Source: Promethearchaeota archaeon
GTDB lineage: Archaea; Asgardarchaeota; Lokiarchaeia; Sigynarchaeales; SOKP01
DNA: 30,099 nt
NCBI GenBank assembly: GCA_030620005.1
Contig: JAUXAJ010000025.1
Span: 1 to 30,099 of the forward strand
Direction of reading: 5' to 3'
This document shows, in pieces, positions 1-30,099 of the stretch. The notes under the pieces are model-generated. The model was not told the origin of the DNA. It did no database searches and saw nothing but the letters and a program-made list of their open reading frames with translations. Positions within the stretch are counted from its first letter, which is position 1, and each line of letters starts with the position of its first letter. Position numbers and translations under genes: made by a program.

Positions 1-216
1 TTTTTTTTTTTATTCTTATTTTTAAAAGACATAGGACTATATATTAAACCTTATTTAATCTGTTTCTGAATATGGCTGTGAACAATCTCATTTAAGTTAT
101 CCATTAATTAAAATCGTTGTTTTTTAATACTTTTTTTCAAAATATATTAGAAAGATCTAAATTGACTAATATTTTTTGAGTAAAATGGATGAAAATAGGG
201 AGACAATTGTAGAAGA
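1..216. other. AT-rich upstream region, no gene seen
   Basis: Very AT-rich with long T-runs and no convincing coding frame. Short ATG frames at 72 and 185 hit stops within about a dozen codons. A 9-bp complementarity exists between 182-190 and 286-294, but it does not form a bulge-helix-bulge and is probably incidental. Confidence 0.5.
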
Positions 217-496
217 GTGTTAGAATATCAAAAAAGTATCCATAAAAAAAGCGTGATAAAAAATTATAAAAATAGACGATATTAAATCCATTTTTAAAGA
301 ATTAAATAAAAGAAATGGATTACCAATTGAACGAATTTTAAGTATAATAAAAAATTATAAGGGAAAAGATCAAAATTTTATTACAGAATTAGAAAAAATC
401 TTAAAAGAATTAAAAACAAATGGTTTAACAAGGATCAAATTAACTTTACAAGAGATTAGTAAATTACTTGGTGTTTTTTTTGACAATATTTTATAT
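217..496 (+). pseudogene. 5' part of the LAGLIDADG gene, out of frame or start-less
   Basis: The frame of the downstream LAGLIDADG gene stays open upstream of its first ATG (497) back to a TAA at 257. The extra translation looks like real protein, for example RNGLPIERILS and LQEISKLLGV, but contains no ATG, GTG or TTG start. Frame 1 is open from a GTG at 217. If one A is removed from the A-run at 258-263, the two frames join into a continuous N-terminus beginning at GTG 217. The gene therefore probably starts near 217 and carries a 1-nt frameshift, which is either an assembly error in a homopolymer or a real mutation. I also looked for a BHB intron here, as in the moxR-like gene, and could not build one. 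Confidence 0.45.
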
Positions 497-2587
497 ATGG
501 GCATTTCGATAAGTCAAGAAAATTTAGAAAAACTTGAGCTTTTAATTGGCAGACAAATTGATTATACTATAATAGCTAAAAAAAAACCTTTTTTTGATCA
601 TACCGAAGACCGTATTAATATTGATTCTAAATTATTAGATAAGATATACCAAGAAATTGTAAAAGAGAATCCATTAATTAATTTTAAAAAAGATATAAGT
701 AAAAAAATCGGTACCGATATATATCTTACTCTGAAATACTCAATGAGTAAAGAAAGCTTTGCAAAATTACAAAAATTATATGGTAAACCCATTCCTTATA
801 AGATAGGGAATTCTGTTCAAAAAAAAATAAAATTAACTGTTAATGAAGATCTCGTAGAAATGATGGCAATAATACTAGGCGATGGTCAACTTCGAGAAAA
901 ACTAAATCCACCAACATACACCGTTGGAATTTCTTTAAACATTGATGACTATGAATATGTAAATTATGTAAGAGATTTAATGATTAAAGTATTTCAATTT
1001 CAAGTCAGCGAAAGTTTAGCAAAAAATAGAAAAAACGCAACAGGTGAAGAAAAAGGATTAGTACTTACTGTTTCTGGTCTGTCTTTAATTAGAGAACTTA
1101 AAGCCTTGGGACTTACTCCGGGAGATAAAGTAAAAAATCAAGTTGGCATACCTTTATGGTTTTTTGATAGTGATAAATTTAAAATCACTTGCTTAAGAGG
1201 ATTGATCGATACTGATGGTTGTATCTCTGTCATGAAAAAAAGAAAATCAATGTATATCTCTTTTATTAATGGCTCTAAACCTTTAGTCGAAGGATTTTGG
1301 AGATTATGTAATTCATTAAACATTAGATCTTCAAATGTACATGGTCCTTATAAAGTAGTAGATCCTAGATCTGGATATATCTCGCACATGTACAGTGTTG
1401 CTATTGGTGCTAAGGAACAAGTTAAAAAATTTCTAGAATTAATTAAACCAAAGAAGTGGGACCTTAGAAAAAAATATATTGGGACTGTATTAATTAGTCT
1501 TAGCGATCCTAACAAAAGTGAGTTAATTGAAAGACAAATTAAATTGGATTTCCCAAAAATAACAGATCGTCATTATTCAAAAAAATATGAAGAATATTTA
1601 GTGAGTTCATGTCAAAAACAGGGATACACCATTAATAAAACAACGATAAATCGAGTGATTACTGATGCCTTAACAATTCAAGTAAGCCAATATTCCCGCG
1701 ATTACGCTGAATATTTAAAAAGAACATACGAAATTTATGGAAGATTTCTTGATATTAGAAAAATCATAGATGAGCAAGGAAATATTCCAATACCTGCCCA
1801 AATTACGGTTACAAACTATTTGAAAGCTTTGTTTGATGAAAAATCCTATAAAAAATATAAAGATGGATACCAAAAATGGTATGATAATAACACATTTATA
1901 AAAACAGAAAATTTTGAAATTGTTTATATAATGTATAAATACAGAGAAGAACTTTGTATAGATATTTGTAGAATTATAAAAAATTTATCTTTTTTCCCTA
2001 ATGAAACTCAAATTTTAAACCAATTAATATATCTTATTAATAATCAAGATTTAAATGGCAATATTAGTCCTGAATTACTAGAAAAATCAAAAAATCAGAA
2101 TGATATTATTGATTATGAAAAAATAGATAATTTTCTTGATGAGGTTAAAGTTTTACGATTTGAACGCTTAGCATATCTACTAAATAATCATGAATATAGC
2201 CAATTTACAAGAAAATTTTTAATGGAACATGTTAAATTTGTCAGAAAAGTTATAACCTTATCTAATTCTAATAAAAAAATTAATATAACACAATCAGCTG
2301 CAGAATACAAATTGCTTAAAGGTCGTCCCAATGTTAGAAAATTGTTAAAAGTTATATTATCTGAAATAAAAAATAATGTTGCTACAGAGAAAAATCAAGA
2401 AGTTAATACAAATCCTAATAAAAAAAATCAAAAAAAGAAAAATACAGTAAAAAAAGGAAGAGTCAATAAAGGGGGTGGTGGATATAATTTTGCTCTCAAT
2501 TATGAAAATTTTTTCGGACCTTATGAAGAGAGCGATTTTGACGACGATGATTCGTTTTTATCACCAAAAGTCAGGGAAACAATTTGA
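497..2587 (+). CDS. LAGLIDADG homing-endonuclease-like protein
   Basis: Main open part (696 aa) of a protein with two LAGLIDADG motifs: LGDG at about residues 127-130 (context MMAIILGDGQL) and LRGLIDTDG at 233-241. The spacing is as expected for a monomeric two-repeat endonuclease or maturase-type domain. Both helices keep the acidic residue that binds catalytic metal in this family. Upstream is a helical N-terminal region of about 110 residues. Downstream is a long Lys/Asn-rich helical region, then a basic linker (KKNQKKKN), a GGGG turn and an acidic tail (DFDDDD). It is a free-standing ORF, not visibly inside a host gene or intein. The true start is probably near 217, and the 3' end may continue to 2720 through another A-run frameshift. 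Whether it is still active, or has become a DNA- or RNA-binding regulator as some free-standing archaeal LAGLIDADG proteins have, cannot be told. Confidence 0.8.
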   Translation: MGISISQENLEKLELLIGRQIDYTIIAKKKPFFDHTEDRINIDSKLLDKIYQEIVKENPLINFKKDISKKIGTDIYLTLKYSMSKESFAKLQKLYGKPIPYKIGNSVQKKIKLTVNEDLVEMMAIILGDGQLREKLNPPTYTVGISLNIDDYEYVNYVRDLMIKVFQFQVSESLAKNRKNATGEEKGLVLTVSGLSLIRELKALGLTPGDKVKNQVGIPLWFFDSDKFKITCLRGLIDTDGCISVMKKRKSMYISFINGSKPLVEGFWRLCNSLNIRSSNVHGPYKVVDPRSGYISHMYSVAIGAKEQVKKFLELIKPKKWDLRKKYIGTVLISLSDPNKSELIERQIKLDFPKITDRHYSKKYEEYLVSSCQKQGYTINKTTINRVITDALTIQVSQYSRDYAEYLKRTYEIYGRFLDIRKIIDEQGNIPIPAQITVTNYLKALFDEKSYKKYKDGYQKWYDNNTFIKTENFEIVYIMYKYREELCIDICRIIKNLSFFPNETQILNQLIYLINNQDLNGNISPELLEKSKNQNDIIDYEKIDNFLDEVKVLRFERLAYLLNNHEYSQFTRKFLMEHVKFVRKVITLSNSNKKINITQSAAEYKLLKGRPNVRKLLKVILSEIKNNVATEKNQEVNTNPNKKNQKKKNTVKKGRVNKGGGGYNFALNYENFFGPYEESDFDDDDSFLSPKVRETI

Positions 2588-2720
2588 TGTCCTCTTATTA
2601 GATAAAGAGATTAATGTTGGAGACTTTCAAATTCAAACCAATATTCCCTTTCAGAATTTTGAAGAGGTTAAAGAATGGTTATTAGAGTGGAGAGATTTAA
2701 TTTTAGAAGCTTTAAAATGA
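2547..2720 (+). CDS. Small ORF or frameshifted C-terminus of the LAGLIDADG protein
   Basis: A 57-codon frame starting at ATG 2547 overlaps the end of the LAGLIDADG ORF by 41 nt and ends with the segment EEVKEWLLEWRDLILEALK, which looks like a genuine amphipathic helix. Two readings fit. It may be a small separate gene with a GAAGAGAG-like ribosome site upstream. Alternatively, deleting one A from the run at 2566-2569 fuses the upstream SFLSPK directly to SGKQFDVLLLDKE, making this the real C-terminus. The second reading is favoured because the same kind of A-run frameshift explains the 5' end of the gene. No function can be assigned. Confidence 0.4.
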   Translation: MIRFYHQKSGKQFDVLLLDKEINVGDFQIQTNIPFQNFEEVKEWLLEWRDLILEALK

Positions 2721-2959
2721 TTAAAAATTGACGATTCTGATTGTTGGTTTATTAATTTATTAAGTTAGTTTTAAGAGTTTTAAAATCCAAAGGTCTAAAG
2801 ATAAAATTATCTTTAGATTTTATGGTGTTTCACAACAGGAAGTTGATGATTTTATGAAAAAAAGAAAAGGATTTAAACATTTGAGAAAAAGTATCCTATA
2901 AGAATTAATAATCTATTCTACAAAAAATTAAAAAAAAAATTTTTATTAGTTATTAAAAT
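2721..2959. other. Intergenic region with a possible gene remnant
   Basis: Between the LAGLIDADG locus (+) and cooS (-), which converge here. A short + frame at 2764-2901 encodes protein-like sequence (FYGVSQQEVDDFMKKRKGF) but has no start codon. It may be a remnant of a gene tail. The rest is AT-rich and featureless apart from the hairpin at 2794-2817. Confidence 0.3.
2794..2817 (+). terminator. Perfect 10-bp hairpin between convergent genes
   Basis: TCTAAAGATA and TATCTTTAGA form a perfect inverted repeat with a 4-nt loop, followed by a short T-run (TTTTA). Placed after the + strand ORFs and before the end of cooS on the opposite strand, it could act as a transcript end. It was tested as a BHB intron and fails, because no 4-bp central helix with 3-nt bulges can be drawn. 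Confidence 0.35.
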
Positions 2960-4896
2960 TTAAATACCTAATTTCTTTCGGTTTGCTTCAATGTGGGCTA
3001 GAATGCCGTCAGCAGCTTCAATTGCATCCATTTCGACATGCATTACTCCGCCAGTTAGATCCTTACAGTCTTCTGTTAAAAGCTTGACCAGATTTGGACC
3101 ACCCGTAACTGTTGGTACTGGATTAACATATGTATAAAGACCAAAAGCTAGGGCAAAAATCGCATCAATCGTCGCCTTCTGCTCCATTGGAACTCACTAA
3201 TCTTGAATCAATTAGTAATATATTCTGGAGCCGCAGCTGCAACTGGTAAATCTGGAATAGGAACGCCTCCAAGAGCCTCTGAGACAGCTCCAAGTAAATC
3301 GGTTAACCTACCCGTATCCGTGCAAGTGCCATAACTTAATACGGGAGGAATGCCTAATTTCTCGCACAACGATTTGAGCCCTGGACCTGCTAGATCTTTC
3401 GCTTCATTACTGCAAAGTCCCGCAACTTGTAATCCCGCATTACCGCATCCCATTGATAAAATTAATAGATCTCTTTTAATTAATTCTTTTGTAATGTTTA
3501 CAGTGTGAACATCTTGACCATTGTCTCTTAGACTTGTACAAGAGACCAATCCCACAATTCCTCTAATTGTGCCGTCTTTAATAGCATCCAGAAGGGGATT
3601 GAGACTCCCTCCAAGAGCTTCTAAAATGCTCTCAGTTGAAAACCCTACAATTGATTCACTCATATCTAATCCCGTGATTGGCTCTATAGATTTTCTACGT
3701 TCTTTAAAATTATCAATGGCCATTTGTAGCAATTGCGCCGCCTGTTCTTCTGCTTTTTCGGGTTTGTAATCAATTCTTTCGTCAATGCCTTCAAAAACAA
3801 CAACTTCAGAAACTGGAATTAGTTTGAACTTGTATCTTTCAGCATATTTTGGGTCAATGGGCATGCAACAATTCATATCGCAAACAAACACATCAATACA
3901 TCCACTTGCTAATATGGCCTCTTGCATGATCCAATTTCCAGTAAATCCATAAAAGACATCATCCATTTCCCATCTTTGTATCATTTCTTGTCCTGTTTCT
4001 ATATTTGCAATTATTCTTAGCCCTTTTGCGCCAACCGACTTTGCTTTTTCTTGCCAATCCTGCTTTCTTGCTAGTAAAACCATGGCAAATCCTAAGAACG
4101 GTTCATGACCATTAGGAACGATGTTTACATAGTCAGGATCTAATACGCCTAAATTAACGCGCATTTTATGTGGTCTTGGGATATTAAACAAAATATCTTG
4201 ACAAAATTCATTAACGATTTGACTTTGATATGCCATCGCTATTCCTAATCTCATCGCTTTAAACGCTAAACTGGCATAATAACCATCAACATTAGTAAGA
4301 CAAGAACTTGTTGAAAACATTATTTCACCATGAAGTCCTCCAGGGAAGATATTTAGTTTTTTCCAAACTTCTTTTCTTTCTGGAGGCGCTAATGCTTCAA
4401 CAATTTTACTTGGTTCGTTAAATGGCCTGTTAAAATCTTCTTTTACAAATTCGCATAAACGAATAGCAATTTCTTTTTCTGATCCCGACGTGTCTAAACC
4501 TAACCGTCCAGCAAAACTTCTTAATTTTTGAGGTTCACTTATTTTAAAGGGTGTTTTTCCTTCTACTGTCGCTATTAAGGTTTTAATGGTTGTTTCTGCG
4601 TGATAATGATAAGTAGATGACCCCATGACATTCCTCAAGAGCATCATTCGCATTGCCATGCCATCAGCGGTCATTCCACATACTCCTCTTTTATCAATCG
4701 AAGCATCTGCGCGACAAGGACCATTTGAACACAAATCACATCGAGCCCCTTTTAGACAAAAAGGGCATCTTTTATCGGGATCTCCACCAAATTCTTGAGC
4801 TTCATATCGATCCCAAATATTTGTCATTCCGTCCTTTTTTATTCTTTCATATACTTTTTGTACTGTTTTGTGAAAAGATATTCTTTCTCCTTCCAT
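2960..4896 (-). CDS. cooS: Carbon monoxide dehydrogenase catalytic subunit, interrupted by one BHB intron
   Basis: Anaerobic Ni-Fe CO dehydrogenase catalytic subunit (CO + H2O to CO2 + 2 e-). Exons on the minus strand are 4896-3220 and 3187-2960, giving 634 aa when the 32-nt intron is removed, the normal family length. ATG 4896 is chosen over TTG 4929 because AAAGGT lies just upstream. By comparison with Carboxydothermus CooS-II (recalled, not aligned by software), visible residues are cluster Cys at 44, 47, 53, 56, 61 and 73, C-cluster ligands His264, Cys343/344, Cys453, Cys484 and Cys525, and the active-site Lys563, which lies in exon 2. Two oddities: the position of C-cluster Cys295 is Glu300 (IETGQE), and the second cluster-D Cys is Arg52. 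Unspliced, exon 1 runs into TGA at 3210-3208. No cooC, cooF or acs genes are adjacent, so this is a lone CooS of unknown partner. Confidence 0.9.
3188..3219 (-). other. 32-nt bulge-helix-bulge intron in cooS
   Basis: On the minus-strand RNA the outer helix GCUCCA/UGGAGC (3231-3226 with 3186-3181, 6 bp, exon-exon) is followed by the central helix GAAU/GUUC (3225-3222 with 3193-3190, one U-G). Bulge 1 is AUA (3221-3219), and the inner hairpin has 8 bp (3218-3211 with 3201-3194, one U-G). Bulge 2 is CAA (3189-3187). Cleavage after the second nucleotide of each bulge removes 3219-3188 and joins codon TAT to ATG (phase 0), giving PEYMEQKA, colinear with the CooS family across its catalytic lysine. 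Both bulges are exactly 3 nt and the central helix exactly 4 bp, the canonical archaeal splicing-endonuclease substrate. The intron carries the in-frame TGA and shifts the frame. Confidence 0.9.
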
Positions 4897-5262
4897 TATT
4901 TTTACCTTTATTTTGTTAATTCTAATCAAACTTCTTTAAGTTGCTCTAGTTTATAAAATTTTTAGTTTTGAATTATAAATACAGATTTATCTAAGAGATA
5001 CAATTATGAGATTGCGAAATGTAAAGACGAGGTAACGATTGAGGCGTTTAAAGACATCCCTAAATAGCCAAAAAAGCGAAGCAATCCGCAATAAATAGCC
5101 TTAAATTTGTTATACATCAAATAAAAAAATTAATTGTTGAAGTTGAATATAGTGTAATATTTTTAAATGTTTAAAATGTTTAAGATCATGCAAAAAAGTA
5201 TTATACAAGTAATGGAATAAAAGGGACCAATCTCTTTAAAAGATATAGTGATGTGAAGATTA
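4897..5262. other. Divergent promoter region between cooS and the GTPase gene
   Basis: Contains the cooS ribosome site (AAAGGT on the minus strand) and TATA-like tracts for cooS near 4949-4961 and 4969-4980. On the plus strand a short coding-looking tail (YEIAKCKDEVTIEAFKDIPK, 4999-5061, stop TAG) has no start and may be a gene remnant. GTGATGTGAAG lies just upstream of the GTPase ATG at 5263. Nothing else is recognised. Confidence 0.4.
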
Positions 5263-5805
5263 ATGAAGAGCATGCCAATTTACAGGTTTAAAATATGCAT
5301 TTTCGGGGATGGAGGTGTCGGAAAGACCACATTAGTGAATAGATGTCTTACTGGCGTGTTTAAAGACGACATGGTAATGACCTTGGGAATGGAATTTTTC
5401 GTCAAAAAGTTAACTATCAGTAACGTCAGGGTATCTCTACAAATATGGGATTTTGCGGGCCAGCGACAATTCAAAGCGCTTCTTCCATCAAACGTTTCCA
5501 ATGCATCTGGAGGGCTTTTCATGTACGACATTACCCGATATTTGACCGTAAAAAATTTAAACGAATGGATAACGATCTTCAAGAAAAATAATAATGCAAT
5601 CGGGAAGGTTCCAATTGTACTGGTCGGGGGAAAGTTAGACCTTAAAGAATATAGATCCATCTCTAAAGAGACCGGTTTCGAAATAGCGAAAAAAAACGAC
5701 TTTTTTAAATTTATTGAATGCTCTAGTGTAACAGGGGAAAATGTGGACGAAATTTTTATAACGCTTGCCCGAGAGATATTGAAAACAAAAGGATTAATCG
5801 AATGA
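5263..5805 (+). CDS. Rab/Ras-family small GTPase
   Basis: A 180-aa single-domain GTPase of the eukaryote-like Ras superfamily, a hallmark expansion of Asgard archaea. The P-loop GDGGVGKT (residues 15-22) is intact and the G3 motif is WDFAGQ (Rab: WDTAGQ), retaining the catalytic Gln. G5 is ECSSVTGEN. G4 is unusual: VGGKLD where NKxD is expected, so the guanine-specifying Asn is replaced by Gly while Lys and Asp remain. There is no C-terminal Cys for prenylation and no membrane segment, so it is probably cytosolic or recruited by a partner. No regulator (roadblock, longin or GAP) is adjacent. GTP binding is likely; specificity may be altered. Confidence 0.9.
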   Translation: MKSMPIYRFKICIFGDGGVGKTTLVNRCLTGVFKDDMVMTLGMEFFVKKLTISNVRVSLQIWDFAGQRQFKALLPSNVSNASGGLFMYDITRYLTVKNLNEWITIFKKNNNAIGKVPIVLVGGKLDLKEYRSISKETGFEIAKKNDFFKFIECSSVTGENVDEIFITLAREILKTKGLIE

Positions 5806-6001
5806 ACCTCTGATTTTGATAAAAAAGTCTCTTTCAAGGTTTTATCTAATTCGAAGCGTCTTTCGACCTGAAAACTAAATCATGTTAATCAAACTAAACT
5901 TGAATCAAGCATCCAACAGGGGGCAATCAAAAAAATAGTTAAAAATAATGCCCAAAATAAAAAACAAAGAATCTATAGGTAGAGAATAAGAAAGACTAAC
6001 G

Positions 6002-6025
6002 AAAAAATTTAATGAAATTCATTAA
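6002..6025 (-). terminator. Terminator-like hairpin downstream of the mttB homologue
   Basis: On the minus strand TTAATGA and TCATTAA (6025-6009) form a 7-8 bp stem with a very short loop, followed by ATTTTTT. It lies 15-38 nt past the stop codon of the methyltransferase gene, in the convergent gap with the GTPase gene. Confidence 0.45.
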
Positions 6026-6039
6026 TTTCGAAAGTTGAA

Positions 6040-7566
6040 TTAATCATCAGATCTTATTTCCATGCCATCAGGTAAGGTAACGCTAGGAGCAGATATTCCT
6101 TCGGCTTTTTTATAGTATTCAAGATTTCTCTCGTCAACTTTTTTCATGTAAGCTTTCAGTTCTGTATCAATGTCTGCAGGCAATTCGTATTCAGTAAAGT
6201 TTTCCAGTAAATTTTCGACCATTTCAGTGGCTACAGCTATAATATCCTTGGAACCCTTCTTACGCCATGTTGTACGGCGATCTCTACTGACTAATTTTGG
6301 CCTAAACAACTCATCTCCAAAATTTTTCAAAGTATGCTTTTCACCGAGATAATTCACGCCTTTTGCGGTGCTCGTTGCTACTTTCTTTATAACGTCCAAT
6401 CCAATGGTATTTTCGTTTATCGTGATTCCTTCAAGCGCTCTTTTAACCATTCCCACCAATTCGTTATCAATGGGAAGCAATTCTAAGGCTCCAGCTAAAG
6501 TTGCCTCGTAAGTTCCTGCACAAGTTATGAAATTAATACCCGCTTGAGCCGCAAACATTAAGGTTTGAAAACGCTCGAACCCATTCTGGAGGTCAAGGCA
6601 CTTTGAATCTGTAACTCCCCCGAGTGCTCTGGAAGGAATGTCGTAATACTGTGCTAATTGAGCGATTCCAGCAGTGATAAGCCCCGTTTCTACGGCGCCT
6701 ATGGCAGAGTTTCCCGACCTCATATCGGTAGTATGTGAAACCGAGCCGTAAAAAACTGGCGCCCCAGGATTGCATACTTGAGCAAGTATTATTCCGCCAA
6801 GAATTTCCGCGTTAGTTTGAGTTAAAAGTCCCGCTAATGTAATCGGGGCAGAAATGCCACCAAGCGCTTCCGGTGCAATAATTAGGGGTTGCTTGTATTT
6901 CGTGAATATCGCAAGGCCATTTGTCATGATTTTAGGCAAGTGAAGCGGGCTTGTAGGGTTAAAAATACCAAACAATCTAGGTCTTTTAACAAGTTCTTCT
7001 TCTCCACCCGCTATAATTGAAGCCATTTTTATCGAATCTTCGCTCGCTACCCTTCCATAACACCCGTGTCCGTAAGGTTTGCGCATGTTTTTTGCCCAAT
7101 TGTAAATACATACCACGTGAAGCGTGGTATATTTAATGTCTCCTGGCCATAAATCAATTTGAGAACAACTTAAATGCTCTAAACTATCCACTAAGCGCAT
7201 TGCGCTCACAGTATCCTCGAGTATTGATTTCCTAACACCGCTTTTATTAGATGGATCGTTGATTTTCACGGGAGCTCCTATTGTTGTAAAATGAGTATTG
7301 TGAGTATTAATTTCAAAATTATAAGAACCGTCTGAACCGTGTAGTTTGAAAGAACTTGGAGCTTTTTTTATTTGCTCTTTTACAAAAGATTCAGGAAATT
7401 TCACAAAATTTGATTCTTGATCGAGCTTCGCACCGTGTTCTTGCAAAAGCTTGCGCGAATCCTCGTCGTCTATTTTAATGCCTATGGTTTCGAACAATTC
7501 TAAGGTAGCAGAGTTGATGGTTTCTATTTCGTCTTTCGAGAGAACGGTAATTTTATTCAATTTCAT
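6040..7566 (-). CDS. MttB-family (non-pyrrolysine) corrinoid methyltransferase
   Basis: A 508-aa member of the trimethylamine methyltransferase (MttB) superfamily, TIM-barrel enzymes that move a methyl group from a methylated amine to a corrinoid protein. Family signatures include the N-terminal ELFETIGIKI segment and the Gly-rich barrel region (APEALGGISAPITLAG). The reading frame contains no UAG, so it is the pyrrolysine-free type, of which characterised members act on quaternary amines such as glycine betaine (MtgB), proline betaine or carnitine. The actual substrate cannot be told. ATG 7566 is chosen over GTG 7575 because GTGA sits 5 nt upstream of that ATG. No corrinoid protein gene is adjacent, so it must work with one encoded elsewhere. 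A 7-bp inverted repeat lies just upstream. Confidence 0.85.
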   Translation of the reverse strand: MKLNKITVLSKDEIETINSATLELFETIGIKIDDEDSRKLLQEHGAKLDQESNFVKFPESFVKEQIKKAPSSFKLHGSDGSYNFEINTHNTHFTTIGAPVKINDPSNKSGVRKSILEDTVSAMRLVDSLEHLSCSQIDLWPGDIKYTTLHVVCIYNWAKNMRKPYGHGCYGRVASEDSIKMASIIAGGEEELVKRPRLFGIFNPTSPLHLPKIMTNGLAIFTKYKQPLIIAPEALGGISAPITLAGLLTQTNAEILGGIILAQVCNPGAPVFYGSVSHTTDMRSGNSAIGAVETGLITAGIAQLAQYYDIPSRALGGVTDSKCLDLQNGFERFQTLMFAAQAGINFITCAGTYEATLAGALELLPIDNELVGMVKRALEGITINENTIGLDVIKKVATSTAKGVNYLGEKHTLKNFGDELFRPKLVSRDRRTTWRKKGSKDIIAVATEMVENLLENFTEYELPADIDTELKAYMKKVDERNLEYYKKAEGISAPSVTLPDGMEIRSDD

Positions 7567-7595
7567 TTCGTTCACATTCTTTAGAAGTTATTTTT

Positions 7596-7612
7596 AATTA
7601 TTACGAATAATT
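7596..7612. promoter_or_regulatory. Inverted repeat upstream of the mttB homologue
   Basis: AATTATT-ACG-AATAATT, a perfect 7-bp inverted repeat with a 3-nt spacer, 30-46 nt upstream of the chosen ATG and overlapping the expected promoter. It could be a repressor site. In DNA this AT-rich, chance is also possible. Confidence 0.25.
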
Positions 7613-7766
7613 TTAGGTTATTTCTCTATAATACTTTCTTATTCTTATTTTTTTTAATATTTCAAGCAAATATTTTTACTCTTATTCTTTTTTCTTTCAA
7701 TTTCTTATTCTTAATTATTTTACTCTTGACCATTCTTTTTTAACAACTTTTAAAAAATCCATTTTT

Positions 7767-8405
7767 TTATAAGAAATGTTCCTTGAAATGGTTTAATTCG
7801 CGCTCTTCTCCAATTGAAGTTGCTTCCTTATGCCCTGGAAACATAATAAAATTATCTGAAAGCTCGTAATTATTCATGATTTTTTTCCTAATGCTGGAAA
7901 AAAGCAAGGATTGACTAGATCCAGGCATATCAGTTCGTCCTATTTCTCTTCGGAAAATTAAATCTCCAGTAAAAATGATGCCGTCAATCTTTTGACCGTT
8001 AAACTCTTTAACGTCCTTAGTGTAATAACTTAATGATCCCGGGGAATGACCTGGAGTTGATAAAATGTGTAAATTAATTTGGCCAATCTTAATCAAATCT
8101 CCTTCTCCTATCCACTTATCAGCTGGTTTCCGCGCCATGAATCCTAAATCGTGATCTTTTTTGTTATATGCGACAGGAATTTTGAAATGCCGCTTAATAT
8201 TCCGTGCTCTAATTCCATGATCAAAGTGTGCGTGAGTCAATAAAACAAAGATTGGCTTGCAATCAAGTTGATCGACGCTGTTAATTATAGTTTTAGGTTC
8301 TGAACCGGGATCTATAATCACTACTTCCCGCGTTTTTTCAGAACCGAAAATATAACAATTAGTTGCAAAAGGACCTACAATTAGTCTTTTAAAAATCATT
8401 ATCAT
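7767..8405 (-). CDS. Metallo-beta-lactamase-fold hydrolase, glyoxalase II-like
   Basis: A 212-aa single-domain metallo-beta-lactamase-fold protein. The metal-binding motif THAHFDH is at residues 57-63. Further ligands are seen in TPGHSPGS (His), FTGDLIF (Asp) and FPGHKE (His), the set typical of hydroxyacylglutathione hydrolase-like and YcbL-like proteins. These enzymes hydrolyse thioesters or related substrates in the cytoplasm. The archaeal substrate is unknown, and glutathione is not expected in this organism. Two ATGs (8405, 8399) are possible starts. It lies in the same direction as the mttB homologue, 191 nt before it, probably as its own transcript. Confidence 0.85.
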   Translation of the reverse strand: MIMIFKRLIVGPFATNCYIFGSEKTREVVIIDPGSEPKTIINSVDQLDCKPIFVLLTHAHFDHGIRARNIKRHFKIPVAYNKKDHDLGFMARKPADKWIGEGDLIKIGQINLHILSTPGHSPGSLSYYTKDVKEFNGQKIDGIIFTGDLIFRREIGRTDMPGSSQSLLFSSIRKKIMNNYELSDNFIMFPGHKEATSIGEERELNHFKEHFL

Positions 8406-8650
8406 GTAATAAAAACTAAGATAAAAGAAAAATTTAGATATTAAATATGAGACTTTATATTTATTTACGATTCACATGGTTCAAAAAGGCTTTTACAACC
8501 ATGTGGAATTAAGGATCAGGGACAACTGTCAAATGGACATTGCCTTCCTAAAATCGTAGATTTAACGCGCTGAGGTTGGCGCATTATTTGATAATATAAA
8601 TGTTAACTTGAAAAAATTTGTAGGTTATAAAAAAAAAAAGAAAATTTGTT
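8406..8650. other. Intergenic region with a GC-richer structured island
   Basis: Within AT-rich sequence, 8470-8586 is noticeably richer in G and C. It contains a perfect 9-bp inverted repeat CACATGGTT/AACCATGTG (8473-8481 with 8497-8505, 15-nt loop) and a weaker GCGC-based hairpin (8563-8586). A 22-codon frame (8584-8516, minus) ending CPFDSCP is visible but too short to call. It may be a small RNA, a leader or a remnant. It is not a tRNA, since no acceptor or anticodon arms can be drawn, and it fails the BHB test. Confidence 0.35.
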
Positions 8651-9040
8651 TTATTCTTCTATCAATAAAGCTTGCATTTCGGCCAATTTAGGTAAAAGTT
8701 TGAGATTTTTCACTTTAATTTTGCGAGTTGTTATTTTTTTTACTATATCTCTAGTTGAGAGTTTTCCAGCAGCTATATCATCAAACAATTGTTTTGTAGT
8801 TTGCACTAACCCATCCCACCCTAAAACTTTCTTGCTTATATTTTCTTTAGGCTTATTTGCTATCTTTTCAACGGAAACGGTGCCCTTATCAACTATAATT
8901 AAAGAAGCGTATTCGTCATCTTTCGGATTTAAAAGAATTTTGAACTGCTCGTCCTTAAATTTCTCTTTAAACTTATCGTTGTTGTTTAACGGCTCAAAAG
9001 CTTTTTTAACTAAATCAGCATAATTCTCATCTTCAGACAT
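8651..9040 (-). CDS. SCP2 sterol-carrier-like domain protein
   Basis: A 129-aa small soluble protein resembling the SCP2 lipid-binding fold: an N-terminal helix (LVKKAFEPLNNN), a beta region (FKILLNPKDDEYASLIIVDKG) and a C-terminal helix with the GWDGLVQTTKQLFDDIAAGKLS segment, which matches the alpha-helical dip typical of the family. SCP2-like domains bind lipids or acyl-CoA. No partner gene indicates its ligand. ATG 9040 (MSEDEN) is preferred over the in-frame ATG 9049. It is upstream of and codirectional with the metallo-hydrolase, but 245 nt away. Confidence 0.6.
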   Translation of the reverse strand: MSEDENYADLVKKAFEPLNNNDKFKEKFKDEQFKILLNPKDDEYASLIIVDKGTVSVEKIANKPKENISKKVLGWDGLVQTTKQLFDDIAAGKLSTRDIVKKITTRKIKVKNLKLLPKLAEMQALLIEE

Positions 9041-9371
9041 GTTTATCATTTTTTTCTATTTTTCTGTGCGTGCATTGGTGTTAAAGAATAATTTAAATGT
9101 AATTAATTGGAGAGAGTATCATCTTCACAACGTTTTTTTTTTTAACTCTTCCCCTATTTTTCACATTTCAACACATCCTTGTTATTCTTTAATTTTATAT
9201 TTTAACTTTTTAAGTAATTTAAAAAATATAATATTGAAATAAAATTTTTTCCTTCAAAACCTATTTATTGATTTATCTTGGATCTAATAATAAATTAGAA
9301 GACCAGAATTATCTTTTTCTTTGTTTCAAATTGTCAAAAAATATTTAATTTTTAAATAATTTCATTTAATC
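9041..9371. other. AT-rich divergent intergenic region
   Basis: No gene is seen. It separates the SCP2-like gene (-) from the moxR-like gene (+). TTTTTAAATAAT at about 9345-9357 is a plausible TATA box about 20-27 nt before ATG 9372, which would give a leaderless moxR transcript. Confidence 0.4.
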
Positions 9372-10316
9372 ATGAGTAACTATAAATTTAACCAATTTCA
9401 AGGGAGCATAAACACTGATACAATACGTTATATCGCAGACCCGCAACTCAGAAACATCGTTAACGTGTCAATTGCGTTGGCCAGACCTTTACTTGTTAAA
9501 GGAGAACCTGGAAATAAATTTTAAAGCGTTAAAATTTACCAGAACGGGTAAGACCATGCTTGCTCACGCGATTGCGGAATCTTTAAATAAAAGATTGCTC
9601 GTTTGGAATATAAAAAGTACCACTGAAGCGATTGATGGGTATTACATGTATGACACCGTCCAAAGGCTAAGTTTGAGATAATAATAATTTCAAAGGCTAC
9701 ATGATAGTCGCTTCGGGAGTGAAGATCGAGATGTTAACAGTATTCACGATTACATAATGCTCGGTCCTTTAGGAGAGGCTTTTACCTCCGATGAGCAAGT
9801 AGTGCTCTTGTTAGATGAGATCGATAAAGCAGATTGAAATAGACTTTTATTTCAAGCTTAAATATCGAATTTCCGAACGATCTCCTTCAAGAACTCGATG
9901 TAATGGAGTTTTACATCAAAGAAACCAGAGAATTTGTAAAAGCAAAAACTAGACCCATAGTAATCATCACATCAAATAACGAAAAAGAGCTTCCAGACGC
10001 GTTTTTGCGAAGATGCGTGTTTCACTGGATAGAATTTCCATCAAGAGATTTCATGGTCGATATATGCAATCTACATTATCCTGATTTAAAAAAGAACCTT
10101 CTTGATCAGTGTTTAAAACATTTCTACGCGCTTAGAACTATTACAAAACTTAGAAAAATGCCTTCTACTTCAGAACTTCTTGACTGGATCGGAGTATTGC
10201 TAAAGAGTGGGATAACACTTGAGGAATTAAGGAAAGGCGTGCCATTTCTTGGAGTTCTCATCAAGAAAGAGAAAGATTTTGAGATTGCCCTTGAAAAAGT
10301 AAAATTTCCAACCTAA
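9372..10316 (+). CDS. MoxR-type AAA+ ATPase gene with three BHB introns
   Basis: Exons 9372-9513, 9545-9670, 9701-9832 and 9862-10316 join into a 284-aa protein, the normal length for a MoxR/CbbQ/NorQ-type ATPase. Unspliced, the frame stops in every intron, so only disconnected pieces are open. Joined exons restore Walker A (GEPGTGKT, split by intron 1), the conserved VQRLNDSRFG segment (split by intron 2) and Walker B with its follow-on (LLLDEIDKADIEFPND, split by intron 3). Sensor 1 (ITSNNEKELPDAF) and the arginine finger region (LRRC) lie in exon 4. MoxR ATPases remodel or activate client enzymes together with VWA-domain partners, and two such genes follow 38 nt downstream. The flanking codons are intact and the inserts follow splicing rules, which argues against a simple pseudogene. 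Confidence 0.85.
9514..9544 (+). other. 31-nt BHB intron 1 of the moxR-like gene
   Basis: The central helix is CUGG/CCAG (9508-9511 with 9539-9542). Bulge 1 is AAA (9512-9514). The inner hairpin has 10 perfect bp (9515-9524 with 9529-9538, loop AGCG), and bulge 2 is AAC (9543-9545). Cutting after the second bulge nucleotide removes 9514-9544, rebuilds codon A|CG (phase 1) and yields GEPGTGKT. The outer exon-exon helix is almost absent (one C-G pair), so this is a relaxed BHB. An in-frame TAA lies in the intron. Confidence 0.85.
9671..9700 (+). other. 30-nt BHB intron 2 of the moxR-like gene
   Basis: The central helix GGCU/GGCU (9665-9668 with 9695-9698) has two G-C and two G-U pairs. Bulge 1 is AAG (9669-9671). 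The inner hairpin has 8 bp (9672-9679 with 9687-9694, one G-U), and bulge 2 is ACA (9699-9701). Excising 9671-9700 restores codon A|AT (phase 1) and VQRLNDSRFG. The sequence CAAAGGCTA occurs on both sides (9661-9669 and 9691-9699). The outer helix is weak. The intron holds TAA triplets that close the unspliced frame. Confidence 0.75.
9833..9861 (+). other. 29-nt BHB intron 3 of the moxR-like gene
   Basis: A full canonical element. The outer helix is UCGAUA/UAUCGA (9821-9826 with 9863-9868, 6 bp) and the central helix AAGC/GCUU (9827-9830 with 9856-9859, perfect). Bulge 1 is AGA (9831-9833). The inner hairpin has 8 perfect bp (9834-9841 with 9848-9855), and bulge 2 is AAA (9860-9862). Excising 9833-9861 rebuilds codon G|AT (phase 1) and DKADIEFPND just after Walker B. 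At 29 nt it is not a multiple of three and contains an in-frame TGA. Confidence 0.92.
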
Positions 10317-10354
10317 TTCTTTAATTTTTTTTTATTTTATTTTAGAGCATAAAA

Positions 10355-11593
10355 ATGTTTGTAGATTTTTTTTATTTCTTAAAGGAGCGATTACCGGTAT
10401 CGATAACAGAATATTTAACCCTGCTTGAAGCTTTAGGGAAGGGCCTTATTAATAACATGGTAGATTTTTATTACATCTCTCGAAGCATCTTATGCAAGAA
10501 CGAACATCTTTTTGACATTTTTGATTGTAGTTTTGGTACTTTTTTCGAAGAGGCATCAATTAAATTTCCGGTAGATATAAGACAAGAAATCTGGAATTGG
10601 TTACAAAAAGACGTGAACGTACTATACCTCTTACAAGAAGTTAAAGAGATGTTTGAAGATTTTGATTTAGAAGCGTTGGAAAGACAATTAGAACAATTAT
10701 TAAAAGAACAGGATAAAGAGCACGACTTCGGAAATAAATGGATTGGGACCCAAGGACAATCGCCATTCGGACACTCTGGACAAAATACCATAGGATTCAG
10801 GTTAGGTAACGATTCAGGCATGCGCAGGGCGATAAGGATTGCTCAAAAACGAATATTTAAAGATTACAGGAAGGATGTCGTCTTAGACACCAGGCAGGTC
10901 AAGATAGCTCTAAAACGACTTCGAAGATTAGACGATATTGGCAATAGGTGCGAACTAAATCTTAAAAAAACAATTGCCGAAACCAGCAAGAATGGCGGTG
11001 AAATTGAATTGGTTTTCGAAAAAAAGAAAAAGAACAACTTGAAACTCTTACTTTTAATGGATGTGGGAGGAACGATGGACCCGTATGTTCATAGGGTAAA
11101 TCTTTTATTTTCTGCCGCCAATAACATGTCGCATTGGAAAGATTTTAAATACTTTTACTTCCACAATTGCATATATAATTTTTTATACGATAATGCTCGA
11201 CGAAATCCAAAAAACGCGCTAGAATTTAACGATTTCCTGAAAAAATACGATAGTTCGTATCGCGTGGTAATTGTAGGCGACCAAACAATGCATCGCAGCG
11301 AATTAAAAAGACCTTACGGTGCGATTTATGACGGAGCAACCAATAAAAAGCCCGGAATTTATTATTTGGAAAGAATTGCCGATCATTTCAAGAAAAACGT
11401 GGTTTGGTTAAGTCCTGAGGCCGATCTATATAACTGGTCAACATGGACGCAATTAATTATAGCACGAATCTTGCCAACTTACCCTTTATCAATTGAAGGG
11501 ATCGAAAAAGCCATGGACTATTTAAGAGTAAGAGGAAAAAATCAATTTACAACAGTGGACATGTTAAAAGGAGTGCCATTAGCGCTATATTGA
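10355..11593 (+). CDS. CoxE-like VWA domain protein, copy 1
   Basis: A 412-aa MoxR partner. The N-terminal helical half (PVSITEYLTLLEAL) matches CoxE/CbbO-like VWA proteins that start with a segment defining the length and placement of helices. A charged linker (residues 115-165) with GTQGQSPFGHSG follows, then the C-terminal VWA domain. The MIDAS motif begins at Asp236 as DVGGT, with Thr where the usual DxGxS has Ser. Such proteins bind Mg2+ and link the AAA+ ring to a client. It begins 38 nt after the moxR-like gene and is probably cotranscribed with it. It is a diverged tandem duplicate of the next gene, with the MIDAS Asp at the same residue number. Confidence 0.85.
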   Translation: MFVDFFYFLKERLPVSITEYLTLLEALGKGLINNMVDFYYISRSILCKNEHLFDIFDCSFGTFFEEASIKFPVDIRQEIWNWLQKDVNVLYLLQEVKEMFEDFDLEALERQLEQLLKEQDKEHDFGNKWIGTQGQSPFGHSGQNTIGFRLGNDSGMRRAIRIAQKRIFKDYRKDVVLDTRQVKIALKRLRRLDDIGNRCELNLKKTIAETSKNGGEIELVFEKKKKNNLKLLLLMDVGGTMDPYVHRVNLLFSAANNMSHWKDFKYFYFHNCIYNFLYDNARRNPKNALEFNDFLKKYDSSYRVVIVGDQTMHRSELKRPYGAIYDGATNKKPGIYYLERIADHFKKNVVWLSPEADLYNWSTWTQLIIARILPTYPLSIEGIEKAMDYLRVRGKNQFTTVDMLKGVPLALY

Positions 11594-11817
11594 AGAATGT
11601 TCAAATATTTAGACTCGTGTACGATCAAATCAATTTGGCAGATTTTATTCCAAACTCTTGATCAACCATTATAACATCATCAGAGACTTGAGCAAAATAA
11701 TAATAATAATATAAACGAAAAATTGAGCAACATATTAATTAAATCCACCAAAAAACTAATATTTATACTTTAATTTTATATTACTAGAAAGAATTAAAGT
11801 TTTCAAGACTGAATATC

Positions 11818-13047
11818 ATGTTCGTAGAATTCTTCTATTACCTTAAAGAGCGCTTGCCAGTATCGATTACAGAATACATGACGTTAATTCAAGCCTTAGA
11901 TAAAGGTCTCATTCATAACATGGTGGAGTTTTATTACATCTCTCGAAGCATATTATGTAAGAACGAACACCACTTCGACATATACGATATCAGCTTCGCT
12001 AATTTCTTCAAAAACGCCTCGCTTAAGTTTCCCGAAGATATCAAGCAAGAAATATGGGACTGGCTGCAAAAAGCCGTGGATTTACCAGAACTGCAAACGG
12101 AATTTCAAGATTTATTAAACTCCTTCGATATAGAGGATTTACAAAGGCAATTCGAAGAATTAATGGCTAGACAGGACGAGGACCACGACACGGGCGATCA
12201 TTGGATTGGAACGCAAGGTACATCGCGATTTGGACATTCTGGCCAAAATCCAATGGGCATGAGGGTTGGTGGCACTGGCGGGATGCGAATGGCCATACAA
12301 ATTGCCCAAAAGCGAATCTTTCAAGACTATAGAAAGGATGTGGTCTTGGACACGAGGCAAATTAAAGTTGCCCTAAAAAAGTTAAAAAAGCTCGACGAGA
12401 TTGGCAAGCAAGACGAACTAAATATCGATAAAACCATTGACGAAACCGCTAAAAACGGTGGAGATATCGATTTGGTGTTCGAAAAACGCAGAAAAAACAA
12501 CGTGAAACTCCTCCTCTTGATGGATGTCGGCGGTTCAATGACGCCCTACGCACACTTGGTTAATCTCCTTTTTTCCGCCGCAAATCAGCTGTCTCACTTC
12601 AAAGATTTTAAATACTATTACTTCCACAATTGCATTTACGAGTCCTTGTATTTTAATGCTCAACGGAATCTGGAAGAATCTATGGAATTTTCCGAACTTT
12701 TGAAAAAATATGACAGCTCTTACAAGGTTATTTTGGTCATGGACCAGGCCATGGCAAGTTTTGAATTGACAGAAAGGTATGGAAGCATTTACTATTACCA
12801 TAGGAACGATATGCCGGGGATCTATTACATGAGAGAACTTGTTAATCATTTTAAAAATAATGTCGTGTGCTTGAATCCAGAAATTATACGCATTGACTGG
12901 CAACCGTGGACGAGGAAAATATTATCTTCATTTATTCCCACATTTAATTTAACTATAGAAGGTATCGAAGAAGCGGTTAAATATCTGAGAAAAGGCGGAA
13001 AAAACATGTATACAACCGTAGAACAACTAAAAGGATTAAAGTATTAA
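11818..13047 (+). CDS. CoxE-like VWA domain protein, copy 2
   Basis: A 409-aa tandem paralogue of the preceding gene along its full length, beginning MFVEFFYYLKERLPVSITEY against MFVDFFYFLKERLPVSITEY. The linker GTQGTSRFGHSGQNPMG is conserved. The MIDAS motif here is canonical, DVGGS at Asp236-Ser240, so this is the copy most likely to bind metal normally. A 224-nt gap with a TATA-like TTTATACTTTAA (11760-11771) suggests its own promoter. It is expected to act with the MoxR-type ATPase; the client is unknown. Confidence 0.88.
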   Translation: MFVEFFYYLKERLPVSITEYMTLIQALDKGLIHNMVEFYYISRSILCKNEHHFDIYDISFANFFKNASLKFPEDIKQEIWDWLQKAVDLPELQTEFQDLLNSFDIEDLQRQFEELMARQDEDHDTGDHWIGTQGTSRFGHSGQNPMGMRVGGTGGMRMAIQIAQKRIFQDYRKDVVLDTRQIKVALKKLKKLDEIGKQDELNIDKTIDETAKNGGDIDLVFEKRRKNNVKLLLLMDVGGSMTPYAHLVNLLFSAANQLSHFKDFKYYYFHNCIYESLYFNAQRNLEESMEFSELLKKYDSSYKVILVMDQAMASFELTERYGSIYYYHRNDMPGIYYMRELVNHFKNNVVCLNPEIIRIDWQPWTRKILSSFIPTFNLTIEGIEEAVKYLRKGGKNMYTTVEQLKGLKY

Positions 13048-13237
13048 AGATTTTCCTCATATTAATTAAAATTCAATTTTCTCGATATTTGCTAATTTTT
13101 CAATAATTATTTTTCCAAGATGTATGTATATCAACAAATTCGAAACCCATGTTTAAATAAAAGTTTCTTGTTTAATCAATAAATCAAACAATTTTTATAG
13201 GAATTAAACCATTCCAGACGACTTTATATCCGATTAA

Positions 13238-13456
13238 CTATTACGATATAATAGTTATATTTGTGAATGCGATGCCCTATATTGCGAAAAGTGTGCTAAG
13301 ACATTAGAAGACTTAGAAAACGCGTGTTGGGTCTGCGATACGCCGTTCAACGAATCCAAACCCTCCAGACCGTACAAAGAGGAGGAAAAAAAAATAAAAG
13401 ATGAAATAGTGGTGGAAGAAGGCGTTCCGAAAAAAGGTGGAGGCGACGCGAAATGA
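13238..13456 (+). pseudogene. Truncated C-terminal tail of a Zn-finger protein, copy 1
   Basis: Start-less frame encoding CEC-x5-CEKC, then NACWVCDTPF, a KPSRPY segment and a charged tail ending TGA at 13456. This Cys-rich domain (three CxxC knuckles followed by a Pro-rich strand) is common at the C-terminus of Lokiarchaeal proteins; only the last 60-70 residues remain, with TAA just upstream at 13235. Compared with copy 2 one codon is missing in the first knuckle (CEC against CPKC). A perfect 8-bp hairpin (13235-13257) sits at the broken edge. Confidence 0.6.
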
Positions 13457-13520
13457 CGGAAGTACAAAATTATAAAGTATATTTTAATAAAAATATATAA
13501 AGAGTAAAAAGAGGGTATAT

Positions 13521-13561
13521 GCAAATGTCAGTGCTGACGAAACGATCGGATCGTGATTTGC
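13521..13561. repeat. Nested inverted repeats that fold as a three-way junction
   Basis: The outer arms GCAAAT/ATTTGC (13521-13526 with 13556-13561) enclose two back-to-back palindromes, GTCAG-TG-CTGAC (13527-13538) and ACGATC-G-GATCGT (13542-13554). Together they use almost every base of a 41-nt element in a region with no gene. It could be a multi-site operator, a processed small RNA or a mobile-element end. It does not match a BHB. Confidence 0.5.
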
Positions 13562-13779
13562 CTCTAATAATAGATTTCTGCTATTTCACCAGTCGAAAAA
13601 AATAAACACACCTTTATTTCCATCGATAAAAGATTTTACTTGAGAAATAATTTTAAAGTTAATAAAAAGCAAAACGATATTGAATAATATATCAGTTAAA
13701 ATAGCGTCCAGATTTGTAAAGAAATTCTGAAACTATGAGCAACCCTAGAAAAGTCTGATCTTTAATCAACAATAAAGAA

Positions 13780-14076
13780 TTAGAAATATTTTTTTAAGTG
13801 TTCATAACCTTCTAGTAAATCTTCTTTATCAATGTTAGATTTTATTCCCAAATCCATGACTAAGTCCATGAATTCTGATAAAGGAAGATTTGCGAGATAA
13901 GCTGCTTTACCAATAGAATATCTTCCATTAGCATAGCCCTTTATTGCTAAATAAATGCTTCCATTATTAATCAAATCTCTAATTATATCTGATTGCTCTT
14001 CTTTTTTTTCTTCTGAATATCTTTTAATAACTTCTTCTAAACTTTTATTAATTCTTACAGAAATAACTTTACCCAT
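13780..14076 (-). CDS. UPF0175-like antitoxin
   Basis: A 98-aa protein. The N-terminal strand-helix KVISVRINKSLEEVIKRYSEEK is ribbon-helix-helix-like. The C-terminal part (GRYSIGKAAYLANLPLSEFMDLVMDLGI) is the helix-turn-helix-like core of UPF0175 antitoxins, which commonly pair with PIN-domain toxins. ATG 14076 is chosen over ATG 14091 because a strong GGAGGG lies 8 nt upstream. It overlaps the end of the PIN gene by 8 nt, so the pair is translationally coupled with the toxin first, an order usual for this pair. It would bind and inhibit the toxin and repress the shared promoter. Confidence 0.8.
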   Translation of the reverse strand: MGKVISVRINKSLEEVIKRYSEEKKEEQSDIIRDLINNGSIYLAIKGYANGRYSIGKAAYLANLPLSEFMDLVMDLGIKSNIDKEDLLEGYEHLKKYF

Positions 14077-14596
14077 TTTTTTTCCCTCCATTTTCTATCC
14101 TATTTTTCAAATCTATTATCAAATCCTCTTTATACCATCCAAATTCTTTTAACTTTTCAAATTTCAGTAATATTTTTTCTTTTGATATCTTTTTTTTTTC
14201 ATAACAACGAATCAAGAAAATTGGTGTAGTAAAATATCTTATATTTAAGATCTTGCAAGTTTTTAAAGTTCTAAAATCATCAGTTCCAAATAAATCTGCC
14301 TTTTTTTCTAAGTAAAATGCTAAAGCTTCCGCTTCTCCGTCATGAATATTGAAATTGTTTGAAAGGTTCTCTTTTTCATTGAAATTTTTCAATTCTTCGA
14401 ATACTATTTTTCCCTCCTTTATCTTATTTTCAATTGAAAAGGCATCAATTTTTTTTAATTTTTTTCCTCGCTCAACAGACTCAATATAAACCGCTCGAGG
14501 AATGTATATAGTTCCAAAGACATCTATTAATAAATCCAACATCTCAAGTTTTGATATAAGTATTAAAATTGAAGAATCGCAAACAACAATAGGCAT
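14069..14596 (-). CDS. PIN-domain ribonuclease toxin (DUF3368-like)
   Basis: A 175-aa PIN-like protein with the acidic active-site set: CDSS at residues 6-9, a central Glu/Asp region in HDGEAEALAF (about 95-104), and FGTDDFRT (about 112-119). This is the arrangement in DUF3368/VapC-like RNases. It is longer than classic VapC (about 130 aa) by a Lys-rich C-terminal helix, and overlaps the antitoxin start by 8 nt. Likely role: conditional RNA cleavage kept in check by the UPF0175 protein. An operator-like inverted repeat lies just upstream of its ATG. Confidence 0.82.
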   Translation of the reverse strand: MPIVVCDSSILILISKLEMLDLLIDVFGTIYIPRAVYIESVERGKKLKKIDAFSIENKIKEGKIVFEELKNFNEKENLSNNFNIHDGEAEALAFYLEKKADLFGTDDFRTLKTCKILNIRYFTTPIFLIRCYEKKKISKEKILLKFEKLKEFGWYKEDLIIDLKNRIENGGKKNG

Positions 14597-14612
14597 CTTA
14601 TCTTATAATGAA

Positions 14613-14638
14613 GTATACATTTTTAAAATTTTGTATAC
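14613..14638 (-). promoter_or_regulatory. Operator-like inverted repeat of the PIN/UPF0175 pair
   Basis: GTATACA and TGTATAC (14613-14619 with 14632-14638) flank an AT-only spacer that includes the likely TATA element (AATTTTAAAAA on the minus strand). It sits 17-42 nt upstream of the PIN gene ATG, where an autorepressing antitoxin would bind. Its GTATAC core recurs at the lone VapB-like antitoxin. Confidence 0.55.
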
Positions 14639-14691
14639 AATTAAAAGGATGGAATTATTAAATTTAATTATACTTTCTATAAGAAAAATAA

Positions 14692-14904
14692 GCTTTTAAT
14701 CTTGCATTTATTTGTCCTAAATGCGATACATTGTATTGCGAAAAATGTGCACGAACATTGGGCGATTTAGAAAACGCCTGCTGGGTCTGCGATGCGCCAT
14801 TCGACGAGTCCAAGCCCTCCAAACCATACGATAAGGAGAAGGAAGAAGAGATTGTGGTGGAGAAAGAGAGCGTTCCAAGTAAGGTTGGAGGCGACGAGAA
14901 ATGA
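14692..14904 (+). pseudogene. Truncated C-terminal tail of a Zn-finger protein, copy 2
   Basis: Start-less frame after TAA at 14689. It encodes CPKC-x4-CEKC, NACWVCDAPF, DESKPSKPY and a charged tail to TGA 14904. It is clearly paralogous to copy 1 and keeps all three CxxC knuckles. Downstream, 14931-14958 matches 13656-13683 at 26 of 28 positions, so the duplication extends past the stop, with about 170 nt extra in copy 1. The toxin-antitoxin pair lies between the two copies. Confidence 0.6.
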
Positions 14905-14985
14905 CGGAGAAAAACAAAACCGAGACAGCCAAGTTAATAAAAAGCGAAATGATATTGACTGATATATTTATAAATCTGAAGAATG

Positions 14986-15231
14986 CTAGTATAATTTTAA
15001 TTCACCCATGTCTGATTTTTTCCATTTACGTCCAGAGCGATTAGTAATGTCCCCCCATATTTCCTTAGATTCCTTTTCATTTAAGTTCCACGCTCCAAAT
15101 GATTTTTCAAAGTTAATTTTTTGGACTCTTAATAATCTTAAGAATAATTCGGAGAAGCTCTCATTCTTTTGTTTGATTTTCATTAATTTGTTATAAACTT
15201 CCTCAGTAATACTAATATTTTTTGAAGTCAT
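14986..15231 (-). CDS. VapB-like antitoxin without an adjacent toxin
   Basis: An 81-aa protein. MTSKNISITEEVYNKLMKIK is the N-terminal DNA-binding segment of archaeal VapB antitoxins. The C-terminal part (FEKSFGAWNLNEKESKEIW) is the toxin-wrapping tail in that family. No VapC-like ORF follows; the next sequence downstream is the Zn-finger remnant. It is therefore an orphan, either a relic or a regulator acting on another toxin. Several in-frame ATGs lie upstream (to 15255). ATG 15231 is preferred because a TATA-like TAATTATTTAATAT (15254-15267) sits 23-36 nt upstream, predicting a leaderless mRNA. Confidence 0.72.
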   Translation of the reverse strand: MTSKNISITEEVYNKLMKIKQKNESFSELFLRLLRVQKINFEKSFGAWNLNEKESKEIWGDITNRSGRKWKKSDMGELKLY

Positions 15232-15243
15232 GTGTATACACAT
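15230..15243. promoter_or_regulatory. 14-bp perfect palindrome at the VapB-like start
   Basis: ATGTGTATACACAT is perfectly palindromic and overlaps the proposed start codon, between TATA box and coding region. It is a likely autoregulatory operator. It shares GTATAC with the repeat upstream of the PIN gene. Confidence 0.5.
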
Positions 15244-15337
15244 ATACATGCACATATTAAATAATTACTTTTTTTTCTAGATTTTTATCTATTTTTATTT
15301 CAACATTTTCATTTACTATTCCAAAAAATGCTAAATG

Positions 15338-15359
15338 ACTTCTCTTCCTAAAGAGAAGT
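15338..15359. promoter_or_regulatory. Perfect 9-bp hairpin in a divergent intergenic region
   Basis: ACTTCTCTT-CCTA-AAGAGAAGT. It lies between the VapB-like gene (-) and the aldo-keto reductase (+), 145 nt before the latter, and is followed on the + strand by GGATTTCTTTT. Genes diverge here, so it is not an obvious terminator. It could be a leader structure or block read-through. It fails the BHB test. Confidence 0.35.
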
Positions 15360-15503
15360 GGATTTCTTTTCCATGTTAAAATTTCTTTAATACTTGTATT
15401 ACTTTTGAATTAATTAATAGAAGAAATTTAATAAAACAAGACAGCTATTAAAATAATAAATTATCAATTTAAACTCAACATCAACTGATTGGAGAAATTT
15501 AAA

Positions 15504-16718
15504 ATGAAGTTTAGAAAAATGGGATCCCTCAAGTGGGAAGCATCTGCTTTAGGTTTTGGGGCAATGCGATTGCCAGTGGACAAAAAATTTAGAATTATTG
15601 AAGAAGAAGCAATTAAAATGATTCGATATGCGATTGATAACGGGGTAAATTATGTTGATACGGCGTATCCGTATCATGACGGAGAGAGCGAAGTGTTAGT
15701 GGGAAAAGCGTTAAAGGACGGTTATCGTGAAAAAGTATACCTCGCCACAAAATTACCGACATGGTTAGTTAAAAACACGGAAGATTTTGATACGTACCTT
15801 GCCCAACAGATTGAAAGATTGCAAACAAATCCTGATCTGTATTTATTCCATGGCATGAAGAAGAATCGATTTGAAAAAGTCAAGAAACTAAATTTAATTA
15901 ACAAAATGGAAGAAGCAAGAGCTAATGGATTAATTAAATACATTGGTTTTTCATTTCACGATAGTTTTGAAGTCTTTAAAGAAGTAATTGATTATTATCA
16001 ATGGGATTGCTGTCAGATCCAACACAATTATCTCGATATTGATTTTCAAGCTGGTACAAAAGGATTAAAACATGCTGCAAGTAAAAATATTGCAGTTATA
16101 ATCATGGAACCGATTCGCGGAGGAAAATTAGCTATTCCACAGCATAAATTAGATACAAAACCAGAAATTAAGAAAGTTCTTGAGAATTCGAGTGTTAAAC
16201 GAAGCATGCCAGATTGGGCGTTACAATTCCTCTGGAATCAACCCGAAGTTTCGGTTGTTCTAAGCGGAATGAGCACCCTGCAACACGTGGTTGAAAATCT
16301 AGAATCTGCGAATAATTCAGGAATTAATATCTTAACTGAGGATGAATTACAAACCATTTCTCAATTGCGGGAAGCGTATAATAAATATTTGCTCGTACCT
16401 TGTACGAATTGTGGATATTGCATGCCCTGTCCAAATGGAGTTGCCATTCCCAATGTTCTTGGATTGATAAACGAAGTAGCATATTGGGGTGAAAGAGGAA
16501 AACTCAGGATTGCCTTTTTTTACAATAGAATGGTAAAAACACAGGAGGAATTAGAAAAAAAGAAGGCGGATGGAGATGAAATTGAAGGAGCAGCCTCTCT
16601 TTGCATTCAATGTGGAGAATGTTTAGATAAATGCCCCCAACAAATAGAAATCCCAGATTTCATTGAAAAAGCAAACGCAATTTTTAAAGAAAATAAAAAA
16701 GTCTCTGATGTACTATAA
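15504..16718 (+). CDS. Aldo-keto reductase with C-terminal 4Fe-4S clusters
   Basis: A 404-aa two-part redox enzyme. The TIM barrel carries the AKR catalytic set: Asp52 and Tyr57 (VDTAYPYHDGE), Lys83 (LATKLP) and His116 (LFHGM). The C-terminus has two Cys clusters, CTNCGYCMPC followed by Pro and CIQCGECLDKC followed by Pro, of the ferredoxin type. Such Fe-S AKRs are common in anaerobes and are predicted oxidoreductases of unknown substrate, exchanging electrons with ferredoxin as well as NAD(P)H. ATG 15504 is chosen over TTG 15489 because TTGGAG precedes it at the right spacing. It is probably monocistronic; the next gene has its own promoter. Confidence 0.9.
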   Translation: MKFRKMGSLKWEASALGFGAMRLPVDKKFRIIEEEAIKMIRYAIDNGVNYVDTAYPYHDGESEVLVGKALKDGYREKVYLATKLPTWLVKNTEDFDTYLAQQIERLQTNPDLYLFHGMKKNRFEKVKKLNLINKMEEARANGLIKYIGFSFHDSFEVFKEVIDYYQWDCCQIQHNYLDIDFQAGTKGLKHAASKNIAVIIMEPIRGGKLAIPQHKLDTKPEIKKVLENSSVKRSMPDWALQFLWNQPEVSVVLSGMSTLQHVVENLESANNSGINILTEDELQTISQLREAYNKYLLVPCTNCGYCMPCPNGVAIPNVLGLINEVAYWGERGKLRIAFFYNRMVKTQEELEKKKADGDEIEGAASLCIQCGECLDKCPQQIEIPDFIEKANAIFKENKKVSDVL

Positions 16719-16776
16719 ATATTAAAAAAACCTCTGTTAATCTTATCTCCGACATCAAAATTCAATTAATTGTTAA

Positions 16777-16786
16777 TATATAAATA
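16777..16786 (+). promoter_or_regulatory. TATA box of the histidine kinase gene
   Basis: TATATAAATA, 71 nt before ATG 16857. It predicts a leader of about 45 nt that carries the GGAGAG ribosome site at 16845-16850. Confidence 0.5.
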
Positions 16787-16856
16787 TAAGTTCTGTTTTG
16801 CAATAATCATATTACCAAAACTCATATTTATAAAAAGCGAAAAAGGAGAGATTTTA

Positions 16857-19532
16857 ATGAACGATAGTGTAATTGGAACGCCCTCAACAGAAGATCGATT
16901 TAAAGCACTTTTTAAAAACCTTCCTACTCCTACCTACATTTGGCAAAAGGCTCAAAACGACTTAATTCTAACAGATTATAACATGGCAGCCGAAGAAATA
17001 ACAGAAGGTCGAATTAAAGATTTTTTAGAAATTAAGGCTTCAGACATGTATAGAGATAATCCAGAATTTCTAAAAGATTTAAGTCGCTGTGCCAATGAGC
17101 AAGTTAATATTATCAAGGAAATGGAATACACCATGATAACTACAGATGATAGGAAACATTTTTCCGTGAAGTATTGCAATATTCCACCTGATTTAGTTGT
17201 AATTCATATGGATGACATTACCGAGCGTAAACAGTCGGAAAAAGAATTATTAGACATTAAAGATTTCCACACCAGTATTTTAGATGGGATCATTAATGGG
17301 ATTTGGGTAACCAATAAAGACGATTTGATCTATTACACTAATAAAGGAATGGAAAAAATTGCAGGCGTGCCCGCTAATCAAATCGTTGGTGCACATGTAC
17401 TAAATGATTTTTCTGAAAGCACACTGAAATACTTCAGACCTTATTATCTTAAGGCGAGAGAAACATTAGAAACTGTTTTTTACACCGCAGTTCCGGTTAT
17501 AACACCAGTTAATAGACAAAGTTTTCAATCAGGATGGCTCATCCCCAGAATTAAAAAGGGTAAATATGATGGTATCATTTGCATTGTTGATGATGTCACA
17601 GAACGCAAGGAGATGGAGCAAAAATTAAAAGAATCCGAAGAGAATTTAATCAAAATTGAAGAAAGAACTAAAGAGTTAAAAGATTCGGAACAACAATACC
17701 GGATGATACTCAACTCAATAAACATTCCTCTTCACATCGTTGATAAAGATTTGAGATTAGTTCTGATAAATCCAGCATTTAAAAAATGGATTGAAGAATT
17801 AGGAATAAATACAGAAATTTTTGGTAAAAAGATATCTGAAGCATTTCCTATCGCATTTGATAGTCTTTTAAAAGAATATCAGCAGGTCCTTGCCAACGGT
17901 CAAGCCCTCCAGACATCCGAAAGCACCATGGTAAATAATGTAGAATTTTTTACTGAAGCAACAAAGATTCCAATTATAAGTGAGGGAGAAGTCATTCAAA
18001 TCATCACGATTATTCGAGATATTACCGAACGCAAGGAGGCAGAACAAAAATTGAAAGAATCCGAAGAAAAATACAGAAATCTCTATAACAATGCCGAAGT
18101 CGGCTTACTGCAGACCAAGGTTAGCGAAGGGAAAATTTTAGCAAGCAACCAAAAATGTGCTGAAATGGCTGGTTATGATAATATTGATCAATTCAAGAAG
18201 GAGTTTATCGTCTCAGAGCATTATGTTGATCCAAGTGTTCGAACCAAAATGATTGACGAACTTAAGAGAAAGGGGCGTATAGAGAACTTTGAGGCCGAAA
18301 TTACTGATCGATTTGGCGATCCCCATTGGTGGAGTTATTCAGCACAGCTATATCCAGAAAAAAGTTTTCTTGAGGGCGTTATAATTGACATTTCTGACAA
18401 AAAAGAAGCAGAATTAAAATTAAAAACATCCGAATACGATCTTAAGGAAAGAGTTAATGAATTAAACTGTTTATATGAATTATCAAAGCTTTTTGAGAAA
18501 TCTGGCATTTCAACTGAAGAAAAAATCCAAAAAACTCTCGAATTAATTCCACCTGCGTTTCAATTCCCGGATATTACATGTGTAATGATTAAGATTAACG
18601 ATAAAGAATTTCACACGGATAATTTTATAGAAACCAAATGGAATTTATCCATAAATTTTAAAATTAACGAACATGTAGCGGCAATTAAGGTTTTTTATTT
18701 AATAGATAAACTGTTTCTTAGGGAAGAAGTAGATTTCCTTGTAGATATGGGCGAAAGATTAAAGAATTTCTTAGAAAAGAGAGAGTACGAAAAAAAATTG
18801 GAAGAACAAAATGTAGAATTGGGGCATTTAAACGAGTTAAAGTCTGAATTTTTACGAAGAGCTTCTCACGAGTTGAAGACACCCTTGATTTCAATTAAAG
18901 GGTTCGCTATTCTCTTATTGAAACTACACCGTGAAGAACTTAGCGGCGATGCAATTTCGATGTTAGAAGAAATCGAACAAGGTTGCTCGAGACTTGAGGA
19001 CATAATCATAAGTATCATCGAAAGTTCTAAATTAGAATCGAGCAAGGTAGATTTGCGCGTTTCAAGGGAAGACTTGTCGTTTCTCATTAAATTCTGCGTG
19101 AAAGAATTGCAAGGATTAGCCGACACGAGAAATCATTCGATTAATTTAGAAATAATAGAAAATATTAATACTAATTTTAATAAGGAGCAGATGTATGAAG
19201 TCATTACAAATTTGATGAGTAATGCGATCAAATATACGCCTCCAGGCGGAGAGGTTACCGTTAAAACCGAAATAAAAGAGCAAGATATTATCGTATCAAT
19301 AAAAGATACCGGAATCGGTTTCACGGAGGAAGAAAAAAAAAGAATTTTCCAACAATTCGGAAAAATAGAGCGGTACGGTCAAGGGCTCGATATTGGAATT
19401 GATGGGACAGGATTGGGGCTCCACTTCTCGAAAAAGATCGTGGAATTGCACGGCGGAAAGATTTGGATGGAATCGGAAGGGAGATATAAGGGCTCCACGT
19501 TTTATTTTTCCCTTCCAATGATAAAAAACTGA
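16857..19532 (+). CDS. Cytosolic multi-PAS sensor histidine kinase
   Basis: An 891-aa kinase. There are four PAS-like sensor domains (approximately 15-125, 135-250, 280-390 and 400-520), three ending in the PAC-type DITERK/DVTERK/DITERK. A GAF-like region (about 530-650), a dimerisation/phosphoacceptor domain with SHELKTP (His671), and an HATPase follow, the last with N-box NAIKY (Asn789), DTGIGF and GTGLGL. No membrane segment or signal peptide, so it senses an intracellular cue (redox, light or ligand; not determinable). No response regulator is adjacent, as is common for orphan archaeal kinases. ATG 16857 is chosen over TTG 16770 because GGAGAG lies just upstream and the extension would overlap the TATA box. 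The repeated linker KEAEQKLKESEE suggests internal PAS duplication. Confidence 0.9.
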   Translation: MNDSVIGTPSTEDRFKALFKNLPTPTYIWQKAQNDLILTDYNMAAEEITEGRIKDFLEIKASDMYRDNPEFLKDLSRCANEQVNIIKEMEYTMITTDDRKHFSVKYCNIPPDLVVIHMDDITERKQSEKELLDIKDFHTSILDGIINGIWVTNKDDLIYYTNKGMEKIAGVPANQIVGAHVLNDFSESTLKYFRPYYLKARETLETVFYTAVPVITPVNRQSFQSGWLIPRIKKGKYDGIICIVDDVTERKEMEQKLKESEENLIKIEERTKELKDSEQQYRMILNSINIPLHIVDKDLRLVLINPAFKKWIEELGINTEIFGKKISEAFPIAFDSLLKEYQQVLANGQALQTSESTMVNNVEFFTEATKIPIISEGEVIQIITIIRDITERKEAEQKLKESEEKYRNLYNNAEVGLLQTKVSEGKILASNQKCAEMAGYDNIDQFKKEFIVSEHYVDPSVRTKMIDELKRKGRIENFEAEITDRFGDPHWWSYSAQLYPEKSFLEGVIIDISDKKEAELKLKTSEYDLKERVNELNCLYELSKLFEKSGISTEEKIQKTLELIPPAFQFPDITCVMIKINDKEFHTDNFIETKWNLSINFKINEHVAAIKVFYLIDKLFLREEVDFLVDMGERLKNFLEKREYEKKLEEQNVELGHLNELKSEFLRRASHELKTPLISIKGFAILLLKLHREELSGDAISMLEEIEQGCSRLEDIIISIIESSKLESSKVDLRVSREDLSFLIKFCVKELQGLADTRNHSINLEIIENINTNFNKEQMYEVITNLMSNAIKYTPPGGEVTVKTEIKEQDIIVSIKDTGIGFTEEEKKRIFQQFGKIERYGQGLDIGIDGTGLGLHFSKKIVELHGGKIWMESEGRYKGSTFYFSLPMIKN

Positions 19533-19614
19533 AATAATTATTATAGAAATAATTATTTATTTTTTAGAAATTTATATTCAATAATATTGAATACATCAAG
19601 AGAAATATTAGGTT

Positions 19615-20220
19615 TTGATAAAAAACATTGTTTTTGATTTGGGAAATGTATTGTTAAGTTTCAACCCGGAAGAATTCCTATTAGGATACACGGACGACTT
19701 GGAACGAATCAATAAATTTGTTTCTAAGGTTCCTCGTAATAAAACATGGTTTCAATTGGATCGAGGGGCATTTTCCATGGAAGAAGTTAAAGAAATCTTC
19801 TTCAATAGATACCCTGAAGAAAAGGACTTACTCGTCCCGTTTTTCGACCATTGGATGTCAATGTTAACGCCAATTGAAGAAAATGTTCGTATATTGAAAG
19901 AATTAAAGCACGACGGGTATAATATTTATATCTTATCAAATTTTATTAAAGAAGCGTTTGAACACGTTAAAGCTAATATTGATTTTTTCTCTCTCTTGGA
20001 TGGTCAAGTTATTTCAGGGGAAGAAAAGGTCATGAAACCGGAGGTAGCGATTTACAAAATCTTGTTACGCAGGTATAATCTAACACCAGAAGAATGCGTT
20101 TTTATAGACGATATTTTCGGCTTTTTAAAGCCGGCAAGAAAACTTGGCATTAACACTATTTTATTCCGTCGAAATACAGATTTACGGGCCGAATTGAGAA
20201 AATATGATGTTAGGATATAG
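19615..20220 (+). CDS. HAD-superfamily hydrolase (YihX-like phosphatase)
   Basis: A 201-aa HAD hydrolase. Motif I is FDLGNVLL (nucleophile Asp8, with Asn in place of the usual second Asp, as in DxGxV variants), motif II ILSN, motif III Lys in EEKVMKPE, and motif IV FIDD. The cap is helical (subfamily IA). It is probably a small-molecule phosphatase; the substrate is unknown. The start is TTG 19615, with no ATG nearby. It follows the kinase by 82 nt. Confidence 0.85.
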   Translation: MIKNIVFDLGNVLLSFNPEEFLLGYTDDLERINKFVSKVPRNKTWFQLDRGAFSMEEVKEIFFNRYPEEKDLLVPFFDHWMSMLTPIEENVRILKELKHDGYNIYILSNFIKEAFEHVKANIDFFSLLDGQVISGEEKVMKPEVAIYKILLRRYNLTPEECVFIDDIFGFLKPARKLGINTILFRRNTDLRAELRKYDVRI

Positions 20221-20275
20221 TTTAATTTTAAAACATATCAATTTTAAATACATTACATTAAAAAAAATTATGGAC

Positions 20276-20428
20276 TTAGAACACGGCAGGATTCTCAAGC
20301 ACTTCGCTTGCTATTATTTTGTAGATTTCTCTTCTCTCGGATTCCTCAATATCGCCGTTTTTTTCGAGAACTTCATCCAAATAAATGTCTTCTCTTTCTT
20401 CGTTCTTCTTAACTTTTTCTAACTCCAT
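20276..20428 (-). CDS. Small acidic protein of unknown function (50 aa)
   Basis: ATG 20428 to TAA 20278-20276 encodes a charged, helix-prone peptide: MELEKVKKNEERED, then LDEVLEKNGDIEESE, ending SEVLENPAVF. A clear TATA box (TTTATATAGT) lies 23-32 nt before the ATG, the distance expected for a leaderless archaeal mRNA. That and the smooth codon use support it as a real gene. I do not recognise the family. Its stop faces the end of the HAD gene. Confidence 0.55.
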   Translation of the reverse strand: MELEKVKKNEEREDIYLDEVLEKNGDIEESERREIYKIIASEVLENPAVF

Positions 20429-20450
20429 TAATAGTCATAACTATTTAGGA

Positions 20451-20461
20451 ACTATATAAAT
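20451..20461 (-). promoter_or_regulatory. TATA box of the small acidic protein gene
   Basis: Minus-strand ATTTATATAGT, centred about 27 nt upstream of ATG 20428. It predicts transcription starting at or next to the start codon (leaderless). Confidence 0.5.
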
Positions 20462-20534
20462 TTGGATAATAAAATATTAATAATTTAATAATTCTACTTA
20501 TTTAGAATATCCATTTTATGAATAATAAATTGTC

Positions 20535-21623
20535 TTACATTCCTTCTTGGACATATCTCATTATTTCTTCTTTCGTCATTCCGCCTAGACCCAAATCTTC
20601 AAGAGTTCTTCCTTTCCAGAAGTCCATTTCGCATATGGCTGCGCCTAAATTTATTATAGAGTCCATGATAGGTGTAGGAACATTAACTAATTTTCCTAGT
20701 TGAGAACGCTGTACTAATCCATAAGGAAGATCTTCTGTAATGTATCTATTGTAAATGTGAGATGGACCTTTCATGCTTGCTACGATTCCACCTTTATCGA
20801 AAGGAGCAAAAAAATCCACACACATTATAGAGCATGGATTCCTAAACTGTTCATCTTCGAACTCCCTCATGTTAAATCCGAATGCTCTAGCGACAGCGAG
20901 AGTTTCGTCATAAACCTTCTTAATGATTCTTGCAGGAGTTTCCGTAATCCCTTCTCTATATAGATAAAAATCTCCATTGGAGTATTGAATGCGGCCGATA
21001 TTTAGTAGAGTACCTGGAGGATGAACCGTTGGGTTTGGATTACTGAAAGAAACTGATAAAATGTTATCAATTGGTTCTACAATTGGAAATGCTTCTTTTA
21101 CTACTTTTATGACTTTTTCCGTTTCTTTAGCTGGAAACGCTGATAAAAGGACTTTTTTCGCTTTTACAAATAAATCCAATTTTGACGGACCAATGAGTCT
21201 CGTTCCATAAGGTAAAGTATTGGTCTCTGCAACGATAACCTTTTTATTAGGGGCCTCCTCCTTGAGTCGCTTTGCCAATCGAAGGGCACCACCATCACCA
21301 GCAATTATGACGATAATGTGTCCATCCCTAAGGAGTGGAATGATGCTATCAAAAAAAGTTTCATGGGCCATTGCCGGGATAACAATAAAAATTAAATCCG
21401 CCTCGTCTAAAGCTTCTTTAAAATCTATTGTGGCTTTATAAATTTTAGCCTTGTCTTCAATAAGTCCGGTTAATTCTATTTCACCTCGTTCTAATGTGGA
21501 CTTAAAAGATTCGGCAAAATTTGGGTGTTCGCATAATATTGCATCAAATCCCCTTAAGGTCAAATCTATTGCCATCGTGTGTCCACCATGGCCACCGCCT
21601 AAAATCGAAATGGGTTTATCCAA
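20535..21623 (-). CDS. Octopine/nopaline-type (opine) dehydrogenase
   Basis: A 362-aa NAD(P)-dependent dehydrogenase of the octopine/nopaline family. The Rossmann motif is ILGGGHGGHTMA (residues 7-18). The second domain contains NPTVHPPGTLLNIG, the segment with the family's catalytic His. These enzymes oxidise or form N-(carboxyalkyl) amino acids (opines) from an amino acid and a 2-oxo acid. The start is TTG 21623 with AGAGGAT at good spacing. It is followed upstream by two N-acyl-D-amino-acid deacylases on the same strand, so it may work in the same amino-acid derivative pathway. Confidence 0.88.
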   Translation of the reverse strand: MDKPISILGGGHGGHTMAIDLTLRGFDAILCEHPNFAESFKSTLERGEIELTGLIEDKAKIYKATIDFKEALDEADLIFIVIPAMAHETFFDSIIPLLRDGHIIVIIAGDGGALRLAKRLKEEAPNKKVIVAETNTLPYGTRLIGPSKLDLFVKAKKVLLSAFPAKETEKVIKVVKEAFPIVEPIDNILSVSFSNPNPTVHPPGTLLNIGRIQYSNGDFYLYREGITETPARIIKKVYDETLAVARAFGFNMREFEDEQFRNPCSIMCVDFFAPFDKGGIVASMKGPSHIYNRYITEDLPYGLVQRSQLGKLVNVPTPIMDSIINLGAAICEMDFWKGRTLEDLGLGGMTKEEIMRYVQEGM

Positions 21624-21718
21624 AATTATTAATCCTCTGATTTTATTCTCATTCTTGTTTTTTATAATAATTAAATTAAGTCTATCGTTGAATTATACTT
21701 GTTTTAATAAAAATGTAT

Positions 21719-23341
21719 TCATGTTAGACGCCTTAATATTTTTCCAGGAGCTTTTTTCTTTTGCTTGCCATCAAACACAACGACAATCCCGTTTACAATT
21801 ACATGTTGAATGCCTTCAGGAAGTTGATAAGGATTTTCGTAAGTGGCCTTGTCGTTAACGGTCTCCGGATTAAATATCACGATATCTGCCCAACTTCCTT
21901 CTAATAACAGACCTCTATCTTGTAATCCAAGTCGTTGTGCTGGAAAAGAGGTCATTTTGCGAATAGCTTGTTCCAATGTCATGAGCTTTTCCTCCCGAAC
22001 ATACTTTCCAAGAACTCTAGGATATGTTCCGAAACATCTGGGATGAAATGCTCCAACACTAAATGACGCGGGAATTCCAAATCCATCGGTTCCAACCATC
22101 TGATAACGGCTTGTCATGATTCTTCGGATGTCTTCTTCTCCCATGCTTTCAATTGTTATCATAACTCCTAATTCATTTTCAATTAATAATTTGAAGTAAG
22201 TTTCCCACTCATCAGATAAACCCTTGATTTTTGTGATTTCAGTTATATTTTTTCCTGCGACATCCTTCCACTTTTCCGAACTAACGGATGCGATATACAT
22301 GTTTTTAAATCCCTCGTCTCGAATCCAGTTTTCCCAGCCCTCTATGCCCTCTCTAACATCCTTTTTTATGCGTTCTTGATTCTCTGGATTCTTTATGCGT
22401 CCCATAATTTCTTTGTTTTCGCCCTCACGGACCCAAGGAGGGAGGGATGTAACAAGTCCAGACATTCCACGATTATATGGATATTGATCGCAAGTAACAC
22501 TAACGCCGCGCTCGTTAGCTTCTTCCATTAACCGTGTAGTTTCCCTGCTAGTACCCCAATAAGGTTCGCCGGAGACTTTATGATGAGCGATTTGCCCTCC
22601 AGCACATCCAGATTTCTCAACAATCTCAATAACTTCTTTAACAGCGTCTACAACCGTTTCGCCTTCACCTCGAATATGAGAAAAGTATAATCCATCATGC
22701 TCTGCTACTGTTTTAGTTAATTCGATAAGTTCATCCGTTTTTGAAAAAACTTGGGGTGCATAAATCAATCCCGTGCTCATGCCAAATACTCCTGCTTCCA
22801 TGGCTTCTCTCAAGTAATTTTTCATGCTTTCGAGCTCTTCAGGTGTAGCGGGTCGGTCTTCTTTCCCTTGACCCCCTGCGAAACGCAAGTTGTTATATCC
22901 TACAAAAAAGATTAAATTCGCGGAATTCCGTTTCTTCTCGTTGTAATCTAAATATTCGGCGAACGTGTGATAAGGATAATCAAATTGTCCAAGAACTGGA
23001 TCCAATCCGCTCATCGCTTTTTTGAATTCTTCTTCTTTTCCCTCAGGTATAGGCGCCATTCCATCCCCGCACATCCCTACTACGCTCGTAGTGACTCCTT
23101 GACATACAGTGGATTCCTGGTTTCTACTAATAGGCAATATATAATCTGTATGGGAGTGAATATCTATAAATCCTGGACAGACAATTGAGCCTTCTGCATT
23201 AATTTCCTTTTTAGCATCTTCTGTAATTTTAGGCCTTATCTTCACGATCTTTCCATCTTTAACTCCTATATCGGCTTTATACCATGGATTGCCCGCTCCA
23301 TTAATAATCTTGCCATTTTTGATTAAAATGTCATAAATCAT
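21719..23341 (-). CDS. N-acyl-D-amino-acid deacylase, copy 1
   Basis: A 540-aa amidohydrolase of the D-aminoacylase family, which removes acyl groups from N-acyl-D-amino acids (or related dipeptides). It shows HSHTD (His62 and His64), a Cys in MCGDG (metal-bridging Cys in D-aminoacylase), SHIRGE, AHHK and GTDGFG (catalytic Asp). ATG 23341 is chosen over GTG 23353, as the same alternative exists in copy 2. The paralogue lies 100 nt upstream, with promoter regions that match closely (TATA(C/T)AATTTAAAG about 40 nt before the start). Possible roles include salvage of peptidoglycan or racemised protein remains. Confidence 0.9.
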   Translation of the reverse strand: MIYDILIKNGKIINGAGNPWYKADIGVKDGKIVKIRPKITEDAKKEINAEGSIVCPGFIDIHSHTDYILPISRNQESTVCQGVTTSVVGMCGDGMAPIPEGKEEEFKKAMSGLDPVLGQFDYPYHTFAEYLDYNEKKRNSANLIFFVGYNNLRFAGGQGKEDRPATPEELESMKNYLREAMEAGVFGMSTGLIYAPQVFSKTDELIELTKTVAEHDGLYFSHIRGEGETVVDAVKEVIEIVEKSGCAGGQIAHHKVSGEPYWGTSRETTRLMEEANERGVSVTCDQYPYNRGMSGLVTSLPPWVREGENKEIMGRIKNPENQERIKKDVREGIEGWENWIRDEGFKNMYIASVSSEKWKDVAGKNITEITKIKGLSDEWETYFKLLIENELGVMITIESMGEEDIRRIMTSRYQMVGTDGFGIPASFSVGAFHPRCFGTYPRVLGKYVREEKLMTLEQAIRKMTSFPAQRLGLQDRGLLLEGSWADIVIFNPETVNDKATYENPYQLPEGIQHVIVNGIVVVFDGKQKKKAPGKILRRLT

Positions 23342-23441
23342 TTTAGAAAACACTTAATTTTTTATTCTTTAAATTGTATAAGATGGTATTTTTAAATCTA
23401 TAAAAATTTTTACTTGTTTTAAAAAAAACCATGAATTCATT

Positions 23442-25076
23442 TTAAGTAGGACGCCTTAATACTTTTCCAGGTCGTTTTTTAAGCTGCTTATTATCCTTTA
23501 TTACAAGCATACCATTAACAAACACGTGAGATATGCCTTCTGGGTATTGGTGTGGTTCCGTGAAAGTTGCTTTATCGATGATTGTATTAGGATCGAAAAG
23601 CACGATATCTGCCCAATTTCCTTCCCTTAACAATCCTCTATCTCTTAGCCCTAAGCGTTGAGCTGGAAAAGAAGTCATTCTACGAATTGCATCTTCCAGA
23701 GTTAAAAGTCCCTCTTCGCGAACATATTTTCCTAAGATTCGAGGATAAGTCCCGTAAAAGTGAGGGTGAACAACTCCTAGTTGAGGAATATTTGGGATTC
23801 CAGCGCCGTCAGTTCCAACCATGTGATACCGGCTAGTCATTATTCGACGAATGTCTTCTTCGCCCATGCTTTGAATAGTAATTGCAACCTCACACTTTCC
23901 ATCAACTAACAAGTCGAAAAAAGTTTCCCAGTCGTCTTTTTTACCTTTAATCCTTGTAATTTCTGATATACTCTTACCTTCAATATCTTTCCATTCTTTC
24001 GCTTTAATCATTGATATGTAGATACTTTCAAATCCACTTTCTTTAATCCAACTTTCATAACCTTTGATGCCAGTTTCAATGTCTTTCTTAATTCGTTTTC
24101 GATCTTCATCATTATTTAAGCGCTCTAAGACTTTATTAACGCCTCCCTCTCGCGCCCAAGGTGGGAGTGTCGTGACAAGTCCAGACATTCCACGATTGTA
24201 GGGATACTGATCAAAAGTAACATTAATACCACGAGCGTTCGCTTCTTCGATAAGACGCAGCGAATCCTTGGAGGCACCCCAAAAATTTTTCCCTGCAACT
24301 TTGTGATGGGCCATCTGTCCTCCTATACAGCCAGATTTCTCGACAATTTCAATAAATTCCTTGACAGATTCAATTAATGTTTCTCCTTCGCTTCGAATGT
24401 GTGAGAAATAGAGACCATTGTATTTTGCCACGACTTTTGCCAACTCAATAAGCTCATCGGTTTTTGAAAACAATTGTGGAGCGTAAATCAACCCCGTACT
24501 CATTCCAAAAGCGCCTGATTCCATGGCTTCTGAAATATAATCCTTCATACTTTCAAGCTCTTCAGAGGTTGGTAGACGGTTTTCAAACCCAGCACCCCCG
24601 GCAACCCTTATGTTTTCGTATCCAACAACGCAAACACTATTGGCGGCACACTTTCTTTTTTCTATTTCTGCCATGTACTCTCCAAATGTTCTCCACGAGA
24701 TATCTAAATCAAAATCTTCTGGTATGAATCCGCTGAAAATCTTCCTAAAATCTTCCATTCTTTCGTCAGTTACAGGAGCAAGGCTTTGTCCGCACATGCC
24801 GAGAATGTTTGTTGTTATTCCTTGATGAATGGTTGATTCCACTTTATAAGTCGTCGGAGGAGCCATGGGCATGGCAAAATCAGTATGGGAGTGAATGTCA
24901 ATGAATCCTGGACAAACAATTAATCCCATAGCATTAATTTCCTTTTTAGCGTCTCCACGCAATTTTGATCTTATCTTCAAGATCTTTCCGTCTTTAACTC
25001 CAATATCAGCGCGATACCAAGGATTTCCGGCACCATTAACAATCTTACCGTTCTTAATTAAAATATCATAAATCAT
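23442..25076 (-). CDS. N-acyl-D-amino-acid deacylase, copy 2
   Basis: A 544-aa tandem paralogue of the previous gene. It keeps HSHTD, MCGQS, SHIRSE, AHHK and GTDGAG, so both copies look active. It differs mainly in residues about 70-130 (MAPPTTYKVEST insert and FIPEDFDLDIS), near the entrance of the active site, which suggests a different acyl or amino-acid preference. Both copies carry their own near-identical promoter and start context (TTAAGTGT-TTCTAAAATG, one base differing), so the duplication included regulatory DNA. Confidence 0.9.
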   Translation of the reverse strand: MIYDILIKNGKIVNGAGNPWYRADIGVKDGKILKIRSKLRGDAKKEINAMGLIVCPGFIDIHSHTDFAMPMAPPTTYKVESTIHQGITTNILGMCGQSLAPVTDERMEDFRKIFSGFIPEDFDLDISWRTFGEYMAEIEKRKCAANSVCVVGYENIRVAGGAGFENRLPTSEELESMKDYISEAMESGAFGMSTGLIYAPQLFSKTDELIELAKVVAKYNGLYFSHIRSEGETLIESVKEFIEIVEKSGCIGGQMAHHKVAGKNFWGASKDSLRLIEEANARGINVTFDQYPYNRGMSGLVTTLPPWAREGGVNKVLERLNNDEDRKRIKKDIETGIKGYESWIKESGFESIYISMIKAKEWKDIEGKSISEITRIKGKKDDWETFFDLLVDGKCEVAITIQSMGEEDIRRIMTSRYHMVGTDGAGIPNIPQLGVVHPHFYGTYPRILGKYVREEGLLTLEDAIRRMTSFPAQRLGLRDRGLLREGNWADIVLFDPNTIIDKATFTEPHQYPEGISHVFVNGMLVIKDNKQLKKRPGKVLRRPT

Positions 25077-25166
25077 TTTAGAATACACTTAATTTTTTAT
25101 TCTTTAAATTATATAAGTTAATCTTTAGAATATTTAGAATTTTAAAAAATTAAGCCATCTTAAAAC

Positions 25167-25790
25167 TTAGTCAAAAGTTGTTTTCTCACTTGATATTCTA
25201 TTATTTCGAAGGTATTTCTTGTAATATTTCATTCCTTTAATGGTATGAGCTAATTTCTTAAGATATCTATAGTTTAGAACAACCGTGAGAGCAATAAGGA
25301 GGATATTTAATAAAAGTAAAGCAGGATTAAGAAAAACTAATATGTAGAATATGGGTAAATAAAACGCTGAAAGGAAGAAATAAAGATACGTATATGCTCT
25401 TTTTTTTGCTGAATGGATAAAGTTATTATTTTCTAAAGAAGCATAGCAACCACAACAAATGAGTGGCATATGAATCTTATACTTTCCTTCGAAATACAAT
25501 TTATAGATCACCGTTAGCATCCTATCTATTCGATTTCCACACAGTTTACACGAATATTTTTTTGCTTTAACCCGATCAACCTCAATCTTATCAATAGTTT
25601 CCGTAGGGAAATAACAGTCGTCGTCCTTGTAATGAGAACAGGTTTTACAAGTCAATAACGTTTCCATTTCTTTTTCTTGATGAGTAGTTTTGTTTGGCAT
25701 TATAAACCAGGCGTAATTTGTATGACGCTGGCAAATCACGCGCCCTTTCTCATCAATTTCAAATTGGGGTTCTATAAAGTAATTTTCCAT
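25167..25790 (-). CDS. Zn-ribbon-like membrane protein of unknown function
   Basis: A 207-aa protein. The soluble N-terminal part has Cys pairs CKTC (48-51), Cys59, CKLC (81-84) and the cluster ICCGC (111-115), most likely one or two zinc-binding ribbons. Two membrane helices follow at about 133-153 and 156-174, then a basic tail (positive on the cytoplasmic side). It has no signal peptide. I do not recognise the family. It is monocistronic between the deacylases and the DUF2804 pair. Confidence 0.65.
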   Translation of the reverse strand: MENYFIEPQFEIDEKGRVICQRHTNYAWFIMPNKTTHQEKEMETLLTCKTCSHYKDDDCYFPTETIDKIEVDRVKAKKYSCKLCGNRIDRMLTVIYKLYFEGKYKIHMPLICCGCYASLENNNFIHSAKKRAYTYLYFFLSAFYLPIFYILVFLNPALLLLNILLIALTVVLNYRYLKKLAHTIKGMKYYKKYLRNNRISSEKTTFD

Positions 25791-25922
25791 TTATCGATTA
25801 TAAGATATTTTTACGTCAAAATAAATTTAAGCTTTTTAAAGTATAAAAAAAATTATAAAATAAAATAATTAGAATTTAATTAAAATTCAATTTATTTGGG
25901 TTAAAAAACCTATTAGTATGAA

Positions 25923-26951
25923 TTACCATCGGTGGTCAAATCTTTCGGCAAAACCAAATAAGCGATCTACATGAATTTTCTCGCCGTTGTCTAGAATCAC
26001 ATTACCACTAAAGTATCCAAAAACTTGGTGTCCGGTGTTTTTTAAAATTAAAACATTCAAATTCTCGCGACTATCGAATACTGGATCAAGCGTCATCTCA
26101 AAACGACCATCACTACTCGTGAATTTCCAAGGCTTCATGACATCCTTTTTATCCATGTGAAAAGTGACGTGCTCGATTTTATGACCCTTGTTATTTAAAA
26201 AGAGCATGTTTTTGCTTGCAACTGAATCAATCCCAAACCCGTAATCAATGTTAAACCCAAGCATTTTACCATTAACTTTCCCATATGCTGCTCCCCAATA
26301 CCACAAAGTTTTATATGGAAATACCCCTCTACTCCAATCAATTATACCATAACTGGAGTTTTTGTCTGAAAATTCGTATTTTTCACTTCCAAAAGTAAAC
26401 GAGCCATTTGCGGTCATGCCTACGATTTTTTGAGCGAAAACAAAATGTTTTTTCTTTTTAAAAGGAACCACATTAACAATAGTATCTTGATTTTTTGAAA
26501 TCCTGAGCGTAATTTTTCCCTGAATCCCTTTCCCCTTATCAAACTTTGGATAGTCAAATGTCAATATTCGATTATTGTCCTTTATTTCAAAAGATATATT
26601 CATTCCTTTTTTAGAAAAGAAAACATCTCCAGAATTAGAATTAGGCGGCATGTTTAGAGAGCCTTTAGTAAACAACATGTTTCCTTGGGCAGCTTTCTTT
26701 ACTTTATTTTTAAAATCTAAAAAAGATATCGTTCCCATCCCAAAGTACCCTACATCTGCAATAATTAAGACCAAAGCAAATTCTTCATTAATCATTTCGT
26801 AGCAGTCCCAGTCTTTTATTCTCAATTTACCGGCTTTTACACGTTCGATGTTTCGATTCAGAATCATTTTTCGCGCCCATCCTACTTGTTTTAAATTCCC
26901 TTTTTCGTCAAATAAATCTGATGGTTCGGTAATTTCGTTTTGTTTACTCAT
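25923..26951 (-). CDS. DUF2804 family protein, copy 1
   Basis: A 342-aa DUF2804 protein. The start EITEPSDLFDEKGNL, the GWARKMIL segment and the C-terminal RLFGFAERFDHRW are family hallmarks. The fold is predicted to be beta-rich and to bind lipid- or carotenoid-like molecules, from resemblance to AttH/CrtC-type proteins; that is inference. The function is unknown and there is no signal peptide. The ribosome site GTGAGGAAAG lies upstream, 34 nt after the other copy, so the two are in one operon. Confidence 0.8.
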   Translation of the reverse strand: MSKQNEITEPSDLFDEKGNLKQVGWARKMILNRNIERVKAGKLRIKDWDCYEMINEEFALVLIIADVGYFGMGTISFLDFKNKVKKAAQGNMLFTKGSLNMPPNSNSGDVFFSKKGMNISFEIKDNNRILTFDYPKFDKGKGIQGKITLRISKNQDTIVNVVPFKKKKHFVFAQKIVGMTANGSFTFGSEKYEFSDKNSSYGIIDWSRGVFPYKTLWYWGAAYGKVNGKMLGFNIDYGFGIDSVASKNMLFLNNKGHKIEHVTFHMDKKDVMKPWKFTSSDGRFEMTLDPVFDSRENLNVLILKNTGHQVFGYFSGNVILDNGEKIHVDRLFGFAERFDHRW

Positions 26952-26985
26952 TTTTTAACTTTCCTCACTTTTTTCATTTCTTATT

Positions 26986-28011
26986 TTACCATCGCCAATA
27001 AATATCTTCAGCGTGGCCAAGCATTTCTTTAATCTGAATTTTTTCGCCATTATCTAATACTATAGTTCCGCTGTATAACCCATGAATTAACGACGAATTT
27101 GAATATATAACTCCAAAATTTATTTTATCCCTGTTTGGAATGAGTGGATTTAAAGTCATGTTAAACCTATCGTCATTGCTGGTAAATTTCCAAGGTTTTT
27201 CAGGATCCCGATTCTCGTGGTGGAAGGTTACTTCGTCAATCTTATTAGCCTTCCCATCGTAAAATATGACATTTTCTGTATGGGTTGAAAGATCACCAAA
27301 TCCATAACCAATATTGAAGGCAATTGGTACACCATCTACCAATCCACAAGCAGAACCCCACAACCAGTGAGTCTTGTAAGGCCATATTCCACGCCCCCAA
27401 TCCATGAGACCGAAAGAGGTCTCTTTTTTAAAGTTGTATGATTTTTCACCGATTTGAATCTTTCCTTCTGCTGGCATCATGTTTATCTTATGATTGTAAT
27501 AAAATAGCCTAGGGTCTTCTTTATAACCTGTAACTACTACTGTATTATCAAATTTTGGATCATCTTTGAGTGTAATAGTTCCTTTTATCCCTTTATCTAA
27601 GAAGGTGGGATCTTCAAGCGAAAGAATTCGTTTACCCTTGCGAGTCGAAATTGTAGCTTTAAATTTTTTTGTAGGAAATTCAATATCGCTGTCTTCCAAA
27701 GAACTCAATGGAAGGACCCTTGACTTAGTAAAAAACTTGAAAAACCCTTTGTCATGCCTTTCTTTTTTTTTAAAATCAAGCCATACATAGCTCATTTGCG
27801 TTAAATAGCCAATATCGCCGATCGTCATTTGAAAACCAAAATCTTTATTCAAAATCGAATAATGATCCCATTCTTTAATTCTAGTCCATTTCTTGCCAAT
27901 CTTTTCTTTATTGTACTTTAGGATTGGTTTTCTTGCCCACCCTTTTTGGAGCAAGTGCCCCTTTTCGTCAAATAAATCAGAAGGTTCAGTGATTTCGTTT
28001 TGATTTCCCAT
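26986..28011 (-). CDS. DUF2804 family protein, copy 2
   Basis: A 341-aa tandem paralogue of the previous gene. It has the same start EITEPSDLFDEKG, GWARKPIL, SFGLMDWGRGIWPYKTHWLWG (here MDWGRG against IDWSRG) and the WRW end. It is first in the two-gene operon, with AGAGGAAC as ribosome site. Conserved Trp/Gly-rich strands suggest a ligand-binding beta-barrel. Two non-identical copies side by side suggest a heteromer or two substrates. Confidence 0.8.
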   Translation of the reverse strand: MGNQNEITEPSDLFDEKGHLLQKGWARKPILKYNKEKIGKKWTRIKEWDHYSILNKDFGFQMTIGDIGYLTQMSYVWLDFKKKERHDKGFFKFFTKSRVLPLSSLEDSDIEFPTKKFKATISTRKGKRILSLEDPTFLDKGIKGTITLKDDPKFDNTVVVTGYKEDPRLFYYNHKINMMPAEGKIQIGEKSYNFKKETSFGLMDWGRGIWPYKTHWLWGSACGLVDGVPIAFNIGYGFGDLSTHTENVIFYDGKANKIDEVTFHHENRDPEKPWKFTSNDDRFNMTLNPLIPNRDKINFGVIYSNSSLIHGLYSGTIVLDNGEKIQIKEMLGHAEDIYWRW

Positions 28012-28091
28012 TATTTTTTGTTCCTCTTCATATTTTTAAAGATTTAAAATATTATTCTCTATTTCAAAAATCTATATAAGTAGATTGAAAT

Positions 28092-29771
28092 TTAAATTTC
28101 ACGCAAATAACTTGCATCAATATCATTATTAAAAGAGTCGTAGAAAATTGAACCGTATTTTTGGTAAAATTCTTTCTTTTTTGAGATTACATAACTCTTA
28201 TCCTTCTCAATTCCTTTTCCTTTAGACCAAAATATCTTCCCACGATTTTTTAGATCGATCTTATCTTGCTTTTTAATTATTACGCCACCTTTCATTACAT
28301 GATCAATGTTTTTTAAGGCATTTATTACGATCTCGTAATCTTTAGAAACATCAATTTCATTAGTATTAAGGTCTAAAATATTAATATCTCCATCAGAACC
28401 AATGCCTAGGTTTCCTTTAATATTTCCTAATCCGAGAGATTTAGCTGGACTTGCTCTTGAAATGATTATGAATTCATTGAATGACAAACAATCCTCATTA
28501 TTTTTTAATGAAGATGTGTTTAAGAAATTTGGATTCATATCTTTCATGAATTTTTCCCTTACCTCACTACTCATTAACAATAGAGCAATTTCAGGAATAT
28601 CGTTAATGCTGGCGTAATTCGGATAATTAACTGATAGTTGGATTTGAAATTTATTTTTTACTCCTAAAGCTAACTCAATTGCATTTGACCACATTATACA
28701 GTCCTTTTCGTTGTTTTTACTCAAGCTTCTTAAAGTTGCAAACGAATCGCCTTCAAATTCGATAGCGGATCTAATTACTTTTAAATCCTTTTTGTTATTA
28801 GCATCTGATTCGCTTAAAAGGGAATATATTAAGCGCCTATCAGATGTGATTAATGGATTTATGTCGTTAAAACCTAAACATCCAAGATCTAAATCAAAAT
28901 CTTTATTATTATTTAAAAAGTCAATGAGTTCTTTATTTACTCCGTCGATATTATAGGAGGAAGCGTGAGCAAGGTGAAATAATTGCGCGCGGCCAAATTT
29001 TCTTGTTTTTCCGGAATTTTCCTTTAAATTTAATGATTTAATTAGATTTAAAATCGTGAATAAATTATCTTTTCCTTGTTTATTTTCATATCCTTCCACA
29101 TGTGCGTGCAGAGAATGTGGTAAATCTAAATATTCATTGCACTTGGCAAGATTTTCGTAAACGTCAAGGGCAGAAAAATAATATAATCTACCATTACTAG
29201 ATAAGTCACTTCTAAGCGATTTAAAATCCCAATCTTCTGATTCAAACGGATTATACGCTTTAAATCCAAAACTTTTTGTTTTACTTAATAAATCTGATAA
29301 AAAAATGGCCATTTCTTCTGTTTTTCCACGCTTATATTCTAACTCTAAAGCCGATAAATTACTTACATTTAGTAACATTGCTTTATCAAGCATCGGCAGT
29401 TGTAGAAAGTTAAACATGGTTTGTTTTGATAACGATGGAAACACATTTGCTTCAATAATGAACGTGTAACCGTTTGAAACGTAATCTTTAGCCACACTTT
29501 CTAAGGTTAGACCTTTCCATGATTCTTGAAATTTTGGATTCTTTGAACCAAGTAATCGAGCCCAATTAACTTGTTGTGAGGCCACATGAGCGTGAATATC
29601 TATAGCCGAAGGAATAACTGTTTTATTTTTAGCGTTTATCTCTTTAACATCGTTCTCGCTAGAAAATCTTTCAACAATTTTTCTATTTTCTATTAATATA
29701 TCTTTAACTTCACCATCTATATCGTTTAACGGGTCGAAAACAATTCCGTTTTTAATTATTGTTCTTTCCAC
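28092..29771 (-). CDS. fwdA: Formylmethanofuran dehydrogenase subunit A-like amidohydrolase
   Basis: A 559-aa FwdA/FmdA family protein. In the Fwd complex this subunit hydrolyses or forms N-formyl-methanofuran at a dinuclear Zn site in the amidohydrolase domain. Seen here: FDPLNDIDGE, IDIHAHVAS (His60, His62), the presumed carboxylated Lys171 (GFKAYNPFE), HAHVEGY (His222/224) and FHLAHASSY. The usual TDHPNG signature with the catalytic Asp is degenerate: SVNYPNYAS at about 380-388, with Asn382 at the Asp position. This raises doubt about activity. The start is GTG 29771. It follows fwdD by 19 nt in the same operon, which continues past the window. Confidence 0.8.
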   Translation of the reverse strand: MERTIIKNGIVFDPLNDIDGEVKDILIENRKIVERFSSENDVKEINAKNKTVIPSAIDIHAHVASQQVNWARLLGSKNPKFQESWKGLTLESVAKDYVSNGYTFIIEANVFPSLSKQTMFNFLQLPMLDKAMLLNVSNLSALELEYKRGKTEEMAIFLSDLLSKTKSFGFKAYNPFESEDWDFKSLRSDLSSNGRLYYFSALDVYENLAKCNEYLDLPHSLHAHVEGYENKQGKDNLFTILNLIKSLNLKENSGKTRKFGRAQLFHLAHASSYNIDGVNKELIDFLNNNKDFDLDLGCLGFNDINPLITSDRRLIYSLLSESDANNKKDLKVIRSAIEFEGDSFATLRSLSKNNEKDCIMWSNAIELALGVKNKFQIQLSVNYPNYASINDIPEIALLLMSSEVREKFMKDMNPNFLNTSSLKNNEDCLSFNEFIIISRASPAKSLGLGNIKGNLGIGSDGDINILDLNTNEIDVSKDYEIVINALKNIDHVMKGGVIIKKQDKIDLKNRGKIFWSKGKGIEKDKSYVISKKKEFYQKYGSIFYDSFNNDIDASYLREI

Positions 29772-29790
29772 TTTTCTAACCCACTTTTTC

Positions 29791-30099
29791 TTAAATTTTC
29801 TTTATTTTTTTTATTAGATCGATTAAGTTTAAAATAGGATCTCTAGTGACTTCTACATTTATTTTAATGTTTTTAAAAACTAACGCCTCATTCTCTACTC
29901 CAGTAAGTTGATTTGCCCAAATAGAAACAGGAACAATTACCATGCCTTGAGGCACATCTTCGTTTTCCTTGACCCTAAGAACAACTTCTCCAAATTGAGA
30001 AGACAATTTTAGCTAAGAATCGCTAGATAAACCTAAAATTTTAAAATCTTCCGGGTTAATAATACCTAAAGCCAAATTATTTTTCAATGAATTTTCATC
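29791..30099 (-). CDS. fwdD: Formylmethanofuran dehydrogenase subunit D-like, partial, with an in-frame UAG
   Basis: The C-terminal part of the molybdopterin-dinucleotide-binding FwdD subunit, running off the window at 30099. It has NPEDFKILGL, FGEVVLRVKENEDVP, then IVPVSIWANQLTG (family: PMGPWANxV). One TAG lies in frame at 30015-30013, between SSDS and LKLSS. Compared with recalled archaeal FwdD sequence it replaces exactly one residue (usually Leu) with no gap, so a single base change TTG to TAG or a recoded codon would explain it. A TTG restart at 30006 would give only 71 aa. FwdD binds the pyranopterin cofactor in the FwdB/FwdD catalytic unit. Confidence 0.75.

What the first reader, a model, noticed from the sequence alone, without database searches (positions are those of the whole stretch)
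9372..10316. A MoxR ATPase gene interrupted by three 29-31 nt BHB introns
Seen in the sequence: three insertions with in-frame stops break the gene. Each folds with a 4-bp central helix, two 3-nt bulges and an 8-10 bp internal hairpin. Cutting after the second base of each bulge restores GEPGTGKT, VQRLNDSRFG and DKADIEFPND and gives a 284-aa protein of normal length. Known: archaeal tRNA splicing endonuclease cleaves BHB motifs, and few protein-coding BHB introns have been reported (e.g. cbf5 in Crenarchaeota). Inferred: mRNA splicing by the tRNA endonuclease in this Asgard archaeon. All three introns are phase 1 and intron 3 is a fully canonical element.
Basis: partly seen in the sequence, partly recalled or inferred. 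Interest (0 to 1): 0.97.

Follow-up and report, generated by a model that had tools for sequence, protein, structure and literature searches.

The report
Asgard ATPase gene with three introns
A Lokiarchaeal ATPase gene is broken by three inserts of about 30 bases that fold like the introns of archaeal transfer-RNA genes, sit at sites that other Lokiarchaeal genomes also have interrupted, and are predicted to be cut out of its messenger RNA, a kind of splicing that the papers we could search report for hardly any archaeal protein gene.

Summary
Removing 9514-9544, 9671-9700 and 9833-9861 (31, 30, 29 nt) gives one 284-aa MoxR-like ATPase, up to 88% identical to intact Lokiarchaeal proteins. Each insert forms a bulge-helix-bulge (BHB) element cut exactly where the conserved peptide is restored. 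Comparison is the strongest evidence: of 64 genomes of the class with the gene, 5 carry inserts at the same three sites (one has all three, four have one), the helices co-vary, and the exons are under purifying selection. Similar inserts sit at one site in the partner vWA gene (3 of 65 genomes) and one in a nearby HMG-CoA-synthase-like gene (3 of 56): 16 introns, 5 sites, 3 genes, 12 genomes. Four of four relatives tested have two EndA genes, five of five RtcB. Pseudogene, bypassing and assembly error fit badly. A LAGLIDADG endonuclease-like gene lies in the window; its only close relatives in 83 genomes stand at the intron-bearing MoxR-vWA locus of two others, suggesting trans-acting homing (p about 0.02; untested). 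No RNA data were available and the window's own genome is not held. A known kind (cbf5-type mRNA introns), new in lineage, gene, number per gene and recurrence.

The parts
9372..9513 (+). exon 1 of the MoxR-like ATPase gene (start codon to the first base of the Thr codon in GEPG|TGKT, Walker A)
   Evidence: splice join gives a 284-aa protein; uninterrupted here in most relatives
9514..9544 (+). intron 1, 31 nt; inner hairpin 9515-9524/9529-9538; central helix 9508-9511 (exon) with 9539-9542 (intron); cuts AA^A and AA^C
   Evidence: same site interrupted in L025 and L029, with 3 compensatory pairs
9545..9670 (+). exon 2
9671..9700 (+). intron 2, 30 nt; inner hairpin 9672-9679/9687-9694; central helix 9665-9668 with 9695-9698; cuts AA^G and AC^A; only one register gives RLNDSRF
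   Evidence: same site in L020 and L029
9701..9832 (+). exon 3 (contains the Walker B region LLLDEIDKA)
9833..9861 (+). intron 3, 29 nt, canonical BHB; outer helix 9821-9826/9863-9868; central 9827-9830/9856-9859; inner 9834-9841/9848-9855; cuts AG^A and AA^A
   Evidence: site interrupted 2 nt further on in L028, L029, L068
9862..10316 (+). exon 4 to the stop codon
10355..11593 (+). vWA (CoxE-like) gene, first copy, uninterrupted here; the homologous family carries a BHB intron in three other genomes
   Evidence: Pfam PF05762
11818..13047 (+). vWA (CoxE-like) gene, second copy, uninterrupted here
   Evidence: Pfam PF05762
497..2587 (+). LAGLIDADG endonuclease-like protein (696 aa), candidate trans-acting homing nuclease; its link to the introns is a hypothesis
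   Evidence: Pfam PF14528; close relatives only beside MoxR in L025 and L026

Best explanation
The three inserts are predicted bulge-helix-bulge introns, which the cell's tRNA-splicing endonuclease (EndA) would cut out of the MoxR messenger RNA and whose flanking exons the RtcB ligase would then join into one 284-codon reading frame. Shown: the exons, the BHB folds at registers that restore the family peptide, interruption of the same sites in other Lokiarchaeal genomes, helix co-variation, purifying selection on exons, no second match at E 1e-20 in the five interrupted genomes searched, and EndA-family (two genes) and RtcB genes in related genomes. Inferred: transcription through the introns, cleavage, ligation, and that the window's own genome has the enzymes. 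The exon strand of each central helix is formed by codons of the ATPase itself, so the intron would read its position from the coding sequence.
For: Protein level: spliced product 284 aa, up to 88% identical over full length to intact proteins; AAA_5 over its Pfam cut-off. Same sites in relatives: site 1 in window, L025, L029; site 2 in window, L020, L029; site 3 in window, L028, L029, L068. Class survey: 64 of 83 genomes have a match, 5 interrupted (G001, G002, G003, G004, G078), none of the five with another match at E 1e-20. Structure: 8 of 10 MoxR introns have a 4-of-4 central helix, the other two 3 of 4, each at a register that restores the peptide. Co-variation: site 1 has 3 pairs changed on both sides and 95.6% of cells paired against 24-49% when slid (only three sequences, 40 of 500 shuffles as high). 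At site 2 the exon arm differs by synonymous codons (AGG CTA / AGA TTA) and the intron arm follows (GGCT / GATC). Selection: L028 vs its nearest intronless row L051 dN 0.053, dS 1.19; L025 vs L022 dN 0.030, dS 0.37. Other genes: vWA intron at DAAM|ASWEL in G040, G052, G073; HMG-CoA-synthase-like intron in G029, G030, G031. Machinery: two PF01974 genes in 4 of 4 genomes, RtcB in 5 of 5. tRNA genes: 11 of 23 RF00005 matches in G001 are 98-115 nt; L148 has a 29-nt intron at the anticodon-loop position with a 7-bp outer helix.
Against: No RNA evidence. The window's genome is not held, so EndA, RtcB and a possible intact paralog in that organism are untested. Six of 16 introns have only 3 of 4 central pairs; for the HMGCS intron and the L026 vWA intron the folding energy is no better than shuffles (z -0.59 and -0.23), and the pairing of L026 is reached by 368 of 20,000 shuffles, that of HMGCS by 10; L229 and L230 were not shuffled. 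Registers were chosen among those that restore the peptide, so for introns with several such registers the agreement is partly selected. BHB scans of 0.8 Mb of G001 show no excess over other bulge geometries, nor does a scan with weak coding filter (92 against 87 and 84), so such introns are rare. Three of six intron-bearing MoxR rows have long end branches (window 0.20, L029 0.23, L068 0.29; the others 0.10, 0.085, 0.035; median of all rows 0.059), which could mean weaker constraint. Of 20 long tRNA genes inspected my scanner found no BHB in 8, and many of the other candidates are weak.
Confidence: 0.93

Rival explanations
1. The gene is a pseudogene broken by small palindromic insertions that merely fold into hairpins.
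For: In-frame stops in all three inserts; three of six intron-bearing rows have longer branches than the median row.
Against: Exons keep their frame in all six interrupted MoxR genes; dN/dS is low against intronless relatives; no second match at E 1e-20 in the five interrupted genomes searched; in all 16 introns a BHB-like fold with at least 3 of 4 central pairs lies at a register that restores the peptide (L018 was not scored by itself, its insert reads the same as that of L017).
Confidence: 0.03
2. Ribosomes bypass the inserts (programmed translational hopping, as with phage T4 gene 60 or yeast mitochondrial byps; both recalled) and the RNA is never cut.
For: Inserts of hopping size with hairpins; at window site 2 the take-off codon CTA equals the landing triplet.
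Against: Take-off and landing triplets differ in 11 of 12 introns tested at their BHB register. In L025 site 1 and window site 2 only one register restores the family peptide, and its junction codon does not stand in the DNA: reading the DNA triplet instead would give A for T and H for N.
Confidence: 0.015
3. The inserts are removed from DNA, or are assembly errors.
For: The related sequences are metagenome assemblies by their titles.
Against: Same sites with different, structured sequences in separate assemblies; three MAGs share the same HMGCS insert.
Confidence: 0.01
4. A self-splicing ribozyme or a spliceosomal-type intron.
For: None beyond the presence of introns.
Against: 29-33 nt is far too short for group I or II introns (established knowledge); no Rfam family in the window at gathering score.
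Confidence: 0.005

Closest known systems
cbf5 pre-mRNA introns of Desulfurococcales and Sulfolobales (PMC2738675: part 1 of 6 of the text and passages)
   Same: Protein gene; BHB or relaxed BHB; 16-44 nt introns in its Table 1; cut between second and third bulge residues; patchy presence with losses; placed after the first base of the catalytic Asp codon; hetero-oligomeric EndA.
   Different: Different genes (MoxR-like, vWA, HMGCS-like); Lokiarchaeal hosts; up to three introns in one gene; the same sites occupied or empty in scattered lineages.
HVO_1309 5'-UTR BHB of Haloferax volcanii (PMC7714728, passages)
   Same: BHB in an mRNA cut by EndA, shown in vivo and in vitro there.
   Different: In the untranslated leader, not interrupting a reading frame. 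That 2020 paper calls cbf5 the only other reported case.
Archaeal tRNA introns at non-canonical positions, Thermoproteales intron transposition (PMC4090602, passages)
   Same: Short BHB introns gained at new sites.
   Different: tRNA hosts.
Putative 12-bp introns in protein genes of an archaeal virus (cited in PMC2738675, passage)
   Same: Short inserts in protein genes.
   Different: 12 bp, splicing not shown, virus host; I saw only the citation.
Collaborative homing of introns and adjacent free-standing endonucleases in phages (PMC10448857, passages)
   Same: Endonuclease gene beside, not inside, the interrupted gene.
   Different: Phage introns there; BHB introns in archaea here, and no cleavage data.

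Membership tests
Archaeal BHB intron | central 4-bp helix joining 5' exon and intron | tested here: met
   4 of 4 in the three window introns; over all 16 introns ten 4/4 and six 3/4
Archaeal BHB intron | two 3-nt bulges cut after the second nucleotide at the exon borders | tested here: met
   registers enumerated against the family peptide
Archaeal BHB intron | outer exon-exon helix (canonical hBHBh') | tested here: inconclusive
   6 bp in intron 3, 1 bp in introns 1 and 2: relaxed type for two of three
Archaeal BHB intron | EndA able to cut relaxed BHB, i.e. (alpha beta)2 or epsilon2 type (PMC6379350, passages) | tested here: inconclusive
   two PF01974 genes in each of 4 related genomes; one keeps Y-H-K residues by eye, the other lacks the His; assembly inferred, and not testable in the window's own genome
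Archaeal BHB intron | spliced RNA observed | not testable with these tools
   no transcript data held
cbf5-type mRNA intron | located in the cbf5 gene | tested here: not met
Translational bypassing element | matching take-off and landing codons | tested here: not met
   1 of 12 introns
Group I / group II intron | catalytic core / Rfam match | tested here: not met
   no Rfam match in window at gathering score; 29-31 nt
Collaborative homing locus | endonuclease gene beside the interrupted gene | tested here: inconclusive
   3 of 9 intron loci vs 0 of 21 intronless loci, one-sided p 0.02, loci related by descent; no match at 1e-6 in intron carriers G001, G002, G004, G031, G078
Collaborative homing locus | cleaves the intronless target site | not testable with these tools
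   needs an enzyme assay

The most novel reading that the evidence does not exclude
Lokiarchaea carry a mobile family of roughly 30-nt BHB introns that invade conserved codons of protein genes, above all the MoxR-vWA operon, helped by separate LAGLIDADG homing endonucleases that cut the intronless alleles, so that EndA-RtcB splicing of mRNA is a regular part of gene expression in these Asgard archaea.
Probability: 0.3. Interest if true: 0.95.

Novelty: new variant of a known kind. Interest (0 to 1): 0.88.

Why it matters
In the papers found, mRNA introns of this type in archaea are reported for cbf5 in Crenarchaeota and one haloarchaeal leader. Here Asgard archaea, the lineage held to be closest to eukaryotes (recalled), show protein genes with up to three tRNA-type introns, at five sites in three genes, present or absent in close relatives. 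That makes intron gain, loss and spread in Asgard archaea directly testable, shows that ORF-based gene finding truncates such genes (the window gene appears as a 137-aa fragment), and offers a defined substrate set for Lokiarchaeal EndA.

Tried and rejected
BHB-only genome scans are swamped by AT-rich hairpins: no excess over controls, so they are not evidence of further introns. Homology screens: in the larger one 1,735 ORF queries against 2.37 Mb, 1,027 gene-like places covered by a non-self query, 409 of them in the G001 and G003 blocks not chosen for MoxR; only MoxR, vWA and HMGCS-like genes came up as intron cases. Two further split hits (L219, L196) have a stop and a new ATG and look like a fusion in one genome and two genes in the other (my reading, no family search); other in-frame-stop hits were gene ends or weak. 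Window 3188-3219 passes the strict screen but lies between the CO-dehydrogenase stop and a new ATG: rejected. L004 1239-1273 passes too and was not followed. The AlphaFold model of the LAGLIDADG protein is poor (pLDDT 41.8) and was not used; no PDB chain matches its profile at E 0.01. In one search two rows (L029 and L068 site 3) were entered at a wrong register; redone. In the tree rows under 225 aa (3 of 62) and identical DNA copies were dropped.

Full report
What is there. The sequence at 9372-10316 encodes a MoxR-like AAA+ ATPase broken by three inserts of 31, 30 and 29 nt, each with in-frame stops. The ORF list shows only the last 137 codons. Joining the four exons gives 284 aa with the Walker A motif GEPGTGKT; AAA_5 is over its Pfam cut-off. 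The closest listed proteins are up to 88% identical over the whole length; where a source names them they are mostly MoxR-like or AAA family ATPases of Lokiarchaeal or other Promethearchaeota (Asgard) assemblies. The gene nests among Lokiarchaeal rows in a tree of 59 proteins. Two vWA CoxE-like genes follow it, the usual partner of MoxR (recalled).

Fold and register. For the inserts I listed the junctions that restore the family peptide and asked whether one of them is a BHB. Intron 1: CTGG/CCAG, AA^A / AA^C, 10-bp hairpin. Intron 2: GGCT/GGCT with two G-U pairs, AA^G / AC^A, 8 bp; its junction is unique. Intron 3: AAGC/GCTT, AG^A / AA^A, 8 bp, plus a 6-bp exon-exon helix. With exons fixed, dinucleotide-shuffled inserts reach the same central and inner pairing in 0, 1 and 1 of 20,000 trials.

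The same sites in other genomes. A scan of species genomes returned 29 loci, all titled Lokiarchaeota or Lokiarchaeia. Four had inserts: L029 at all three sites, L025 at site 1, L020 at site 2, L028 at site 3. A class survey found a match in 64 of 83 genomes; five are interrupted, the fifth being G078/L068 at site 3, and the rows of the other 59 show no internal stop, some of them partial or distant. At site 3 the window boundary is 2 nt upstream of that in L028, L029 and L068; I count this as one site. Of the ten MoxR introns eight have a 4-of-4 central helix; L029 and L068 at site 3 have 3 of 4. Shuffles reaching both measures for the other MoxR introns: L025 0, L029 site 1 28, L020 3, L029 site 2 7, L028 0, L029 site 3 0, L068 1, of 20,000 each.

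Co-variation and selection. Site-1 introns of window, L025 and L029 are similar in sequence (z 5.3-7.0 by shuffling), and three inner pairs have changed on both sides (three sequences only, 40 of 500 shuffles as high). At site 2 the exon arm comes from AGG CTA in the window and AGA TTA in L020 and L029, the same amino acids, and the intron arm changes to match. Against near intronless rows dN/dS is about 0.04 (L028-L051), 0.08 (L025-L022) and 0.11 (L025-L021); the window's own comparisons have saturated dS with dN near 0.1. No second match at E 1e-20 was found in the five interrupted genomes.

Other genes. A split-hit screen found a 29-nt insert in the vWA gene of L026, beside an intact MoxR. 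A class survey and follow-up found the same vWA site interrupted in 3 of 65 genomes with a match (29, 30 and 33 nt), each with a BHB-like register that restores DAAMASWEL; central pairs 3, 4 and 4 of 4 (L026, L230, L229), inner 5, 7 and 5 of 8. A further stop in G045 lies in a truncated second copy without an insert. An HMG-CoA-synthase-like gene (best NCBIfam hit PRK04262, below its cut-off) upstream of MoxR holds the same 30-nt insert in three related genomes (3 of 56), inner helix 8/8, central 3/4. In all: 16 introns of 29-33 nt, 5 sites, 3 genes, 11 of 83 genomes plus the window; no genome was seen with introns in two of the three genes. These genes are neighbours, partly because the loci were chosen around MoxR; 409 tested places in two blocks of other genome DNA gave no further case apart from the G001 MoxR gene itself.

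Machinery. Four of four related genomes have two EndA-family genes, one with the Y-H-K residues and one without the His as I read the sequences, and five of five have RtcB. A review read in passages states that (alpha beta)2 and epsilon2 enzymes are the ones that cut relaxed BHB motifs efficiently (PMC6379350). In G001, 11 of 23 tRNA matches are 98-115 nt long; L148 shows a clear 29-nt canonical-position intron and L155 a 23-nt one, while 8 of 20 inspected gave no BHB by my scanner.

Gain, loss or spread. On the gene tree the sites need at least 3, 2 and 4 changes; a single gain would need 13, 5 and 6 losses. Either long retention with many losses or repeated arrival at the same codons is required. 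The window encodes a 696-aa protein with a LAGLIDADG domain at 497-2587. In about 2.4 Mb of fetched DNA its only relatives are about 100 bp upstream of the intron-bearing MoxR in L025 and directly behind MoxR, 2.5 kb before the intron-bearing vWA gene, in L026. Over 83 genomes only these two (G003, G040) score above 900 bits; weaker relatives (at most 321 bits) bring the total to 29 of 83 genomes, among them intron carriers G029, G030, G052 and G073, on contigs other than those of the interrupted genes; intron carriers G001, G002, G004, G031 and G078 have none. Three of 9 intron loci against 0 of 21 intronless loci gives a one-sided p of about 0.02, with loci related by descent. This fits collaborative homing as described for phages (PMC10448857, passages) but also a passenger or a relic; it is a hypothesis.

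Rivals. Bypassing fails in 11 of 12 introns by the codon-match rule, and two introns with a unique register have a junction codon that is absent from the DNA. Pseudogene and assembly error do not explain the shared sites, registers and selection.

Literature. Searches for BHB with mRNA and archaea, Asgard with BHB, cbf5 with splicing endonuclease, Lokiarchae with splicing endonuclease, pre-mRNA splicing with BHB, Asgard with cbf5, and Asgard with introns in protein-coding (listings, plus passages of eight papers and part 1 of 6 of PMC2738675) gave no report that I saw of BHB introns in Asgard protein genes. PMC7714728 (2020, passages) calls cbf5 the only other mRNA example. Subscription papers and preprints were not searchable.

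Verdict. Observation confirmed; interpretation supported at 0.93; a new variant of a known kind.

Noticed in passing
L186 (G081 contig C151) 7000-8500: A cbf5 gene with a textbook 32-nt BHB intron (outer GGGA/TCCC, central CACT/AGTG, AG^A and CA^A) after the first base of the Asp codon in GTLDPKVTG, the place PMC2738675 gives for crenarchaeal cbf5 introns. Five close relatives looked at are listed as proteins starting at or after VTGVLPV, one from a source naming Candidatus Jorda... The contig's host is uncertain.
   Followed up: partly
window 497-2587; L025 8013-9896; L026 10865-12631: LAGLIDADG endonuclease-like genes; close members found only near the MoxR-vWA locus of genomes with an intron there.
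   Followed up: partly
L026 15104-16554; L229; L230: vWA CoxE-like genes with a BHB-like intron at one shared site (29, 33, 30 nt).
   Followed up: yes
L012 2087-2116, L017 6906-6935, L018: The same 30-nt BHB-like intron in an HMG-CoA-synthase-like gene of three related genomes.
   Followed up: yes
gene tree of MoxR rows: Three of six intron-bearing genes have long end branches (0.20-0.29; median of all rows 0.059); cause unknown.
   Followed up: no
L004 1239-1273: BHB-like element with coding-like flanks that passes the strict screen, unexplained.
   Followed up: no
window 3188-3219: Strong BHB-like hairpin between the CO-dehydrogenase stop and the next ATG; possibly a terminator.
   Followed up: no
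window 10355-13047, 21719-25088, 25923-28011: Three tandem pairs of similar genes: vWA pair (Pfam for both), amidohydrolase pair and DUF2804 pair (Pfam run on one of each, the other by its similar ORF).
   Followed up: no
L028 10895-13135: A 746-aa protein with DUF4379 and CapR zinc-finger domains directly behind the intron-bearing MoxR, where L026 has its LAGLIDADG gene.
   Followed up: no
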